From contig NZ_JACXZT010000019.1 in the NCBI RefSeq assembly GCF_014779595.1, positions 473,185 to 537,184 of the forward strand: a stretch of 64,000 bases of DNA, read 5' to 3'. Both the position numbers and the translations under genes were made by a program. Positions 1 to 64,000 of the stretch are shown in pieces. The notes under the pieces were generated by a model. The model had not been told where the DNA came from. It made no database searches and was given only the letters and a program-made list of their open reading frames with translations. Position 1 is the stretch's first letter, and every line of letters begins with the position of its first letter. The DNA comes from Halomonas sp. ML-15 (GTDB taxonomy: Bacteria > Pseudomonadota > Gammaproteobacteria > Pseudomonadales > Halomonadaceae).

Positions 1-1092
1 GTGCAGAATGGTATCGGCAATCATGCCCTGCTCCATGATCACCACGATGCCCCGGGCCAGGCCGACGACCAGGGCGACACCCAGAAGATCGCGAGCACCG
101 TCGACGAAACTGCTGGTCAACTTTTTCTCACCCAGGCGAGCGATCAGGCCAACCACGATGGCGGCGCCAAAGAACAGCGCGCCCATTCTGGCCATCCACC
201 AGCCCTGGGTCGCGACACCCCAAATCATTACAATGAAGGTCAGAGCGAAGATAAGCAGGACAATTTTCTGGGTGCCGGTCAGGTCAAAATGGTTCAGATC
301 ATCATGGCTTTGTAAGAATAACTTGCGGTGAGCATCGCGCTGTTTGGCCACCACGGAGCGTGAAGGGTCCGCCTTAACGCGCTGGGCATAACGCATAACG
401 TAGGCGATACAGATCATCAGCCCACCAACCAACAACACTAGCCGCAGCACAATGCCATCGGTAAAGGGAATGTTCGCCGCGTTGGAGGCGATGACGGTAG
501 CGAAAGGATTAATCGTGGAGCCCAGTACGCCGATACCGGCACCGATAAGGATAACGGCGACTCCGGTTATCGCATCGTAGCCTGCCGCGATGATGATCGG
601 AATCAGAATGATATAGAACGCTAAGGTCTCTTCCGCCATGCCGTAGGTCGTGCCACCTAGCGCAAATAGCGTCATCAGGATGGGTATCATCCATATCTCT
701 CGGCCTTCCAGCCGGTGCATCACGTTACGGATACCCGTATCGATCGCGCCAGTGGCATTGATAACGCCGAGAAATCCCCCCATAAACAGCACAAATAAGG
801 CGACATCGATAGCATTGGCAACATAGCTGTCGGGATCATAGAAACCTGCTGTGGGCGCCAACATAACGTCCACAAAACCTTGAGGATTTGGCTCCACGAT
901 TTCATAGGTTCCAGGCAGTGCCACTTCTCGCCCAATGTCTTCGTTCATCGAGCGTTCATACTGCCCAGCAGGAATGACCCAGGTTAGTGCGGCCACCAGT
1001 ATTATCAATAAAAACAGTATGGTATAGGCGGTTGGAAAGCGCGAAGCCAAATCGTCTTCCGGGTTTGGCGCGGGGCTGTTCTTGTCAGCCAT
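1..1092 (-). CDS. yfcC: YfcC/DcuC-family permease (partial, C-terminus off window)
   Basis: Inner-membrane carrier of the YfcC group in the C4-dicarboxylate/basic amino acid carrier superfamily. The frame is open from the ATG at 1092 to the window edge (364 codons), so the C-terminus is missing. The N-terminus carries the family pattern FPTAYTILFLLI then WVIPAGQYER, followed by a polar loop (about residues 55-95) and a series of hydrophobic segments (about 97-120, 135-160, 170-215, 225-250, 275-310). A ribosome site AGGAGA lies 7 bases before the ATG. It is transcribed leftward with no partner gene in view. The family assignment is good. The substrate (dicarboxylate, amino acid or short-chain acid) cannot be told from sequence. 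Confidence 0.82.
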   Translation of the reverse strand, partial: MADKNSPAPNPEDDLASRFPTAYTILFLLIILVAALTWVIPAGQYERSMNEDIGREVALPGTYEIVEPNPQGFVDVMLAPTAGFYDPDSYVANAIDVALFVLFMGGFLGVINATGAIDTGIRNVMHRLEGREIWMIPILMTLFALGGTTYGMAEETLAFYIILIPIIIAAGYDAITGVAVILIGAGIGVLGSTINPFATVIASNAANIPFTDGIVLRLVLLVGGLMICIAYVMRYAQRVKADPSRSVVAKQRDAHRKLFLQSHDDLNHFDLTGTQKIVLLIFALTFIVMIWGVATQGWWMARMGALFFGAAIVVGLIARLGEKKLTSSFVDGARDLLGVALVVGLARGIVVIMEQGMIADTILH

Positions 1093-1303
1093 TACGATAT
1101 CTCCTATCCTTGGTCGTTACCGATGGCAACTGCTGCCGGTGGCGTGCATCTCAATTAGGCAAAAAACTAATTTTTCTTACCATAAATCAAGAATAGTCCA
1201 ATTAACTCCAACAAACTTGACATGCATCAAGCAAACAGTAAAAACCTTGTTCTCAATACTTATGGATTAAGCAGCCGTGCCTGAGGTACACCTTTCCAGG
1301 CGC
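1093..1303. other. Intergenic region upstream of the yfcC-like gene
   Basis: AT-rich stretch between the permease start and the terminator at 1304-1336. It should hold the leftward promoter of the permease gene, but I cannot fix a single convincing -35/-10 pair. No coding sequence or RNA gene was recognised. Confidence 0.4.
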
Positions 1304-1336
1304 CGAAAAAATAAAAAACCGGTGACTTCGCACCGG
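1304..1336 (-). terminator. Rho-independent terminator (leftward)
   Basis: Read on the minus strand, a 6-bp stem CCGGTG/CACCGG around a short CGAAGT loop is followed by a T-rich tail (TTTTTTATTTTTT). It lies just past the stop of the decayed hydroxylase gene at 1386, so it is most simply the surviving terminator of that gene. Confidence 0.8.
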
Positions 1337-1385
1337 CAAAAAGATCGAAAAGCTAGCCTGACATATCGCTTTAACACTTAACTAT

Positions 1386-1578
1386 TTAACACTCTGACCA
1401 CATCCTGATCAGGCTATTATAGGTACCCGTTAGCGCAACCGGTTCGGCATGTGCCTCGCCCAATTCATCCCTTAGTCGACGCAACGAATTTTCCATTTGG
1501 TAGCTCTGCATAAACATATAACAGCCCAAGCACTCACCCCTTGTCACCGGAGTGACTTCGTGCAGAGAGCCCGAAGGT
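1386..1578 (-). pseudogene. 3' remnant of a PKHD-type Fe(II)/2-oxoglutarate hydroxylase
   Basis: About 64 codons on the minus strand, ending at a TAA (1388-1386), read GDLPSGSLHEVTPVTRGE and then a C-terminal helix-rich tail. This matches the core of PiuC-like PKHD hydroxylases, where an iron-ligand His sits in the 'SLH.VTPVTRG' segment. The first two thirds of a normal gene (about 225 codons) are absent, and a residue or more seems missing between GDL and PSGS. The remnant abuts an unrelated rightward C-terminal fragment at about 1580, so two genes were joined head to head here with loss of material. It keeps its own terminator. It is unlikely to make a working enzyme. Confidence 0.65.
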
Positions 1579-1580
1579 AA

Positions 1581-1706
1581 GTCACCAACCCCGGCGCCGA
1601 TGCCGCCGGCGAAGCGTTCGGCCTGCCGCTGGGCTACGACCCGATCACCGACGCCATCTCCTGGCAGTCAACCCTGCTGCTGCTGGATCGCGCCCTGAAC
1701 AACTAG
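1581..1706 (+). pseudogene. Unrecognised C-terminal gene fragment
   Basis: A plus-strand frame with high-GC, host-like codon use opens after a stop at 1578 and ends at TAG 1704-1706 (about 41 residues: GEAFGLPLGYDPITDAIS, then WQSTLLLLDRALNN). It has no start codon or ribosome site, and looks like the tail of a longer protein whose front was lost in the rearrangement that also truncated the hydroxylase remnant on its left. I do not recognise the family. Confidence 0.45.
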
Positions 1707-1725
1707 GCCGCCCTCCGCGGCGGCC
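1706..1725 (+). terminator. GC-rich stem-loop after the gene fragment
   Basis: A perfect 7-bp stem GGCCGCC/GGCGGCC with a 6-base loop begins at the last base of the preceding stop codon. There is no T-tract, so intrinsic termination is uncertain, but GC stem-loops of this kind commonly mark gene ends. Confidence 0.35.
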
Positions 1726-1789
1726 ACGTATATTCGCCTCGGCACTAGGCGGAATAATGATCGCATGCGGTGCAATAGCACACGCACAA

Positions 1790-1804
1790 TGTTATGTTAT
1801 AACA
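1790..1804. promoter_or_regulatory. Zur-type operator upstream of dksA2
   Basis: TGTTATG-T-TATAACA is a 7-1-7 inverted repeat with 6 of 7 pairs, close to the gammaproteobacterial Zur core (TGTTATA...TATAACA). It ends 30 bases before the dksA2 start. Zur (with zinc) would repress the gene, and zinc starvation would release it. The motif is seen directly; Zur binding is inferred from known Zur control of the equivalent pseudomonad gene. Confidence 0.7.
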
Positions 1805-1834
1805 CCTTTAACCATATGAAGAAGAGAACCGTCG

Positions 1835-2263
1835 ATGCCCTACTCCGCGGAAGAGGCACGCTTGATCGCCATGCCCGACGAGGACTACATGAACGCCGAG
1901 CAGTTGGACTTCTTTCGCCAGCGTCTGCTCGAGGAGAAGGCGCAGGTAGAAGACCACCTGCGTGAGGTTCGCACGGCCATAGCGTCGCACGAACGCGATA
2001 GCGACGAGCTGGACCAGGCAGCCTTCGAAGAGGAGCTGCGATTGCAGCTGCGACAGGCCGACCGTGAGACACGCCTGCTGGCCAATATCGTGGAGGCCCT
2101 GCGTCGAATCGACTCGGGCGATTACGGCTACTGTGAAGAGACCGGCGAGCCAATCGGCATTCCACGCCTGCTGCTGCGCCCCACTGCCCGGCTATGCCTG
2201 GAGGCCAAGGAGCGCCAGGAGCAGCAGGAACACCACTATCGCAAGGCAAGAGGAGAGGGCTGA
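1835..2263 (+). CDS. dksA2: Zinc-independent DksA paralogue (DksA2)
   Basis: RNA polymerase secondary-channel regulator that works with ppGpp. The 142-residue protein has an acidic N-terminus, a coiled-coil region (about residues 22-90) and the DksA C-terminal zinc-finger fold. In canonical DksA the finger has four cysteines. Here the four positions are C100, T103, C121 and A124, giving C-x2-T-x17-C-x2-A, the signature of the pseudomonad DksA2 that needs no zinc. A Zur-type palindrome lies just upstream, consistent with a replacement DksA made when zinc is scarce. Start: ATG 1835 preceded by GAAGAG; an internal ATG at 1871 is possible but less likely. The gene is monocistronic and convergent with the methyltransferase gene. 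Confidence 0.9.
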   Translation: MPYSAEEARLIAMPDEDYMNAEQLDFFRQRLLEEKAQVEDHLREVRTAIASHERDSDELDQAAFEEELRLQLRQADRETRLLANIVEALRRIDSGDYGYCEETGEPIGIPRLLLRPTARLCLEAKERQEQQEHHYRKARGEG

Positions 2264-2312
2264 GCCAGGTCAGCAGCAAGGCCCTGCTCTGCGTGCCGCG
2301 TGTCTGACGCTG

Positions 2313-3122
2313 TTATCGATCGATGAGATGGTGCCGTGGGTCCAGCGGCTCGGCGGCAATCAGATAGTCGGCACCGCAGGGTAAGCCCTCCTGGCTGCGT
2401 GCAAGTGGCAAAGCCTGCGCTCGCAGCGCCTCGACATGAGCGCGCAGCGCCCCACTCAGGGCCTCATCGTCGATATACTCCAGCCGACGCAGGCACATAT
2501 CCAACTGGGTGTTGACGAAGCGTTCGCGGTAGCGAATCGGGAAGTGGCGAATCTCGCACACCCGGAATCCGGCGATGCCCAGCTGCCGCTGCACCCAGCT
2601 CACGGGGTATTCACGGTAAGGCCGCCCCCCGCTCATCAGCAGGCAGGCGTCTCGCAGGCGACCGATGCTTCGCACGATGCGCCCCGCCTCGGTCCCCGGG
2701 TCGTCAAGCACGTAGGGCTCGGTGCCGACGATATAGAGCCGCTGCTGGACATGTGGGCGGATGCGCTGCAGCACCTGCTCCTGCCAGTAGGGTGCGAAGC
2801 CCTCGATGGCGCCGATAAAGTAGTCGAGCAGTACCGTATCGAAACCTTCACCGTAGAGCAGGTCGTCCGACATCCAGTTACCGACGATGATGCGATCCTG
2901 CGCACGGCGTGCCTTGCTGACGGCCTTGCCGGCCACCTCCGCCATGGACTGCGACGCCGTCACCGCCGTCCAGCGCTCGGTGTCGAGCCCGCTGACCCAC
3001 TCCAGCGACCGGCGCCCGGTACCGGCATCGAGCAAGCTGCCCCAGGGCTGGTCGCCGTGCAGCGTCTCGATCACTTGGAAGATTGGCGACATATTGCGCT
3101 TTGGACCTTGCTCAGTGGTCAT
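2313..3122 (-). CDS. Class I SAM-dependent methyltransferase, substrate unknown
   Basis: A 269-residue cytoplasmic protein with a Rossmann-type AdoMet motif: LLDAGTGRRSLEW near residue 31 is the glycine-rich loop I, TAVTAS near 53 follows, and FDTVLLDYFIGA near 95 is the post-II region. The second half (about 130-269) is helical and not recognisable as a specific methyltransferase subfamily. The start at 3122 has only a weak GAGGG ribosome site, and an internal Met at codon 11 is an alternative. Nothing in the neighbourhood (dksA2 convergent, mgtE divergent) points to a substrate. Methyltransferase fold: good confidence; function: unknown. Confidence 0.75.
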   Translation of the reverse strand: MTTEQGPKRNMSPIFQVIETLHGDQPWGSLLDAGTGRRSLEWVSGLDTERWTAVTASQSMAEVAGKAVSKARRAQDRIIVGNWMSDDLLYGEGFDTVLLDYFIGAIEGFAPYWQEQVLQRIRPHVQQRLYIVGTEPYVLDDPGTEAGRIVRSIGRLRDACLLMSGGRPYREYPVSWVQRQLGIAGFRVCEIRHFPIRYRERFVNTQLDMCLRRLEYIDDEALSGALRAHVEALRAQALPLARSQEGLPCGADYLIAAEPLDPRHHLIDR

Positions 3123-3356
3123 CTACTCAAGCCCTCGCTAGGGGACACCCGCGTTGTCTCTGTTGGATCACCGCAGCCAGCCGCGGCCGACGGCATAAGC
3201 AACGTTATCACATCGCATTATGCATCGGCTTAACAGACCCTTGCCACCCAATAGCATCAGACAAGCGATTCGTAACGCTTGGCGTTGACGTTCATTACCC
3301 GAATGCCTAATATCCCCGCGCTGCCGAATGGCAGCGAAACCCCTGTAGAGGAATCT

Positions 3357-3455
3357 ATGGAACCTCCGAGTCGCATTTACACGACTGACAACTTGATCGA
3401 CCGCGCCGCGTCGACTGTCGTGGTGCGCCGGAGCCTGCCCCTGCCTATCCGCTAG
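3357..3455 (+). CDS. Candidate leader peptide (uORF) of mgtE
   Basis: A 32-codon frame from ATG 3357 to TAG 3453-3455, preceded by GAGGA seven bases from the start. The peptide begins MEPPSRIYTT and ends RRSLPLPIR. Its stop lies 3 bases before the left arm of the hairpin that covers the mgtE ribosome site, and proline codons sit near both ends. This layout is what a translated attenuator needs. The Salmonella mgtA leader peptide MgtL also begins MEP and contains a Pro-Leu-Pro run, but I do not claim homology. The peptide itself probably has no function beyond ribosome position sensing. Seen: frame, ribosome site and geometry. Inferred: regulation. Confidence 0.55.
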   Translation: MEPPSRIYTTDNLIDRAASTVVVRRSLPLPIR

Positions 3456-3458
3456 GCC

Positions 3459-3501
3459 GTGGTTCCTGCGCGCCCTCAAGTGACGCGCGCCAAGGAGCCA
3501 C
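3459..3501 (+). promoter_or_regulatory. SD-sequestering hairpin in the mgtE leader
   Basis: The left arm (3459-3473, GTGGTTCCTGCGCGC) pairs with the right arm (3485-3501), which contains the mgtE ribosome site AAGGAG at 3492-3497. The stem has one G-U pair and a two-base bulge, with an 11-base loop. The key left-arm segment GGTTCC (3461-3466) can instead pair with GGAGCC at 3430-3435 inside the uORF, the same six bases as at 3494-3499. Two mutually exclusive folds therefore set whether mgtE is translated, depending on ribosome position on the uORF. A smaller hairpin (3319-3336, loop GAAT) precedes the uORF. Confidence 0.6.
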
Positions 3502-3504
3502 ACC

Positions 3505-4854
3505 ATGAGCTATGCCGTTCTCGCTGCGTCCCTGCGCAGCGCTATCGAGCGCCAGGATCTCGATGCCATCCGCCAGCTGGTGGCCGAGATGCAACTCGCC
3601 GACCTCGCCGAATTCGTCCAGATCGAGCAGGAGGGGACCACCCTGTCGCTGCTCGACTACTTGCCGCAGGACAAGCGCGCCAGTGCCTTCGGCTATCTCG
3701 AGGAGGAGACCCAGGCCCAGCTCGCCAGCGAGATGAACGACGCCGAGCTGGTCGAGCTGCTCAATCATATGAGCGCTGACGAGCGCACCGACCTGTTCAA
3801 GCTACTCGACGAGCCGCGCCAGCAGAGCTTGCTACGTCGCCTGGCCCAGGCCGAGCGCGACGACCTGCGCAAGCTGGCCAGTTACGAAGAGGGCACCGCG
3901 GGGGCCGTCATGACCTCCGACTACGTGGCGGTGCCCGGCGACCTCGACGTGGCCGCGGCACTGGACAAGGTGCGCCACACCGGCCCCAACGCCGAAACCA
4001 TCTACCAGATCTACTGTGTCGATGATGAGGGACGCCTGCTCGGCACCCTGTCGCTGCGCGAGATGATCCTGGCCAACCCCTCTGCCCCGCTGGCCAGCCT
4101 GATGACCGAGGAACTGGTGGTGGCCAAGGTGGACACCCCTCAGGAGGAGGTGGCCAAGCTGATCTCACGCTACGACCTGCTGGCGCTGCCGGTGACCAAC
4201 GGCGGCGAGCGGCTGGTGGGCATCGTGACCTACGACGACGCCATGGACGTAGCCGAGGAGGAGGCCACGGAGGACATGCACAAGGGCGTCTCGGTGGGCA
4301 AGATCGAAGGTGGGCTGCGCAGCGCCAGCCTGTTCGAGCTCTACCGCAAGCGCATCGTCTGGCTGGTGCTGCTGGTGTTCGCCAATATCTTTTCCGGTGC
4401 CGGCATCGCCTACTTCGAGGAGACCATCGAGGCCTATATCGCGCTGGTCTTCTTCCTGCCGCTGCTGGTGGATAGCGGCGGTAACGCCGGCTCTCAGGCC
4501 GCGACCCTGATGGTGCGCGGCATGGCCACCGGCGACGTGCGAACCCGAGACTGGGCCAAGCTGCTGGGTCGCGAGGTGTTCGTGGCCGTCGGCCTCGGCC
4601 TGACCATGGCCCTGGCGGTCTCGGTGGTGGGCATCTTCCGCGCCGGCACCGAGATTGCCACGGTGGTGGCCATGAGCATGGTGCTGATCGTGATCATGGG
4701 CAGCCTGATCGGCATGCTGCTGCCGTTCCTGCTGCAGCGCCTGCGCTTCGACCCGGCGACCGCCTCGGCGCCGCTGGTGACCTCCATCGCCGACGGCGTG
4801 GGCGTACTGATCTACTTCGCCATCGCCACCGCGGTGCTAGGGCTGCCCGCTTGA
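3505..4854 (+). CDS. mgtE: MgtE-family magnesium channel/transporter
   Basis: Inner-membrane Mg2+ channel of 449 residues, the normal length. The order is canonical: an acidic helical MgtE N domain (about 35-130), two CBS domains (first from MTSDYVAVPGD near 136, second from MTEELVVAKVD near 199) that sense cytoplasmic Mg2+, a plug helix, then five membrane segments (about 283-449). The pore-lining signature DSGGNAGSQAATLMVRG is present near residue 325. Start ATG 3505 follows AAGGAG by 7 bases, and that ribosome site is buried in the leader hairpin. It appears to be a single-gene unit, probably controlled post-transcriptionally by its leader. Confidence 0.95.
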   Translation: MSYAVLAASLRSAIERQDLDAIRQLVAEMQLADLAEFVQIEQEGTTLSLLDYLPQDKRASAFGYLEEETQAQLASEMNDAELVELLNHMSADERTDLFKLLDEPRQQSLLRRLAQAERDDLRKLASYEEGTAGAVMTSDYVAVPGDLDVAAALDKVRHTGPNAETIYQIYCVDDEGRLLGTLSLREMILANPSAPLASLMTEELVVAKVDTPQEEVAKLISRYDLLALPVTNGGERLVGIVTYDDAMDVAEEEATEDMHKGVSVGKIEGGLRSASLFELYRKRIVWLVLLVFANIFSGAGIAYFEETIEAYIALVFFLPLLVDSGGNAGSQAATLMVRGMATGDVRTRDWAKLLGREVFVAVGLGLTMALAVSVVGIFRAGTEIATVVAMSMVLIVIMGSLIGMLLPFLLQRLRFDPATASAPLVTSIADGVGVLIYFAIATAVLGLPA

Positions 4855-4923
4855 GCCACAGGGGCGCCAGGTTCAACCGTTGCCGTTGTTCCTGACGCCC
4901 CCTCCCCTTCAGAGCAAAAGCAA

Positions 4924-4968
4924 TTGACAGACACTCGTTCCTTATATAGAACGTTCATTATAAGGAAC
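4924..4968 (+). promoter_or_regulatory. Promoter overlapped by a 32-bp palindromic operator
   Basis: TTGACA at 4924-4929 is a consensus -35; 17 bases later TAGAAC (4947-4952) can serve as -10. A 32-bp imperfect palindrome (4937-4968; 14 of 16 pairs) has outer arms GTTCCTTATA and TATAAGGAAC and a central GAACGTTC. It covers the -10 and the start point, so a bound protein would block initiation. The obvious candidate is the XRE-cupin regulator encoded 17 bases downstream (autoregulation). Confidence 0.7.
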
Positions 4969-4984
4969 GCTTAAAGGCTCCGTC

Positions 4985-5515
4985 ATGGACAAGCTCTCCC
5001 TCGGCACCCTGGGCCAGCATCTGCAGGCCCTTCGGCTTGCGCGGGGCTGGTCGCTATCGCAGCTGGCCGCCGCCGCCGGCCTTGCCAAGTCGAACCTGTC
5101 GCGCCTCGAACAGGGCAACGGCAACCCCACCCTGGACACTATCTGGCGTCTGGCGGTGCAGCTCGGCGTGCCCTTCGGCACCCTGGTAGCGCCAATCAGC
5201 GTGCCGCTGGGCGAGGATGGTGTCGAGGTGCGGCTCATCGACCAGGGCAAGGAGTCGCCCCAGGTGGATGCCTACTGGATGCGCTGTGCGCCGCATACTC
5301 TGCGCCACGCCGAGCCGCACACCCCGGGCGCCCAGGAATCCCTCACCCTGATCAGCGGCACTCTGGAGGCCGGGCCGGATGGCGCCACTCAGATGCTCTC
5401 GGCCGGCGACACCCTGACCTTCGCCGCCGACCAACCGCACGCCTATCGTACCCACGACACCTGGGCCACGCTGCTGCTGACCATCGTCTACACCGGCCAA
5501 GGAGACGCCCCATGA
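4985..5515 (+). CDS. XRE-family regulator with C-terminal cupin domain
   Basis: A 176-residue transcription factor. The N-terminal HTH_3/XRE domain (about residues 8-64; RGWSLSQLAAAAGLAKSNLS is the recognition region) is followed by a linker and a small cupin barrel (about 105-172) that would bind an effector, typically an amino acid or small acid. Its stop overlaps the azlC start (ATGA), so the three genes form one operon, and it most likely tunes azlCD export to the level of a substrate amino acid. The palindrome over its own promoter supports autoregulation. Effector not identifiable. Confidence 0.85.
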   Translation: MDKLSLGTLGQHLQALRLARGWSLSQLAAAAGLAKSNLSRLEQGNGNPTLDTIWRLAVQLGVPFGTLVAPISVPLGEDGVEVRLIDQGKESPQVDAYWMRCAPHTLRHAEPHTPGAQESLTLISGTLEAGPDGATQMLSAGDTLTFAADQPHAYRTHDTWATLLLTIVYTGQGDAP

Positions 5516-6240
5516 GCCAGGCCACCCAGACGCTGCCGCGCCCCTGGCTGAGCGGCCTGCGCGATGCGATTCCCCTGCTCGGCGGCTATGTGCCGGTCTC
5601 GATCTCTTTCGGGCTGATCGCCAGTCAAGCGGGCTTCAGCGCGTTGGAGGCCGTACTGATCTCGACGCTGCTGTATGCCGGCGCCGCACAGTTCCTGTTC
5701 GTCGGCATGGTCGCCGCGGGGTCGCCGCTGTGGCTGGTGGTCGGCATGACACTACTGATCAATCTGCGCCATGTGGTCTATGCCCCCAATATCACACCTT
5801 GGCTGACCACCAGCCGCTGGTGGCCCTGGCTGATGCATGGTCTTACCGATCAGATCTTCGCCCTGGCCCATAGCCGCCTGCCGCAGATGCCGGCGGAGCG
5901 GCGACTAGGCTGGTTTACCGGCGCCGCCCTGCTGGCCTGGTTCAGCTGGATCGGCGGCACCGCGCTGGGCGCCGTGGCCGGCGAAGAGCTGACCCGCCGC
6001 TGGCCGCTACTCGGTGAAGTCATGCCGTTTGCCATGCCGGCGCTGTTCCTGGTGCTGCTGGCACCGCGCTTCACCTCCCGACGCTGGTCCCTGGCACTGT
6101 TCAGCAGTATCGCCATCGCCTTGCTGCTCAACGTCTCCGGACTGGCCAATGCGGCGATTCCCCTGGCCGCCGCCTGCGGCGCCGCCTGTTTCTATCTGGT
6201 GAAGTCCGACGCCACTGCCCGAGGAGGCCGTCATGAGTAA
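5512..6240 (+). CDS. azlC: AzlC-family branched-chain amino acid exporter, large subunit
   Basis: A 242-residue inner-membrane protein with about seven hydrophobic segments. Typical AzlC features are the N-terminal DAIPLLGGYVPVSISFG, then LLYAGAAQFLFVGM, and NLRHVVYAPNI in the first third. AzlC with AzlD exports branched-chain amino acids and their analogues (YgaZH in E. coli exports valine). It starts at ATG 5512 inside the stop of the regulator gene, with ribosome site AAGGAG upstream, and overlaps azlD by 8 bases, so the subunits are translationally coupled. Confidence 0.9.
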   Translation: MSQATQTLPRPWLSGLRDAIPLLGGYVPVSISFGLIASQAGFSALEAVLISTLLYAGAAQFLFVGMVAAGSPLWLVVGMTLLINLRHVVYAPNITPWLTTSRWWPWLMHGLTDQIFALAHSRLPQMPAERRLGWFTGAALLAWFSWIGGTALGAVAGEELTRRWPLLGEVMPFAMPALFLVLLAPRFTSRRWSLALFSSIAIALLLNVSGLANAAIPLAAACGAACFYLVKSDATARGGRHE

Positions 6241-6571
6241 CGCGCTATGGCTCGCCATGCTCGCCACTGCGCTGGGCACCCTGCTGATGCGGCTGCTACC
6301 GCTGCTGTGGATGCGCCGCCGCCTGGCGCGGCTCGATGCCGACGATGACGGCCTCGATGCCATGCCCCAGTGGCTCGGTATCCTCGGCCCCTTGATGATC
6401 GCCGCGGTGCTGGGTGTCTCGCTGGTGCCCACCACGACCGACGCAACGTCCTGGCTCGCTACCGCCATTGGCGTAATCGCGACCCTGGCGGTGTGGTGGC
6501 GACTGCGCTCGCTGGGCTGGCCGATTGCCGCCGGGGTGGCGACCTATGGGGTGGTGATGCTCTTGGGGTAA
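6233..6571 (+). CDS. azlD: AzlD-family exporter, small subunit
   Basis: A 112-residue membrane protein with about four hydrophobic segments and the family pattern GTLLMRLLPLLWMRRR near the N-terminus. It is the obligatory small partner of AzlC in branched-chain amino acid export. The ATG at 6233 lies within the end of azlC, with GAGGAGG just ahead. It closes the regulator-azlC-azlD operon. No clear terminator was seen in the 140 bases before the next gene. Confidence 0.9.
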   Translation: MSNALWLAMLATALGTLLMRLLPLLWMRRRLARLDADDDGLDAMPQWLGILGPLMIAAVLGVSLVPTTTDATSWLATAIGVIATLAVWWRLRSLGWPIAAGVATYGVVMLLG

Positions 6572-6713
6572 AGCTCTCTCCAGCCCCTCGTTGAAAGGAG
6601 TGGCAGCCATGTGCAAGAGTGCTAAAGTTACTATGCTGCCCCCTGAGCATTACCCCACGGCGGTAAACACAAAGGAATGTCACCACTTCTCGTGGTCAGA
6701 AAAGGGACGTCCG

Positions 6714-7184
6714 ATGAAGATCAAACACTCCATCTATGCTGGAATCGCTCTGCTTGCCCTCGTCATTACGACCACTGCTCAGGCCGAGGAACCGCTAGCA
6801 GAAGCCGAACTCAGCAGCGGCCTGGCCATCGGCCAGGTGACTGAGGCCAACCGTTCCGACGGGGTCCTTACCGTTAGGGTTAGCTTTGCCGCGCCGGAAG
6901 GTGCAAACAACCGCAGCGAGCAGGAGCAGATCTACCATCGAATTAGCGGCAACACTTACCGTGAAGAGTTTTATATCCTCGCTGGCGAGAACCGCCATCT
7001 GCTGCTGGCCGACACCGAAGGCACACCTCTCACCATCCCATCGCTGCAGATCACCCGGGACGGCGATACAGTGCGCGGGGCTTGGTGGGGCAAATTTCCC
7101 GCCCCCGAAGAGGACATAACGAGCTTCTCGCTGGCCCTTCCTGGCGGCATGCTCTTCGATAACGTCCAGATCAGCGATGAATAG
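6714..7184 (+). CDS. Small exported protein of unknown function
   Basis: A 156-residue protein beginning with a clear signal peptide (MKIKHSIYAGIALLALV, cleavage probably after AQA near residue 24). The mature part is about 130 residues, acidic and predicted beta-rich, with no recognised domain and no cysteines. Start ATG 6714 is chosen because it gives the signal peptide and has AAGGGA 7 bases upstream; the frame is open to 6591 but that extension is not signal-like. The end overlaps the next gene (7177) by 8 bases, so the two periplasmic/envelope proteins are probably co-translated and may act together. Confidence 0.65.
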   Translation: MKIKHSIYAGIALLALVITTTAQAEEPLAEAELSSGLAIGQVTEANRSDGVLTVRVSFAAPEGANNRSEQEQIYHRISGNTYREEFYILAGENRHLLLADTEGTPLTIPSLQITRDGDTVRGAWWGKFPAPEEDITSFSLALPGGMLFDNVQISDE

Positions 7185-7797
7185 CCAACTGGTGTTTACC
7201 GCTGCCTGCGGGTGTGTCGCACTTATGGCGACCACGGCGCTTGCCGACGATGACGACAAGCGAGAGCCCGATCTCTCATCCGCCGTGATCCTTCCGCTCG
7301 AGCGCACGGTGCTTCCCATTGAAGGCCTCGCCCTGGGAACCGTTGCATCGGTGTCGTCACTGGCCGAGCAGGCCATGACCCTCTCCGACAGCAGCGACAC
7401 CATCGAGACCACCGTTGTCGACGACCAGATCCGGCTATCGATATCCGGTGACGTACTGTTCGATTTCGACAGCGATGCAATCGAACCGGAGGGAGCCGAG
7501 GTACTCGAGGATCTGGCAGCCTTGCTGAGCGAGTCCGATATCGAAGCCGTGCTTGTCGAAGGGCATACCGACAGCATGGGTTCGGCCAGCTACAATCTCG
7601 AACTGTCGGAGCGTCGCGCCCAGTCGGCCATCGACTGGCTTACCGAGAACGAGGGGCTCTCCGGTCTCGAGTTCACGCCTGAAGGCCACGGCTTCGAACG
7701 CCCGGTGGCGGACAATACCCATTCGGACGGGTCGGACAACCCCGAGGGCCGCCAGCAGAATCGCCGCGTCGAATTCGTCATCGATGAGGGTGGCTGA
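7177..7797 (+). CDS. OmpA-family peptidoglycan-binding envelope protein
   Basis: A 206-residue protein with a signal peptide (about residues 1-23) and, after an acidic linker, an OmpA C-terminal domain (about 95-204). The domain shows VEGHTDSMGSASYNLELSERRAQS and the closing NRRVEFVI, the residues that hold meso-diaminopimelate of peptidoglycan (a split family signature here: GHTD then LSERRA). There is no N-terminal beta-barrel, so it is a periplasmic or lipid-free tether rather than a porin. It overlaps the preceding exported-protein gene and is convergent with the usher operon. Partner and exact role unknown. Confidence 0.82.
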   Translation: MNSQLVFTAACGCVALMATTALADDDDKREPDLSSAVILPLERTVLPIEGLALGTVASVSSLAEQAMTLSDSSDTIETTVVDDQIRLSISGDVLFDFDSDAIEPEGAEVLEDLAALLSESDIEAVLVEGHTDSMGSASYNLELSERRAQSAIDWLTENEGLSGLEFTPEGHGFERPVADNTHSDGSDNPEGRQQNRRVEFVIDEGG

Positions 7798-7851
7798 ACA
7801 TAGTGTGAAGCGGAACTCGTAACATATATTTTGCTACGGTCGGGTTAAGGC

Positions 7852-10461
7852 TCACCAGACCATCAGATCGATGCCGCTGATAAAGGCGCCATCGCCCGAC
7901 ACGCTCAGTTCCCTTGTGCCGGCATCCGCCAGATTCAGGCGCTGCAGTTGTTGCGGTGAAATTCTCAAGCCGTAATCCCCGGCCGCTACCCCTGAAATGA
8001 TATAGAAGCCATCCCAGCTGCTCGTTGCCTGGCCCACGGTCTCTTGCCGATCGTTCAGCAGCTGCAGTTCCAGGTCGCCTACGCCGCGCTCGATACCGTC
8101 TTCGCGAAGATAGACCGTGCCGTCGATCTCCGTGGTCATGCGCATGGGAAACTCCAGCCTGGCCACGCTGCCGGGTCTTGGCACCAGCCGCATCCCTTCC
8201 ACCTCGGGTGCCCACTGCGGGTTTAGCAGGGTCGAGGTATCGACCCCGATATCGACATACTGATTGACCGGCAAGTGCTCGATATAGGCAATGCCCGACG
8301 CATCCGTGCGGACCTGGCGCCTGCTGCCGTTGACCGTGAACCCCACGCTCTCCAGCGGCGCGTCAGCAGCGTTCATCCCACCGCTGTGATTGGGGTCCAT
8401 GAACACGCGTATGGAAGCGGCACCGCTGTTGGCCATGGGTCGGGCACTGTAGCGCCAGCGGGAGCGCCGGGAATCTCGACCCATGGCCACAAACAGCTGT
8501 GCCCCCAGCACCATGTCTCCCGTATCGATGTAGCTTGCGTTCACGCCAAGCCCGAAGCTGCCCAGGCTTTTGGTCAACCCCGCCGTGTAGCGGGTTTCGG
8601 GTTCCACGAAGGTGTGGGCGACGCTCAGCGTGCCACGATAGCCGTCTGCCAGGTACCTGTCGGCGGCGAGCGCCAGCGAGGAGACGTCGCTCTCCGCGCC
8701 CAGCAGGTATTCGACCTGGCCGCGCCAACTCGTATCGCGCACGCGGCGGCTAATCTGCAGGCTGCCGGCGGTGTGCTCGTTGTTACCGGAGGCGTGCCAG
8801 CGCAGGGTATTGGTGACAGCTGTGCGCTTCACATACGCCGACACGCGAGCGCTGACATGGGTATCGGTCACCCCGGACTGGCGTTCATCTCGCGCCGCCT
8901 CGAGCGTGACGGGCAGGCGTTGACGCGGTGTCAGCGGCACACTGCCGCTGAGTCGAAGCGCATCGCGGGTGCGAACGGGGTCGCTGCGACTGGGAAATAG
9001 CTCGCTGGTGAAATCGCTCAGATGGGCACGACTCGCATCCACCGCCACGCCGCCGATGCGCGTCTGGACACCGAGTTCGGCGAGTGACCCGCCGTCACTG
9101 GCCTGGACGACATCTGCGCCGATACTCAGCGACTGCCAGAAGGTCCTCACCCCGAGGTTGGTATAGAGCGTCTCGCCCCCGCTCACCGGTGCCCGAACCA
9201 TCCCCGCCGAGGCGGTCAACGAACGCGCCAGCCCGAGGTCGAACTGGACGATGGATCGGGTTTGCCCAGCATCGTCCCGATGCTCCGTCACGCTGTACTG
9301 GAATTCCCCAGGACGCACCATGGATTGATCCAGCGGAAAGCTGTATCGCTCGACCCGCGTCTGGCCCAGGGGGCCGTTGAACAGCAGGCGGAAATCATTG
9401 CGGCCGTAGCTCAGGGGCTGGTCGTCGAAACGATAGCGTCCCTCGGCATCGGCGAGTGCAAACCCCACCAGGGCATCGTTGTAATAGAGTTCCACGTCCC
9501 ATCCCGGGGGCAAGTCACCTTCGAAGGCCTGGCGGTCAAAGCTGGTAGGGCGTGTCAGGGGCCGGTTGCTCAAGGTCACCCCCTCGCCGCGAGTGCCGCG
9601 GGTGATATTGTCCACGCTGGCGGTCGAGAGGCTACCGAACCTGACGGAACGCGCTTGCAGCGGACCCAGCAGGTTCGCCCCTGGATCATAGCGCTGGAAC
9701 GTGGCCCGCACTTCCGGCGAGCGGCCCTGATGACGGCTGGAAAAGTAGAGCGAGGACTCCATGCCCAGCAGGTCACCGGTGACAAAAGCGGTATAGCGTG
9801 CGTCGCTCTGGACGCCATCCTGGGTGCGCCGCAGCTCCGTTGCCAGGGTCTGATCGATGGACGGCAGGCTCAGCAGGCGGTATGGCTGCCGGTGATGGGG
9901 ATATCCGGGATCTTCATAGCCGGCACGCGCACCGGCACGCCCCCCCAGGCGCTCCCGGTCGAGCCGGGCCTGCAGAGGCAAGGCCTCGAGGGCAGTCACG
10001 CGCAGCGAGAGGCTACCACGCTCGATCTCGAGCGCCAGCGGCAGCCAGCGCTCGAGCAGGGACGCGGCAATATAGAGGTCGTCCGGCTCTGTCAGCGCCA
10101 GCGCCGGATCGAATGTCTCGGTCGCCCCGCTACGGGTCACGCTGGCGTTGCCCAGGTTCAGGCTGAAGCCACGATCCTCACTGAGAATGAAACCAGTGGC
10201 GGACCCTTCCCGGGGCTGAGTCTGGATGGCAATGGTCAGCAGTCTTGCCAGCTCGCCGAGTGGCAGCAGGGTATGCTCCCCCACCTCATAGGCGGGGATG
10301 GCGTTCGACAGGACGAACTGATCCAGGCGCACTTCCAGCAGCAGAAACTCCGGCTCGCTGGCATGCTCCTCGGCCGTCAGGACCGGGGCATGGGCAAACA
10401 GCAGGAGCACTAGAATCAGTATCGCCAACTGACCGGCCCGGCGGGCGGTAGCGAATGTCAT
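7852..10461 (-). CDS. Outer-membrane usher-like protein of a DUF4402 pilus system
   Basis: An 869-residue outer-membrane assembly platform. There is a signal peptide (about 1-29), an N-terminal periplasmic domain (about 40-150), then a long beta-rich barrel (about 200-680). In the barrel the usher-like stretch LPPGWDVELYYNDALVGF and VERYSFPLDQSMVRPGEF is readable. After about residue 685 come two Ig/B-like repeats (FMDPNHSGGMNAADAPLES, then a carboxypeptidase-regulatory-like segment near 800). It is shorter and more divergent than FimD/PapC. It lies 25 bases after the chaperone gene and is last in the riboswitch-controlled operon. The role as translocator of the DUF4402 subunits is inferred from context and fold. 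Confidence 0.8.
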   Translation of the reverse strand: MTFATARRAGQLAILILVLLLFAHAPVLTAEEHASEPEFLLLEVRLDQFVLSNAIPAYEVGEHTLLPLGELARLLTIAIQTQPREGSATGFILSEDRGFSLNLGNASVTRSGATETFDPALALTEPDDLYIAASLLERWLPLALEIERGSLSLRVTALEALPLQARLDRERLGGRAGARAGYEDPGYPHHRQPYRLLSLPSIDQTLATELRRTQDGVQSDARYTAFVTGDLLGMESSLYFSSRHQGRSPEVRATFQRYDPGANLLGPLQARSVRFGSLSTASVDNITRGTRGEGVTLSNRPLTRPTSFDRQAFEGDLPPGWDVELYYNDALVGFALADAEGRYRFDDQPLSYGRNDFRLLFNGPLGQTRVERYSFPLDQSMVRPGEFQYSVTEHRDDAGQTRSIVQFDLGLARSLTASAGMVRAPVSGGETLYTNLGVRTFWQSLSIGADVVQASDGGSLAELGVQTRIGGVAVDASRAHLSDFTSELFPSRSDPVRTRDALRLSGSVPLTPRQRLPVTLEAARDERQSGVTDTHVSARVSAYVKRTAVTNTLRWHASGNNEHTAGSLQISRRVRDTSWRGQVEYLLGAESDVSSLALAADRYLADGYRGTLSVAHTFVEPETRYTAGLTKSLGSFGLGVNASYIDTGDMVLGAQLFVAMGRDSRRSRWRYSARPMANSGAASIRVFMDPNHSGGMNAADAPLESVGFTVNGSRRQVRTDASGIAYIEHLPVNQYVDIGVDTSTLLNPQWAPEVEGMRLVPRPGSVARLEFPMRMTTEIDGTVYLREDGIERGVGDLELQLLNDRQETVGQATSSWDGFYIISGVAAGDYGLRISPQQLQRLNLADAGTRELSVSGDGAFISGIDLMVW

Positions 10462-10486
10462 GGCGAGCTACCAGGGAGCGAGAGCC

Positions 10487-11317
10487 CTATAGCGATAGCT
10501 GCGCCTCGGCCAACAGCCGGCCACCATCCTTCGCCTGCTCCCGATAGGTGACGCGAAGCGTGCCGTTGCTGAGCGGTAGGCCACTCGGCGGTCGCAGTAC
10601 GATGCTCGCCCGGCGCAGCGGGTTGGGGGTATAGACCGCCACCCCATTGGCACGGCCAATGACCTGCTCGTCCCCGCTTCTCGGAGTGAAGCTGACGGTC
10701 AGGTCGCCGTAGACCGATTGCGTGCCGCTACGCTGCATCTGCAGGCCAAGCAGCGGCGCGCCGCTCGATGCGCGCTGAAGCGCGAGCCCGGTCAGCGAGA
10801 CGCTAGCGTCGGTACTGCCATGCCGAACGATCACCGGGATCGACGCGCCGACCAGCGCCGTCAACTGGATCCCTATCCCCTCAGCGGCACCGGCACCACG
10901 GCTCTCGATGCTGCGACTGCCCTGGCTATCGGGCTGCTGCGTAAACAGCAGGTGCGAGCGATACTCGCCAACCGCCAGATCAGCCGGCTTCTGCACCATG
11001 ATGCGGATAGCCTGCCCGACGCCGGGTTCCAGGGTCACCTGGCGCGGCGAGTAGCGCAGCAGCTCATCGGCGAATCGTTCGCCAGGCAAGGGCGTATCGG
11101 TCTCCGTAAAAGCGCCCGTTTCGCTCATGCGTCGGTTGACCAGGGCAATGCGATAGGTGGCGCTTTGGGTACCGTTGTTGATCAGTTCCAACTCGGCCGA
11201 GCGCTGATTGCCCTCGAGGACAATTCGGGTCGGATAGAGCATCAGCTGGGCCATCGCCTGACTCGCCGGCAATATGAGCAGCAGGACACACAGGGTGACG
11301 CGGTACAGCAACGTCAT
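10487..11317 (-). CDS. Periplasmic pilus-assembly chaperone (PapD-like)
   Basis: About 276 residues from the Met at 11317: a signal peptide ending AMA near residue 22, then two Ig-like domains. The N-terminal domain includes LMLYPTRIVLEGNQRSAELELINNG (the G1-type donor region) and later RYSPRQVTLEPGVGQAIRIM, which is the FimC/PapD signature. The chaperone would hold DUF4402 subunits by donor-strand complementation and pass them to the usher. No start has a good ribosome site; 11317 is preferred because it puts the signal peptide at the N-terminus, and 11365 is the alternative (16 more residues). Operon order: two subunits, chaperone, usher. Confidence 0.83.
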   Translation of the reverse strand: MTLLYRVTLCVLLLILPASQAMAQLMLYPTRIVLEGNQRSAELELINNGTQSATYRIALVNRRMSETGAFTETDTPLPGERFADELLRYSPRQVTLEPGVGQAIRIMVQKPADLAVGEYRSHLLFTQQPDSQGSRSIESRGAGAAEGIGIQLTALVGASIPVIVRHGSTDASVSLTGLALQRASSGAPLLGLQMQRSGTQSVYGDLTVSFTPRSGDEQVIGRANGVAVYTPNPLRRASIVLRPPSGLPLSNGTLRVTYREQAKDGGRLLAEAQLSL

Positions 11318-11439
11318 GAGACGCGCTTTCTGGCTCAAGGCATCGGGAAGCATGGCGGGATCCATTTGTCGCGTTTATCGGATGTACGGGAGGGCCCGGG
11401 TCACGCTGGTCACTACCCAGCCGCAGTGCCAGGGATGCA

Positions 11440-11910
11440 TCAGTTGTAATTCACGGTAATGTGGAAGGTACCGGAGTAAGCACCCGGCGCCTGACCGCTG
11501 CCAACGTTGAGCCTGCCCCCAACCGTCAGGGTCTGGGAGCCTCCCCCGCTCAATTGGCCGTCGGCTCCGGCAGGAGAACTGGTAAAGTCGTTGACGACCA
11601 TATCGCCGCCCGGGCCCATCAGCTTGACGAAGTCGTCGCCAGGCAACTGAATCGTATAGGTCGCCTCGGTATCGCCTGTGACCGTATACTCCGCGGGCAG
11701 ACCGACGCTCGAGGGGATCAACAGCACATCGCCTCCGGCGCTGCGTACGCCACTGGTGCTGACCGCGACCCAGCCGCCACTGCCGGCCACGAAGCTGCCG
11801 AACGACAGCCCTCGGGTATTATGGATCTCGACGTCCTGCGCCCATCCCTTGGATGCCATCATGATGGCCAGGGCAGCGCCAGCCGTGATCATTGGCCAGT
11901 GGCGTGTCAT
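11440..11910 (-). CDS. DUF4402 pilin-like subunit (second copy)
   Basis: A 156-residue exported protein. The signal peptide ends near residue 23 (MASKGWAQ), followed by one DUF4402 domain: LSFGSFVAG near residue 34, VAVSTSGVRSAGGDV, then EYTVTGDTEATYTI and a C-terminal YSGTFHITVNYN. DUF4402 domains are found in secreted subunits near chaperone-usher genes. Start ATG 11910 has GGGAGC 8 bases upstream; the longer frame to 12054 has no ribosome site. It shares only the core motifs with its upstream neighbour and lacks the 'ISPIAI' segment, so it may be a tip or terminator subunit rather than the major pilin. Confidence 0.8.
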   Translation of the reverse strand: MTRHWPMITAGAALAIMMASKGWAQDVEIHNTRGLSFGSFVAGSGGWVAVSTSGVRSAGGDVLLIPSSVGLPAEYTVTGDTEATYTIQLPGDDFVKLMGPGGDMVVNDFTSSPAGADGQLSGGGSQTLTVGGRLNVGSGQAPGAYSGTFHITVNYN

Positions 11911-12066
11911 CGCAGCGCTCCCGGAAGGCGTAAGATCCCTCGTCATACCGCTGACGAAGGCTCTGCTGGAAGTGAACTGAAGGGATGGTGGAACCCCTGG
12001 AAGACGCATCATGGCGCCCCTTTGGCAACGCCGAGCTTGCGCCCGGCGAGACACCTCAACGAACGG

Positions 12067-12627
12067 TTAGTTGTACTCGACCGTGGCAGTCACATCGCCG
12101 GTATAGAGGCCTGCTACCTGCGCTGCACCCACATCCAGCGTGCCACCCAAGTAGATGGACTGGGTACCCGTCTCGCTCAGCGTACCGGTGTCCACTTCGC
12201 CAGAGGTGGCATCGCCAGCGGTCAGGTCACTGATTCGTGCCAACACCATGGTCTCCCCGGCCCCAGCTGTATTGGTCAGTGAGGTAGCACCGGACCAGGC
12301 AATGGTATAAGTCGCATTATCATCACCGGTGACGTCGAACTTGGCGGCGGCCGGTGAGGAGCCGATGGTTGACAGAATGACATCCCCTGACGAGGTTCGG
12401 GCACCGCTAGTGGAAACCGTCACGGTGCCGACTGCGACGCCAGCCGCAAACCTGCCGAAGTTCAGATCCACGTCCGTAGTGATCGCGATGGGCGAAATAA
12501 CGGAGGCCTCCGCCGTTGTCGAAGACTCTGCCGCAAAGCTGCTGGATGCCCCGAAACTCCCAAGTGCGACAGCGGAAACCAGCGCGGCGCTGCGTGCATG
12601 CTTATACATAAAAGTAGAAGTAGCCAT
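12067..12627 (-). CDS. DUF4402 pilin-like subunit (first gene, probable major subunit)
   Basis: A 186-residue exported protein. The signal peptide is about residues 1-33 (ends SSFAAES), then a full DUF4402 domain follows: ASVISPIAITTDVDLNFGRF, VTVSTSGARTSSGDV, KFDVTGDDNATYTIAWSG, and a final LYTGDVTATVEYN strand. As first gene after the cyclic di-GMP riboswitch it is likely the most abundant product and so the structural pilin. ATG 12627 is preceded by CAGGGG. A free N-terminal strand before the domain (SSTTAEASV) could act in donor-strand exchange. Polymer formation is inferred, not visible. Confidence 0.85.
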   Translation of the reverse strand: MATSTFMYKHARSAALVSAVALGSFGASSSFAAESSTTAEASVISPIAITTDVDLNFGRFAAGVAVGTVTVSTSGARTSSGDVILSTIGSSPAAAKFDVTGDDNATYTIAWSGATSLTNTAGAGETMVLARISDLTAGDATSGEVDTGTLSETGTQSIYLGGTLDVGAAQVAGLYTGDVTATVEYN

Positions 12628-12764
12628 TTATCAATCCCCTGTCAGCAATTGCCACGGCTTATTTGCCGTCGATAATCGCTTGAGTGAACACCGGTCAGGT
12701 GAAGGGCCGATAACAATGCGATGAGGGGGCGGACATAGCGAAAGAGCTGCCCGCAACCACATGG

Positions 12765-12862
12765 AATGTCGGCGGTCCCGCTACCATGGGGCTGCTATAC
12801 CCTTTAGGCCGGTGACTTTGCGTCCCCGACTTTCGACGGGTTTGCCTTTTCGTGCTGTTCAA
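12765..12862 (-). promoter_or_regulatory. Cyclic di-GMP class I (GEMM-I) riboswitch
   Basis: On the minus strand the leader shows, in order, the conserved GEMM-I elements: AGCACGAAAAGGCAAACC, a P2 hairpin closed by a C-GAAA-G tetraloop, GGGGACGCAAAG, the tetraloop receptor side CACCGGCCTAAAG, and GGTAGCGGGACCGCC. The order and spacing match the family. It begins about 240 bases ahead of the first DUF4402 gene. Downstream (12721-12747) a 7-bp stem GCGGGCA/TGTCCGC, with one G-U pair and no T-run, could be part of the expression platform. Binding of c-di-GMP would switch the pilus operon; the direction (on or off) cannot be read with certainty. Confidence 0.92.
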
Positions 12863-13134
12863 CTCGCTCGAGTGTAGTGTCTTTTCTAAGCAAAAGTACT
12901 TAATTATCTCAAAAAACCAAAAATAGACTTTATCTCCTTATTTGCCACGCTGCCGTTTATAAAAAAACATAACCTCAAGACCAACTGACTTTATATAAAA
13001 CCTAAAAATCATTGATAAAAATACAAATGGCAATATAAATTTGGCAGCACCAAGTGTATCCATCCCGCTGATTCGCTTATGATATTACCTAGGACGTAGC
13101 CAGGACAGTGTCGGCGTTTGCCAAGGAGGCCATC
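12863..13134. other. AT-rich divergent promoter region (pilus operon / nuclease)
   Basis: The stretch from about 12885 to 13070 is strikingly AT-rich with A- and T-runs. It should contain the leftward promoter feeding the riboswitch and the rightward promoter of the nuclease gene. Such AT-rich DNA is also a likely H-NS-type silencer target. I cannot assign unique -35/-10 elements. Confidence 0.45.
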
Positions 13135-14859
13135 ATGACGAATACCGCCCAGCCCCCTGCCAGCGGCAAACAGCGGCGCCATATCGTGACCACGGGCGCA
13201 TGGCTGCTGACCCTGCTGCTGACGGTACCGGCGGCGGCCAGCTGCCCCGCGGAGTCCAACGCCGACCTGGCCGCCATCAAGGGCGTTGGCGAGCCCTCGC
13301 CGCTGCCCGCCGGCCAGGAGGTGATCACCGAGGGCGTGGTGACCGGCGCCTTCCTCGGCCGCGACAATCTTGACGGCTTCTATCTCCAGCAGGCCAGCGA
13401 AGAGGGCCCTGTCGGCCTGTTCGTCTATATGCCTGCGGCAACAGAAAGCGACGCCGAGCTTATCGCCCCCGGCCAGCACCTGCAGCTCCATGCGCGGACC
13501 GGAGAGCACCGCGGCCAGATTCAATTGCAGCGAGTCGAGCGGGTCGCAGCCTGCGTCAGCGACCAATTCCCGGAGCCAAAGGCGGTGGAGTGGCCGCTCG
13601 ACGCAGCAGAACTGGAAGCGCTACAGGGACTGCTGGTGGAGTTCTCCCAGCCGCTGACCGTTACCGGCAACTACGAGCTGGCCCGCTACGGCACCCTGAC
13701 GCTTGCCGCCGAGCGCCTGTTTCGGCCCACCAACACACCCAACGAGCCCCAGCAACACGAGACTCTTCTGCTCGACGACGGCAGCTACCGCGCCTTCCCG
13801 AGCCCCATTCCCTACCTGGATGAAGAGGGCACCCGTCGTGTGGGCAGCACGGTCGAGGGACTGACCGGGGTACTCGCCCACGCCTTCGACGCCTACCGCC
13901 TGCATCCGACCACTGAGCCGTACTTCGTGGATGCCAATCCGCGCCCGGAGGCGCTCCCAGAGCCCGGAGAACGGCTGCGGGTGGCGACATTCAACGTCGA
14001 GAACTACTTCACCACCCTCGGCCAGCGCGGTGCGGCGGATGCTGCAGAGCTGGAGCGCCAGCGGGCCAAGCTGGCCGCCGCGGTGGAGGGCCTGCAGGCG
14101 GATATCCTGGCCCTGGTGGAAGTGGAGAACGACCCCGCTGCCCTGGACGACCTGGTCGAGCAGCTCAGCGAACGGACGGGGGGCCACTATCGCGCGGTGG
14201 GCGGGGAGGCCGACCGCGGCACCGATGCCATCAAGGTCGCTCTGATCTACCGGCCGGACCGAGTGGAGGCCGTCAGCGAGCTCTATGCCGACAACGCCCC
14301 GACCCACCACCGCCCGCCGCTGGCGGCCTTCTTTCGCCGCGTGGCGGGTGGGCCGGCCTTCGGCGTGATCACCGCTCACTTCAAGTCCAAGACCGGCTGC
14401 CCCTCCAGCGGCGATATCGACCGCGGCCAGGGCTGCTGGAACCAGCGCCGGGTGGAGCAGGCACAGGCCATGAACGGCTTTATCGAGCGCCTCGCTGACG
14501 CCGAGGGCCACCCGCGCCTGCTGCTGATCGGTGATCTCAACGCCTACGGCGCCGAGGACCCGATCCGCACTCTCACCGGCGCAGGCATGATCGACCTGAT
14601 AGCCTGGGAGCTGCCGCCCGAGCGGCGCTATAGCTATGTGTTCCGGGGCGAATCGGGCTACCTGGATCATGCCCTGGCCAGCCCCGAACTGGCCGCGGCG
14701 GCCGCTGAGGTGCGGCCGTGGGCCATCAATGCCGACGAGCCGCCTTTCCTCGGCTACGACGGGCCAGACAGTGCCGCGCCCTACTTTCAGGCCGATCCTT
14801 TCCGCTCCTCGGACCATGACCCGATCGCGGTAGATCTTGACTGGCCTGGGCCTGAGTAG
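13135..14859 (+). CDS. Secreted ExeM/NucH-type endonuclease
   Basis: A 574-residue extracellular or periplasmic nuclease. The N-terminal signal region has a hydrophobic core WLLTLLLTVPAAA ending near residue 37. It is followed by a YhcR-type OB-fold domain (about 50-150) and a C-terminal endonuclease/exonuclease/phosphatase domain (about 275-570). Catalytic landmarks are present: RVATFNVENYF near 282, LVEVEND (metal Glu) near 328, GDLNAYG near 466 and SDHDPI near 560. It probably degrades extracellular DNA for nutrients or biofilm turnover. Start ATG 13135 follows AAGGAGG; the frame is open 9 codons further up. It is divergent from the c-di-GMP-controlled pilus operon. Confidence 0.88.
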   Translation: MTNTAQPPASGKQRRHIVTTGAWLLTLLLTVPAAASCPAESNADLAAIKGVGEPSPLPAGQEVITEGVVTGAFLGRDNLDGFYLQQASEEGPVGLFVYMPAATESDAELIAPGQHLQLHARTGEHRGQIQLQRVERVAACVSDQFPEPKAVEWPLDAAELEALQGLLVEFSQPLTVTGNYELARYGTLTLAAERLFRPTNTPNEPQQHETLLLDDGSYRAFPSPIPYLDEEGTRRVGSTVEGLTGVLAHAFDAYRLHPTTEPYFVDANPRPEALPEPGERLRVATFNVENYFTTLGQRGAADAAELERQRAKLAAAVEGLQADILALVEVENDPAALDDLVEQLSERTGGHYRAVGGEADRGTDAIKVALIYRPDRVEAVSELYADNAPTHHRPPLAAFFRRVAGGPAFGVITAHFKSKTGCPSSGDIDRGQGCWNQRRVEQAQAMNGFIERLADAEGHPRLLLIGDLNAYGAEDPIRTLTGAGMIDLIAWELPPERRYSYVFRGESGYLDHALASPELAAAAAEVRPWAINADEPPFLGYDGPDSAAPYFQADPFRSSDHDPIAVDLDWPGPE

Positions 14860-14880
14860 GGCGGCAGCGTCATCCCACGG

Positions 14881-16050
14881 TCAAAGCTTGACGGTGGGAT
14901 CATCAAAGCCGCGGGGAACATACAGGTTGTGCTTGCCAAGATTCTTGACGTCCGTTTCACCACACAGCGCCATGGTGACATCCAGCTCCTTGTGGATGAT
15001 CTCCAGTGCCCTGGTCACGCCGGCCTCGCCCGCCGCCCCCAGCCCGTAGGTGTAGGCTCTGCCGATATAGGTGCCCTTGGCGCCTAGGGCCAGCGCCTTG
15101 AGCACGTCCTGACCGGAACGAATCCCCGAATCGAGGTGCACTTCCACGTCATCGCCCACCGCGTCCATGATCGCCTGCAGCATGCGAATGGAGCTGACGG
15201 CACCGTCGAGCTGACGACCGCCGTGGTTGGAGACGATGATGGCGTCGGCGCCGATCTCGACGGCGCGCCGGGCATCCTCCGGCGCCATGATGCCCTTGAC
15301 GATCAGCTTGCCACCCCACCACTCCTTGAATTGAGCGATACGTTTCCAGTCCAACGAGACATCGAATGCTTCCGACGTCCAGGTAGAGAGTGACGAGGGG
15401 TCGCTCACCCCTTTGGCATGGCCGACGATATTGCCGAAAGAGCGGCGCTTGGTGCGCAGCATCTCCAGCCCCCAGGGGATCTTGGTGGCCATGTCGGCAA
15501 TCGAGCGCGCGGTCAGCTTGGGCGGTGCCGAGAGCCCATTCTTGATGTCCTTGTGGCGCTGGCCGAGGACCTGCAGATCCACCGTGACCACGATCGCCGA
15601 GCAGTTGGCGGCCTTGGCGCGCTCGAACAGACGACGCATGAAGTCGTCATCCTTGAGCGTGTAGACCTGAAACCAGAAGGGCTTGGTCGTATGCTCGGCC
15701 ACGTCCTCGATCGAGCAGATCGACATGGTCGAGAGCGTATAGGGCACGCCGAATGCCTCGGCCGCGCGAGCCGCCTTGATCTCGCCATCGGCAGACTGCA
15801 TGCCGGTAAGCCCGACCGGCGCCAGCGCCACCGGCATGGCCACGTCTTCACCGATCATCTGGCTACGCGTGGTGCGCCCATCCATATCCACCGCCACCCG
15901 CTGCTTGAGGCGGATATGCTGGAAGTCACTGGTGTTATCGCGAAAGGTCTGCTCCGTCCAGCTGCCGGACTCCGCATAGTCGTAGAACATCTTGGGGGTG
16001 CGGCGTGCATAGTGGCGTCGCAGATCTTCGATATTGGTATAGATCGGCAT
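14881..16050 (-). CDS. FMN-dependent alpha-hydroxy acid dehydrogenase (LldD family)
   Basis: A 389-residue membrane-associated flavoenzyme oxidising L-lactate, mandelate, glycolate or a similar 2-hydroxy acid. It has the TIM-barrel landmarks MFYDYAESGSW near residue 20, MPVALAPVGLTGM near 73 (FMN), VTVDLQVLGQR near 170, the active-site SNHGGRQLDG near 275 with the catalytic His, and the phosphate-binding HLDSGIRSG and GRAYTYG. Start ATG 16050 is chosen for its CAGGAG ribosome site and family length; the frame is open up to 16146. It stands alone, divergent from the acyl-CoA ligase. Exact substrate not resolved. Confidence 0.88.
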   Translation of the reverse strand: MPIYTNIEDLRRHYARRTPKMFYDYAESGSWTEQTFRDNTSDFQHIRLKQRVAVDMDGRTTRSQMIGEDVAMPVALAPVGLTGMQSADGEIKAARAAEAFGVPYTLSTMSICSIEDVAEHTTKPFWFQVYTLKDDDFMRRLFERAKAANCSAIVVTVDLQVLGQRHKDIKNGLSAPPKLTARSIADMATKIPWGLEMLRTKRRSFGNIVGHAKGVSDPSSLSTWTSEAFDVSLDWKRIAQFKEWWGGKLIVKGIMAPEDARRAVEIGADAIIVSNHGGRQLDGAVSSIRMLQAIMDAVGDDVEVHLDSGIRSGQDVLKALALGAKGTYIGRAYTYGLGAAGEAGVTRALEIIHKELDVTMALCGETDVKNLGKHNLYVPRGFDDPTVKL

Positions 16051-16313
16051 CTTGGCTCCTGAGTCAGAGACTGACATGGCGTCTACTCGCGTCTTTGACG
16101 CTACGCGCTGGCTTGAACAAGCTGCCCGCTCTGCGGCGACGGGCATCGCCTGGCAATTATGTTAGCGTCTTAACGTTATCCCCATGGGCTCAACAAAGCC
16201 ACCATCCGCCATTAACCTGGGAGAGACGAAAGGGGGTGCAATGGCGGCCATTTACCGCTAATAAGGGAGGATAAAAGCGATAACAATACTTCAGCCCTGT
16301 CACAAGGAGCCGC
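16051..16313. promoter_or_regulatory. Divergent promoter region, hydroxy-acid dehydrogenase / acyl-CoA ligase
   Basis: A 263-base gap between divergently transcribed genes that must hold both promoters. No palindromic operator or riboswitch was convincing. Confidence 0.4.
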
Positions 16314-18068
16314 ATGGAGCCGCCAACTGCCACCCAAGACCGCCCATGGGTCCGCCACTATGGCCCGATCCCGGCCACGCTGCCACCTCCTGAGCACCCC
16401 AACCTGGCGGCGCTGATCAGCGCCAGCGCCGCACGCTTCGCCGCGCAGAAGGCGTTCACCAGCTGCATGCCCAACGGCATGAACGGCGCCCTCAGCTATG
16501 CCCAGGTCGACGACGCTTCCGACGCCTTCGCCGTCTATCTGCGCGAAGGGCTAGGACTTACGCCCGGCAGCCGGGTCGCGGTGCAGCTGCCCAACTGCCT
16601 GAGCTACCCGGTGGTGGTCTTCGGGATCCTCAAGGCCGGCTGCGTGCTGGTCAACACCAACCCGCTCTATACCGCCTCGGAGATGACCCAGCAGTTCGCC
16701 GACAGCGGCGCCGAGGCGCTGGTCATCGTCGATATGTTCGTCGACAAGCTGCCCGAGGTGTTGCCCAACACCGCCATCCGCCATGTCGTAGTGACCAGCC
16801 TGGCGCAGTTCTTCCCACCGGTGGTGCGCCAGGTCGTCAAGGCGGTGCTCAAGCACTGGAACCGGGTGATCCCTCCCTGCCGCGTTGAGGCTACCGCGCT
16901 CGGCCAGGCGCTGGCCAAGGGCAGGCAGCTACGTCAGGCACAAGGTGTGGAAGTCGCCAGCTACTGGCGCGACCTGCCCCCCGAGAGCCTTGCTGCGCTG
17001 CAGTACACCGGCGGCACCACCGGCATTGCCAAGGGCGCCATGCTCAGCCACGGCAACCTGCTCGCCAACGTGACGCAGATCGAGGCGATGGCCGGGTCCC
17101 ACATCGGCGACGGCGAGGAGTGCGTGCTAACCGCCCTGCCGCTCTACCATATCTTCGCCTTCTCGGTGAACCTGCTCGCCTTCTTCAAGTACGGCGCCCA
17201 CAACGTGCTGGTGCCCAACCCACGGCCGATCCAGAACCTTCAGCGGGCCATCGAGAACTACCCCATCAGCTGGATCAGCGGCGTGAATACGCTCTTCAAC
17301 GCCCTGCTCAATGAGGAGTGGTTCACCCTCTACCCGCCGCGTCGGCTGCGCGCGGCGGCGGCCGGTGGCACGGCGCTGCATGCCGCCGTGGCCGAGCGCT
17401 GGGAGAAGGTCACCGGCACCCCCCTGGTGGAGGGCTACGGCCTCACCGAAAGCTCGCCGGTGCTGTGCTTCAACCCGCTGGTCGGGGTGCGCAAGCCGGG
17501 CAGCATCGGCATCCCGGTGCCCGGCACCGAGATCCGTCTGGTCGATGATGCCGGTCAGCCGGCGGTCCGGGGCGAGCCCGGCGAGCTCGCCGCCCAGGGC
17601 CCCCAAGTCATGCTGGGCTATTGGCAGCAGCCGGAGGCGACCGCCCAGGCGCTGCGCGACGGCTGGCTATACACCGGGGATGTCGCTGCCATGGACGAGG
17701 ACGGCTATCTGCGTATCGTCGACCGCAAGAAGGACCTGATCCTGGTCAGCGGCTTCAACGTCTACCCCAACGAGGTGGAGGACTGCATCGCTCTGCTCGA
17801 CGCCGTCCACGAAGTGGGGGTGATCGGCGTCCCCGACCCCGATACCGGCGAGGCCGTACGCGCCTATATCGTGACCCGCGCCGAGCTCCCGCCCGATGCG
17901 GTGAAAGCGCACTGCCGCCAGCATCTGGCCCGCTACAAGGTGCCGAAGCAGATCGCCTTCGTCGACGAGCTGCCCAAGAGCCCGATCGGCAAGGTGCTGC
18001 GCAAGGACCTGCGGGCCGAGTACCTCAAGGAACATCCGCCAACCGCCGACGGGAGCCGCGCATGCTAA
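16314..18068 (+). CDS. Long/medium-chain acyl-CoA synthetase (FadD-like)
   Basis: A 584-residue AMP-forming acid-CoA ligase. Motifs include the ATP-binding YTGGTTGIAKGAMLSHGN near residue 231, GYGLTESSP near 375, YTGDVAAMDEDGYLRIVDRKKD near 455-480 (split hinge motif) and the C-terminal lysine motif PIGKVLRKDLR near 560. The reaction is acid + CoA + ATP to acyl-CoA. Start ATG 16314 has AAGGAG 6 bases before it. The final 7 bases overlap the start of a BASS-family transporter (ATGCTAA), so import and activation of the same acid is a reasonable inference. It may be a broad FadD or a specialised ligase. Confidence 0.88.
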   Translation: MEPPTATQDRPWVRHYGPIPATLPPPEHPNLAALISASAARFAAQKAFTSCMPNGMNGALSYAQVDDASDAFAVYLREGLGLTPGSRVAVQLPNCLSYPVVVFGILKAGCVLVNTNPLYTASEMTQQFADSGAEALVIVDMFVDKLPEVLPNTAIRHVVVTSLAQFFPPVVRQVVKAVLKHWNRVIPPCRVEATALGQALAKGRQLRQAQGVEVASYWRDLPPESLAALQYTGGTTGIAKGAMLSHGNLLANVTQIEAMAGSHIGDGEECVLTALPLYHIFAFSVNLLAFFKYGAHNVLVPNPRPIQNLQRAIENYPISWISGVNTLFNALLNEEWFTLYPPRRLRAAAAGGTALHAAVAERWEKVTGTPLVEGYGLTESSPVLCFNPLVGVRKPGSIGIPVPGTEIRLVDDAGQPAVRGEPGELAAQGPQVMLGYWQQPEATAQALRDGWLYTGDVAAMDEDGYLRIVDRKKDLILVSGFNVYPNEVEDCIALLDAVHEVGVIGVPDPDTGEAVRAYIVTRAELPPDAVKAHCRQHLARYKVPKQIAFVDELPKSPIGKVLRKDLRAEYLKEHPPTADGSRAC

Positions 18069-18973
18069 GCCCACTCGAGGAGACGCTGCTGGCCCTGATG
18101 ATGGCCGTGATCATGCTGGGGATGGGGTCGTCGCTGACCTTCAAGGATTTCCGCATCGCCATGCGCCACCCCCAGGCGATCGGCATCGGCTTTGCTTCCC
18201 AGTACCTGTTCATGCCGCTGCTCGCCTTCCTCATCGGCCGTGCCCTGCAGTTGCCGCCCATCCAGGCGGTCAGCCTGATCCTGATGGGCTGCGTGCCCGG
18301 CGGCACCACCTCCAATATCTTCGCCTACTTCTCGAGGAGCCTACTTGGCCTGTCCATCCTGATGACGGTCTGCTCGACGCTACTCGCGGTGGTCATGGTG
18401 CCGCTGGTGCTGGCCCTCTACACCACCGGCATCGACGCGGCCTTCCAGATCCCCTCGGCCAATATCATCGCGGTGCTCGGCGTGCTGCTGGTCCCGACGC
18501 TGCTCGGAATGTGGCTGCGCCGGCGCAACGCCAACCTCGGCGCCTGCACCGAGCTGATGGGTGGCATTCTCGGCGTGGTGGTCATCGTGTTCCTGATCGC
18601 GACCTGGGTGCCGCGCAACTGGCAGCTGCTGATGACCACCGGCCCCGAAGTCTATCTGGCGGCCATTGGCCTCGGCCTGTGCGGCTTCGTGATCGGCTAC
18701 TGGTTCAGCCGCGCTGCTCGCCTCGACCCGCGGAAGGCGCGCACCGTGTCGCTTGAAACGGGGATCCAGAACGGGCCTCTGGCGGTGCTGATCGTGACCC
18801 TCTCGTTCAGCGGTGACACCCAGCAGCAGATGCTGCTGATTCCGGTGATGTACTCGCTGTTCATCGTCATCAACTCCACCTTCGTGACCTTCTACTACCG
18901 CCGGCTCAGCCTGCGCGAGGAGCTGGCCCGTGACCAGGCGAAGGTAGAGACCGCGGCACCGGCCAGGGGCTGA
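18062..18973 (+). CDS. BASS-family (bile acid:sodium symporter-like) transporter
   Basis: A 303-residue inner-membrane protein with about nine or ten hydrophobic segments and the family core GCVPGGTTSNIFAYFSRS near residue 77, plus ETGIQNGPLAVLIV near 236, the second substrate/sodium-site crossover. BASS proteins import organic anions (bile acids, pyruvate, pantoate, keto acids) with Na+. The ATG at 18062 lies inside the ligase stop region, so it is translationally coupled to the acyl-CoA synthetase. This pairing suggests uptake and CoA activation of a carboxylic acid. Substrate unknown. Confidence 0.87.
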   Translation: MLSPLEETLLALMMAVIMLGMGSSLTFKDFRIAMRHPQAIGIGFASQYLFMPLLAFLIGRALQLPPIQAVSLILMGCVPGGTTSNIFAYFSRSLLGLSILMTVCSTLLAVVMVPLVLALYTTGIDAAFQIPSANIIAVLGVLLVPTLLGMWLRRRNANLGACTELMGGILGVVVIVFLIATWVPRNWQLLMTTGPEVYLAAIGLGLCGFVIGYWFSRAARLDPRKARTVSLETGIQNGPLAVLIVTLSFSGDTQQQMLLIPVMYSLFIVINSTFVTFYYRRLSLREELARDQAKVETAAPARG

Positions 18974-19129
18974 GACTCGACAAAGCATAGGCAAATGTAG
19001 AAGAGTGGTAGAGGGCCAAGGCTGAACCATGCCGTGCCCAGCGCTGGAATTTACGCCATACCCGCTCCAACATTGCCGGGAGGATCTACAAGGTAGTCGT
19101 CGATTACGGATCATGGAGGAGGAATAGCA

Positions 19130-20740
19130 ATGGCAGATCAATCACGCCAGGAAATCGACTACGAGGATATTTCCGGGGGCCCGGGAGGCGGCGAGCGATC
19201 CGCCAGAACGATCTGGGTCCTGCGCGCCTTCGGCTTGATCATGGCGCTGATCGTCTGGATCGCCATGGGCTTCGCCGAGGGGCTCTCATCCGACGCCCGC
19301 TGGGTCGCCGCAATCGGTACCCTGATGGCGGTGTGGTGGATGACCGAGGCGATTCCGCTCTCGGTTACCTCGCTGCTGCCGATCGTGCTGATCCCGATGC
19401 TCACGGAACGCACCGTGAGCCAGGCCACCTCCCCCTATGCCAGTCCTATCGTGTTTCTCTTCCTCGGCGGCTTCTTGATCGCCATCGCCATGGAGAAGTG
19501 GAACCTCCATCGCCGCGTCGCGTTGCTGACCCTGGCCCGGGTAGGCGTCGAGCCCAAGCGCATCGTGCTCGGCATGATGCTCGCCACGGGCTTTCTCTCG
19601 ATGTGGGTCTCGAACACCGCAACGACGCTGATGATGCTGCCCATCGGCCTCTCCGTGCTGGCCCTGATCGCCGAGCGAACCGACACGACAGACAGCGACG
19701 GCCAGGCCGCGGACAAGGAACAGGCCGCGCACCAGCCGGGTCATGTGGACGTCATGGCCGACGACAACATCAAGCGCTTCGGCCTCTGCCTGCTGCTGGC
19801 GATTGCCTGGTCGGCCAGCATGGGCGGCCTCGGCACCCTGCTCGGCAGCCCGCCCAACGCCATCGTCGCCGGCTACGCCGCCGACGAACTGGGGCGCAAT
19901 ATCGGCTTCCTCGAGTGGATGATGCTCGGCGTGCCCCTGGCCTTCACCTTCATCTTTATCGGCTGGATACTGATGACCCGGGTGCTCTACCCCTTCAAGG
20001 TCGATGAGATTCCCGGTGGCAAGGAGATGATCGCCGGCGAGATCCACAAGCTTGGCAGATTCAGCCAGGGCGAGAAGATGGTGATGCTGGTGTTTTGCTC
20101 GGCGGCATTCCTGTGGGTAGTGCCCGGGCTGCTCGGCAATCTCCCCTGGATAGGCGAGCGGCTGGGGCCGCTGGGTGAGCTCAACGACACCGCTATCGCC
20201 ATCGCCGCCGGCATTGCGATGTTCATCCTGCCCGGCAAAGGACGCGGCGAGATGGTGCTGACCTGGCAGGATGCCGAGAAAGGGCTGCCGTGGGGGGTGC
20301 TGCTGCTGTTCGGTGGTGGCCTGAGCCTCGCTGGCGCCGTTGCCGCGTCCGGCCTCGACGGCTGGTTCGGCGAGCAGGTCACCGGCCTCGGCATGCTGCC
20401 AATCGTCCTGCTGGTCGCCGCCGTCGCCACGATCATCATGTTCCTCACCGAAGTGACCAGCAACACCGCCACCGCCGCGACCTTCATTCCCGTGCTCGGG
20501 GGCGTTGCCATCGGCATCGGCGCCGACCCGATGACGCTGCTGATCCCGGCCGCCTTTGCCGCAACCTGCGCCTTTATGCTACCGGTGGGTACGCCGCCGA
20601 ACGCCATCGTATTCGGTACCGGTGCGGTGACCATCGGCCAGATGGCGCGTGGCGGGGTCGTGCTCAACGTCGTGGGTATCGTCCTGATTACCCTGTTCTG
20701 CTACCTGATCGGCGGCTTCGCGCTGGGGCTGGAGTTCTGA
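19130..20740 (+). CDS. DASS/SLC13-family sodium:anion symporter
   Basis: A 536-residue membrane protein of the divalent anion:Na+ symporter family (di- and tricarboxylates or sulfate). It has an acidic cytoplasmic N-tail, then hydrophobic segments through residue 535. The family signatures are present as two re-entrant motifs: VSNTATTLMMLPIG near residue 160 and EVTSNTATAATFIPV near 440 (Ser-Asn-Thr motifs that bind Na+ and the carboxylate), each followed later by GSPPNAIV / GTPPNAIV. GAGGAGGAATAGCA precedes ATG 19130. It is a single-gene unit ending with a strong hairpin at 20764-20796. Confidence 0.9.
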   Translation: MADQSRQEIDYEDISGGPGGGERSARTIWVLRAFGLIMALIVWIAMGFAEGLSSDARWVAAIGTLMAVWWMTEAIPLSVTSLLPIVLIPMLTERTVSQATSPYASPIVFLFLGGFLIAIAMEKWNLHRRVALLTLARVGVEPKRIVLGMMLATGFLSMWVSNTATTLMMLPIGLSVLALIAERTDTTDSDGQAADKEQAAHQPGHVDVMADDNIKRFGLCLLLAIAWSASMGGLGTLLGSPPNAIVAGYAADELGRNIGFLEWMMLGVPLAFTFIFIGWILMTRVLYPFKVDEIPGGKEMIAGEIHKLGRFSQGEKMVMLVFCSAAFLWVVPGLLGNLPWIGERLGPLGELNDTAIAIAAGIAMFILPGKGRGEMVLTWQDAEKGLPWGVLLLFGGGLSLAGAVAASGLDGWFGEQVTGLGMLPIVLLVAAVATIIMFLTEVTSNTATAATFIPVLGGVAIGIGADPMTLLIPAAFAATCAFMLPVGTPPNAIVFGTGAVTIGQMARGGVVLNVVGIVLITLFCYLIGGFALGLEF

Positions 20741-20763
20741 TCATTGAGATAAGGCCATAGGAG

Positions 20764-20796
20764 GTGCCAGATGGCCGCATGCTGGCCATCTGGCAC
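20764..20796 (+). terminator. Strong stem-loop after the DASS transporter
   Basis: A perfect 13-bp stem (GTGCCAGATGGCC / GGCCATCTGGCAC) with a 7-base loop, 24 bases after the stop. The sequence after it is only modestly T-rich (CTCCTTTATAAG), so it may terminate or protect the 3' end. Confidence 0.65.
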
Positions 20797-20911
20797 TCGG
20801 CTCGCGGCCTCCTTTATAAGTGTGCAGCAACAGATACTGCGCATGCTATCAGCCGACCTACGATGATGGCATTGATAGCTGATTGAGAGCGGAGCACCCT
20901 TGTAGCAACTA

Positions 20912-20989
20912 CCTACACGAGTAGTTCGTGTAGGAGGTGTCACCATGACTATCACGATGCAGCTCTCAATTGGGGGATGCCGAGGCTAG
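20912..20989 (+). other. Orphan translation start behind a palindrome
   Basis: A 9-bp inverted repeat CCTACACGA-GTAGT-TCGTGTAGG (20912-20934) runs into a strong ribosome site AGGAGGTG and an ATG at 20945. The frame then stops after only 14 codons (TAG 20987-20989), inside the 3' end of the opposing MFS gene. It looks like the promoter/leader and first codons of a gene whose body was deleted or replaced, or a leader peptide. No homologue recognised. Confidence 0.4.
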
Positions 20990-22252
20990 CGCCTCTTGCG
21001 AGCGCTTGGCCAAGATCGCTGGTGCCGTCTCCTTCAGCCCCAGTGCCAGAATGCCTGCCAGGACACAGATGCCACTCATCAACCATAGCGGTGCGGACTG
21101 GCCGGCAACGTCGGCTGCTGCACCAGCCAGGGTCGGCATGACACCGCCACCCAATACTTCGCCGATACCACATACAAAACCGAGCGTGGTGGCGATGTAA
21201 CGTGGGTCGACTGTTTCGGAGGGAACGATGGCCATGAACAGCGGAAATATGCCATTCAAGGACCAACCGAAGAAAAACAGAATGGCCAGGATGAACGCAT
21301 GCCCTTGGAAGTACATAGCGCTCAAGGTCAGAATCAACCCCATGAAGGGCGTGATGATCATGACCGGCTTGCGACCCACCTTGTCGGAGATACCGCTGAC
21401 CACGAAGCTTCCGACGGCCGCCGAGATGCCCAGCGTCCCCATCAGCCAACCCATCGCTTGAGGGGAGTAGCCCCGCACACTGGTGAGGTAGATCGGCATG
21501 AAGGACCAGCAAACCACCAGGTAGCCGATCAGCAGGATCGCCATGAGCGAACAGATGACGATGTTTCGGTGCGCAAGCATCTCCCTGATACTCGGACGCT
21601 GGGAGGCGGGTTTATCGCCTACGGCGGACGGAACCGGAGCGATGCCAGGCTCACGCATCAGCCACCAGAGAAGTCCGGCGGCCAGCAGCCCGGGAACCCC
21701 CGCGAGGAAGAAGGCCTCTCGCCAACCAAAGGTCGAGGCGACGGCGACCAGCACCACCGGAGCCGCGAAAGAGCCCAGCAGATTCGATCCGAAGTTCTGC
21801 ATCACGCCCATGGCCACACCCCGGCGTTCGGGCGTGACTTCCATGGCCGTCACCGTCTGCGATATCGGCAGGATGGGGCCCTCTGCAACCCCCATGAGTA
21901 GCCGCGCGCCAAGCAGCATCAGGAAGGAGGTGGCGAGTCCCGTCAGAAAGGAGCAGAGTGAGAAGATGATGGTGGCCACAATGAGAAAGATCTTGCGGCG
22001 CCCACTGCGATCGGACATGGCACCAAACACCATGCCCGATATGGCCCAGGCAATCGATAGTGCGGAGGCTGTCAGGCCTATTTGAGTATTCGTCAGTCCG
22101 AGTTCGGGCTGCACGAATGGCATCAAGAAACTCAGCGCATTCCTATCGAAGAAGACGATACCGAAGTTCAAGCTCAGCAGTGCTACCAGAATGATCTGAT
22201 AGCGTGAGCTGGCGCGTGCGTTGGGCATGAGGTTAGCATTGTTGTTGTTCAT
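20966..22252 (-). CDS. MFS permease (anion:cation symporter family)
   Basis: A 428-residue, 12-segment major facilitator. The loop 2-3 signature GAMSDRSGRRKIF near residue 82 and the second-half GISDKVGRKPVMI near 285 are present, and the N-terminal pattern is that of the ACS family (phthalate, hydroxyphenylacetate, glucarate permeases). It starts within the last 20 bases of the alcohol dehydrogenase gene, so it is the last member of the sigma-54-driven operon and probably imports the growth substrate. AAGGTG lies 10 bases before the ATG. Specific substrate unknown. Confidence 0.87.
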   Translation of the reverse strand: MNNNNANLMPNARASSRYQIILVALLSLNFGIVFFDRNALSFLMPFVQPELGLTNTQIGLTASALSIAWAISGMVFGAMSDRSGRRKIFLIVATIIFSLCSFLTGLATSFLMLLGARLLMGVAEGPILPISQTVTAMEVTPERRGVAMGVMQNFGSNLLGSFAAPVVLVAVASTFGWREAFFLAGVPGLLAAGLLWWLMREPGIAPVPSAVGDKPASQRPSIREMLAHRNIVICSLMAILLIGYLVVCWSFMPIYLTSVRGYSPQAMGWLMGTLGISAAVGSFVVSGISDKVGRKPVMIITPFMGLILTLSAMYFQGHAFILAILFFFGWSLNGIFPLFMAIVPSETVDPRYIATTLGFVCGIGEVLGGGVMPTLAGAAADVAGQSAPLWLMSGICVLAGILALGLKETAPAILAKRSQEALASASPN

Positions 22253-23249
22253 GGCTGATGAGCACCTTGCATTGTCGAGTGCGGTTTTTTAGAGCCTCGA
22301 ATACCGATGGCACCTTCTGCAGCGGCACCGTCTCGGTAATCAAATGGCGTGGTTCGATAGCGCCGGCGTCGAGCACATCCAGGGCACTTTCGTATTCGCG
22401 TTGGGAAAAGAAGGCAGCCGTCTGAAGGCGTATCTCCTTCGACAGGGCGGCAAAGGGAACGAAACTGTCAGGCTTGGTACACAGGCCGAGGAGCAGAATG
22501 GTGCCATGAGGGCGCACCTGATCGATGGCTTGGGCAATGAGGCCTGGAGCACCGGCACACTCGAAAACGATATCCGCTTTCCCGCCGAGCTCACGCTCCG
22601 CGCTCCCCACGGGATCGTCTGGCGTGCAGATGAAACCGGTCGCCCCCATGTCGTGGGCTCGCTGCTCCTGATACCGGGCAATGTCCTGGACGACGACCTG
22701 CCTCGCCCCGAAACGACGCGCCCAGAAAGCCACCGCCAGACCGATGGGGCCGGCACCTAGTACCAGGACTCGGTCGCTGGGTTGCATGCCGGAAAGCCGA
22801 ACCCCATGAAGCGCGACAGCAAGCGGCTCGACGATGGCGCCGTCGTCCGTGTTCACGCCATCGGGCAGCGCAATACACTGGCGTGCCGCGGTTGCCGCGT
22901 ACTCGCCATAGCCCCCGCCCTCGAGCACCATTTGCCGACACCACGCAGGATCCCCCGACCGGCAGGAGAGGCACTGCCCGCAACTTCGGAATGGCATGAC
23001 GGAAACCAGCTGACCCGATCGCAGGTTGTCGACCGCGGCGCCGCAGGCGACGATCTCTCCGGCATACTCGTGACCCAGCACAGCACCGGGGCAGAGTCCG
23101 AACACGGCATCTTCGGTCATGTGCAAATCCGAGCCGCAGATCCCACACCGCTTCACCTGGATGACGACCTCGTCATCCCCCGGCGTGGGATCGGGAAGCT
23201 CACGGATTTCCAGAGGCCGATGTAACTCCTGAAAAACGGCAGCACGCAT
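22233..23249 (-). CDS. Zinc-dependent alcohol dehydrogenase (MDR superfamily)
   Basis: A 338-residue medium-chain dehydrogenase. It keeps the catalytic-zinc ligands (CGICGSD near residue 35 and GHEYAGE near 58), the structural-zinc cluster CGQCLSCRSGDPAWC (about 88-102) and the NAD-binding VLGAGPIGLA near 164. It oxidises an alcohol, polyol or threonine-like substrate. Start ATG 23249 shares its A with the stop of the SDR gene (TGATG), with GGGAGGG upstream; a longer frame to 23426 lies inside the SDR and is not credible. It is the third gene of the operon. Substrate probably an intermediate of the same pathway. Confidence 0.88.
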   Translation of the reverse strand: MRAAVFQELHRPLEIRELPDPTPGDDEVVIQVKRCGICGSDLHMTEDAVFGLCPGAVLGHEYAGEIVACGAAVDNLRSGQLVSVMPFRSCGQCLSCRSGDPAWCRQMVLEGGGYGEYAATAARQCIALPDGVNTDDGAIVEPLAVALHGVRLSGMQPSDRVLVLGAGPIGLAVAFWARRFGARQVVVQDIARYQEQRAHDMGATGFICTPDDPVGSAERELGGKADIVFECAGAPGLIAQAIDQVRPHGTILLLGLCTKPDSFVPFAALSKEIRLQTAAFFSQREYESALDVLDAGAIEPRHLITETVPLQKVPSVFEALKNRTRQCKVLISHEQQQC

Positions 23250-24067
23250 CAGCCGACCCTCCCCAGAGACGTCCCCCCATCGATGACCAACTGCGCCCCC
23301 GTCATATACGAGGACGCATCCGAGGCCAGATAGAGGGCGAGTGCCTTGATCTGCTCCGGCTCCGCCAACTGCCCCAGGGGCACCTTGGCATCCCAACTGC
23401 GGCGTACGGTTTCGTCTTTCAGCCAACCGCCGCCGATATTGGTGATGAAGCCCCCCGGCGCGATGGTATTGACGCGTATCCCAAACTCGGCGAGCTCCAA
23501 GGCCAGTTGGCGGACCATATGGGAGACACCGGCCTTGGCCGGCATGTAGGGGAGCCCCACCACGGGCTCGGTGATGATGGCGGCATTCGACGAGGTGACG
23601 ACGATGGCCCCCCGGCGCTGGGGCTTCATGTACTTCGCCGCCATGCGCACGGTGTTGAAGGTGCCAGTCAGGTTGATGGCGATCGTCCGGTCCCAGCGGG
23701 CGGGGTCCAGGGTATCGACCTGTCCCTCTTCATTGCGCCACCCGGCCGGATTCCAGAAGCCCGCGCCTGGGTCGATCCCCGCATTGGCGAAGACGATGTC
23801 CAGGCCGTCGAAGTGACGAATATGTTCCTCGAATGCCAGATCCGTTTGATCTCTGTCGGTCACATCGAGTGCCTGGGCGTATACTTCGAGCCCCCTCTCT
23901 CTCAACCGGCCGGCTTCATGCTCTGCGGTCTCGATGTCGATATCCGTGAGCGTGACCCTGGCGCCGTTTTCCGCCAGTACTTCGACATACGCGAGCCCCA
24001 GGCCCGAGGCACCACCCGTGACCAATGCCGAGCGACCCTCGACACTGAACTGTTTAAAAACGCTCAT
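23249..24067 (-). CDS. Short-chain dehydrogenase/reductase
   Basis: A 272-residue classical SDR: cofactor loop TGGASGLG near residue 15, DIDIETAE near 40, NAGIDPG near 92, catalytic Ser region VVTSSNAAI near 150, YMPAK (Tyr-x3-Lys) near 170, then the APGGF loop. It carries out an NAD(P)-dependent oxidoreduction. Start ATG 24067 is chosen for the GTGAGGG ribosome site; the longer frame has no support. It follows the cupin gene by 8 bases and is coupled to the alcohol dehydrogenase by a TGATG overlap. Two successive dehydrogenases suggest a side-chain alcohol/aldehyde/ketone pathway. Confidence 0.88.
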   Translation of the reverse strand: MSVFKQFSVEGRSALVTGGASGLGLAYVEVLAENGARVTLTDIDIETAEHEAGRLRERGLEVYAQALDVTDRDQTDLAFEEHIRHFDGLDIVFANAGIDPGAGFWNPAGWRNEEGQVDTLDPARWDRTIAINLTGTFNTVRMAAKYMKPQRRGAIVVTSSNAAIITEPVVGLPYMPAKAGVSHMVRQLALELAEFGIRVNTIAPGGFITNIGGGWLKDETVRRSWDAKVPLGQLAEPEQIKALALYLASDASSYMTGAQLVIDGGTSLGRVG

Positions 24068-24075
24068 GGTATCCC

Positions 24076-24603
24076 TCACAGAAACAGTTGTTCGTTGATG
24101 GGAATACCGTTTTCTTCGCAGTAGGTGACGTAGTGGTTGATGAACCAGAAGACATCCAAGGTCTCTGCCCACTCCCCATTTTCGTCGTAGAATTCATTGG
24201 CCCCCTGCATCCAGAACAGCGCTTTCATGCCATTCGGTTCATCGGTCACCAGCGTGTGGGCCTGGCCGGGCATTTCGGTAATGAATTCACCGGGTCCGCA
24301 GGTCCAGTCGTACTCCAGATAACGAAACGTCCCCTCCATTCCGACAGCCCAGACCATACCTCGGTGCTTATGCGTACCGATGACACCCGGGCCCTTTATC
24401 CACAAGATATTGCAGTAAACATTGTTCCTGACATCGAAAGCGAGATGGCGTATCGCCGCATTTTCGCCAAAAGGAACCCACGGACTTTCCGTTTCCGATC
24501 GCCCGACGAAACTCCCCTCTCGCCCGAATCGATCCTGCATTGCCTTCATCGGCTCGGGTACTTCGACGACTTTATAAGCAGTACTTGCAGGTGCATTCAA
24601 CAC
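24076..24603 (-). CDS. Cupin protein resembling 2,4'-dihydroxyacetophenone dioxygenase
   Basis: A 175-residue single-domain cupin. The metal-binding motif is visible as GTHKHRGMVWAVGMEGTF near residue 76 (two His and a downstream Glu), with a C-terminal His region PGQAHTLV near 112. Size and sequence style are those of the 2,4'-dihydroxyacetophenone dioxygenase family, which cleaves a C-C bond beside an aromatic ketone using iron and O2. It is the first gene of the operon, read from the sigma-54 promoter at 24653-24669. GAGGAGA precedes the ATG. The enzymatic role is inferred; a binding or isomerase role is possible. Confidence 0.75.
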   Translation of the reverse strand: MLNAPASTAYKVVEVPEPMKAMQDRFGREGSFVGRSETESPWVPFGENAAIRHLAFDVRNNVYCNILWIKGPGVIGTHKHRGMVWAVGMEGTFRYLEYDWTCGPGEFITEMPGQAHTLVTDEPNGMKALFWMQGANEFYDENGEWAETLDVFWFINHYVTYCEENGIPINEQLFL

Positions 24604-24652
24604 GGTCTTTCTCCTCTAAATGCTGAGACATATGGCTTGCCAATTAACTACG

Positions 24653-24669
24653 AGCAAGCGGTGTGCCAC
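24653..24669 (-). promoter_or_regulatory. Sigma-54 (RpoN) promoter of the cupin-SDR-ADH-MFS operon
   Basis: On the minus strand GTGGCACACCGCTTGCT fits the -24/-12 consensus YTGGCACR-N4-TTGCW at all core positions. It lies about 50 bases before the cupin ATG and faces it. A divergent sigma-54 activator gene starts about 205 bases away. Confidence 0.88.
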
Positions 24670-24697
24670 TAACGAAGAGGAGTAGACCTTTGTATAA

Positions 24698-24721
24698 TCA
24701 ATGGGCATAACTCCCCATTGA
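24698..24721. promoter_or_regulatory. Candidate activator-binding inverted repeat (UAS)
   Basis: A perfect 8-bp inverted repeat TCAATGGG-N8-CCCATTGA, centred about 55 bases upstream of the -12 element. It is the only clear palindrome between the operon and its activator gene, so it is the best candidate for the upstream activating sequence. Confidence 0.55.
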
Positions 24722-24874
24722 GCCAGCAGAATCTCACCCACCTTGAAGACCAATGGATAACGGCAGGGAAGAGAACGATCCTTTAAGATTTATAAAATTC
24801 ATAATTTTCACAAAAAATTTTGTAAAACCGAGCCAGGATCGAATTCATTTCTGCGACTTTGGTAGGGTAACCAC

Positions 24875-26671
24875 ATGCCCAAGAAACTGCGCCTTTCGGA
24901 GATAGCGACGCAAGCGCAGCGAGCCAACTCCGTCGAAGATGCGCTGTATGCCGGAGATCCTCCGACGCTACACGACTTGACGGAGAGTCTTCGCTTCACA
25001 CCCAACGACGGACGGATCTGGTTCGATACGCGCCGCATGCTGCTGTTCGGCGCCAACTCCTTCGGCGCCTTGCGTCGAGAGCTGATTGAGGCGCTGGGGC
25101 CCATCGGCGCACGCGACCTGCTGATGCGCGTCGGCTTCTCGGCCGGCGCCTCGGATGCGACGTTCGTGCGCAAGCACTGGCCGGATAGCGATGATGCCGG
25201 GGTACTGAGCGCGGGAGAGCGATTGCACGCCGTCATGGGGATGGTCAAAGTCGAGACGATACGCCGCGACCACGATATTCCGAACGGCACTTTCGACGCC
25301 GAGTTTCTCTGGCATGACTCCATCGAAGCCGCCGAGCACGTCAAGGCGTACGGGCTCTCCCAGGAGCCGATCTGCTGGATGCAGCTCGGCTACGCCAGCG
25401 GCTATGCCAGCGCCTTCTATGGCAAGCGCGTGATATACCGTGAAGTGGAGTGTGCCGGCTGCGGCGCATCGCACTGCCGTATCGTGGGTGAATCGACCAG
25501 TGAGCGCATGGACGACATCGATGATCTCAGTTGGCTGCAGCTCGATCGGCATACGTTGCCAAACACCCAGACAGCGGCTCGCACCGCGCGCAGAAAGGCC
25601 GAGGCGTCGTCTATCCCCGAAGACACACCCAGCGGTGACGATTTCCAGAGAATCGTGGGTATCTCTGCCGCTGTCAGCGTCGCCTTGCAGAAGATCGAAC
25701 GTGTCGCCCCCACGCCTGCCACCGTGCTGCTCAATGGCGAGTCGGGCGTGGGCAAGGACCTCTTCGCCAACGCGCTGCATCGCAGCAGTTTGCTGGCCGA
25801 TGGTCCCTTCGTCGCCCTCAACTGCGCGGCAATCCCCGATACGCTGATAGAGGCCGAGCTATTCGGCGTAGAAAAAGGCGCCTTCACCGGGGCGGAACGC
25901 AGCCGGCCCGGACGCTTCGAACGCGCCAATGGCGGCACCCTCTTTCTCGATGAAATCCCGTCACTGAGCCTGGAAGCCCAGGGCAAGCTGCTGCGCACGC
26001 TGCAGAATGGCGAAATCGAGCGCGTTGGCGGGGGGCAGCCGATCCAAGTCGACGTGCGGATCGTCGCCGCCTCGAACAAGGATCTCTTTCAGGAGGTACA
26101 GGCCGGCCGCTTCAGAGAGGATCTCTACTACCGTCTTAACGTCTTCCCGATCCGGCTCCCGCCGCTCCGGGAACGGCGCGATGATATCCCGCTACTGGTC
26201 GAGCATTTTTCACGCCTCTACGCCCAGCGCTATCGAAAATCCATTACCGGGCTTACCCGCAAGGCCTCCGACGCCTTGCTGGAATACCACTACCCCGGCA
26301 ACATCCGCGAGCTTCAGAACCTGGTGGAGCGGGGTGTCATCAATGCCATGGATGGCGGGCCGATCGATGTCTTCCACCTGTTCGAGGACGCCGGGTTCTC
26401 CTCGAACCCTGGCCCCAGGCTAAGAATCAACGACGCGGGAGACCTCGAGACGGCCTGCCCCGCCGACTCCGCTGAAGCCAGACCCTCCAGCAACGCCGAC
26501 GAGCCCACGACCCAGCGGGAGGTGGAGATGCTCGAACGCGTACTCAGCGCTACCGAAGGCAATGTCTCCCAGGCCGCACGCGAACTTGGCATCACTCGGG
26601 CCAGGCTGGCCTACCGGCTCCAAAAACTGGAGCTGGACCCAGTGGCGTACCGTTATCCAATCAAAAGGTGA
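24875..26671 (+). CDS. Sigma-54-dependent activator of the XylR/MopR/PoxR type
   Basis: A 598-residue aromatic-responsive enhancer-binding protein. There are four parts. The N-terminal XylR-type sensor is about residues 15-135. The V4R region (about 140-205) retains the zinc-site pattern of MopR: Cys in PICWMQLGYASGY, then Glu and Cys in REVECAGCGASHC. The AAA+ domain (about 255-480) has a Walker A GESGVGKD near 289 and GAFTGA at 335-340, the sigma-54 contact. A Fis-type HTH lies at about 550-590 (NVSQAARELGITRARLAYRL). It is divergent from the operon with the sigma-54 promoter and almost certainly activates it in response to a phenolic or related compound. Confidence 0.92.
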   Translation: MPKKLRLSEIATQAQRANSVEDALYAGDPPTLHDLTESLRFTPNDGRIWFDTRRMLLFGANSFGALRRELIEALGPIGARDLLMRVGFSAGASDATFVRKHWPDSDDAGVLSAGERLHAVMGMVKVETIRRDHDIPNGTFDAEFLWHDSIEAAEHVKAYGLSQEPICWMQLGYASGYASAFYGKRVIYREVECAGCGASHCRIVGESTSERMDDIDDLSWLQLDRHTLPNTQTAARTARRKAEASSIPEDTPSGDDFQRIVGISAAVSVALQKIERVAPTPATVLLNGESGVGKDLFANALHRSSLLADGPFVALNCAAIPDTLIEAELFGVEKGAFTGAERSRPGRFERANGGTLFLDEIPSLSLEAQGKLLRTLQNGEIERVGGGQPIQVDVRIVAASNKDLFQEVQAGRFREDLYYRLNVFPIRLPPLRERRDDIPLLVEHFSRLYAQRYRKSITGLTRKASDALLEYHYPGNIRELQNLVERGVINAMDGGPIDVFHLFEDAGFSSNPGPRLRINDAGDLETACPADSAEARPSSNADEPTTQREVEMLERVLSATEGNVSQAARELGITRARLAYRLQKLELDPVAYRYPIKR

Positions 26672-26752
26672 GTGCTGTTGGGCATCATCTCAGCGTCGCC
26701 AGGAGTCTGGCCCCCACCGGCAATGTATTGCACTTAGTGGTATGGTTTTACG

Positions 26753-27139
26753 TTGAGACGAGTGTTCAAAACCCGAACCTTCACCCGCTCGATGAAGAAG
26801 GCCGAGCTAACCGACGCAGCCCTATGTGCCGCAGTCCAAGAGATGAGCCAAGGGTTCGTGGATGCCGATTTGGGTGGTGATGTTGTGAAGAGGCGCGTCG
26901 CGCTGCCTGGCCAGGGCAAGCGTGGCGGAGCCAGAACCATCGTCGCTACGAAAATGGCAGGGCGCTGGTTTTTCCTCTATGGCTTCAGCAAGAACGAGCG
27001 TTCCAACATCGATAAGGATGAACTGAAGGTGCTCCAGGAAGTGGCAAGGGAGCTGCTTGGTTTTGATGATCGGCAACTGACTATTGCGCTGGCTGCCGGT
27101 GAAATTGTGGAGATATGTGATGGCGACGACAAAGCGTAA
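26753..27139 (+). CDS. RelE/HigB-type toxin
   Basis: A 128-residue protein of the RelE-like toxin family found upstream of HTH antitoxins. Typical stretches are VFKTRTFTR at the start, ADLGGDVVKRRVALPGQGKRGG near residue 38 (split conserved block) and WFFLYGFSKNERSNID near 71. Such toxins usually cleave mRNA on the ribosome. The start is a TTG at 26753, which fits family alignments; the GTG at 26762 is possible. The last 20 bases overlap the antitoxin gene. Toxin-first order is as in higBA. Function inferred from family. Confidence 0.82.
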   Translation: MRRVFKTRTFTRSMKKAELTDAALCAAVQEMSQGFVDADLGGDVVKRRVALPGQGKRGGARTIVATKMAGRWFFLYGFSKNERSNIDKDELKVLQEVARELLGFDDRQLTIALAAGEIVEICDGDDKA

Positions 27140-27440
27140 CAGCCGAATTCTGGACGAGATGCACGAGACAGCGCGTGGGCTTCATGGCGCCGGTCTGATC
27201 AGCAAGCGTCGCATGGGTGAGTTCGAGGCGCTGTGCCATCTCGATGTGCACGAAATAACGCCGCAGCAGATCAAGGCGCTGCGTGAACAGGCGCACGTAA
27301 GCCAGGCGGTTTTTGCCGCCGTGCTGAACACCAGCCTGTCGACGGTTCAAAAGTGGGAAGTCGGCGACAAAAAGCCGAGCGGGCCGTCACTCAAGCTGTT
27401 GAACCTGATCGAGCGCAAAGGGCTGGAGGCGGTAACCTGA
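27120..27440 (+). CDS. HigA/NadS-type HTH antitoxin
   Basis: A 106-residue antitoxin with an N-terminal toxin-binding region and a C-terminal XRE helix-turn-helix (about residues 52-100; REQAHVSQAVFAAVLNTSLS is the recognition region, then VQKWEVGDKKPSG). ATG 27120 lies inside the toxin gene, so the pair is translationally coupled. It would neutralise the RelE-type toxin and repress the pair. It is followed 50 bases later by a very strong terminator hairpin. Location beside an island scar suggests a mobile or island-stabilising origin. Confidence 0.85.
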   Translation: MATTKRNSRILDEMHETARGLHGAGLISKRRMGEFEALCHLDVHEITPQQIKALREQAHVSQAVFAAVLNTSLSTVQKWEVGDKKPSGPSLKLLNLIERKGLEAVT

Positions 27441-27490
27441 AGTGCGTGTATGGCGTTGTATTGTAGTCAATTGCCTCACACGCCAAGGCC

Positions 27491-27527
27491 GACATCAACT
27501 GTCAAGCGTTACTTGACAGTTGATGTC
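27491..27527 (+). terminator. Perfect 16-bp stem-loop after the toxin-antitoxin pair
   Basis: GACATCAACTGTCAAG and its exact complement are separated by a 5-base loop (CGTTA). There is no T-run, but the stem is exceptionally stable. It may act as a bidirectional barrier or be a fossil element end. Confidence 0.65.
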
Positions 27528-27539
27528 CTATGCGAAGCA

Positions 27540-27774
27540 TCAGGCTGACTGCCACAACCCCGTCAGGGCTTCGGCCTGCTGGAGCACTGTTTGCACTGCT
27601 GCATCCTGTAAATCCGGCGGATAGCCATCATTGCCAGTCGCTCGGCGGGTGTGCAGAAACCAGGGGGTCATTACATAATGCGCCAGTGCCGCTTTCAGCT
27701 TCTGGGCAATACCAATGTAATCCATGATTAAGGCCACCGGTTTCGCGGTTAACGCGAGCAATGGCCTGCATCAG
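27540..27774 (-). pseudogene. Remnant of hsdR (type I restriction endonuclease subunit)
   Basis: On the minus strand the motif LMQAIARVNR (27774-27745), then MDYIGIAQKLKAALAHY in another frame, matches the conserved 'QAIARVNR...VDYIGIA..LK.AL' end of the HsdR helicase domain. The two parts are out of frame by one base, and the usual RDKPGG segment between them is shortened. The frame stops at 27540. The rest of the roughly 1000-codon gene and hsdM/hsdS are gone from the window. A dead fragment from an earlier island. Confidence 0.72.
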
Positions 27775-27804
27775 GCTAGAGGAAGACCAACATCTGGAAT
27801 GCTG

Positions 27805-27849
27805 TGGTGGGCCCAGCTGGACTCGAACCAGCGACCAAGGGATTATGAG
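27805..27849 (-). repeat. 3' fragment of a tRNA-Met gene (attachment-site scar)
   Basis: Minus strand: CTCATAATC is an anticodon loop with CAU. It is followed by the variable loop, a T-arm GCTGGTTCGAGTCCAGC, and the 3' acceptor strand TGGGCCCA ending in CCA at 27807-27805. The 5' half of the tRNA is absent, and the sequence right of 27850 is unrelated. Elements that integrate into tRNA genes leave exactly such a 3' copy at their far end. The intact partner gene is not in the window. A full tRNA gene is therefore not called. Confidence 0.82.
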
Positions 27850-27850
27850 T

Positions 27851-28111
27851 TCGCTTTAAAACAATAAGCTACTGACACACAACGAAAAACGACCGTAATC
27901 GAGCGAAAGTGCAGTTCTTTGGAATGAGTAGCTTAGCAAAAGTTGATAATTGCAAACGAAGCTGGTGCGTGGACCAATGGAGTGCCGTTTCGGGATAGCG
28001 AGGGAGACGCCATACTAGCGGGGCCTGCACGCGGACCGTGATGCTGGAAGGTGCTGCTTGGGTCTGATCAACTTAGAACAGTAACAGCTTTCGCTGCTCA
28101 ACACCCGGCAG
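27851..28111. other. Non-coding stretch between tRNA scar and IS21 element
   Basis: No convincing gene. A 9-bp inverted repeat TAAGCTACT / AGTAGCTTA (27865-27873 and 27927-27935) is the only structure seen and could be an integrase or regulator site of the lost element. Confidence 0.35.
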
Positions 28112-28159
28112 TGTCGGCGTCGGAGCTATAAGTCCGTAGATCATCAAAACAGATTGTCC
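28112..28159 (+). repeat. IS21 left terminal inverted repeat
   Basis: Starts TGTCGGCG and ends AGATTGTCC. It aligns base for base, without gaps, with the complement of 30208-30255 and contains the internal GTCC repeat units expected for IstA binding. Confidence 0.8.
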
Positions 28160-28214
28160 CCCCGACCCGCATGGCCTTCCCTTGTTGGTGACGAAGCCTA
28201 CAAGAGATCGAGCC

Positions 28215-29396
28215 ATGCTGAGCCGAGAGGACTTTCTCATGATAAAGCAACTCCACCAGCGAGGCGCTCACCTCGTGGACATTGCCCATCAGATCGGCTG
28301 TTGCGAGCGCACCGTGCGGCGCCACCTGATCCGCGAGTCAGCGCCAACGGGACGACCGGCCATGCGGCGAGCGAGCAAGCTGGATGCTTACAAGCCGATC
28401 ATCGATCAGCTGCTGGCCGATAACGTCTGGAACGCCGAGGTGATCTTCCAGTTGATCCGCGAGCAGGGCTACACCGGTGGTAGCACCATGGTGCGAACGT
28501 ATATCCAGCCCAAACGAGCCTTGCGGCCGAGCAAGCAGACCGTGCGCTTCGAGACTCAGCCTGGTTTCCAGCTCCAACATGACTGGGGCGAGATCGAGAC
28601 CGTTGTGGCCGGCCAGTGCGGCAAGGTGAATTTCGCCGTCAACACCCTGGGCTATTCGCGGCGCTTCCATGCCTGGGCAGCGTTCAGCCAGGATGCCGAG
28701 CACACCTACGAGTCGCTGGTGCAGGCCTTCCGGCACTTCGGCGGCGTGCCACGCACGGTGCTGGTCGATAATCAAAAAGCGGCGGTGATCAAGCACGATC
28801 GCGACCGACGGGTGGTCTTCAACGCCGGCTTCCTGCAACTGGCCAATCACTATGGCTTCACGCCCAAGGCGTGCCGCCCGCAACGCCCGCGTACCAAGGG
28901 CAAGACCGAACGTATGGTCGGCTACGTGAAGCAGCACTTCTTCCAGCGCTACCGGCAGTTCGAGAGCTATGCCCACCTCAACCAACTGCTCCTGCTATGG
29001 CTTGAACGGGTGGCTGATCAGCGCCTGCTACGGCAGTTTCGTCAGACCCCGGCCGAACGCTATATCGCTGAAGCGGAGGCCCTTCTGCCGCTGCCGGGAA
29101 CAGACTTCGATACCCGTTACCACGACCTGCGCCAGGTCGGCTGGGACGGCTACATCGAAGTGCGCGGCAACCGTTACAGCGTGCCCGACGGCTATTGCGG
29201 CCAGGCGGTGGTGATCCGCCTCAGCCTGGATGACGAGCTGACGGTGTACACCGCCGCCGGTGACGCCATCGCCTATCACCGCCTACAGGCCCCACAAGCA
29301 GGCTGGAACACCGTGCCGGAGCATCATGCTGCTCTTTGGCAGCAGACCCTAGCGGTGCAGCAGCGCGACCTGAGCGCCTACGAGGAGGTGCTGTGA
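28215..29396 (+). CDS. istA: IS21 transposase IstA
   Basis: A 393-residue DDE transposase. It has an N-terminal HTH (about residues 10-50; VDIAHQIGCCERTVRRHL), then an rve/RNase H-like catalytic core. Acidic residues are readable at DWGEIE near 122, VLVDNQKAAV near 184 and TKGKTERMV near 233. A C-terminal beta-barrel follows with RGNRYSVPDGY near 318. It cuts and joins element ends together with the IstB ATPase. ATG 28215 is preferred; an upstream Met at 28182 is possible. The stop shares bases with the istB start (TGATG). Confidence 0.93.
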   Translation: MLSREDFLMIKQLHQRGAHLVDIAHQIGCCERTVRRHLIRESAPTGRPAMRRASKLDAYKPIIDQLLADNVWNAEVIFQLIREQGYTGGSTMVRTYIQPKRALRPSKQTVRFETQPGFQLQHDWGEIETVVAGQCGKVNFAVNTLGYSRRFHAWAAFSQDAEHTYESLVQAFRHFGGVPRTVLVDNQKAAVIKHDRDRRVVFNAGFLQLANHYGFTPKACRPQRPRTKGKTERMVGYVKQHFFQRYRQFESYAHLNQLLLLWLERVADQRLLRQFRQTPAERYIAEAEALLPLPGTDFDTRYHDLRQVGWDGYIEVRGNRYSVPDGYCGQAVVIRLSLDDELTVYTAAGDAIAYHRLQAPQAGWNTVPEHHAALWQQTLAVQQRDLSAYEEVL

Positions 29397-30199
29397 TGGC
29401 CCTGGAACAGCTACTTGATCGCCTGAAGATGGAGCATCTCCAGGCGTCGCTCGACAGCCTCTGCGAGCACGCCAGCAAGCAAGATCTGAACTACCGGGAG
29501 TTCCTCGAACAGGCCTTGTTACAGGAATGGGGCGGGCGTCATCAGAAGGGCCTGGAGTCACGCCTGAAGCAGGCCCGGCTACCGTGGATCAAGACCCTAG
29601 AGCAGTTCGACTTCAGCTTCCAGCCCAGTATCGATCACAAGATCGTGCGGGAGCTGGCCGGCCTTGGCTTTGTCGAGCGGGGTGAAAACGTCGTGCTGCT
29701 CGGGCCACCCGGCGTCGGGAAAACACATCTGGCCGTCGCCTTTGCAGTGAAAGCCGCCGAAGCCGGTCACCGCGTCCTGTTTATGACCCTGGATCGACTC
29801 GTTAGCACCCTGATGCGTTCACGGCAGGAGAATCGCCTGGATCGGCAGCTCCAGCAGCTGACCTACCCCAAGGTGCTGGTGTTGGACGAGATGGGCTACC
29901 TGCCGATGACCCGCGAGGAAGCCAGCCTGTTCTTCCGCTTGATCAACCGGCGCTATGAGCGAGCCAGCACCATCCTCACCTCGAACAAGTCGTTCATGGA
30001 CTGGGGCGAGATCTTTGGCGACCAGGTCATCGCCACGGCGATCCTTGATCGGCTGCTGCATCACTCGACCACGCTGAACATCAAAGGCGAGAGCTACCGA
30101 CTGAAGGACAAGCGACGAGCTGGCCTGGTGACCACACCGACGACGAAGGAGGACGAAACCTCACACGAGCCTGAATCTGTTCCGATGAAAGAGCACTGA
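29396..30199 (+). CDS. istB: IS21 helper ATPase IstB
   Basis: A 267-residue AAA+ DnaC-like ATPase that selects target DNA and stimulates IstA. There is a helical N-domain (about 1-70; family pattern LDRLKMEHLQASLDSLCE), Walker A LLGPPGVGKTH near residue 100, Walker B VLVLDEMGYLP near 160, and a sensor region LTSNKSFMDWGEIFGD near 200. Full length for the family. Coupled to istA by a one-base overlap (TGATG). Confidence 0.94.
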   Translation: MALEQLLDRLKMEHLQASLDSLCEHASKQDLNYREFLEQALLQEWGGRHQKGLESRLKQARLPWIKTLEQFDFSFQPSIDHKIVRELAGLGFVERGENVVLLGPPGVGKTHLAVAFAVKAAEAGHRVLFMTLDRLVSTLMRSRQENRLDRQLQQLTYPKVLVLDEMGYLPMTREEASLFFRLINRRYERASTILTSNKSFMDWGEIFGDQVIATAILDRLLHHSTTLNIKGESYRLKDKRRAGLVTTPTTKEDETSHEPESVPMKEH

Positions 30200-30207
30200 C
30201 AGAAACC

Positions 30208-30255
30208 GGACAATCTGGATTGATGAAAAGCGGACAACCTTCACTGGCGTTGACA
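30208..30255 (-). repeat. IS21 right terminal inverted repeat
   Basis: Complement of the left end: GGACAATC at the inner side, a second GGACAACC, and terminal GACA at 30252-30255. It immediately precedes the umuD tail. Confidence 0.8.
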
Positions 30256-30302
30256 AGGTGTGGGGCGTGGTGCGCTCGGTCATTCATGAGTACACCGTAT
30301 GA
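30256..30302 (+). pseudogene. umuD: 3' tail of umuD
   Basis: From the IS end the frame reads KVWGVVRSVIHEYTV and stops at TGA 30300-30302, matching the conserved C-terminal strand of UmuD (VWGVVTHVIH-like). The stop overlaps the ATG of the following umuC start (ATGA), the usual umuDC coupling. All of umuD upstream of this point, including the catalytic Ser/Lys region and the LexA-controlled promoter, has been replaced by the IS element. Confidence 0.8.
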
Positions 30303-31152
30303 TCGGCCTGGTGGACTGCAACTCGTTCTACGTCAGCTGCGAGCGGGTATTTCAGCCGCGGCTGCGCGGCCAGGCAGTGGGCGTGCTCTCCAACAACGAC
30401 GGCTGCGTCATCGCGCTCTCCAACGAGCTCAAGGCGACCGGCATCACCATGGGCGAGCGCGGGACCCGGGTTGCCCGGGAGGTGGCCGCCATCGTGCTGC
30501 TGGACGACAACTTCGGCAGTATCGTCGGCGCAATCGCCGAGGGGCGCCGGCTATTCATCAATCTTCAGCTCTGTTTCCAGTACCTGCTGATGGTGCACAT
30601 CCCGCTGGTGATCACCGCCGCCCTGATCCCGATGCTGGGCTATCCCCTGCTCTACCAGCCGATTCACATCGTGTGGCTGGAGTTGATCATCCATCCCACT
30701 GTACTGCTTGTGTTCCAGAACCTGCCTGCCTCCCCCTCGCAGGGCGCTCTCCCCGCGAAGGGCGCAAAGCCACGCTTCTTCAGCCCCCGGCAGTGGGGGA
30801 CGATTCTGGTGGTAGGCACGGTCGCCACCGGGGGCGTCACGGGTCTCTATCTGCACAGCCTCGGCCTCGACTATGCCGTCGAGCATGCCCGCAGCGTGGC
30901 ACTGATGGCGATGATCCTGGCCGGCACCGGCATCACGGCGGCACTGAGCCGTATGCGCGGGGGAGCGGCCTGGGCCATGGTGGTCGCCGCGCCGATCGTC
31001 TCGGCACTACTGATCCACCTGCCCGGCCTGGGCTCACTGCTTCAGTTGCCCCCCCCCCGCATGCCCAGGACTGGCTCTTGGTACTGGTCGGCGGAGGTCT
31101 CATCGCCCTGCTGGTAGGAATCGGTCAACTCCGGCAACAACGACAGGCCTGA
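30299..31152 (+). pseudogene. Chimera: umuC 5' end fused in frame to P-type ATPase 3' end
   Basis: The first 53 or so codons are UmuC (MIGLVDCNSFYVSCERVF, then VLSNNDGCVIALSNELKATGI). From MGERGTRVAREV onward the frame is the end of a cation P-type ATPase: the hinge LLDDNFGSIVGAIAEGRR, then four to six membrane segments including HIPLVITAALIPML and HIVWLELIIHP. The switch falls where both families share a G-I-x-M-G motif (about 30430-30445). A run of ten C (31049-31058) shifts the frame: the zero frame stops at 31117, while the ATPase tail (HAQDWLLVLVGGGLIALLV) continues in another frame to 31152. Neither parent function can survive. Confidence 0.85.
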
Positions 31153-31207
31153 AGCTCGCTTACCATCGAATTCTCAAGGCTATAAGCAAGGGACCGAGGC
31201 GATGAGA

Positions 31208-31480
31208 TCAATCTTCAAGCTCGATCTCCGTGGCGATGTGCCGGCCGTCGCGATACTCGAAGTCGACCTCGACGCGCTGGCCTTCTCGCAGATCCTCGAA
31301 ACGGTGCAGCCCATCGTCGTAGTCGGTGCGATCGGTGACCTCAAAGGTGATGCCCTGGACCGTGAGAGTGCGGTTCGCGGCGTCCACGGACTCAATGATG
31401 CCTTCGACCTCATTACCGGCCTGAGCGGTCAGGGTGAAGGCCGAAAGCGCAATGCCAGCCAGCAGGGTGCGAAATCGCAT
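31208..31480 (-). CDS. Small secreted DUF5666-type protein
   Basis: A 90-residue protein. A signal peptide (MRFRTLLAGIALSAFTLTAQA) is followed by a single OB-like DUF5666 domain: VEGIIESVDAANRTLTVQG and EDLREGQRVEVDFEYRDG. DUF5666 proteins are periplasmic and of unknown function. Start ATG 31480 has GGAGAT 8 bases upstream; the longer frame to 31531 lacks support. It is convergent with the ATPase chimera. Host-like codon use, so probably resident rather than part of the AT-rich element next door. Confidence 0.75.
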   Translation of the reverse strand: MRFRTLLAGIALSAFTLTAQAGNEVEGIIESVDAANRTLTVQGITFEVTDRTDYDDGLHRFEDLREGQRVEVDFEYRDGRHIATEIELED

Positions 31481-31630
31481 GATGGTGGATCTCCTTAAGC
31501 ACTGGGGATAAAGTGAACGAAGCCGAGTCATCCCGCCGGCGGCAGCAAGCTACGTTTGGCTGCCGAAACCCTGGTTAGACAGGCTATTCAAGTATGGCAT
31601 AAGTGTTCGGGGCACGGCAGCAGAGGAGGC

Positions 31631-31903
31631 TTACTTGGATTCTCCCGCCAGCTCCACACTCTCGCTGCGAAACTGCTCTTGGGCTGCCTCCAGATTCTCA
31701 GCTGCCTCCGCATCCAACGTGTCAAACAGCAGCCGAGCCGTCGCCTGGGTACCGGTCTCCTCGGTGACTTTTACCCCCTTCACGAACAGTTCTGCATCCG
31801 ACACGCAACCACAGGCTTTGCAAACCTGAAACTCGAGTCTCGCGCTCAGCCTGCCCTTCACCGCTTCATTCTGTCGTGTCTCACTTCCGCATTTGCATTG
31901 CAT
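31631..31903 (-). CDS. Small cysteine-rich (zinc ribbon-like) protein, unknown
   Basis: A 90-residue cytoplasmic protein with C3, C5, C28, C31 and C33 (MQCKCGSE near the N-terminus and VCKACGC), the spacing of a zinc ribbon. The remainder is acidic and helical (DTLDAEAAENLEAAQEQF). Start at Met 31903 puts the cysteines at the N-terminus with GAGGA ahead; 31921 is an alternative. It lies downstream of the Gp2-like replication gene on the same strand (91 bases apart), so it may be a helper protein of that element. Not a recognised family. Confidence 0.6.
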   Translation of the reverse strand: MQCKCGSETRQNEAVKGRLSARLEFQVCKACGCVSDAELFVKGVKVTEETGTQATARLLFDTLDAEAAENLEAAQEQFRSESVELAGESK

Positions 31904-31994
31904 GATCACCGTCCTCTTCATTAACCAGCAGCGCTGTTTAGCGCTGCTGCAGGCCTTTCAAGCCCCCTGTCGCCTCCTTGGGAGCTCACTCTCA

Positions 31995-32651
31995 TCAATG
32001 ACGGCTGGTACCAAACGCACGCAGCCCAAGCCCGTACTGCTTTGTCTCCGCCTTGCACAGGTAGGAGGCTCGATAGAAGGCTCGCCGGAAGCTCTCCGGA
32101 TCTTCCCGGTCAATCCAGTACACAGGGTTCTTGGGTACATGGATCCAGGGCTCCTGTCGTTTCAGCTCTTCGCCTAGCGCGCTGTGCCAGGCCCGGGAGA
32201 CCCGGCTCAAGAGGTTTTCATTGGGAGAGCATGCCCTGCCGGGCAAGTGGTATGCATCGCGGTTGAGAATCAGGAAGAAGTGATAGTGAGGCTTGCCATT
32301 GGTACCAACCTCACGGCACCAGACATAACGCACCTTGGTATCAGGCACCCAGCCGCCCAGGCGCTTCTGTGCCCGGTCGTGCTTGATGATGGCTTTAAGT
32401 GAAGCGATAAAGCGTGGGATCAGGTGCTGGTGGTCTTCCAGCGTCATCCTGTCGCTGATCTCGGTAGGGATGATTGGGTCAACCCGAAAGGCCAGCACTC
32501 GGGGATAATCGTTTATAGCTTTCATAAGCGTGGCATGTAGCGCGTCGAGATATTCAGTTACCATTGGTAAGGACTCCTCTTGGATTTCTAGACTATTGAA
32601 AATCTGGTTGTAATGCATATGCAGGTTGGTATTGCCTGAGTGACGCTTCAT
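31995..32651 (-). CDS. Inovirus Gp2/YagK-YfjJ-type protein
   Basis: A 218-residue protein resembling the YagK/YfjJ 'inovirus-type Gp2' family found in cryptic prophages and phage satellites. Visible features are a central VLAFRVDPIIP near residue 50, RYVWCREVGTNGKPHYHFFLILN near 108-130 (an H-x-H-F motif like rolling-circle and HUH-type replication proteins) and RAFYRASYLCK near 195. GGAGG precedes ATG 32651. It is probably part of the replication module of an integrated element, with the AlpA-type regulator upstream. A nicking activity is inferred only from the His-rich motif. Confidence 0.72.
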   Translation of the reverse strand: MKRHSGNTNLHMHYNQIFNSLEIQEESLPMVTEYLDALHATLMKAINDYPRVLAFRVDPIIPTEISDRMTLEDHQHLIPRFIASLKAIIKHDRAQKRLGGWVPDTKVRYVWCREVGTNGKPHYHFFLILNRDAYHLPGRACSPNENLLSRVSRAWHSALGEELKRQEPWIHVPKNPVYWIDREDPESFRRAFYRASYLCKAETKQYGLGLRAFGTSRH

Positions 32652-32985
32652 ATTTCAAACCTCCGGTTTCGTGGTTAACTGCCCATACCTAACTGGATAT
32701 GGGCGCATGTTGCAGGCACGGGGAAACCTCCAGCTGTTTGCTAGATTCAGTGGGTCAACGTTTGGTGTTGCTCTGTACCTGGGTTACCTTCTCTTTGATT
32801 GGGGCTTGCTGCCCCTCCCCTTAACTTTTTCTTTTAATCAATACCCTCAACCCCCTAATAATAATTAAACAAGGGTGAAAAATTCTGATTTAAACCTCAG
32901 AAATGCAGGCAGGCTGTGGTGTACAAGTGTGGTAGGTGATAGAGCATCCGCTCTTCTATTATATTAAAATGTAAGCATCGAAACG
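32652..32985. other. AT-rich gap upstream of the Gp2-like gene
   Basis: About 330 bases with no convincing gene. A 7-bp hairpin GCCCATA / TATGGGC (32681-32704) lies just upstream of the Gp2 start and may be an operator or RNA structure. The AT-rich half (from 32820) likely holds the promoter of the Gp2 gene. Confidence 0.4.
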
Positions 32986-33183
32986 CTAAACCACTTCATT
33001 GTTTCTCCTTATTATAGTGTCCTGGATCCAGATCTCTACCTCGCTTTCCACCCACGCTACAGCACGAGTAGTGAGCTTAATTTGCTGAGGAAAAGTTCCC
33101 TCATCCATGTACTTATAGATCGTAGACCTAGCGAGCCCAGTGCGGCCCATGACGTCTTTGATGCGAATCAGCTTCATGCTCAT
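32986..33183 (-). CDS. AlpA-family (MerR-like HTH) regulator
   Basis: A 65-residue AlpA-type transcription factor or excisionase-like protein: IRIKDVMGRTGLARSTIYKY is the winged-helix DNA-binding element, followed by FPQQIKLTTRAVAWVESEV, the hallmark of the family. In P4-like satellites and cryptic prophages AlpA activates integrase/excision or early genes. Start ATG 33183 follows CCGGAG; a second ATG at 33177 is possible. It is upstream of and codirectional with the Gp2-like gene. Confidence 0.87.
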   Translation of the reverse strand: MSMKLIRIKDVMGRTGLARSTIYKYMDEGTFPQQIKLTTRAVAWVESEVEIWIQDTIIRRNNEVV

Positions 33184-33217
33184 GACGAACTCCGGTCATT
33201 CGTTCATGAGATGGTGC

Positions 33218-33251
33218 AGGTGGGTAGTTTTTGGCGAGGTGGGCAACTTTT
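33218..33251. repeat. Direct repeat upstream of the AlpA-type gene
   Basis: AGGTGGGTAGTTTT (33218-33231) and AGGTGGGCAACTTTT (33237-33251) are near-identical tandem units 19 bases apart, about 35 bases upstream of the alpA-like start. A candidate regulator or recombinase binding array. Confidence 0.5.
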
Positions 33252-33374
33252 ATAAGTATTTGTCTAGAAGATTAATGGCACGCGATATTGGTAGACAATA
33301 AACCTCTCATTTCTACCCTAGCCAGATCAAGCTGCTAAACAGACTGTTTGTTAACACCAATAAGGAGGTGCCGA

Positions 33375-33476
33375 ATGATTTCTTCCCAATCTACCACCAG
33401 CTGTCACCGAGGAAATTTTCACCCTAGCGACTACCGTCTGACTGGACTGAATGATGAAGAAATTACTGATAATTAA
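33375..33476 (+). CDS. Small ORF with consensus ribosome site
   Basis: A 33-codon frame ATG 33375 to TAA 33474-33476, with a near-perfect Shine-Dalgarno AAGGAGGTG 6 bases before the start. The peptide begins MISSQSTTSCHRG and ends LNDEEITDN; it is hydrophilic with one cysteine and no membrane segment. It is divergent from the alpA-like gene, 190 bases away. No family recognised. Ribosome-site strength is the only evidence that it is real. Confidence 0.45.
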   Translation: MISSQSTTSCHRGNFHPSDYRLTGLNDEEITDN

Positions 33477-33606
33477 GCAAAGCTAACCGCACTCTGTAAT
33501 CTGTTGCGGCAGAGCGTACCTAGCCCTTTCTGACAATACCTTTGCGTTTTGAGCATGACAGAGTAAATCCTGGAATTGATTTAAAACGTCAACTAACCAA
33601 TGACAA

Positions 33607-33653
33607 AGCTATAGGCTTGCATGCTGCATGCATCCCCAATGCAGGCTATAGCT
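33607..33653. other. Large imperfect hairpin in AT-rich element
   Basis: AGCTATAG at 33607-33614 pairs with CTATAGCT at 33646-33653, extended inward by TGCAT/ATGCA, with a smaller TGCATGCTGCATGCA palindrome in the loop. It is followed by AT-rich, T-run DNA. It could be a replication or transfer origin of the Gp2 element, or a small RNA/terminator. No coding frame spans it. Confidence 0.45.
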
Positions 33654-33810
33654 AGCAATGACTTTGTGTTAATTTTTATGCTTTTTTGCATTTTTATCCG
33701 CACAAAAGAGACTTGCCTACAGCAACCACAGGCTTTTCATATTAATTTTCACGCGAAAATTCATCGCATTTGACAGCATAATCATGCTTTGTTAGCATCA
33801 CTACTGATAC

Positions 33811-33827
33811 TTAATAATCATTATTAA
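33811..33827. promoter_or_regulatory. Palindromic operator of the RHH gene
   Basis: TTAATAAT-C-ATTATTAA, a perfect 8-bp inverted repeat, ends 19 bases before the ATG of the ribbon-helix-helix gene (2 bases before an alternative GTG). Likely an autoregulatory site. Confidence 0.55.
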
Positions 33828-33846
33828 TGTGAGATTAGTGACAGCC

Positions 33847-34413
33847 ATGATGACACTTTCCAGGTGGTTAGAGGGGTACCCAAGTGAAGCTGAAGGAAAA
33901 GCGTTAGATTATCTGAACGGCAAGGGTTTTTACTGCAGCAATTCGAACTTAAGCGCCAAAAAACAGATTGAAGAGATAGAAAAGAAAAACTCTCAAAGCT
34001 TGCACTTTAAGGATAGCGTCCGGAAGCTTAAAAATAACCTTAGGCAGCACAAATCTACATTGAAAACGCCATATATTAAATCACGCACTTTCAAACTATC
34101 AGACCGATCTCATGAGGCTCTTAAAGCAATTGCAAAATCAAGAAACGTAGCAATAAGCAATGTTTTAGAGAAAATTATCGAGGAAGAAGCACAGCGAGAA
34201 GGTCTCCTGCAGAACGTAAATTATTATAACTATTCCGGCAGCCATGGCATGAACTCAACCATGCTTAATAATCTAACCAATACTGACGAAACACTAGCCA
34301 CGCACGAGCCGTCACAGCACTATCCTGATTACGGATACAGCATGAAGTACCATGGGCTTGGAGATAAGTTAGAGGCTTTAATAAATGGCTCAGATCTCTC
34401 AAATAACAAGTGA
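33847..34413 (+). CDS. Ribbon-helix-helix protein of unknown role
   Basis: A 188-residue basic protein with AT-rich codon use unlike the flanking chromosome. The N-terminal third is helical and lysine-rich. At about residues 70-110 the segment RTFKLSDRSHEALKAIAKSR and NVAISNVLEKIIEEEA reads as an RHH fold (beta strand, helix, turn, helix) preceded by a linker. The C-terminal 75 residues are Asn/His/Tyr-rich and probably disordered. Start ATG 33847 is taken; a GTG at 33829 lies right after the palindrome. It could be a partition, copy-control or silencing protein of the mobile element. Family not recognised. Confidence 0.55.
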   Translation: MMTLSRWLEGYPSEAEGKALDYLNGKGFYCSNSNLSAKKQIEEIEKKNSQSLHFKDSVRKLKNNLRQHKSTLKTPYIKSRTFKLSDRSHEALKAIAKSRNVAISNVLEKIIEEEAQREGLLQNVNYYNYSGSHGMNSTMLNNLTNTDETLATHEPSQHYPDYGYSMKYHGLGDKLEALINGSDLSNNK

Positions 34414-35171
34414 AGTTTAAAATAGTCAAGAAGTAACGGCCCTGAATTCAAGCAATAAGCGCAACACCCATGGTGTTCAGTTCGATACCTATTCGATTAG
34501 GTATCTTGCCAAGCCTTCTTAGCTTAAGCACGTGGTCACTGAGTCGCCTGAGCTGGGAGAGGTTTTGCAAGACCAAGACTTAGCTCCATTGGTGGCTGCC
34601 GCCAATGCCGACAAGGAGTGACATGTAATCGTTGATCCGTTCAGAGCTTCACTTCTAATGCAGTCACTCGACGACGCCGGCAATCATGCTAGGCAAGCGC
34701 TTCGTTCAATTCTAAGCGTTTGCCGCCGGTGATTGCTGAATGATTGATAATGCTCGTGATTCAATAGGCATTGTAGCGCAGCTTGCGGCTGAGCGTCCTG
34801 ATATAGACGCCAAGCCCATTGGCGATCTGCGGCTGCCCACGTAATGACAGAGGTGAATCTGATATCGTTGGGTCTGGCTCAGTTGTAGGCATCCTGCGCT
34901 TTGCTTCGTTTGGGTCTGTGGGCTGAAAAACTTAGATTCCTGCAACATTGCCTCATTGGAATGCCCTTAGCCCCAATTGACTCTGCAGCGATTTGCAGCC
35001 CCCTACCAAATGGGGAGTACACTGGGGAGTACCATTAATAATCAAGCGCCATGATGCACATTAAACCATTGAAAAAAAACATAAAATCAATATTGTACGA
35101 TTTTAAGATCCAGAACATCGAGTGATGTCCGGACCAATGGGCGGCAAGAGCTGCCTCTACCGGCAGGTGCG
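34414..35171. other. Remnant-filled non-coding segment at the island's right end
   Basis: About 750 bases without a credible intact gene. Short open tails with protein-like composition are visible: about 34527-34621 (ends LAPLVAAANADKE before TGA) and 34740-34844 (a 34-codon frame, IDNARDSIGIVAQLAAERPD). Both look like gene ends left by deletions. An imperfect hairpin with arms around GGCAAGCGCTT / AAGCGTTTGCC lies near 34690-34725. Two GGGGAGTAC repeats 13 bases apart lie near 35010-35031, possibly integrase arm-type sites. The last 120 bases before 35140 are AT-rich. Confidence 0.4.
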
Positions 35172-35693
35172 CTACAGTCTCATGTCAAACGCGTTCAGCG
35201 TCATGGCGACTAACGCGTAGTACCCGATAACGCCCACGACCTCGACGAGCACTTGGGTCCCAAGCGCCTGCCGAGCGGCTTCAAACGTCTCAGCGTCGAG
35301 TCGGTTGTGGTCGAGGAGTTGACGCGCCAGGGTCTGCAGCAGGACCAGCCGGGGTGCCCCCAGGTCGGCCAGGCCGCCCTCCCTGAGCGTGGCCACCGCC
35401 GCTTCCGACAGCCCTGCCTCGACGGCAATAGGCTCATGGATCTGCTGCTCACCGACGCACTGCAAGCGGCCCGCCACACAGAGAATCAGCAATTCGCTCT
35501 CGACGAGAGACAGCTGAGTATCATAGCGGCAGAAGGCCCCTAGCTGCTGCGCGGGGGCCGCCAGCCCGGGGCTGTGCAACCAGGCCAGGAAGGGTCCGTT
35601 GGCATTGCCGCGAGTCTTGACCACCGACTGATAAATGGCTTGCTGCTGAGGGTCCATCGCCTGTGCTGAGGGCAACTCGATCCTTGACTGCAT
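35172..35693 (-). CDS. Carboxymuconolactone decarboxylase-family protein
   Basis: A 173-residue AhpD/CMD-like helical protein: NANGPFLAWLHSPGLA near residue 31, then LSLVESELLILCVAG near 60, typical of the CMD fold that forms trimers or hexamers. The AhpD redox C-x-x-C is not present, and the usual H-E-x-x-x-H region is degenerate (QIHEPIAVEAGLSE), so the activity is uncertain (decarboxylase-like or unknown). It lies 123 bases after putA on the same strand and may or may not share its transcript. Confidence 0.8.
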   Translation of the reverse strand: MQSRIELPSAQAMDPQQQAIYQSVVKTRGNANGPFLAWLHSPGLAAPAQQLGAFCRYDTQLSLVESELLILCVAGRLQCVGEQQIHEPIAVEAGLSEAAVATLREGGLADLGAPRLVLLQTLARQLLDHNRLDAETFEAARQALGTQVLVEVVGVIGYYALVAMTLNAFDMRL

Positions 35694-35816
35694 GGGGTCT
35701 CTCCGGCGTTGTTCGCGTTCTGGTTGATCCGGCCTGTGGTTGGCGACTCCCGCTCAGGCTTGCCAGCAGGGAGTCGATGGCAATAATCGCGATCCGCCCT
35801 TGCAGGCGCCTGGGCG

Positions 35817-38800
35817 CTACACGGCCGTCGCCAGCAGGCTGGCGTTGCCTCCCGCCGCGGTGGTGTCGATGCATAGATGGCGCTCCACCACGTAGCGCTC
35901 CGGCGCGATGGTCTGGGTCTCCAGCGGCACAATGGCGCCGTCGCGCTTGGCAAGCGCCATCCGTAGTTGACGCGTCCAGTCGCTGTCGCCGGCCGCGGCT
36001 ACCGCTGCCATGCCGTTGAGCTCGACCAGCGCCTCGGGCGAAACGCTGCCGTCGATGCCGGCCACCGGCGCCCCGGCATCGATCAGCGGCTTCACGGCCT
36101 GCTCGGCGCCTGGCGCCACCACCACGGCGGCACAGCCGGCGCCCAGGGCCTGGGCGGCCTGGGCCACGGCGATATCCAGGCTCGGCCCCAGGCACAGCAC
36201 CGGGCCCTTCGGATACTGCGACAGTCGGTTGCTCTCCCCCGTCGGGCCTGGCAGCGTCTGCGGCGTCATGTCCAGGGCCGCCGTCTCGTTGATCGCCCGG
36301 CGGACCACGCCGCCCTTGCCGGACAGCGCCTTGCGCAGCACCTCGACCCGATCGGGGCGCGCCGCCCAGTTGCGCGCATCAAAGCCGTCGAGCACCGACT
36401 GAAGGCCCTTGAGTGACACGGCTGCTCCCTGGGGCGCCTCGTGTCGCTCGGCGGTGGCGGTGCGGCGAAAGCGGTTGACGTAGAGCGGGCCGCCGGCCTT
36501 GGGTCCGGTGCCTGAAAGGCCCTCGCCGCCGAAGGGCTGGGAGCCGACGATGGCACCGATCTGGTTGCGATTGACGTAGATGTTGCCGACGTGGAGTCGT
36601 TCGACGATCTGCTGCACCCGATCGTCGATGCGGGTATGCAGGCCGAAGGTCAGCCCGTAGCCCCGGTCGTTGATGGCGTCGACCACCTTGTCGATGTCGC
36701 GCGCCTTGAAGGTGGCCACGTGCAGCACCGGCCCAAAGATCTCGCGCTCGAGATCCGCGATGCCGCCGACCTCGACCACGGCGGGCGTGACGAAGGTGCC
36801 TGTGTCGGGCACCGGCAGGTTCTTGAGGACCTTGCCGGCCTTCTGCTGGGCCTCGACATAGGCGCTGATCTCGGCCTGGGCCTCGGCGTCGATCACCGGG
36901 GAGACGTCGGTATCGGTGTTCCAGGGGTCGCCGATGGTGAGCGCATCCATGGCGCCGTCGAGCATGGTCAGCAGCCGCTCGCGGGCCTCCTCCTGCACAT
37001 ACAGCATGCGCAGCGCCGAACAGCGCTGGCCGGCCGACTGGAAGGAGGAGATCAGGATGTCGCGCACCGCCTGCTCGGTCAGCGCCGTGGAGTCGACGAT
37101 CATGGCATTCAGCCCGCCGGTCTCGGCGATCAGCACCGCATCCGGCCCGGCGTTTTCGGCCAGCGCCTTGTGGATGATCTGCGCCACCGGGGTCGAGCCG
37201 GTGAAGCACACGCCGGCGATCCGCGGGTCGCTGGTCAGCGGCCCGCCTACCGTCGGCCCGTCGCCGGGCAGCAGCTGCAGCGCCGCCTCCGGCAGGCCGG
37301 CCTCGCGCATCAGCTCGACGGCACGGGCGGCGATCAGCGGCGTCTGCTCGGCGGGCTTGGCCAGCACGGCGTTGCCGGCCGCCAGCGCTGCAGCAATCTG
37401 GCCGGTGGTGATGGCCAGCGGGAAGTTCCACGGACTGATGCAGACGAAGATGCCGCGGGCGCTGCCGGGCTCCTCCGCCTCCAGCCGTTCGGCCTCGTTG
37501 GCGTAGTAGCGCAGGAAGTCCACCGCCTCGCGCACCTCGGCGATGCCGTCGAACATCATCTTGCCGGCCTCGCGGGTGGTAATCACGGTCAGCTCGGCGA
37601 TATGCGCTTCGTAGAGGTCGGCGGTACGACGCAGCACCTCGGCCCGCTCCGCCGCCGGGCGCGCCGACCAGTCGCGGAAGCCGTCCTCGGCGGCGTCGAG
37701 GGCGGCGCTCACTTCCTCCGCAGTCGCCTCATGCACCTTGCCGATCACGCGCTTACCGTCGGCAGGCGACACGGCATCCCGCGCCGGCCCTTGAGGCGCC
37801 GGACGGCCCACCAACATGGGCGCCGCCGTCCAGGTGGCGTCGGCGAAGGTCTCACGCGCCTCGAGCAGTGGCAGGATCGAGGCGGGTTCGTTGATGCGAT
37901 AGCCCTTGGAGTTCTTGCGCTCGGGGGCGAACAGCTCGCCGGGCTGGCGGATCAGCGGGCTCGATACGGCCTCGCCCAGGCGCTGCAGCTCGGCGATCGG
38001 GTCCTTGGAGACCTCGCTGGGGGGGATCGAGCTGTCGACCACCTGGTTGACGAAGGAGGAGTTGGCGCCATTCTCCAGCAGGCGCCGCACCAGGTAGGCC
38101 AGCAAGTCGCGGTGCGCCCCCACCGGCGCATAGATGCGGCAGTGGGTGCCCTCCGACTCTTTGACGATATGGTGCAGCGATTCGCCCATGCCGTGCAGGC
38201 GCTGAAACTCGTAGCTCTCCTTGTCGTCGCCGGCCATGGCCACCACGGCGGCGCAGGTGTGGGCGTTGTGGGTGGCGAACTGCGGATAGATGCGGTCGCG
38301 GCGGTCGAGCAGCATCTGCGCACAGGCCATGTAGCTGACGTCGGTGTTGACCTTGCGGGTGTAGACCGGGAAGGTCTTGACCCCCATCTCCTGGGACAGC
38401 TTGATCTCGGTATCCCAGTAGGCGCCCTTGACCAGGCGCACCATGATCTTGCGGTCGAAACGCTCGGCCATCTCGTAGAGCGCCTCGATCACCGGTGCGG
38501 CACGGCGGCCATAGGCCTGTACCACCACCCCGAAGCCGTCCCATCCCGCCAGGCTGGGGTCCGCCATCAGTTCCTCAATGATGTCGAGAGAGAGATCCAG
38601 GCGATCCTGCTCCTCGGCATCGATATTGAACCCGATATTGGCCTTGGCGGCCTGCTGCACCAGCTCCTTGGCGCGCGGCACCAGCTCCGCCATCACCGTG
38701 TCTCGGTGGGTATACTCATAGCGCGGATGCAGTGCCGAGAGCTTCACCGAGATGCCGGGGCTGCCGCGCACGTCGCCCTTGGCCTGCTCGGCGATGGCGG

Positions 38801-39482
38801 TGATCGCCTTGGCGTAGGCCTGGTGATAGCGCAGCGCATCGTCGTCGGTGCGTGCCGCCTCGCCCAGCATGTCGTAGGAGTAGGTGTAGCCCTGCTTCTC
38901 GAGCTCGCGGGCATTCTTCATGCCCTCCTCGATGGTCTGACCGAGCACGAACTGACGCCCCAGGATCTTCATCGACTGGCCAACTGCTTTGCGCACCACC
39001 GGCTCGCCCATCCGACGAACCAGGCCGCGCAGCGCTCGTGTCGGGCCCTTGGGGTCCTCTGCCAGCACCTTGCCGGTCAGCAGCAGCGCCCAGGTCGAGG
39101 CGTTGACCATCGACGACGACGACTTGCCCAGGTGGGCGCCCCAGTCAGAGGGCTCGATCTTGTCGTGGATCAGATCATCGATGGTCTCCGCATCGGGCAC
39201 GCGCAGCAGCGCTTCCGCCAAGCACATCAGCCCCACGCCCTCGGTGGTCGAGAGTCCATACTCGGCAAGGAACGCCTCCATCATCGAGGGCTTCTTCTCC
39301 TTGCGCACCCGCGCCACGTAATGGGCGCCGGCGTCGGCCACCTGGCGGCGCTCCTCCTCTGACAGCCTGACCCCCTGGACAAGTTCGCTCAGCACCGCCG
39401 CTTCATCGGCGTCATAGTTGGCGCGGATGCGTGCCCGGAGGTCACTCGAATCGGTATGCAGATGACGATTGGCGTCGTTCAT
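35817..39482 (-). CDS. putA: Bifunctional proline dehydrogenase / P5C dehydrogenase
   Basis: A 1221-residue enzyme converting proline to glutamate in two steps at the membrane, feeding electrons to quinone. Domains: helical arm and dimerisation region (about 1-150), FAD proline dehydrogenase barrel (about 190-480; RLVKGAYWDTEIK near 365), then P5C dehydrogenase (about 560-1030). The latter has FTGSTPVAQ, ETGGLNAMIVDST and the catalytic C821 in SAGQRCSALR. A C-terminal ALDH-like flap follows (about 1080-1221). There is no N-terminal ribbon-helix-helix, so this PutA cannot repress its own operon as E. coli PutA does. It sits after putP, separated by a terminator. Confidence 0.95.
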   Translation of the reverse strand: MNDANRHLHTDSSDLRARIRANYDADEAAVLSELVQGVRLSEEERRQVADAGAHYVARVRKEKKPSMMEAFLAEYGLSTTEGVGLMCLAEALLRVPDAETIDDLIHDKIEPSDWGAHLGKSSSSMVNASTWALLLTGKVLAEDPKGPTRALRGLVRRMGEPVVRKAVGQSMKILGRQFVLGQTIEEGMKNARELEKQGYTYSYDMLGEAARTDDDALRYHQAYAKAITAIAEQAKGDVRGSPGISVKLSALHPRYEYTHRDTVMAELVPRAKELVQQAAKANIGFNIDAEEQDRLDLSLDIIEELMADPSLAGWDGFGVVVQAYGRRAAPVIEALYEMAERFDRKIMVRLVKGAYWDTEIKLSQEMGVKTFPVYTRKVNTDVSYMACAQMLLDRRDRIYPQFATHNAHTCAAVVAMAGDDKESYEFQRLHGMGESLHHIVKESEGTHCRIYAPVGAHRDLLAYLVRRLLENGANSSFVNQVVDSSIPPSEVSKDPIAELQRLGEAVSSPLIRQPGELFAPERKNSKGYRINEPASILPLLEARETFADATWTAAPMLVGRPAPQGPARDAVSPADGKRVIGKVHEATAEEVSAALDAAEDGFRDWSARPAAERAEVLRRTADLYEAHIAELTVITTREAGKMMFDGIAEVREAVDFLRYYANEAERLEAEEPGSARGIFVCISPWNFPLAITTGQIAAALAAGNAVLAKPAEQTPLIAARAVELMREAGLPEAALQLLPGDGPTVGGPLTSDPRIAGVCFTGSTPVAQIIHKALAENAGPDAVLIAETGGLNAMIVDSTALTEQAVRDILISSFQSAGQRCSALRMLYVQEEARERLLTMLDGAMDALTIGDPWNTDTDVSPVIDAEAQAEISAYVEAQQKAGKVLKNLPVPDTGTFVTPAVVEVGGIADLEREIFGPVLHVATFKARDIDKVVDAINDRGYGLTFGLHTRIDDRVQQIVERLHVGNIYVNRNQIGAIVGSQPFGGEGLSGTGPKAGGPLYVNRFRRTATAERHEAPQGAAVSLKGLQSVLDGFDARNWAARPDRVEVLRKALSGKGGVVRRAINETAALDMTPQTLPGPTGESNRLSQYPKGPVLCLGPSLDIAVAQAAQALGAGCAAVVVAPGAEQAVKPLIDAGAPVAGIDGSVSPEALVELNGMAAVAAAGDSDWTRQLRMALAKRDGAIVPLETQTIAPERYVVERHLCIDTTAAGGNASLLATAV

Positions 39483-39530
39483 GCTGAATCTCTCCTTGCT
39501 ACTCGAGACGTAGCCTTGATGCGCCGCGTA

Positions 39531-39555
39531 AAAAGGGCCCCCGTAGGAGCCCTTT
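39531..39555 (-). terminator. Rho-independent terminator after putP
   Basis: Minus strand: stem AAAGGGC / GCCCTTT around a 10-base loop, ending in a short T-run. It lies 33 bases past the putP stop and before the putA start, so putA needs its own promoter or read-through. Confidence 0.8.
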
Positions 39556-39587
39556 CACTACGTTGCATGCGTCCTGCTAGCGCTTTG

Positions 39588-41078
39588 CTAGCGAGTGATG
39601 TGCTGATATTCACCGGCATCGGCCGTCACGCTGCTCACCACCATGATGGCAACGAAGGAAGCGATGAAGCCAGGAATAATCTCGTAGACACCGGGGCCCC
39701 CCATAAACTCGCCGTTCCAGCCCAGGGCGATCCAGATCATCACGGTGGCGGCACCCACCACCATGCCGGCGATGGCACCGGCGCCGTTGGTGCGGGGCCA
39801 CATCAGCGAGAGGATGATCAGCGGACCGAACGCCGCGCCAAAGCCTGCCCAGGCGTTACTGACCAGCCCCAGCACCTGAGAGTCTTCGTCAGAGGCAATC
39901 ACGGCGGCCACGATGCCCACCAGCACCACACAGACACGGCCGACGGCCACACACTGCTGCTCCGTCGCTCTCTTGTGCAGGAACAGACGATAGAAGTCCT
40001 CGGTCAGCGACGACGACGACACCAGAAGCTGACTGGAAATGGTGCTCATGATGGCGGCCAGCAGTGCCGCATAGAGGAAACCGGTGATCAGCGGATGGAA
40101 CAGCAGCTCCGCCAGAATGATAAAGATGGTTTCCGGATCTTGCACATCCAGCCCATTACGGATCGCATAGGCACGACCAAAGATACCCAGGGAAACGGCA
40201 CCGATCAGAGAGATAAGCATCCAGCCCATGCCGATATTGCGGGCAACGGGGACATCCTTCAGCGAGCGGATCGCCATGAAGCGCACAATGATATGTGGCT
40301 GCCCGAAATAGCCCAGCCCCCAGGTCACTGCTGAGAGCCAGCCTATGAAGGTCAGCCCTGACGTCCAGGATAGCAGCGTGGGATCGACCTCATTCAGGGT
40401 CTGTGAGGCCTGACCAAAACCACCGCCCCCTTCACCGAAGAGCACTACCGCCGGCATGATCACCAGCGCCAACATCATGATGCAGCCCTGCACGAAATCG
40501 GTCATGCTCACGGCCAGGAAGCCGCCGACGACGGTATAGATCAACACCACGCCGAGGGTGATCATCACACCCATGGCGTAATTGCTCATATCACCGAAGT
40601 TGTAAATCCCCGAGAAGGCGCTTTCGAACAGCTTGCCGCCCGCCACCAGGCCTGACGCCGTGTAAACCGCAAAGAAGATCACGATGACGATAGCGGAGAC
40701 CGTCCTCAGAGACAGCGCCCGCGTCGGAAACCGGTTCGCCAGGAACGCCGGTATGGTAATCGCATTACCATAGTGTACGGTCTGTTCACGCAGCCTTGGC
40801 GCCACCAGGGTCCAGTTGAAGAACGCCCCCACCAGCAGGCCGATACCAATCCACGCTGAGCCCAGGCCAGAGACAAATAGCGCTCCGGGCAAGCCCAGGA
40901 GCAGCCAGCCACTCATGTCCGACGCACCGGCGGAAAGGGCTGCCACCTGTGGGCTAAGCCCTCGGCCACCCAGCATGTAATCTTCAGATGACGCCGTCGC
41001 CTTGCGCATGGCATATACGCCAATGGCAATCATCAGCGCAAAGTAGCCGAACAGGCTGATCCAAACACCAGTCGCCAT
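39588..41078 (-). CDS. putP: Sodium/proline symporter
   Basis: A 496-residue SSS-family (LeuT-fold) transporter importing proline with Na+, for catabolism and osmoprotection. Signatures: YMLGGRGLSPQVAALSAGASDMSGW near residue 30-55 (the PutP proline/sodium site; split into YMLGGRGLS and ASDMSGW), GGFLAVSMTDFVQG near 180, and AAIMSTISSQLLVSSS near 330. Thirteen hydrophobic segments. Start ATG 41078 has AAGGGAGC ahead; the Met at 41096 actually contains that ribosome site. It pairs with putA downstream, an efficient proline uptake-and-use module suited to a halophile. Confidence 0.95.
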   Translation of the reverse strand: MATGVWISLFGYFALMIAIGVYAMRKATASSEDYMLGGRGLSPQVAALSAGASDMSGWLLLGLPGALFVSGLGSAWIGIGLLVGAFFNWTLVAPRLREQTVHYGNAITIPAFLANRFPTRALSLRTVSAIVIVIFFAVYTASGLVAGGKLFESAFSGIYNFGDMSNYAMGVMITLGVVLIYTVVGGFLAVSMTDFVQGCIMMLALVIMPAVVLFGEGGGGFGQASQTLNEVDPTLLSWTSGLTFIGWLSAVTWGLGYFGQPHIIVRFMAIRSLKDVPVARNIGMGWMLISLIGAVSLGIFGRAYAIRNGLDVQDPETIFIILAELLFHPLITGFLYAALLAAIMSTISSQLLVSSSSLTEDFYRLFLHKRATEQQCVAVGRVCVVLVGIVAAVIASDEDSQVLGLVSNAWAGFGAAFGPLIILSLMWPRTNGAGAIAGMVVGAATVMIWIALGWNGEFMGGPGVYEIIPGFIASFVAIMVVSSVTADAGEYQHITR

Positions 41079-42085
<1,007 letters not shown>

Positions 42086-42170
42086 ACTCTTCTGTCCTCC
42101 ATAGCATCGAATGGCCAATTTGGCCGTTCTTTCGCCATTTCCGCCCTACATCGAAGTCAGGTACCTGCAC

Positions 42171-42425
42171 ATGGCGCGAGTCACAGTTGAAGATTGTCTC
42201 GAGAACGTCGAAAACCGGTTCAAGCTGGTGATGATCTCCACCCAGCGCGCGCGCCAGCTGGCCCGCGGTTCACGCGATGCCCTGCTGCCGTGGGAGAACG
42301 ACAAGCCCACCGTGATGGCGCTGCGCGAGATCGCCGCCGGCAAGATCGACGAGAACGTGCTCGACGAGCCGGTAGAAGCCGCACCGATGCGCATGCGCCG
42401 CGAGCCGGAGATGGGCGAAGAGTGA
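42171..42425 (+). CDS. rpoZ: RNA polymerase omega subunit
   Basis: An 84-residue omega chain: [20 protein letters not shown] at the N-terminus, then [15 protein letters not shown] and [17 protein letters not shown], all conserved. It helps assemble the polymerase and forms part of ppGpp site 1. Start ATG 42171 is the conserved family start (frame open to 42111). Between gmk and spoT, as in most gammaproteobacteria. Confidence 0.97.
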
Positions 42426-42456
42426 TTCGTTGACCACCCGGGGATAGGCGCGCTGC

Positions 42457-44589
42457 ATGTTCACCATCGATGACTTGGCCGACCGCCTCGGCGGCTATCT
42501 TCCCCCAGAAGAGATCTGCCAGGTCAAGCGCGCCTTCTACTACGCCGAGCAGGCCCACGACGGCCAGCGGCGTCGCTCCGGCGAACCCTATGTGACCCAC
42601 CCCCTCGCGGTGGCCAATATTCTCGCCAATATGCACATGGACCATCAGAGCCTGATGGCGGCCATGCTGCATGACGTGATCGAAGACACCGGGGTTTCCA
42701 AGGAAGCACTTGCCGAGCAGTTCGGCGAGGCAGTGGCCGAACTGGTCGACGGGGTCTCCAAGCTGACCCAGATCACCTTCGAAGACAAGGCGGTGGCCCA
42801 GGCCGAGAACTTCCAGAAGATGGTGCTGGCGATGTCGCGGGATATCCGCGTGATCATCGTCAAGCTCGCCGATCGCCTGCATAACATGCGTACGCTGGGC
42901 GCCCTACGTCCCGACAAGAAGCGTCGCATCGCCCGTGAAACGCTGGAGATCTATGCCCGCATCGCCAGCCGGCTGGGCATCAATACCATCCGCGTCGAGC
43001 TCGAAGACCTCTCCTTTCAGGCGCTGCACCCGATGCGCTCCGAGCGCATCAAACGCGCCGTCAGCAAGGCTCGCGGGCATCGCCGCTCGACCATCCGCCA
43101 GGTCCAGACCAGCCTGCAGAAGTGTCTCGACGACGACCAGCTGCCGGGCACCGTGATCGGTCGCCAGAAGCACCTGCTGTCGATCTACAAGAAGATGCGC
43201 GACCAGCGCAAGTCGTTCGCCGAGATCATGGACGTGTTCGGTTTCCGCATCATCACCGACGATGTCGACAGCTGTTACCGCATTCTCGGTGCGGTGCACA
43301 ATCTCTACAAGCCGGTGCCGGGCCGCTTCAAGGACTATATCGCCATCCCCAAGGCCAACGGCTACCAGAGCCTGCATACCACCCTGTTCGGCAGCGGCGG
43401 GATGCCCATCGAGGTGCAGATCCGTACCCGCGAGATGGAGGCCATGGCCAACAACGGCATCGCCGCCCACTGGCTCTATAAAGCCGGCCAGACCGAGCGG
43501 CCGATCGCCGCCGGCAGCCACGCCCGGGCCCGCGAGTGGGTGCGTGGCCTGCTCGAGATGCAGCGTCACGCGGGTAACTCGCTGGAGTTCATCGAGCACG
43601 TCAAGAACGACCTGTTTCCCGACGATATCTACGTGTTCACTCCCAAGGGCGACATCATGGAGCTGCCTCAGGGCGCCACGGTGATCGACTTCGCCTACAG
43701 CGTGCACACCGATATCGGCAACAGCTGCATCGCCTGTCGCATCGACCGCCACCTGGCGCCACTCTCGAGCCGACTCGAGAGCGGCCAGACGCTGGAGATC
43801 ATCACTGCCCCCGGCGCACGACCCAATACCACCTGGCTATCGTTCGTGATCACCGCCAAGGCGCGCTCGGCGATCCGCCACGCGCTCAAGCACCAGCAGC
43901 ATACCGAATCGGTGCAGCTCGGCCGGCGGCTGCTCAACAAGGCGCTGGGAGACTTCGAGACCAGTCTCGAGGAACTGCCCGAGGGACATCTCGCCGCGCA
44001 TCTCGACGAGCTCGGCGTCAAGCAGCAGGATGAGCTGCTGGAGTCGATCGGGCTGGGTACGCGCATGGCCTATGCGGTGGCGCGCCGGCTTGTCGAGGCG
44101 CTGCAAGATGCGCCCGAGACTCGCGGGCCGCGCAGCGACGGTCATGGGCCGATCGTGATCAGCGGTGCCGAGGGCATGGTGATCAACTTCGCACGCTGCT
44201 GCCATCCGCTGCCAGGCGACCCGGTGATCGGGCATACTTCGGTGGGCAAGGGTATCGTGGTGCACCGCGCCGAGTGTCGTAACCTCGACGACCTGCGCAG
44301 CGACCCGGAAAAGCTGTTTGCCCTGGAGTGGTCCGAGACGCAGCAGACCGACTTCCCGGTGGCACTGCGTATCCACGTCGAGAGCCGCCGCGGCCTGGTC
44401 GCCGAGCTGGCCGGCCTGGTTACCGACGCCGATGCCAATATCGAGCGTATCGGTATCGAAGAGCGCGATGCACGGCTGTCGATCGTGAACCTGACCCTGG
44501 CAGTACATGATCGGGTACACCTGGCACGGATCATCAAGCGCATTCGTAACCTGCCCCACGTCGGCAAGATTCAGCGCGTCACCAACTGA
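42457..44589 (+). CDS. spoT: Bifunctional (p)ppGpp synthetase/hydrolase
   Basis: A 710-residue RelA/SpoT enzyme controlling the alarmone ppGpp. There is an N-terminal HD hydrolase with intact LHDVIEDT near residue 70, synthetase domain with PKANGYQSLHT near 298, TGS domain (about 388-450; VFTPKGDIMELPQGATVID), helical and zinc-finger region (FARCCHPLPGD near 578) and a C-terminal ACT domain (about 635-710). The intact HD motif makes it SpoT rather than RelA. It partners DksA/DksA2 physiologically. Followed 100 bases later by ridA. Confidence 0.96.
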   Translation: MFTIDDLADRLGGYLPPEEICQVKRAFYYAEQAHDGQRRRSGEPYVTHPLAVANILANMHMDHQSLMAAMLHDVIEDTGVSKEALAEQFGEAVAELVDGVSKLTQITFEDKAVAQAENFQKMVLAMSRDIRVIIVKLADRLHNMRTLGALRPDKKRRIARETLEIYARIASRLGINTIRVELEDLSFQALHPMRSERIKRAVSKARGHRRSTIRQVQTSLQKCLDDDQLPGTVIGRQKHLLSIYKKMRDQRKSFAEIMDVFGFRIITDDVDSCYRILGAVHNLYKPVPGRFKDYIAIPKANGYQSLHTTLFGSGGMPIEVQIRTREMEAMANNGIAAHWLYKAGQTERPIAAGSHARAREWVRGLLEMQRHAGNSLEFIEHVKNDLFPDDIYVFTPKGDIMELPQGATVIDFAYSVHTDIGNSCIACRIDRHLAPLSSRLESGQTLEIITAPGARPNTTWLSFVITAKARSAIRHALKHQQHTESVQLGRRLLNKALGDFETSLEELPEGHLAAHLDELGVKQQDELLESIGLGTRMAYAVARRLVEALQDAPETRGPRSDGHGPIVISGAEGMVINFARCCHPLPGDPVIGHTSVGKGIVVHRAECRNLDDLRSDPEKLFALEWSETQQTDFPVALRIHVESRRGLVAELAGLVTDADANIERIGIEERDARLSIVNLTLAVHDRVHLARIIKRIRNLPHVGKIQRVTN

Positions 44590-44689
44590 GCTCTACCGCC
44601 GCTTACGCCGCAACCGGTTGCGGTGGCAGCGACGCTATTAAAGCGTTACTTATCACAATGTACATATCGCACTACGCGAGGGAGATATC

Positions 44690-45079
44690 ATGAGCAACAA
44701 GGCCGTGATCAACACCGACAAGGCACCCGCCGCCATCGGCCCCTATTCCCAGGCCATCAAGGCCGGCAATACCGTCTACCTGTCCGGGCAGATTCCGCTC
44801 GACCCGGCCACCATGGCGCTGGTATCCGACGACGTCGAGGCCCAGGCCAGGCAGGTCTTCAGCAACCTGCAGGCGGTCTGCGAAGAGGCGGCCGGCACCC
44901 TGGCCGACGTGGTCAAGGTCAACCTCTATCTGGTCGATCTCGACAACTTCGCCATCGTCAACAAGGTCATGGAGGAGTTCTTCGACGCCCCCTTCCCGGC
45001 GCGCGCCGCGGTCGGCGTCAAGGCGCTGCCCAAGGGCAGCCAGGTCGAAGCCGAGGCCATCATGGTCATCGGCGACTGA
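44690..45079 (+). CDS. ridA: Reactive imine/enamine deaminase RidA
   Basis: A 129-residue trimeric deaminase that hydrolyses 2-aminoacrylate and related enamines. Family landmarks: [20 protein letters not shown] (residues 19-38), the arginine in [15 protein letters not shown] near 103 that holds the carboxylate, and [11 protein letters not shown] at the end with the catalytic-pocket Glu. Ribosome site GAGGGAGA precedes ATG 44690. Commonly linked to spoT in gammaproteobacteria. Confidence 0.96.
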
Positions 45080-45153
45080 GGTCGTTTTCCTGCTAACAGT
45101 TTCTAGGGTAGACTCGCCAGACAAGATTCAGGGACGAACCGCAGGAAACCCTC

Positions 45154-45669
45154 ATGAGACGCAGATCGCTTCACCACCTGGCGGCCTTACTGCTGCCCAG
45201 TCTCCTACTGCTGGGCAGTCCTGCAGCGAGCTCGGCCGATGGCTATATCACGCTGGGCGCCACCAGCGAGGGCCAGCCGGCGCTGAGCCTGGGCCTGGAC
45301 CGTACGTTCGGTCTCGGCTACTGGCACCCTCAGCTCGAGCTACGACTGGGCAGCGGGATACTGCTGCTGCCGGGCGATGACGGCGACGACAACGCCGCCT
45401 GGACGCTGACCCCGGCGCTGCGCTGGAGCTTTGCCGGCGAGCGCGGGATATTCGCCGAGGCCGGCATCGGTGCGGCGCTGTTCCTCAATACCCGCCATGA
45501 GGGACGCAATCTCTCCACCGCCTTCCAGTTCGAGGACCGCCTGGCGGTAGGTATGCCAGTGGGCAGCGGCGAACTCTCGGCCAGTTTGATCCACTACTCC
45601 AACGCCGGGATCAAACGACCCAATGACGGCTTCGAGACCTTCGCAGTGGGCTATCGACACCCCCTCTAA
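45154..45669 (+). CDS. pagL: Lipid A 3-O-deacylase PagL
   Basis: A 171-residue outer-membrane beta-barrel enzyme that removes the 3-O acyl chain of lipid A, lowering membrane permeability and immune recognition. It has a signal peptide (about 1-28), beta strands, and the catalytic triad H147, S149 and E161 in IHYSNAG and DGFETFAVGYRHPL, with the same spacing as Pseudomonas PagL (126/128/140). It ends in an aromatic/Leu barrel signal. Convergent with the SDR gene that follows. Confidence 0.88.
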   Translation: MRRRSLHHLAALLLPSLLLLGSPAASSADGYITLGATSEGQPALSLGLDRTFGLGYWHPQLELRLGSGILLLPGDDGDDNAAWTLTPALRWSFAGERGIFAEAGIGAALFLNTRHEGRNLSTAFQFEDRLAVGMPVGSGELSASLIHYSNAGIKRPNDGFETFAVGYRHPL

Positions 45670-45693
45670 CGGCTGGGCGCTGAGCGCTCAAGG

Positions 45694-46569
45694 CTACGCC
45701 TGCGCAGGCAGAAAACCGCCCTCCTGGAGCACCTGGGCATAGCCCTCGCGGAAGGTGGGGTAACGAAAGACATAGCCGCTCTCGCGCAGCCGGCTGTTGT
45801 CGCAGCGCTTGCTGGCGCGGCGACGCAGCGGGGACTGGATGGTCTCGGTGGACTCGACCTTGAGCTTGCCGGCCAGCCATAGCATGACCTCGTGCAGCGG
45901 CGCCGGTTCACAGTCGCTGGCCAGGTAGATATCGTCGACCGGGGCGCCGTCTAAGGTGAGCTGGATCAGATGCGCCAGCGCGCCGGCGCAGTCGTCGCGG
46001 TGAATCCGGTTGGAGTACATCGGCGGCGCACCCGCGGCGATACGCCCCTCGCCTACCTGGCGGATCAGACGGTCGCGGCCCGGCCCGTAGATCCCCGAGA
46101 AGCGCACCACGCTGCCCGGTAGCGGGTGGTCAAGCAGCGCCTGTTCCGCCTCGCGCATCAGGATGCCGGAGAAGCCGTGTGGCTGGGTGGGGCTGGTTTC
46201 ATCCACCACCTCACCGTCCTGCTGGGCGTAGACGCTGGTCGAAGAGACGAAGAACACCCGCTTGGGCGGCGTGTCGCGGCCAGCAAATTCGCCGAGCACC
46301 GCGCGCAGACCATCCGGGTAGGCGGCCCGATAGGCGGCCTCCTCGAAATGATCGGCGCTAAGCACATACACCACCGTATCGGCATTCGGCAGCTTGCGGA
46401 TTGCCTCCGGGTCGTTGACGTCCAGCGCCAGCGGTTCGATTCCGCTATCCTTGAGAGCCGCCTGGGCCTTGCGACGCACGCCAATCACTCGTTGACCGGC
46501 CGCCAGGAGCTCTTTTCCCAGGGTCATGCCGATGTCGCCACAGCCAATAATCAGTGTCGTTGTCTTCAC
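45694..46569 (-). CDS. NAD(P)-binding epimerase-like SDR (YeeZ type)
   Basis: A 291-residue atypical SDR: N-terminal LIIGCGDIGMTLGKELL (dinucleotide loop), FVSSTSVYAQQDGEVVDE near residue 105, then the catalytic-position region. The usual Tyr-x3-Lys is not clear (REAEQALLDH), so it may be a non-catalytic or ADP-glyceromanno-type family member. Genes of this kind are annotated as nucleoside-diphosphate-sugar epimerases. It runs leftward, divergent from oxyR. Biological substrate unknown. Confidence 0.78.
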   Translation of the reverse strand: MKTTTLIIGCGDIGMTLGKELLAAGQRVIGVRRKAQAALKDSGIEPLALDVNDPEAIRKLPNADTVVYVLSADHFEEAAYRAAYPDGLRAVLGEFAGRDTPPKRVFFVSSTSVYAQQDGEVVDETSPTQPHGFSGILMREAEQALLDHPLPGSVVRFSGIYGPGRDRLIRQVGEGRIAAGAPPMYSNRIHRDDCAGALAHLIQLTLDGAPVDDIYLASDCEPAPLHEVMLWLAGKLKVESTETIQSPLRRRASKRCDNSRLRESGYVFRYPTFREGYAQVLQEGGFLPAQA

Positions 46570-46649
46570 CTTTCCCTCGCCCCTTGATAAAAAGTCCCTA
46601 TTGGAAATTTGCTATCCATCTGCTCGAGAGGATGCCCACTGGCACCACC

Positions 46650-47570
46650 ATGACTCTAACAGAACTCCGCTACATCGTAACCTTGGCCCAGGAGCGCCAT
46701 TTCGGGCGTGCGGCAGAACGCTGCTTCGTCTCTCAACCGACGCTCTCGGTGGCGGTCAAGAAGCTCGAGGAGGAGCTCGGCGTAGCCCTGTTCGAGCGCT
46801 CCAAGTCCACCGTTCAGGTCACTCCGCTGGGCGAGCAGATCGTCGAGCAGGCCCAACGAGTGCTCGAGCAGAGCAGCGTGATCAAGGAGCTGGCCAACGC
46901 CGGCAAGGACCAGTTGGCCAGTCCGCTGCGGGTTGGCGCCATCTATACCATCGGCCCCTATCTGTTTCCTCACCTGGTGCCGGAGCTTGCCCGCAGCGCG
47001 CCGCAGATGCCGCTCTACATCGAGGAGGGCTTTACTGCGGCGCTGCGCCGCAAGCTACGCAGTGGCGAGCTCGACGCCATCATCGTGGCGCTGCCGTTCA
47101 CCGAGTCCGACGTGCTGACCAAATCGCTCTATGACGAGCACTTCGAGGTGCTGATACCTGCCGACCACCCGTGGACGGCCAAGGCCACGATCGACAAGGA
47201 GGACCTGCTCGAGGAGCGGCTGCTGCTGCTCGGCGAGGGGCACTGCTTCCGCGACCAGATCCTCGAGACCTGCCCGGCCATCAGCCATCAGCTCAATAGC
47301 CCCAGCAACACCCTTACCGCAGAGGGCGGCTCGCTGGAGACCATTCGCCATATGGTCGCCTCCAAGCTGGGCATCACGGTGCTGCCGCAGTCGGCGATCG
47401 GCACCAGCCACTATGAGAGCGGGATGCTGACCAGCCGGCCGTTCACCCCCGAAGCGCCGTCGCGCACCGTGGCCATCGCCTGGCGTGCCAGCTTTCCGCG
47501 ACCCAAGGCCATCGATGCCCTGACCGACGCTATCGCTCGCAGCCGCCGCCAGGCCATCGCGGCAGCATGA
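46650..47570 (+). CDS. oxyR: Hydrogen-peroxide-responsive LysR regulator OxyR
   Basis: A 306-residue LysR-type activator. The HTH (FGRAAERCFVSQPTLSVAVK, residues 18-37) is at the N-terminus, and the regulatory domain holds the redox pair C199 and C208 in GEGHCFRDQILETCP, the same numbers as E. coli OxyR. Oxidation by peroxide forms a disulfide and activates catalase, ahpC and similar genes. Start ATG 46650 gives the pseudomonad-type N-terminus MTLTELRYIV. The stop overlaps the recG start (ATGA), an arrangement conserved in related bacteria. Confidence 0.95.
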   Translation: MTLTELRYIVTLAQERHFGRAAERCFVSQPTLSVAVKKLEEELGVALFERSKSTVQVTPLGEQIVEQAQRVLEQSSVIKELANAGKDQLASPLRVGAIYTIGPYLFPHLVPELARSAPQMPLYIEEGFTAALRRKLRSGELDAIIVALPFTESDVLTKSLYDEHFEVLIPADHPWTAKATIDKEDLLEERLLLLGEGHCFRDQILETCPAISHQLNSPSNTLTAEGGSLETIRHMVASKLGITVLPQSAIGTSHYESGMLTSRPFTPEAPSRTVAIAWRASFPRPKAIDALTDAIARSRRQAIAAA

Positions 47571-49648
47571 CGCCCTTCGAGCAGCCGGTCACCGAACTCA
47601 GCGGGGTTGGCGAAGCGCTGGCCGCCAAGCTGGCCCGGCTGCGCATTGCCAGCCTCGCCGATCTGCTCTTCCATCTGCCGCTGCGCTATCAGGACCGCAC
47701 CCGTATTACGCCCATCGGCACCCTGCGCGGGGGTGTCGAAGCGGTGGTCGACGGCGAGGTGGCGGCCAGCGACGTGGTGCGCGGTCGACGCCGCAGCCTG
47801 CTGGTCCGGCTCAAGGATGGCTCGGGCATACTTAGCCTGCGCTTCTTCCACTTCTCGCCGGCCCAGCAGCAGCAGTTTCAGCCCGGCGTGCGGGTACGCT
47901 GCTTCGGCGAGGCCCGCGCCGGGGCCACCGGGCTGGAGATCTATCACCCCGAGTATCGCCTGCTCAAACACGGCGAGGCGCCGGTGGACGAACACCTGAC
48001 GCCGATCTACCCAACCACCGAGGGCCTCAACCAGGCGCGCCTGCGCGGCCTGATCCAGCAGGTGCTGACGCGCCTCGATGAGGAGCCCGAGGCGCTGCCC
48101 GACGGTATCCCCGAGGCGCTACGCCAACGCTTTCGTCTCGCCGGCCTGCATGAATGCCTGCACTACCTGCACCAACCGCCGCCGGACGCCGATCTGGAGC
48201 GCCTGGCCAGCGGCCAGCACCCCGCCCAACGTCGCCTGGCGTTGGAGGAGTTGCTCGCTCACCAGCTCAGCCTGCGCCAGATCCGTCTGCGCATTCAGTC
48301 CGACGGCGCCCCGCGCCTGCCCTCGGGACGCAGTCTGCAGGCGCGCTTCGTCACTCAGCTACCGTTCACCCTCACCGCCGCCCAGCGCCGCGTGCTCGAC
48401 GAGATCAGCCACGACCTGGAGCGGCCCGCGCCGATGCTGCGACTGGTGCAGGGCGACGTCGGCTCAGGCAAGACGGTGGTCGCCGCCATGGCCGCGCTGC
48501 AGGCACTGGCCGGCGACTGCCAGGCGGCGCTGATGGCCCCCACGGAGCTGCTCGCCGAGCAGCACTTCCGTAGCTTCCACGCCTGGTTCGCGCCGCTGGG
48601 GATCGAAGTCGCCTGGCTGTCCGGCAAGCTCAAGGGCAAGGCGCGCCTGGATACCAAGGCGGCCATCGAAGACGGTCGGGCGCGGATGGTGGTGGGTACC
48701 CATGCGATATTTCAGGACGACGTGCGCTTTCAGCGACTGGGCCTGGCGATCATCGACGAGCAGCACCGCTTCGGCGTGCATCAGCGCTTGGCGCTGCGCG
48801 AGAAGGGCGAGGCCGGCGGCCTGACGCCGCACCAGCTGGTGATGACCGCGACACCGATTCCGCGCACCCTGGCAATGAGTGCCTATGCCGATCTCGACGT
48901 CTCGGTGATTGATGAACTGCCGCCGGGGCGCACCCCGGTCCAGACCGTGGCGGTGCCCGACGAGCGCCGCCCCGAGGTGGTCGAGCGTATCCGCCGAGCC
49001 TGTGCCGATGACCGCCAGGCCTACTGGGTCTGCACCCTGATCGAGGAGTCGGAGGCACTCGAGTGCCAAGCCGCCGAGGCCACTCGCGAAGAGCTCACCG
49101 AGGCGCTGCCGGAACTCGCCATCGGCCTGGTGCACGGGCGCATGAAGGCCGCCGACAAGGCGGCGGTGATGGACGCCTTCAAGGCCGGTGAGCTCGACCT
49201 GCTGGTCGCCACCACGGTGATCGAAGTTGGCGTCGACGTGCCCAATGCCAGCCTGATGATCATCGAAAATCCCGAGCGACTGGGGCTGTCGCAGCTCCAC
49301 CAGCTCCGCGGTCGAGTCGGCCGCGGCGCCACCGAGAGCTTCTGCGTGCTGCTCTACCGCCCGCCGCTGTCGGCCCACTCGCGTGAGCGGCTGGGGGTGA
49401 TGCGGGAAACCAGCGACGGCTTTCGTATCGCCGAGAAAGACCTCGAATTGCGCGGCCCCGGCGAGGTGCTAGGTACCCGTCAGACCGGATTGGCGCAGAT
49501 GAAGATCGCCGACCTCGAGCGCGATCGCGACCTCCTCGAGGAGGTCAGCCCGCTGGCCCGGGCGCTGCTCGAACAGGCCCCCGAGGCCAGTCCGCCACTG
49601 ATCCGTCGCTGGCTGGGTGAGGAAGCCGGCCGCTACGGCCAGGTATAG
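47567..49648 (+). CDS. recG: ATP-dependent DNA helicase RecG
   Basis: A 693-residue branch-migration helicase that regresses stalled forks and resolves R-loops. The wedge/OB domain is about 5-160 (starting TELSGVGEALAAKLARL). The motor domains have Walker A GDVGSGKTVVA near residue 296, DEQH (IIDEQHRFG) near 395, motif III TATPIPRT, and the C-terminal domain with VGVDVPNASLMII and LHQLRGRVGRG near 580. Ends with the TRG region and ELRGPGEVLGTRQTG. Full length. Confidence 0.96.
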   Translation: MTPFEQPVTELSGVGEALAAKLARLRIASLADLLFHLPLRYQDRTRITPIGTLRGGVEAVVDGEVAASDVVRGRRRSLLVRLKDGSGILSLRFFHFSPAQQQQFQPGVRVRCFGEARAGATGLEIYHPEYRLLKHGEAPVDEHLTPIYPTTEGLNQARLRGLIQQVLTRLDEEPEALPDGIPEALRQRFRLAGLHECLHYLHQPPPDADLERLASGQHPAQRRLALEELLAHQLSLRQIRLRIQSDGAPRLPSGRSLQARFVTQLPFTLTAAQRRVLDEISHDLERPAPMLRLVQGDVGSGKTVVAAMAALQALAGDCQAALMAPTELLAEQHFRSFHAWFAPLGIEVAWLSGKLKGKARLDTKAAIEDGRARMVVGTHAIFQDDVRFQRLGLAIIDEQHRFGVHQRLALREKGEAGGLTPHQLVMTATPIPRTLAMSAYADLDVSVIDELPPGRTPVQTVAVPDERRPEVVERIRRACADDRQAYWVCTLIEESEALECQAAEATREELTEALPELAIGLVHGRMKAADKAAVMDAFKAGELDLLVATTVIEVGVDVPNASLMIIENPERLGLSQLHQLRGRVGRGATESFCVLLYRPPLSAHSRERLGVMRETSDGFRIAEKDLELRGPGEVLGTRQTGLAQMKIADLERDRDLLEEVSPLARALLEQAPEASPPLIRRWLGEEAGRYGQV

Positions 49649-49660
49649 GAAGCCGACAAC

Positions 49661-51877
49661 TCAGCTGGCTACAGCCGACGCCTCCGGCGCGGCGCCTCCG
49701 CCGACCGAGACCAGGCGATTGGCAGCCTCGGCGAGGGGCACCAGCTGCTGGGCGATCAGCCGCAGCTGGCTCTGGATCGGCCGATAGGGCACCTCCACCT
49801 CGCTGGCCTCTGCCGCCGGTGTCTCGAGCCGCATCAGCAGCGCGTTCACCTCGGACTCCAGCGGCCGCAGCGTGCGCCGCGCCTGCAGCGCCGCGGCGAT
49901 CTCGCCCAGCATCGCGCCGATCTCGCGTGCCAGTGGCACCAACGTGGCGTCGTCCTCGTCGTCGGCCAGACGGTGGCGGTGGGCACCCAGTGCCGAGAGA
50001 TGGCTGAGCAGGGTGTGCGACAGCACCAGGAAGCGCAGGCCGTCGTCGGCCTCCGTCTTACGGTAGTGCCCCGGCTCGTGCAGCATATTGGTCAGCACCG
50101 TCGACAGCGCGGCGTCGGCATTATGGGCGTTGCGTCGCGCCAGACGGTAGGCCAGATCGTCCTGCTTGCCGGCCTCGTACTGATGGATGATCTCATCGAG
50201 ATAGCCGCGGCTGTTGCTCAGCACCTTGGCCGCTTCGCGATTGAGGCGCCGGCCCTGCCAGTCGGGCAGGATGAAGAACACCGCCAGCCCGGCGATCAGC
50301 GCGCCGAGCAGGGTATCGAACAGCCGCGGCCAGATTAGATCGAAGCCGTCGCCGACCTGATTGAAGCTGCACAGCACCAGCAGGGTGATCGAGGCGGTGG
50401 CGATCACATAGTGCTTTTCGCGGTTGGCGAAGAAGGCCACGCCTGCTATCACCGCGATCAGACTCTGCACCAGCGGCTGCGGAAACAGCGTAATCGACAT
50501 CCAACCGGCCACCAGGCCCAGCACGGTGCCAACAATGCGCTGGGTCAGGAAACGCCGGGTGGTAGCGAAGTTGGGGCGGCATACGAACAGCGTGGTGAGC
50601 AGAATCCAGAACCCCTGCTCCGGATCCAGCCACTGCAGCAGCGCATAGCCGGCGAGTAGCGCCAGCGGCAACCGCAGGGCGTGACGGAAGGTCGGCGAGC
50701 CTAGCGTCAGGTTGAGCCGGATACGCGCCCAGGCATCACCCAGGCTGCTCGGTGAACGGTTGAACAGACTGTCGTCACGGCGCGGCTCATCGGCATCCGG
50801 GTTATGCGCGCTGGCCAGCTGCGACTCCAGGGTAGCGAGGTTGTCGGCCAGCGCATCGAGGGGGAACAGCAGCTCGCGCCATTCCGGTCGGCGCTGGTCG
50901 CGCAGGTTATCGATCGAGGCACGCAGATCCTCCAGCGCCTGTTCGCTCTGGCGGTGATCGAAGGGGCGGTTGAGCAGCAACGCCTTGGCCAGTCGTCGAC
51001 AGGCCAGCCCCTGCTGGTCGAGCAGTCGCTGGCAGCGGAACAGCACATCGTGGTGAAAGAAGGCTTCGGTCAGGGCGGCATAGGGATAGTGGGTGGAGCT
51101 GGCCCGCTCGTGGATATCCTGGGCGATGAAGTAGATACGCAGATAGCGATTCAGCTTGCGGTCGCCGCGTTGGCCTTCAAGACGCCGGAAGATCATCTCC
51201 TTGGCCTGATTGAGGGCCTCCACCACCTTGCCGTTCTGGCGCGCCAGCGCCAGCCGCCGCGCCTCGATATCGGCGTCGCGCAGCGGCTCGAAGAGCGCCG
51301 ACTTGAGTACCAGGTATTCGCCGAGCGCCTTGTAGACCCGCGCCATGCTCTGCTTGACAGGCTGACGCGAGAACAGCGCGCACCACAGCACCGAGATGAC
51401 CCCATACCAGGCCGCCCCGGCCAGCAGCAGCAGCGGCTGGCGCCAGGGGCCGTCGTCGGGCACGCCGCCGTGATGCTCGATATTGATCATCGAGTAGATC
51501 GACAGGATCAGGGTGCCGGAGGCGATGGTGGCATAGCGCTGACCAATCGCGCCGAGCATGATCAATACGAAGGTGGCCAGCCCCAGGCCGGCGGCGAACA
51601 ACCACGGCCAGGGATAGAGCCACTGCACGCTGAGCGAGGCCACCGCAAAGCAGGCCAGGGTCACCAGAAGCGCCTGCAGCCGCCCCTGCCAGCTGTCATC
51701 GGTCTCTGACAGAGCGCTGGCGATAATCCCCAGAAACAGCGGAATCACCAGCGCAATATCCCCCTTCACCCAGCTGAGCAGCAGGGCGCCGCTGAAGGCC
51801 AGAAAGACCCGCAGGCTGTAGGCGAACTTGTCCAGCGTCCATAGACGCCGGAGGGGTAACGAGAACGTGGTCGGCAT
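49661..51877 (-). CDS. yccS: YccS/FUSC-family inner-membrane protein
   Basis: A 738-residue membrane protein with two sets of hydrophobic segments (about 20-165 and 395-525) separated by and followed by large cytoplasmic helical domains. This is the YccS/YhfK organisation related to the fusaric acid resistance (FUSC) family. Sequence landmarks: LLSWVKGDIALVIPLFLGI near residue 34, FVCRPNFATTRRFLTQRIVGT near 430 (split). Probably a proton-driven or stress-related efflux component; the function is not established. A palindrome with -10-like TATACT lies directly upstream (51884-51901). Convergent with recG. Confidence 0.85.
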   Translation of the reverse strand: MPTTFSLPLRRLWTLDKFAYSLRVFLAFSGALLLSWVKGDIALVIPLFLGIIASALSETDDSWQGRLQALLVTLACFAVASLSVQWLYPWPWLFAAGLGLATFVLIMLGAIGQRYATIASGTLILSIYSMINIEHHGGVPDDGPWRQPLLLLAGAAWYGVISVLWCALFSRQPVKQSMARVYKALGEYLVLKSALFEPLRDADIEARRLALARQNGKVVEALNQAKEMIFRRLEGQRGDRKLNRYLRIYFIAQDIHERASSTHYPYAALTEAFFHHDVLFRCQRLLDQQGLACRRLAKALLLNRPFDHRQSEQALEDLRASIDNLRDQRRPEWRELLFPLDALADNLATLESQLASAHNPDADEPRRDDSLFNRSPSSLGDAWARIRLNLTLGSPTFRHALRLPLALLAGYALLQWLDPEQGFWILLTTLFVCRPNFATTRRFLTQRIVGTVLGLVAGWMSITLFPQPLVQSLIAVIAGVAFFANREKHYVIATASITLLVLCSFNQVGDGFDLIWPRLFDTLLGALIAGLAVFFILPDWQGRRLNREAAKVLSNSRGYLDEIIHQYEAGKQDDLAYRLARRNAHNADAALSTVLTNMLHEPGHYRKTEADDGLRFLVLSHTLLSHLSALGAHRHRLADDEDDATLVPLAREIGAMLGEIAAALQARRTLRPLESEVNALLMRLETPAAEASEVEVPYRPIQSQLRLIAQQLVPLAEAANRLVSVGGGAAPEASAVAS

Positions 51878-51883
51878 GGTGAT

Positions 51884-51901
51884 GTTATACGTTAGTATAA
51901 C
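51884..51901. promoter_or_regulatory. Palindromic operator upstream of yccS
   Basis: GTTATAC-GTTA-GTATAAC, a perfect 7-bp inverted repeat starting 7 bases before the yccS ATG (minus strand). On the yccS strand it contains TATACT, which resembles a -10 element, so a bound repressor would block the promoter. Regulator unknown. Confidence 0.5.
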
Positions 51902-51938
51902 GATGGATGGCTAGCGCCGGCATCAACGCAGCGCCGTT

Positions 51939-52295
51939 TCACAGGTGGCGCAGTAGCGCCTGCAGCCGGGTCAGGTCCTTGGAGTCGCCGACCAGCCGCA
52001 CCTTGCCGCTCATCATGCCGTCGAGGAAACTGCGCTGGGTCGGCTTGCGCAGTACCCGCACCGCGGTATCGGGATCGGCAAAGCGCAGTTCCAGGTCGAG
52101 GTCCACCGGCAATCCCGGGGCCGTCTCGATGCCGCGCGGCGACATGCGGTAGTGGCGGGCAATGGAGAGGTCTTCGGTGGCGATGCCCCAGTCGAGATGA
52201 CGCATCTTGTCGAGCGCTTGTTGGAAAGCGGGCTTGCGCCGCAACGCCCGTTTGAGCAACAAGCCGAGCAGCCACAGCATCAGTCGCAGCTTCAT
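51939..52295 (-). CDS. Small SCP2-like / hypothetical membrane-anchored protein
   Basis: A 118-residue protein. The N-terminal MKLRLMLWLLGLLLKRALRR forms a membrane anchor or amphipathic helix, followed by a domain with LELRFADPDTAVRVLRKPTQ and FLDGMMSGKVRLVGD then DLTRLQALL. This pattern (hydrophobic pocket, one functional Gly-rich turn) resembles SCP2/sterol-carrier-like folds used by some ubiquinone and lipid proteins. Start ATG 52295 is chosen for AGGAA upstream (frame open to 52373). It lies just upstream of yccS on the same strand. Function unknown. Confidence 0.5.
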   Translation of the reverse strand: MKLRLMLWLLGLLLKRALRRKPAFQQALDKMRHLDWGIATEDLSIARHYRMSPRGIETAPGLPVDLDLELRFADPDTAVRVLRKPTQRSFLDGMMSGKVRLVGDSKDLTRLQALLRHL

Positions 52296-52390
52296 GGTAG
52301 TTCCTGGCATGGAATGGGTCACACTGACACGACGCCGATGGCCAACTGGCTGAGGCGCAGGGCGTCGCGTCATGAGGCGCCGCGTTAGGG

Positions 52391-52666
52391 TTACTTGGCG
52401 ACGGCGTCCTTGAGCGCCTTGCCGGGCTTGAAGGCCACGGTCTTGCTAGCCGGAATGGTCAGCGGCTGACCGGTCTGGGGATTCTTGCCGGTACGTGCGG
52501 CACGCTCGCGCACGGTGAATGAACCGAAGCCGATCAGTGAGACGTCCTGACCCTTGGATACGCTGCCGGTGATCTCATCGAGAATGACGTTAAGCACCTG
52601 GCTGGCTTTGTCCTTGGATAGATCGGCACGCTCGGCAATCGCCGAGGCGAGTTCTGGTTTGCGCAT
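52391..52666 (-). CDS. hupB: DNA-binding protein HU (beta-type)
   Basis: A 91-residue histone-like protein: MRKPELASAIAERADLSKDK at the start, VLNVILDEITGSVSKGQDVSLIGFGSF in the core (the dimer and flank), and the beta-arm RTGKNPQTGQPLTIPASK that bends DNA (all conserved). Start ATG 52666 has AGGAGGG 6 bases upstream; a longer frame to 52693 is unlikely. An AT-rich promoter region (52710-52740) precedes it. Confidence 0.95.
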   Translation of the reverse strand: MRKPELASAIAERADLSKDKASQVLNVILDEITGSVSKGQDVSLIGFGSFTVRERAARTGKNPQTGQPLTIPASKTVAFKPGKALKDAVAK

Positions 52667-52778
52667 ATAGCCCTCCTTGTTTGGCATTGGCATGGCGGCA
52701 CAGCCGCCGTGTTATTATTTATTACTAAAAATTTACGTATTGGTTACGCGGTAATGACCGCAGGCTCGCAACGCAACG

Positions 52779-53942
52779 TCAATAGACTAGCAACGGCGGT
52801 GCCGCCCGCGCCAGTTCGACTTTCCGCCTGACGCAGGCGCCTGTCAACGCAAAACCGATCAAACGTCCGTCCTCGGCTTCGGCCAGGGCCGCCAGATCCG
52901 CCCCCTCCCCCTCGATCCGCCAGCGCGCCACTGGCCGCGTCGGCGGCAGTGCCACACAGGGCAGCAGCGGCGTCTTGACCAGGACCGGCCAGGCGCCGTA
53001 GCTGACCTGGGTGGGGGTGCCGGCGAGGGTCGCCGCCAGCGCCTTGGCGCTGGCCTGCAGCGGCTGGACGTACATCGCATTGACTCCCGCCACGCAGGCC
53101 ACATCACCTAGCGCATAGATTCCCGGCTGCGAGGTGCATAGGGTGCGATCCACCATGATGCCCGCCCCGCTGACCGCCAGTCCAGCCTCGGCGGCGAGCG
53201 CCGTGCGCGGTACCAGCCCGGTGGCCACCAGCACCAGATCGGCCTCCAGCGTCTGGCCGTCGTCCAGCCGCACTGCGACCTGGCTGCCCTGCGAATCCAG
53301 TACCCTAAGCTGACGCCCGAGGTGCAGCTCGATGCCAGAAGCAGTAAACGCTTCACCCAACACCCGGCCCAGCGGCTCGGGAAGCAGCCGCGGCAGCGGC
53401 GTGGCTTCCGGGGCCACCAGGCTTACCCCATGCCCGCCTGCGGAGAGGTCGTTGGCGAACTCACAGCCCACCAGACCGGCGCCAATGATCGCCACCCGCG
53501 CCGGGCGCCCCAGCGACTCGAGCGCGGCGTGAAAGGCGCGGTAGTCGTCGAGGTCGTTGATGGTGAACACGCGTGACGCGACAACCTCGGGTATCGCAAA
53601 GGGCACCCGCGGTGCAGCGCCGGTGGCGATCACCAGCTCGCCGTAGGGCAGAGTTTCCGAGCCGATCGAGAGCGTCCGTGCGGACGGATCGATGGCCGTG
53701 ACCCGGGTATGCGGGCGCATCACCACGCCGAGCTGGTCGGCAACGTCCAGCGCCGAGCGGGCCGCCAGCCGTTCCGGCGGCAGGCGCTTGGCGAAGCCGG
53801 TAGATAGCAGTGGCTTGGAATAGTCGTCGCCGCTGTCGGCGCTGATCAGGGTAATCGGTCGCTGGGCATCTCGGGTGCGCAGTTGGCGAACCAGGCCCAG
53901 TGCGGCCATGCCGCTGCCGATAAGGGTCAAGGGGGCGTCCAT
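52779..53942 (-). CDS. rubB: Rubredoxin-NAD+ reductase-like FAD enzyme
   Basis: A 387-residue FAD/NAD-dependent reductase that passes electrons from NADH to rubredoxin. FAD loop LTLIGSGMAALGLVRQL near residue 6, ATGAAPRVPF near 105, NAD loop VAIIGAGLVGCEFANDLSAG near 148, and the FAD-tail ALGDVACVAG near 283. C-terminal capping domain. Start ATG 53942 with AGGAG; the frame is open to 54089. It is divergent from ubiC by 87 bases; the rubredoxin gene usually found nearby is absent, so the natural partner is elsewhere or different. Confidence 0.88.
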   Translation of the reverse strand: MDAPLTLIGSGMAALGLVRQLRTRDAQRPITLISADSGDDYSKPLLSTGFAKRLPPERLAARSALDVADQLGVVMRPHTRVTAIDPSARTLSIGSETLPYGELVIATGAAPRVPFAIPEVVASRVFTINDLDDYRAFHAALESLGRPARVAIIGAGLVGCEFANDLSAGGHGVSLVAPEATPLPRLLPEPLGRVLGEAFTASGIELHLGRQLRVLDSQGSQVAVRLDDGQTLEADLVLVATGLVPRTALAAEAGLAVSGAGIMVDRTLCTSQPGIYALGDVACVAGVNAMYVQPLQASAKALAATLAGTPTQVSYGAWPVLVKTPLLPCVALPPTRPVARWRIEGEGADLAALAEAEDGRLIGFALTGACVRRKVELARAAPPLLVY

Positions 53943-54029
53943 GAAACTCCTGGGAATCGAGGTCTGACAACCGGGATCATTGGACGTCCATGGTACACTA
54001 CGGCCCCGTTTTTGACCCGGAGCCCACTG

Positions 54030-54587
54030 GTGCCCGATCGCGCGATCGCCCACTTTCCAGACTGCCGTTGGCGGCCCGCCGCGGCCCATCGCCCGGCCAT
54101 GAGCGCCGCCTGGTGGCAGTGGGTCGCGTCCTGCGACTCGCTAACCGCACGCCTGGTCGCCGCCGCCGATGGGCGCGCCTTTCGCGTCAAGCTGCTCGAC
54201 CAGCGCCTCGGCCAACCGCGCCTGGATGAAGCCCTGGCGCTGGGGCTGCCGCAGCGCCAGGTCGCCTGGCTGCGCCAGGTGGCCCTCTGCGTCGATGAGC
54301 GGCCCTGGGTGGTGGCGCGTTCGGTGGCGCCGCTGGCTCAGCTGCGCGGCCAGCGTCTCGAGCGGCTCGGCGAGCGCTCGCTGGGCAGCTGGCTGTTTCG
54401 CCAGCCCGGCCTAAAGCGCAGCCCCATCGATGTCAGCGCCGATGCGGCGCCCTTCACCACTGGCGATCTGCCCTGCCACGGGCCCTGGGGGCGCCGTTCG
54501 GTGTTTCGCCACGGCGACTTCGCGGTGCTGGTGCAGGAGTTCTTTCTCGATACCATGGCGGATGAATTGGCGCTGCCGCCGCGCTAG
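54030..54587 (+). CDS. ubiC: Chorismate lyase
   Basis: A 185-residue enzyme releasing 4-hydroxybenzoate from chorismate, the first step of ubiquinone synthesis. Conserved parts: LRQVALCVDERPWVVARSVAP near residue 85, LGSWLFRQPGLKRSPIDV near 117, GRRSVFRHGDFAVLVQEFFLD near 155 with active-site Arg and Glu. The GTG at 54030 is the likely start because CGGAG lies 9 bases ahead; other frames to the left overlap rubB. It is followed 30 bases later by ubiA, as in E. coli. Confidence 0.9.
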   Translation: MPDRAIAHFPDCRWRPAAAHRPAMSAAWWQWVASCDSLTARLVAAADGRAFRVKLLDQRLGQPRLDEALALGLPQRQVAWLRQVALCVDERPWVVARSVAPLAQLRGQRLERLGERSLGSWLFRQPGLKRSPIDVSADAAPFTTGDLPCHGPWGRRSVFRHGDFAVLVQEFFLDTMADELALPPR

Positions 54588-54617
54588 GATAAGGCGCGTC
54601 GCTGCTGGAGATGACTG

Positions 54618-55502
54618 ATGGACCAACCCCCTCGCCCTCGCGGCCTGAAACGCCTGCCCGACTTCTTGCGCCTGATGCGCCTCGACCGGCCGATCGGTAC
54701 CTGGCTACTGATGTGGCCCACGCTGTGGGCGCTGTGGCTGGCCGCCGACGGCCTGCCGAGCCGCGATATCCTGCTGATCTTCGTCGCCGGGGTCTACGCC
54801 ATGCGCGCCGCCGGCTGCGTGATCAACGACTACGCCGACCGCCACGTCGACGGCCACGTCAAGCGTACCCAGGACCGCCCGCTGGCCACCGGGCGCATCA
54901 GCGAGCAGGAGGCCAAGGGACTGTTTGCCGGCCTGGTCGCGGTAGCCTTCCTGCTGGTGCTGTTTACCAATCTGTTCACCATTCTGCTATCGATCGGCGG
55001 GGTGATACTGGCCTTTATCTACCCCTTCATGAAGCGCTATACCCACTTCCCCCAGGTATTCCTGGGCGCGGCGTTCTCCTGGGCGATTCCCATGGCCTTC
55101 GGCGCCGTGCTCGGCCATGTGCCCACGGAGGCGTGGCTGCTGTTCGCCGCCAACCTGGCCTGGACGGTGGCCTACGACACCCAGTACGCCATGGTCGACC
55201 GCGACGACGATCTCAAGGTCGGCATCAAGTCCACCGCGGTGCTGTTCGGCCGCGCCGACAAGCTGATCATCGCCCTACTGCAGCTGGTGACCCTGGGCCT
55301 GCTCGGCTGGATCGGGCTGCGCCTGGCGCTGGGCGGCTTCTACTGGCTGGGGCTGGCCGCCATGGCGGCAATCTTCGTCTATCAGCAGGGCTTGATCCAC
55401 GACCGCTCCCGGGAGCGCTGCTTCCAGGCCTTCCTCAACAACCACTGGGCGGGGCTGGTGCTATTCGCCGGGCTGGCGCTAACGCTTTGGCCTGAGGGGT
55501 AG
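54618..55502 (+). CDS. ubiA: 4-hydroxybenzoate polyprenyltransferase
   Basis: A 294-residue, about nine-segment membrane prenyltransferase joining the polyprenyl chain to 4-hydroxybenzoate. Two aspartate-rich Mg2+ motifs are present: [20 protein letters not shown] near residue 73-92 and [17 protein letters not shown] near 193. Standard length. It is co-directional with ubiC and precedes the Pho promoter of phoB. Confidence 0.95.
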
Positions 55503-55504
55503 GG

Positions 55505-55538
55505 TTGTCATGAGAATGTCATCTTTGCGCGTTGTAAT
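55505..55538 (+). promoter_or_regulatory. Pho box and phoB promoter
   Basis: TTGTCATGAGAATGTCAT (55505-55522) matches the Pho box (CTGTCAT-N4-CTGTCAT), and 10 bases further TGTAAT (55533-55538) is a good -10, the geometry of PhoB-activated promoters. A further half-site CTGTCAT follows at 55546-55552. phoB therefore activates its own operon under phosphate limitation. Confidence 0.85.
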
Positions 55539-55571
55539 CGCCATACTGTCATGACCCCATGAGGCTACCGG

Positions 55572-56261
55572 ATGTCCGCCAAGACCGTTCTGATCGTCGA
55601 TGACGAAGCCCCCATCCGCGAGATGATCGCCGTGGCCCTCGAGATGGCCGACTACCAGGTGCTCGAGGCCGACAATGCCCAGGATGCCCACGCCATCATC
55701 GTCGACCGCCAGCCCGATCTACTGCTGCTCGACTGGATGATGCCCGGCACCAGCGGCATAGAGCTGGCCCGGCGCCTCAAGCGCGACGAGACCACCAGCG
55801 AGCTGCCGATCATCCTGCTCACCGCCAAGAGCGAGGAGGACAACAAGATCCAGGGGCTCGAGGCCGGCGCCGACGACTACATCACAAAACCCTTTTCACC
55901 GCGGGAGCTGGTGGCACGCCTCAAGGCCGTGCTGCGGCGTACCACGCCCAAGGGCGTCGAGGATGCAGTAGAGGTCGAAGGACTGATACTCGACCCCGCC
56001 AGCCACCGCGTCAGCGCCCACGGCAGTGCGGTGGAGATCGGCCCCACCGAATATCGCCTGCTGCAGTTCTTCATGACCCACCAGGAACGCGCCTATACTC
56101 GTAGTCAGCTGCTCGACCAGGTGTGGGGTGGCAATGTCTATGTCGAGGAGCGAACCGTGGACGTGCATATCCGCCGCCTGCGCAAGGCGCTGGGCGAACC
56201 TCATCAACATCTGATCCAGACCGTGCGCGGTACCGGTTATCGGTTCTCCGCCAAGGTCTGA
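55572..56261 (+). CDS. phoB: Phosphate-regulon response regulator PhoB
   Basis: A 229-residue OmpR-type regulator. Receiver domain: acidic pocket D10/D11, phospho-acceptor D54 in LLLLDWMMPGTSG, TAKSEED near 84, KPF near 105. Winged helix with YRLLQFFMTHQERAYTRSQL near 162 and RTVDVHIRRLRKAL near 195, C-terminal GTGYRFS. It turns on phosphate scavenging genes. The upstream Pho box gives autoactivation. phoR follows after one base. Confidence 0.96.
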   Translation: MSAKTVLIVDDEAPIREMIAVALEMADYQVLEADNAQDAHAIIVDRQPDLLLLDWMMPGTSGIELARRLKRDETTSELPIILLTAKSEEDNKIQGLEAGADDYITKPFSPRELVARLKAVLRRTTPKGVEDAVEVEGLILDPASHRVSAHGSAVEIGPTEYRLLQFFMTHQERAYTRSQLLDQVWGGNVYVEERTVDVHIRRLRKALGEPHQHLIQTVRGTGYRFSAKV

Positions 56262-56262
56262 C

Positions 56263-57579
56263 GTGCGCCTCTGGAGCCGCGAGCTGTGGCGCCTGGCGCT
56301 GATCGTCGCTGCCGCCTCACTGGCCGGCTGGCTGCTCGATGCGGTGGCACTCGGCCTCGCCGCCGGCCTGGCCATCGTGTTGCTGATGCAGCTGCGTCAG
56401 CTGTATGTGCTGCACCGCTGGCTGACCCGCCACTCCCAGGCCGAACCGCCTACCGCCCGCGGCCTGTGGGGCGAGCTGTTCGACCGCCTCTACAAGTACC
56501 AGAAGACCCAGCGCATTACCCAGCAGCGCCTGCGCGACACCCTTCAGCGCATTCAGGATTCGTCGGAAGCGATGAGCGACAGCGTGGTGATGCTCGACCG
56601 GCGCGGCGACCTGGAGTGGTGGAACAGCGCCGCCGGCCGCATGCTGGGGCTGCAGACGGCCCACGACCGCGGCCAGCACATCACCAACCTGCTGCGCGAC
56701 CCGCGCTTTATCGACTACTTCAACGCCCGCCACTACCGTGAGCCACTGACCCTGCCCTCGCCCATCGACGAGCGCCAGATGCTGCAGTTCCAGATCACCC
56801 TCTACGGCGACGACGAGCGGCTGCTGATGGCCCGTGACATCACCCGCCTGCATCGCCTCGAGCAGATGCGCCGCGACTTCGTGGCCAATGTCTCCCACGA
56901 GCTGCGTACCCCGCTGACGGTGCTGGCCGGCTACCTCGAGACCTATGCCGACGTCGCCGATCAGTTGCCGCCACGCCTCGGCCGCGGCCTCGGCCAGATG
57001 CAGGCCCAGACCTCGCGCATGCAGAGCCTGGTCAACGACCTGCTGCTGCTGTCGCGGCTGGAGATCGACCGCCGCGGTGACGACGAAGTGCCGCTGGCGG
57101 TCGACAGCCTGCTCGAGACGATTCGTCGCGACGCCGAATCGCTCTCCGCCGGACGCCACCAGCTGCGCGTCGAGTGCGACGACCCGCGCCGCCTGGTGGG
57201 CAGCGAGCAGGAGCTGCGCAGCGCCATCTCCAACCTCGCCTTCAACGCCGTGCGTTACGCCGGTGACGGCTGCCACATCACGCTGCGCTGGCGCAGCTAC
57301 CATGACGCCGCCTGTCTCGAGGTGGAGGACAACGGCGAGGGCATCGACCCGGTGCATATCCCGCGCCTCACCGAGCGTTTCTATCGCGTCGACAAGGGCC
57401 GCAGCACCGCCACCGGCGGCACTGGCCTGGGCCTGGCGATCGTCAAGCACGTGCTGCTACGCCACGACGCCCGGCTCGAGATCGTCTCCCACCCTGGCCG
57501 CGGCGCACTATTTCGCTGCGTCTTTCCCACTTCGCGCCTTGCTCAACCCAGTGCCGTGGCGGCGCCACCCCAGGCCTGA
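56263..57579 (+). CDS. phoR: Phosphate-regulon sensor kinase PhoR
   Basis: A 438-residue histidine kinase. Two membrane helices at about 10-45, a charged linker, PAS domain (about 95-190), HisKA with H212 in FVANVSHELRTPLT, and HATPase with NLAFNAVRY near 325, DNGEGIDP near 358 and GGTGLGLAIVKH near 386. Typical PhoR with no periplasmic sensor domain, since it senses through the Pst/PhoU complex. The start is a GTG at 56263, directly behind the phoB stop. Confidence 0.95.
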   Translation: MRLWSRELWRLALIVAAASLAGWLLDAVALGLAAGLAIVLLMQLRQLYVLHRWLTRHSQAEPPTARGLWGELFDRLYKYQKTQRITQQRLRDTLQRIQDSSEAMSDSVVMLDRRGDLEWWNSAAGRMLGLQTAHDRGQHITNLLRDPRFIDYFNARHYREPLTLPSPIDERQMLQFQITLYGDDERLLMARDITRLHRLEQMRRDFVANVSHELRTPLTVLAGYLETYADVADQLPPRLGRGLGQMQAQTSRMQSLVNDLLLLSRLEIDRRGDDEVPLAVDSLLETIRRDAESLSAGRHQLRVECDDPRRLVGSEQELRSAISNLAFNAVRYAGDGCHITLRWRSYHDAACLEVEDNGEGIDPVHIPRLTERFYRVDKGRSTATGGTGLGLAIVKHVLLRHDARLEIVSHPGRGALFRCVFPTSRLAQPSAVAAPPQA

Positions 57580-57666
57580 GCGCTAGCCAAGCAGACGGTT
57601 TCAAACGCAACAGTCGAAACAGCGCTGAAAGTCGGCACCAAGCTCCCCTGGCATTCTCAGCTACCT

Positions 57667-57684
57667 TGTGAGAGAAATCTCACA
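57667..57684 (+). promoter_or_regulatory. Stem-loop upstream of dppA
   Basis: TGTGAGA-GAAA-TCTCACA, a perfect 7-bp stem closed by a GAAA tetraloop, 48 bases before the dppA start. It may be an operator or a leader RNA element of the dpp operon. Confidence 0.4.
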
Positions 57685-57731
57685 CGGGCAGTCGCCCATC
57701 AAACGCTTGAATGAACCGAGGACAAAACAAC

Positions 57732-59315
57732 ATGACGTTCAACAAGACCTTACTGGCCACCGCCGTGATCGGCGCCATGCTGGCCTCCACCGCTCATGCC
57801 GAGACGCTGCGCTGGACCCGCTCCGCCGACAGTTTGACCATGGACCCCCACTCCCAGAACGAGGGGCCGACCCACTCGGTCAACCACCAGATCTTCGACA
57901 CCCTGCTCTATCAGGATATGGACGTGGAGTACCAGCCGGGCCTGGCCACCGACTGGTACGTCCACGAGGATGATCCCAGCGTATGGGTGTTCGAGATCCG
58001 CGAGGGGGTCACCTTCCACGAAGGCCAGGCGCTGACCGCCGATGACGTGGTCTTCTCGCTCAACCGTGCGCGCCACGAAAACGCCGATATGCGCGGCCTG
58101 CTGACCTCGATCGTCGAGGTGCGTGCCGCCGACGACTTCACCGTGGAAGTGGTCACCGACGGCCCCAACCCGCTGCTGCCCAACAACCTCACCAACCTGT
58201 TCATCATGAGCCGCGCCTGGGCCGAGGAGCACGGCGTCGAGGAGCCCCAGGACTACGCCGCCGGCGAAGAGACCTACGCCGTGCGCAACGCCAACGGCAC
58301 CGGCCCGTTCCGCGTCGTGAGCCGCGAGCCGGACGTACGCACGGTGTTCGAGCGCAACGATGATTTCTGGGGCATCGACCACTACCCGATGGAGATCTCC
58401 GAGCTGATCTTCACCCCCATCGAGTCCGCCTCGACCCGCGTCGCCGCGCTGCTCTCCGGCGAGGTCGACTTCCTTCAGGAGACCCCGGTACAGGATATCG
58501 AACGCCTCTCCCAGGCCGACGGCATCAAGAACGAGCAGGGCGCCGAGAACCGCACCATCTTCCTCGGCATGCGCATGGATCTCGAGGTGCTCGACAGCGC
58601 CGACGTCGACAGCAACCCCTTCGCCGACCGCCGCGTGCGCGAGGCGATCAACCTGGCGGTGGACGCCACCACCATTCAGAGTGCGGTGATGCGTGGTAAT
58701 TCTGAGCCGGCCGGCATGATTGCGCCGCCGTTCGTCACCGGCTACAGCGAGGAGATGGACGAGGTGCTCCCCGCCGATACCGAACGCGCTCAGGCCCTGA
58801 TGGAGGAAGCGGGGTATGGGGACGGTTTCCGCGTGACGCTCAACTGCTCCAATGACCGCTACGTCAACGATGAGCAGATTTGCCAAGCAGTGGTCAGCAT
58901 GCTGGCGCGAATCGGTATCACCGTCGACCTGGTGGCCCAGACCCGCTCGCTGCACTTCGCCGAGATGGCGCGTGAAGAGTACGACTTCTATCTGCTCGGC
59001 TGGGGCGTACCGACCATGGACTCGGAGTACATCTTCAACTACCTCTACCACACCAAGGAGGAGGATCGCGGCAGCTGGAACTTCACCGGCTACTCGGATG
59101 AGCGGGTCGACGAGCTGACCGTGGCCATGGGCCAGGAGGTCGACGAGGAGGCGCGCAACGAGATGATCAGCGAAGCGTGGCAGATCGTCCATGACGAGAT
59201 CGTCTATATCCCGATCCACCACCAGATGCTGACCTGGTCGATGCGTGACGATATCGACTTCCAGGTCCAAAGTGAAAACGATCCGCACTTCAAGTATCTG
59301 AAATTCAATAACTAA
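57732..59315 (+). CDS. dppA: Oligo/dipeptide ABC transporter, periplasmic binding protein
   Basis: A 527-residue SBP_bac_5-type protein: signal peptide (about 1-23, ends AHA), then the two-lobed binding fold. Family landmarks: FEIREGVTFHEGQALTADDVVFSLNR near residue 85 and GTGPFRVV near 188, RVREAINLAVD near 300. Start ATG 57732 is preferred with GAGGA 10 bases upstream; Met 57711 is the alternative. It is the first gene of a dppABCDF operon; a repeat element and stem-loop sit before dppB. The substrate could be peptides, nickel or opines. Confidence 0.9.
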   Translation: MTFNKTLLATAVIGAMLASTAHAETLRWTRSADSLTMDPHSQNEGPTHSVNHQIFDTLLYQDMDVEYQPGLATDWYVHEDDPSVWVFEIREGVTFHEGQALTADDVVFSLNRARHENADMRGLLTSIVEVRAADDFTVEVVTDGPNPLLPNNLTNLFIMSRAWAEEHGVEEPQDYAAGEETYAVRNANGTGPFRVVSREPDVRTVFERNDDFWGIDHYPMEISELIFTPIESASTRVAALLSGEVDFLQETPVQDIERLSQADGIKNEQGAENRTIFLGMRMDLEVLDSADVDSNPFADRRVREAINLAVDATTIQSAVMRGNSEPAGMIAPPFVTGYSEEMDEVLPADTERAQALMEEAGYGDGFRVTLNCSNDRYVNDEQICQAVVSMLARIGITVDLVAQTRSLHFAEMAREEYDFYLLGWGVPTMDSEYIFNYLYHTKEEDRGSWNFTGYSDERVDELTVAMGQEVDEEARNEMISEAWQIVHDEIVYIPIHHQMLTWSMRDDIDFQVQSENDPHFKYLKFNN

Positions 59316-59457
59316 GGAAGCGCTGAACAAATCGACGAGCGAGATGAAGCGCAAGGCGCACGGAGCACAGGAACCGGAGCCTATGGGGTATAGGTGAGGA
59401 TTCCGCGCACCGCGCAACACAGCGATTCGCTCGCGTAGGCATTTGTGCAGTGTTTCC
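59316..59457. repeat. MITE-like repeat with terminal inverted repeats
   Basis: A 142-bp unit starts immediately after the dppA stop with GGAAGCGCTGAACAAAT and ends with its imperfect complement ATTTGTGCAGTGTTTCC (14 of 17 pairs). A second tier of pairing (ACGAGCGA near the left, TCGCTCGCG near the right) lengthens the stem to about 30 bp. No coding capacity. I recall near-identical units in other Halomonas genomes but could not verify this. In the mRNA it would fold into a long hairpin between dppA and dppB. Confidence 0.65.
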
Positions 59458-59480
59458 CTGAACCGTGACCTGACCGGCTC

Positions 59481-59503
59481 TCCGCGGGTTACCTACCCGC
59501 GGA
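59481..59503 (+). promoter_or_regulatory. Intercistronic stem-loop before dppB
   Basis: TCCGCGGGT-TACCT-ACCCGCGGA, a perfect 9-bp stem, 22 bases before the dppB ATG and without a T-run. Probably an RNA-stabilising or attenuating hairpin that makes binding protein more abundant than permease. Confidence 0.55.
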
Positions 59504-59524
59504 GGGCTGCTTCGTGGAGATCCC

Positions 59525-60505
59525 ATGCTGGCATTCCTGATCCAGCGCGTACTGCAGGCCATCTTCGTGATGGTAGTGGTCGCGCTCATTGCGTTTTCGC
59601 TGTTCCACTACGTCGGCGACCCGGTCCTCAACATGGTCGGCCAGGAGGCCACCGAAGCCGATCGCGCCGCGCTGCGCGCACGCCTCGGGCTCGACCAACC
59701 GCTGCCGATCCAATTCTTCCAGTTTATCGCCAATGCCGCCCAGTTCGAGTTCGGCATCTCCTACCGCTCGGCGCGGCCGGTCACCGACATGATCGTCGAA
59801 CGCCTGCCCGCAACCCTGGAGCTGGCCATCATCTCGGCCATCTTCGCGGTGGTGATGGGCATCGTGCTGGGCATCTATACCGCCCTCAACCGCGGCAGCT
59901 GGCTGTCCAACTTCATCATGACCGCCTCGCTGATCGGCGTGTCGCTGCCGACCTTCCTGATCGGCGTGCTGCTGATCTATCTGTTCGCCGTGGAGCTCGG
60001 CTGGCTGCCCGCCTTCGGCCGCGGCCAGACGGTGCCTGTCGGCGACTGGTGGACCACCGGCCTGCTTACCACCAGCGGGCTACGCTCGCTGATCCTGCCG
60101 GCGATCACCCTGGGGCTGTTCCAGCTGACGCTGATCATGCGCCTGGTGCGCGCCGAGATGCTCGAGGTGCTGCGCGCCGACTACATCAAGTTCGCCCGCG
60201 CCAGGGGGCTATCGAAGCGCGTGGTTAACCTGCGCCACGCGCTGAAGAACACCCTGATTCCGGTGATCACCATCATTGGCCTGCAGCTGGGCACCATCAT
60301 CGCCTTCGCCATCATCACCGAGACGGTGTTCCAGTGGCCCGGGGTCGGGGCGCTGTTCATCACCGCGGTGCGCTTCGTGGATATTCCGGTGATGGCCGCC
60401 TACCTGATGATGATTGCGCTGGTGTTCGTGGTCATCAACCTGATCGTCGATCTGCTCTACTACGCGGTGGATCCGCGCCTGCGGGTCCAGGGAGGTGCCA
60501 AATGA
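59525..60505 (+). CDS. dppB: Peptide ABC transporter permease DppB-type
   Basis: A 326-residue inner-membrane permease with about six hydrophobic segments. The BPD_transp_1 EAA-loop is KFARARGLSKRVVNLRHALKN near residue 220 (split), which docks on the ATPase. ATG 59525 has GGAGAT just ahead. It pairs with DppC to form the channel. The N-terminus MLAFLIQRVLQAIFVMVVV is typical of DppB/OppB. Confidence 0.93.
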   Translation: MLAFLIQRVLQAIFVMVVVALIAFSLFHYVGDPVLNMVGQEATEADRAALRARLGLDQPLPIQFFQFIANAAQFEFGISYRSARPVTDMIVERLPATLELAIISAIFAVVMGIVLGIYTALNRGSWLSNFIMTASLIGVSLPTFLIGVLLIYLFAVELGWLPAFGRGQTVPVGDWWTTGLLTTSGLRSLILPAITLGLFQLTLIMRLVRAEMLEVLRADYIKFARARGLSKRVVNLRHALKNTLIPVITIIGLQLGTIIAFAIITETVFQWPGVGALFITAVRFVDIPVMAAYLMMIALVFVVINLIVDLLYYAVDPRLRVQGGAK

Positions 60506-61455
60506 GCGACTCGCAACGCGTCGTGACGCCGCTACCCAAGCCTAGCAAGCTGCGCGCTTTCCTCGACAGCGACATCGTCTACTCGTGGAAGCGCCAGCCG
60601 GTGGTGATACTGGCTACCCTGGTGACCCTGGTGATGTTCGCCGCGGCGCTGCTGGCGCCCTGGATCGCCCCCCAGAACCCCTTCGATCCGCGCCAGCTCG
60701 ACCTGATTGACGCCTTCACGCCACCACTGACCACCTCGGACTTTACCGGCAACTTCTACTTGCTGGGCAGCGATAGCCAGGGCCGCGACGTCTTCTCGGC
60801 GATCCTCTACGGCTCGCGCATCTCGCTGCTGGTGGGGTTCGCCGCGGTGCTGTTCGCGCTGGTGCTGGGCACCTCCCTGGGTCTGCTGGCAGGGTTTCGC
60901 GGCGGCTGGCGGGATGCCCTGATCATGCGTATCGCCGACGTCCAGCTGACCTTCCCGTCGATCCTCATGGCACTGCTGATCTTCGGCGTGGTGCGTGGCT
61001 TTCTGCCACGCTCGATGCACGCCGAGGTGGCGATCATCGTGCTGATCGTGGCCATCGGCCTCTCCGACTGGGTGCAGTACGCCCGCGCGGTGCGCGGCGC
61101 CACCCTGGTCGAGAAGGGCAAGGAGTATGTCCAGGCGGCGCGGGTGATCGGCCTGCCGGCGCGCAATATCCTGTTCCAGCATATTCTGCCCAACGTGATG
61201 CGCCCGGTGCTGGTGATCGGCACCATCGGTCTGGCCCTGGCGATCATCGCCGAAGCCACGCTGTCGTTCCTGGGGGTCGGCATGCCGGCCACCCAGCCGA
61301 GCCTGGGCACCCTGATCCGGGTCGGCCAGGACTACATGTTCTCCGGGGAATGGTGGATCCTACTGTTCCCGGGCCTGGCGCTGCTGATGCTGGCGCTTTC
61401 CGTCAATCTACTGGGAGACTGGCTGCGTGATGTCCTCAACCCCAAGCTTCGATAG
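60502..61455 (+). CDS. dppC: Peptide ABC transporter permease DppC-type
   Basis: A 317-residue permease. There is an N-terminal OppC_N region (VILATLVTLVMFAAALLAP, residues 34-52), then the GSDSQGRDVFSAILYGSRISL motif near residue 90 (split as GSDSQGRDVFS and ILYGSRIS), and the EAA-loop YVQAARVIGLPARNILFQHI near 208. Starts inside the dppB stop (ATGA) with GGAGG ahead. The C-terminus overlaps dppD by 26 bases. Confidence 0.93.
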   Translation: MSDSQRVVTPLPKPSKLRAFLDSDIVYSWKRQPVVILATLVTLVMFAAALLAPWIAPQNPFDPRQLDLIDAFTPPLTTSDFTGNFYLLGSDSQGRDVFSAILYGSRISLLVGFAAVLFALVLGTSLGLLAGFRGGWRDALIMRIADVQLTFPSILMALLIFGVVRGFLPRSMHAEVAIIVLIVAIGLSDWVQYARAVRGATLVEKGKEYVQAARVIGLPARNILFQHILPNVMRPVLVIGTIGLALAIIAEATLSFLGVGMPATQPSLGTLIRVGQDYMFSGEWWILLFPGLALLMLALSVNLLGDWLRDVLNPKLR

Positions 61456-62488
61456 CCCCCGCGGCGGCGATACAGCCGCTGTGCCGGTGCTCAGCGTGCG
61501 CGAGCTGCGGGTCGAGTTCCCCACTCGCCACGGCACCCTGGTGGCGCTCGACAGCGTCAGCTTCGATATCGCCCCGGGCGAGGTTCTCGGCGTGGTCGGC
61601 GAATCCGGCGCCGGCAAGTCGATGACCGGCAACGCGGTGATCCAGCTGCTCGAGCCGCCGGGCCATATCGCCGGCGGCGAGGTCCACCTCGGCGCAAAGC
61701 GTATCGACAACCTCGACGAAGACGCCTTCGTGCCGCTGCGTGGCCGCCATATCGGTATGATCTTCCAGGACCCGCTGACCAGCCTCAACCCGCTGTTCTC
61801 GGTAGGCGAGCAGCTGATCGAGACGATTCGCACCCACCTGCCGCTGAACCACAAGCAGGCCCGTGAGCGGGCCCTGGAACTGCTGCGTGAGGTGGGCATC
61901 CCGGCGCCGGAGAATCGCCTCGACGCCTATCCCCACCAGTTCTCCGGCGGCATGCGCCAGCGGGTGGTGATCGCCCTGGCGCTGGCCGCCGAACCCGAGC
62001 TGGTGATCGCCGACGAGCCCACCACCGCGCTGGACGTGTCGGTACAGGCGCAGATCCTGGCGCTACTCAAGCGACTGTGCGCCGAGCGCGGCACCGCGGT
62101 GATGCTGGTCACCCACGACATGGGCGTGATTGCCGAGACCGCCGACCGGGTGGCGGTGATGTACGCCGGCCGGCTGATCGAGATCGGCCCGGTGGAGGCG
62201 GTGATCCGCGATCCCCAGCACCCCTACACCCGCGGCCTGATGGCGTCGATTCCGGGCATCGAGACCTCCCGGGAACGCCTCTACCAGATCGAGGGGTCGA
62301 TGCCGCGGCTGGCGGCAATCCCTGCTGGCTGCGCCTTCAACCCGCGCTGCCCCCACGCCGTCGAGCGCTGCCGCAGCGAGCGCCCCGAGCTGCTGCCCGC
62401 CGGCACCAGCCGCGCCGCCTGCTGGCTCCACGACCCCACTGATCCCGTCATTCCCGTTAGCGAGGAGGTCGCCGCCGATGGCCACTGA
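61430..62488 (+). CDS. dppD: Peptide ABC transporter ATPase DppD-type
   Basis: A 352-residue ATPase. Walker A GESGAGKS near residue 62, Q-loop [10 protein letters not shown] near 113, signature [10 protein letters not shown] near 170, Walker [14 protein letters not shown] near 190, and the C-terminal oligopeptide-ABC zone with the [15 protein letters not shown] iron-sulfur-like cysteine cluster near 300. Start ATG 61430 (a GTG one codon earlier is possible), within dppC. It overlaps dppF by 11 bases. Confidence 0.92.
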
Positions 62489-63512
62489 AGCCCTTAACGC
62501 CACCGAGGGCGGCGACGTGCTGCTCGAGGCCCACGACCTGGCACGCCACTTCGATGTCTCCAAGCCGTGGCTGAATCGCGTGCTGGAGCGCAGCGACAAG
62601 CTCACTCTGAAGGCGGTGGACGGCGTCAGCTTCGCCATCCGCCGCGGCGAGACCCTGGCCCTGGTGGGCGAATCCGGCTGCGGCAAGTCCACCGTGGCGC
62701 GGCTGATCGTCGGCCTCTACGGCCTGACCCGCGGCCGGCTGCTGTTCGACGGCGAGGATATCAGCGATCTGGTCAACCGCAGCGGCAAGCAGGCCGCGGC
62801 GGTGCGCAAGCGTTTCCAGATGATCTTCCAGGACCCCTACGCCAGCCTCAATCCGCTGTGGCGGGTGGGCACCATTATCGGCGAGCCGCTGCGGGTGTTT
62901 CGTCCCGAGATGAGCGCCAGCCAGCGCCGTATCCGGGTCGGCGAGCTGCTCGAGCAGGTCGGCCTCTCGGCGATGGATATCCACCGCTACCCCCACGAGT
63001 TCTCCGGCGGTCAGCGCCAGCGCATCTCGATTGCCCGGGCGCTGGCCAACGAGCCGGAGTTCATGGTCTGCGACGAGCCGACCTCGGCGCTGGACGTCTC
63101 GGTGCAGGCGCAGATCCTCAACCTGATGCGCGACCTGCAGCGCGAGTACGGGCTGACCTACCTGTTCATCAGCCACGACATGGCGGTGGTCAAGCACATG
63201 GCCGACCGCATCGCGGTGATGTACCTCGGCCATATCGCCGAGATCGCCCCCGCCGAGCAGCTGTTCGCCACGCCGCGCCACCCCTACTCGCAGATGCTGC
63301 TAGAGGCGGTGCCGACGCTGACCGGCATGGGCAAGCAGCGCAGCGTGATCGAGGGCGAGGTGCCCAACCCGGTGCATCCCCCCTCCGGCTGCGCCTTCCA
63401 CCCGCGCTGCCCCAACGCCGATGCGCGCTGCGCGCGGGAGACGCCCAAGCTGATCGCCCACAGCGACGCCAGCGAGGTGGCCTGCCACGCCGTGGAGGAG
63501 GGGCGGATCTGA
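62478..63512 (+). CDS. dppF: Peptide ABC transporter ATPase DppF-type
   Basis: A 344-residue ATPase, partner of DppD. Walker [10 protein letters not shown] near residue 68, Q-loop [10 protein letters not shown] near 118, signature [12 protein letters not shown] near 178, Walker [14 protein letters not shown] near 197, and the C-terminal [15 protein letters not shown] cysteine cluster near 305. It ends the operon and is convergent with cysZ, with only one base between the stops. Confidence 0.92.
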
Positions 63513-63513
63513 C

Positions 63514-64000
63514 TCAGTCGGGCTGGCCGCGGTAGTGCTGGTCCCACATCAGTACCGCGCCGGCCACCGCCCCCGGCAGCAGTAAAAGGTTAGCCAGCGG
63601 CAGCCAGGTAATCAGGGTCACCAGGCCGCCGTAGCTTAGCGTCGGCCAGGGGCGCGCCCTGAGCCGACGCTGCATATCGGCAAAGCTGACCTTGTTGTTG
63701 TCCATGGGGTAGTCGAGGTAGGTAATCGCCATTACCCAGGCCGAGAACGCCGCCCACAGCAGCGGTGCCACCACGTTGAGGGCGGGGATCCAGCTGAGTA
63801 CCAGCAGCGCCGCCAGCCGCGGCAGGATATAGCCCAGCTTGACCAGTTCGCGGCCCAGCGCATCCAGCGCGGTGCGCGCCAGGCCGCGATCATCGAGGGG
63901 CTGGCGACGACAGGCGACGACTTCCACCTTGGCGGCGAGAAAGCCGTAGAAGGGCGCGGCGAGCAGGTGGGTGATCAGGGTAAAGGTGAAGAACACCATC
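63514..64000 (-). CDS. cysZ: CysZ-type sulfate transport protein (partial, N-terminus off window)
   Basis: A C-terminal portion of about 162 residues of an EI24/CysZ membrane protein (normal length about 250), running off the right edge; the Met at 63999 is internal. Landmarks: LAAPFYGFLAAKVE, LSWIPALNVVAPLLWAAFSAWVMAI (hydrophobic pair), YLDYPMDNNKVSFADMQRRL and YGGLVTLITWLPLANLLLLPGAVAGA, which fit the family. CysZ mediates high-affinity sulfate uptake for cysteine synthesis. Confidence 0.88.
   Translation of the reverse strand, partial: MVFFTFTLITHLLAAPFYGFLAAKVEVVACRRQPLDDRGLARTALDALGRELVKLGYILPRLAALLVLSWIPALNVVAPLLWAAFSAWVMAITYLDYPMDNNKVSFADMQRRLRARPWPTLSYGGLVTLITWLPLANLLLLPGAVAGAVLMWDQHYRGQPD

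Follow-up and report, generated by a model that had tools for sequence, protein, structure and literature searches.

A class I c-di-GMP riboswitch before a DUF4402 pilus-like operon in Halomonas and relatives, with a putative translational OFF platform

The leader of a four-gene operon in Halomonas sp. ML-15 raises the question of whether a pilus-like system is placed under the control of c-di-GMP by its own RNA and, if so, in which direction pilin production would be changed. We addressed this question with the 64,000-nucleotide stretch of DNA that carries the operon (hereafter, the window), the rest of its genome and the genomes of relatives.

The aptamer, its expected ligand and the operon behind it

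An earlier note on this DNA had assigned positions 12765–12862 to the GEMM-I class, in a leader reading into a DUF4402 operon, and had proposed an Infernal search with the GEMM-I covariance model. The search (cmscan, 64-kb window) returned a match to RF01051 (Rfam c-di-GMP-I) at 12768–12856 on the minus strand (75.5 bits, E 5.2e-13), above the gathering score of 35 and covering model positions 1–87 in full. The span given previously brackets this match, the conserved blocks quoted with it are present in the sequence, and class, strand and location were all confirmed. The window copy was the sole RF01051 match found in a search of the whole genome (4.80 Mb, 20 contigs), and it lies 140 nt 5′ of the first DUF4402 pilin gene, on the same strand. 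The aptamer and the genes behind it are as follows.

12768–12856, minus strand: complete c-di-GMP-I (GEMM-I) aptamer (RF01051 score and covariation in 12 leaders)
12067–12627, minus strand: DUF4402 protein 1, putative pilin, 186 aa (PF14352, 94.2 bits)
11440–11910, minus strand: DUF4402 protein 2, putative pilin (PF14352, 104 bits; likely start ATG at 11910, picked by eye from the alignment)
10487–11365, minus strand: PapD-like periplasmic chaperone, 292 aa (PapD_N, 18.5 bits, E 0.0021, below the cut-off of 23)
7852–10461, minus strand: usher-like outer-membrane barrel with a C-terminal SdrD_B/CnaB-like domain, 869 aa

Elsewhere in the window, a tRNA match at 27808–27878 on the minus strand (Rfam 29.8 vs 29 bits, E 0.037), with no counterpart from ARAGORN, is probably due to chance or to a degraded tRNA.

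The aptamer fold is conserved. In an alignment of 12 leaders, five aptamer pairs had changed on both sides, versus 0.5 in shuffles (0/500). The P2 (GAAA loop) and P3 hairpins had 92.6% of their cells paired, with a covariation score reached by 0/500 shuffles, and the model pair columns 40–83 were unpaired in 12/12 leaders. At the Rfam columns that we take to be the ligand contacts G20, A47 and C92, the window copy has the canonical G, A and C. The corresponding residues in the 16 leaders compared were 14 G and 2 A at G20, 16 A at A47, and 15 C and 1 T at C92. An A at the G20 position, presumably the change that marks GEMM-Ib (cGAMP) aptamers, was thus absent from the window and limited, among these leaders, to L007 and L117b; in L007, it occupies Rfam column 11 of a DUF4402 leader that is otherwise intact. 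With canonical residues at all three positions, the window copy is predicted to bind c-di-GMP and not cGAMP. The genome has 45 GGDEF matches, and c-di-GMP signalling is therefore expected in this bacterium.

The earlier note had described the genes as encoding two DUF4402 proteins, a chaperone and an usher. The two DUF4402 assignments stand, and the chaperone is PapD_N-like at a sub-threshold score; PapD_N was matched at E≤0.01 by 8/8 members of chaperone set A2 (the window protein and seven relatives), and the top PDB match of the chaperone profile was FimC (E 0.016). The usher assignment found no counterpart in Pfam, with no match to Usher (PF00577) at E≤1 anywhere in the genome of the window; the 10 proteins of set A5, of which the window protein is one, gave none at E≤0.1. 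We refer to the 869-aa protein as usher-like on the basis of gene context and of a low-confidence structure model of the barrel, for which PapC was the best structural match. None of the four operon proteins matched NCBIfam at E≤0.01, and sequence searches of the PDB yielded only the SdrD B domain, the FimC match and likely chance matches. The operon resembles those of Pap/Fim chaperone-usher pili in combining putative pilins, a PapD-like chaperone and an outer-membrane barrel, but differs from them in its DUF4402 pilins, the lack of a Pfam Usher match and a chaperone below the PapD_N cut-off. A search for the word DUF4402, covering part of the literature, returned no match, and this pilus type appears to be barely described.

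The leader downstream of the aptamer and the direction of the switch

We aligned 16 related leaders: nine from Halomonadaceae, one from Pseudomonas tumuqii and six from five Marinobacter genomes. This set includes L007, the operon of which ends at a contig edge; outside it are L008 (discussed below), L080, where the contig begins inside the operon, and L086, which has no leader. The following elements, all on the minus strand, were delimited in the window.

12766–12779, minus strand: SWa, comprising the aptamer 3′ arm plus two bases beyond it and forming the 5′ strand of the putative switching helix (pairs with SWb)
12753–12795, minus strand: AA, a possible anti-aptamer hairpin between the P3 3′ strand and the segment after P1 (duplex of −16.7 kcal/mol in the window, strongest there)
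12729–12754, minus strand: hairpin H4 (five aligned pairs, conserved with compensatory changes)
12696–12716, minus strand: SWb and anti-SD, 3′ strand of the switching helix, the second half of which can pair with the Shine-Dalgarno sequence (conservation and anti-SD:SD pairing)
12648–12676, minus strand: hairpin H6, between the anti-SD and the SD (own-versus-swapped p=0.0018 in 12 leaders)
12635–12640, minus strand: Shine-Dalgarno sequence (SD) AGGGGA of the first DUF4402 gene, the ATG of which is at 12627 (all 16 leaders are purine-rich at the corresponding position)

Across the 16 leaders, 92.5% of the H4 cells were paired, and its covariation score was reached by 0/500 shuffles, its count of pairs changed on both sides being reached by 178/500. 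The extra stem placed at 12721–12747 by the earlier note therefore holds as a conserved hairpin but not at that position. H6 had 82.1% of cells paired and no compensatory changes. Several other pairings were rejected. Hairpin H5 was unsupported (swap p=0.125) and H7 was weaker than shuffles (p=0.52), and pairing of the segment right after P1 with the SD beat letter-shuffled controls (3 of about 300, fraction 0.010) but not swapped partners (p=0.88). AA gave a clear own-versus-swapped signal (0/5000 permutations, 12 leaders), but it is strong only in the window copy and in L083 and L006, and omitting these three left a swap p value of 0.049; column by column, just 75% of cells were paired, covariation was reached by 54/500 shuffles and a slide of +1 was equally good. 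We therefore rejected AA as a general switch.

Intrinsic terminators were not found between 12400 and 13150 (0 versus 1.1 in shuffles), and the two promoter-like sites from the terminator scan are on the other strand, so we propose no promoter. Masked ribosome sites are commonly coupled to Rho-dependent termination or RNA decay, and a C-rich segment lies 3′ of H4 in Halomonadaceae leaders and L089 (by eye). This segment could be a platform for Rho or an access point for RNase, with SD pairing secondary, and the lack of an intrinsic terminator also fits such control of transcription or decay. However, the C-rich stretch was the least conserved of the ten platform blocks, with a mean pairwise identity of 0.53 versus 0.72–0.81 for the SWb, anti-SD and SD blocks, and we regard this explanation as improbable. 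The highest value among the ten blocks was that of SWb (columns 201–210, 0.81); that of the aptamer was 0.84.

The anti-SD and SD are complementary in all the leaders (duplexes of −7.6 to −12.0 kcal/mol in 16/16), with a mean of −9.7 kcal/mol versus −3.3 kcal/mol when shuffled (12 leaders). In the same 12 leaders, 88.9% of the cells in the paired columns were paired, four cells had changed on both sides and the covariation score was reached by 10/500 shuffles, the swap test giving p=0.07. The putative switching helix (SWa:SWb) can form 10–12 bp in 16/16 leaders, with 10 bp in the window, and its eight alignable pairs had 94.5% of cells paired, versus 30.5–39.8% when slid. The count of its column pairs with a change on both sides was one, which 142/500 shuffles matched, and its covariation score was reached by 67/500. 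At one aptamer position, 14 leaders have C-G, L004 has U-G and L115 has U-A; the outermost pair is C-G, U-G or U-A in 15/16. The own-versus-swapped test of this helix gave no signal (p=0.90), and we discarded its strength as evidence, since the mean duplex of −14.3 kcal/mol was close to the best duplexes in dinucleotide-shuffled platforms (−13.9 kcal/mol, 12 leaders).

We consider a class I switch with a translational platform, turned OFF by c-di-GMP, to be the best explanation of this leader and somewhat more probable than its negation. During transcription without ligand, the aptamer 3′ arm (GGGACCGCCnACA) would pair with the downstream segment UGUUnnCGGn and then UCCC. This switching helix would break P3 and the binding pocket and would take up the anti-SD, so that ribosomes could reach the AGGGGA sequence before the first DUF4402 gene. 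Binding of c-di-GMP would keep the 3′ arm in the aptamer and free the anti-SD to pair with the SD, and the masking of the SD would lower pilin translation and, we infer, pilus output.

We prefer the OFF direction because, with helices enforced, the SD was more exposed in the switching state, because this difference exceeded the mean for shuffled platforms, and because, in the leaders folded by prefix, the switching helix appeared before the SD. The SD was more often unpaired in the switching than in the aptamer state in 15, 16, 14 and 13 of the 16 leaders in four sequence contexts (10/12 in an earlier run with 12 leaders). The mean difference in exposure was 0.18, versus 0.064 (sd 0.036) for shuffled platforms, and none of the 40 shuffled sets gave so large a value; a positive difference in 13/16 leaders, as in the real set, was however seen in at least one shuffled set. 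In prefix folding of five chosen leaders, the switching helix formed once SWb had been made and ahead of the SD; in the complete leaders, three of these five, that of the window included, moved towards anti-SD:SD pairing. In context 0/15, the aptamer state was less stable than the free ensemble by 1.1–6.5 kcal/mol, an amount that binding of the ligand could make up. The unconstrained folds of many leaders nevertheless had the SD largely paired.

The window's own leader can be read as a switch of the opposite sign. The usual role of c-di-GMP is pro-adhesion, and an ON switch, in which the ligand would protect the aptamer and free the SD from another masking fold (in the window, AA and anti-SD:SD), with pilin translation going up, would match this role. 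The unliganded ensemble of the full-length window leader favoured AA with a paired SD, the probability of the switching helix being 0.15. In two runs, forming the aptamer also left the window SD more exposed than it was in the free state (0.36 vs 0.14 and 0.13 vs 0.10), and the Vc1 switch of Vibrio cholerae is reported to be ON (PMC4744006). However, mean SD exposure with the aptamer enforced (0.11–0.13) was below that of either other state in each of the four contexts, 14 or 15 of 16 leaders had more anti-SD:SD pairing with the aptamer than with the switching helix, and AA is poorly kept column-wise. We therefore hold an ON switch to be rather unlikely. The window's own unliganded fold is nevertheless ambiguous in these models: barring kinetic trapping, this copy could adopt an OFF-like fold even without ligand.

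Distribution and probable movement of the switch and operon

RF01051 was found in 20/275 genomes of the family Halomonadaceae (22 copies) and in 51/390 genomes of the order, in searches with stricter filters, which can lose weak matches. Nine of the 22 Halomonadaceae copies precede a DUF4402 gene, and homologues of the chaperone with at least 75% identity were found in 9/275 family genomes, exactly the nine with this arrangement; in G087, the chaperone is on a separate contig from the switch. Five weaker chaperone matches in the family (G123, G125, G161 with 39% identity, G194 and G272) are without a switch. According to Pfam for eight proteins and inspection by eye for the remainder, other class I switches of Halomonadaceae (L013, L014, L016–L019, L021, L020, L022, L011 and L015) stand before RTX genes, SCPU pilus operons, a gene for a giant protein matching multicopper oxidases and an alginate-lyase-like gene. 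The eight Pfam results comprised four RTX, one SCPU pilin, one multicopper-oxidase, one cellulose-binding (L008) and one alginate-lyase-like. In L005 (G098), a frame with an EAL-like start and a GAF-like stretch (by eye) lies 5′ of the aptamer and reads towards it; a c-di-GMP enzyme may be encoded next to this switch.

A scan of genome contigs with eight ushers recovered 14 loci, seven of which were outside Halomonadaceae: three with the switch (Pseudomonas tumuqii, Marinobacter denitrificans and Marinobacter X15-166B) and four without. In the genus of M. denitrificans, the chaperone was present in 12/124 genomes, with the switch upstream in five (the two Marinobacter named above and three further genomes) and absent in seven. 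Of 199 Pseudomonas genomes sampled, P. tumuqii alone had a close homologue (E 8e-145), eight others giving weak matches (E 6e-5 or worse). Further relatives lacking the switch are L086, L090, L091, L093 and L118–L121; in L086, a transposase-like frame (by eye) is located where the switch and first pilin gene would be.

Proteins encoded within flanks of up to 6 kb, some of them shorter, were common to 2/66 locus pairs upstream (12 loci) and 1/36 downstream (9 loci), this comparison covering a subset of the loci. The scattered distribution and rarely common neighbours therefore suggest transfer of the switch and operon as a unit, as one travelling cassette, between several genera. A poorly resolved tree of 22 chaperones, in which the switch-bearing rows need four changes (36/500 shuffles equally low), supported neither a single origin of the switch-bearing chaperones nor a count of events. 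One Marinobacter genome (G700) has a tandem switch and DUF4402 pilin (L117, 2537–2625 and 3366–3454); its second aptamer is weaker (68.3 vs 76.3 bits) and has an A at the G20 position. These switch-plus-pilin copies fit a leader acting on the gene right behind it.

In L008 (G163), the 500 nt after the aptamer hold a complete leader, with SD and ATG retained, before a broken DUF4402 frame, and the next gene encodes cellulose-binding domains; this locus appears to be a remnant of the cassette. One such leader thus exists, and the window aptamer could likewise be an intact remnant regulating nothing any more. However, the window operon is intact, and aptamer and platform have been kept with compensatory changes in Halomonadaceae, Marinobacter and a Pseudomonas, which makes a relic in the window highly improbable. 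The full proposal, a mobile pilus cassette with its own c-di-GMP sensor, in which the switch, DUF4402 pilins, chaperone and non-Pfam usher type would move as a unit (Halomonas, Marinobacter and Pseudomonas) and in which c-di-GMP would shut down pilin translation through a conserved bistable helix, is put forward tentatively, at a likelihood somewhat short of even.

Relation to described c-di-GMP switches

The closest reported case is Vc2 (V. cholerae tfoY), a class I switch in which c-di-GMP is reported to restrict translation through masking of the ribosome site at a distance (PMC7371385). The likeness consists of class and reported direction only; the target of Vc2 is a regulator, whereas here it is a pilus-like operon, and the switching helix is putative. 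Vc1 (gbpA) is, like the switch studied here, a gammaproteobacterial class I switch before a surface-adhesion gene, but it is reported as ON and no anti-SD or terminator is apparent, in contrast to the conserved anti-SD described above (PMC4744006, which also mentions a G20 mutant of Vc2). In Cd1 (Clostridioides difficile flgB), the antiterminator fold engages C87/G86 with bases further downstream, so that the binding pocket comes apart (PMC9262584), much as the alternative fold proposed here would disrupt the pocket with downstream bases. However, both Cd1 and the pilM switch of Geobacter (cGAMP) act on transcription via terminators, none of which was found here. According to PMC6366702, switch direction should not be extrapolated between species. 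Our literature search, of partial coverage, found no description of a c-di-GMP switch before a DUF4402 operon.

If the OFF reading is correct, a little-described pilus type would be tied to c-di-GMP through RNA alone, with a predicted sign contrary to the way in which c-di-GMP usually relates to adhesion. The leader would also provide a testable model, at the level of base pairs, of how a class I switch could work with no terminator, for which the natural variant leaders and the tandem duplicate constitute ready test material.
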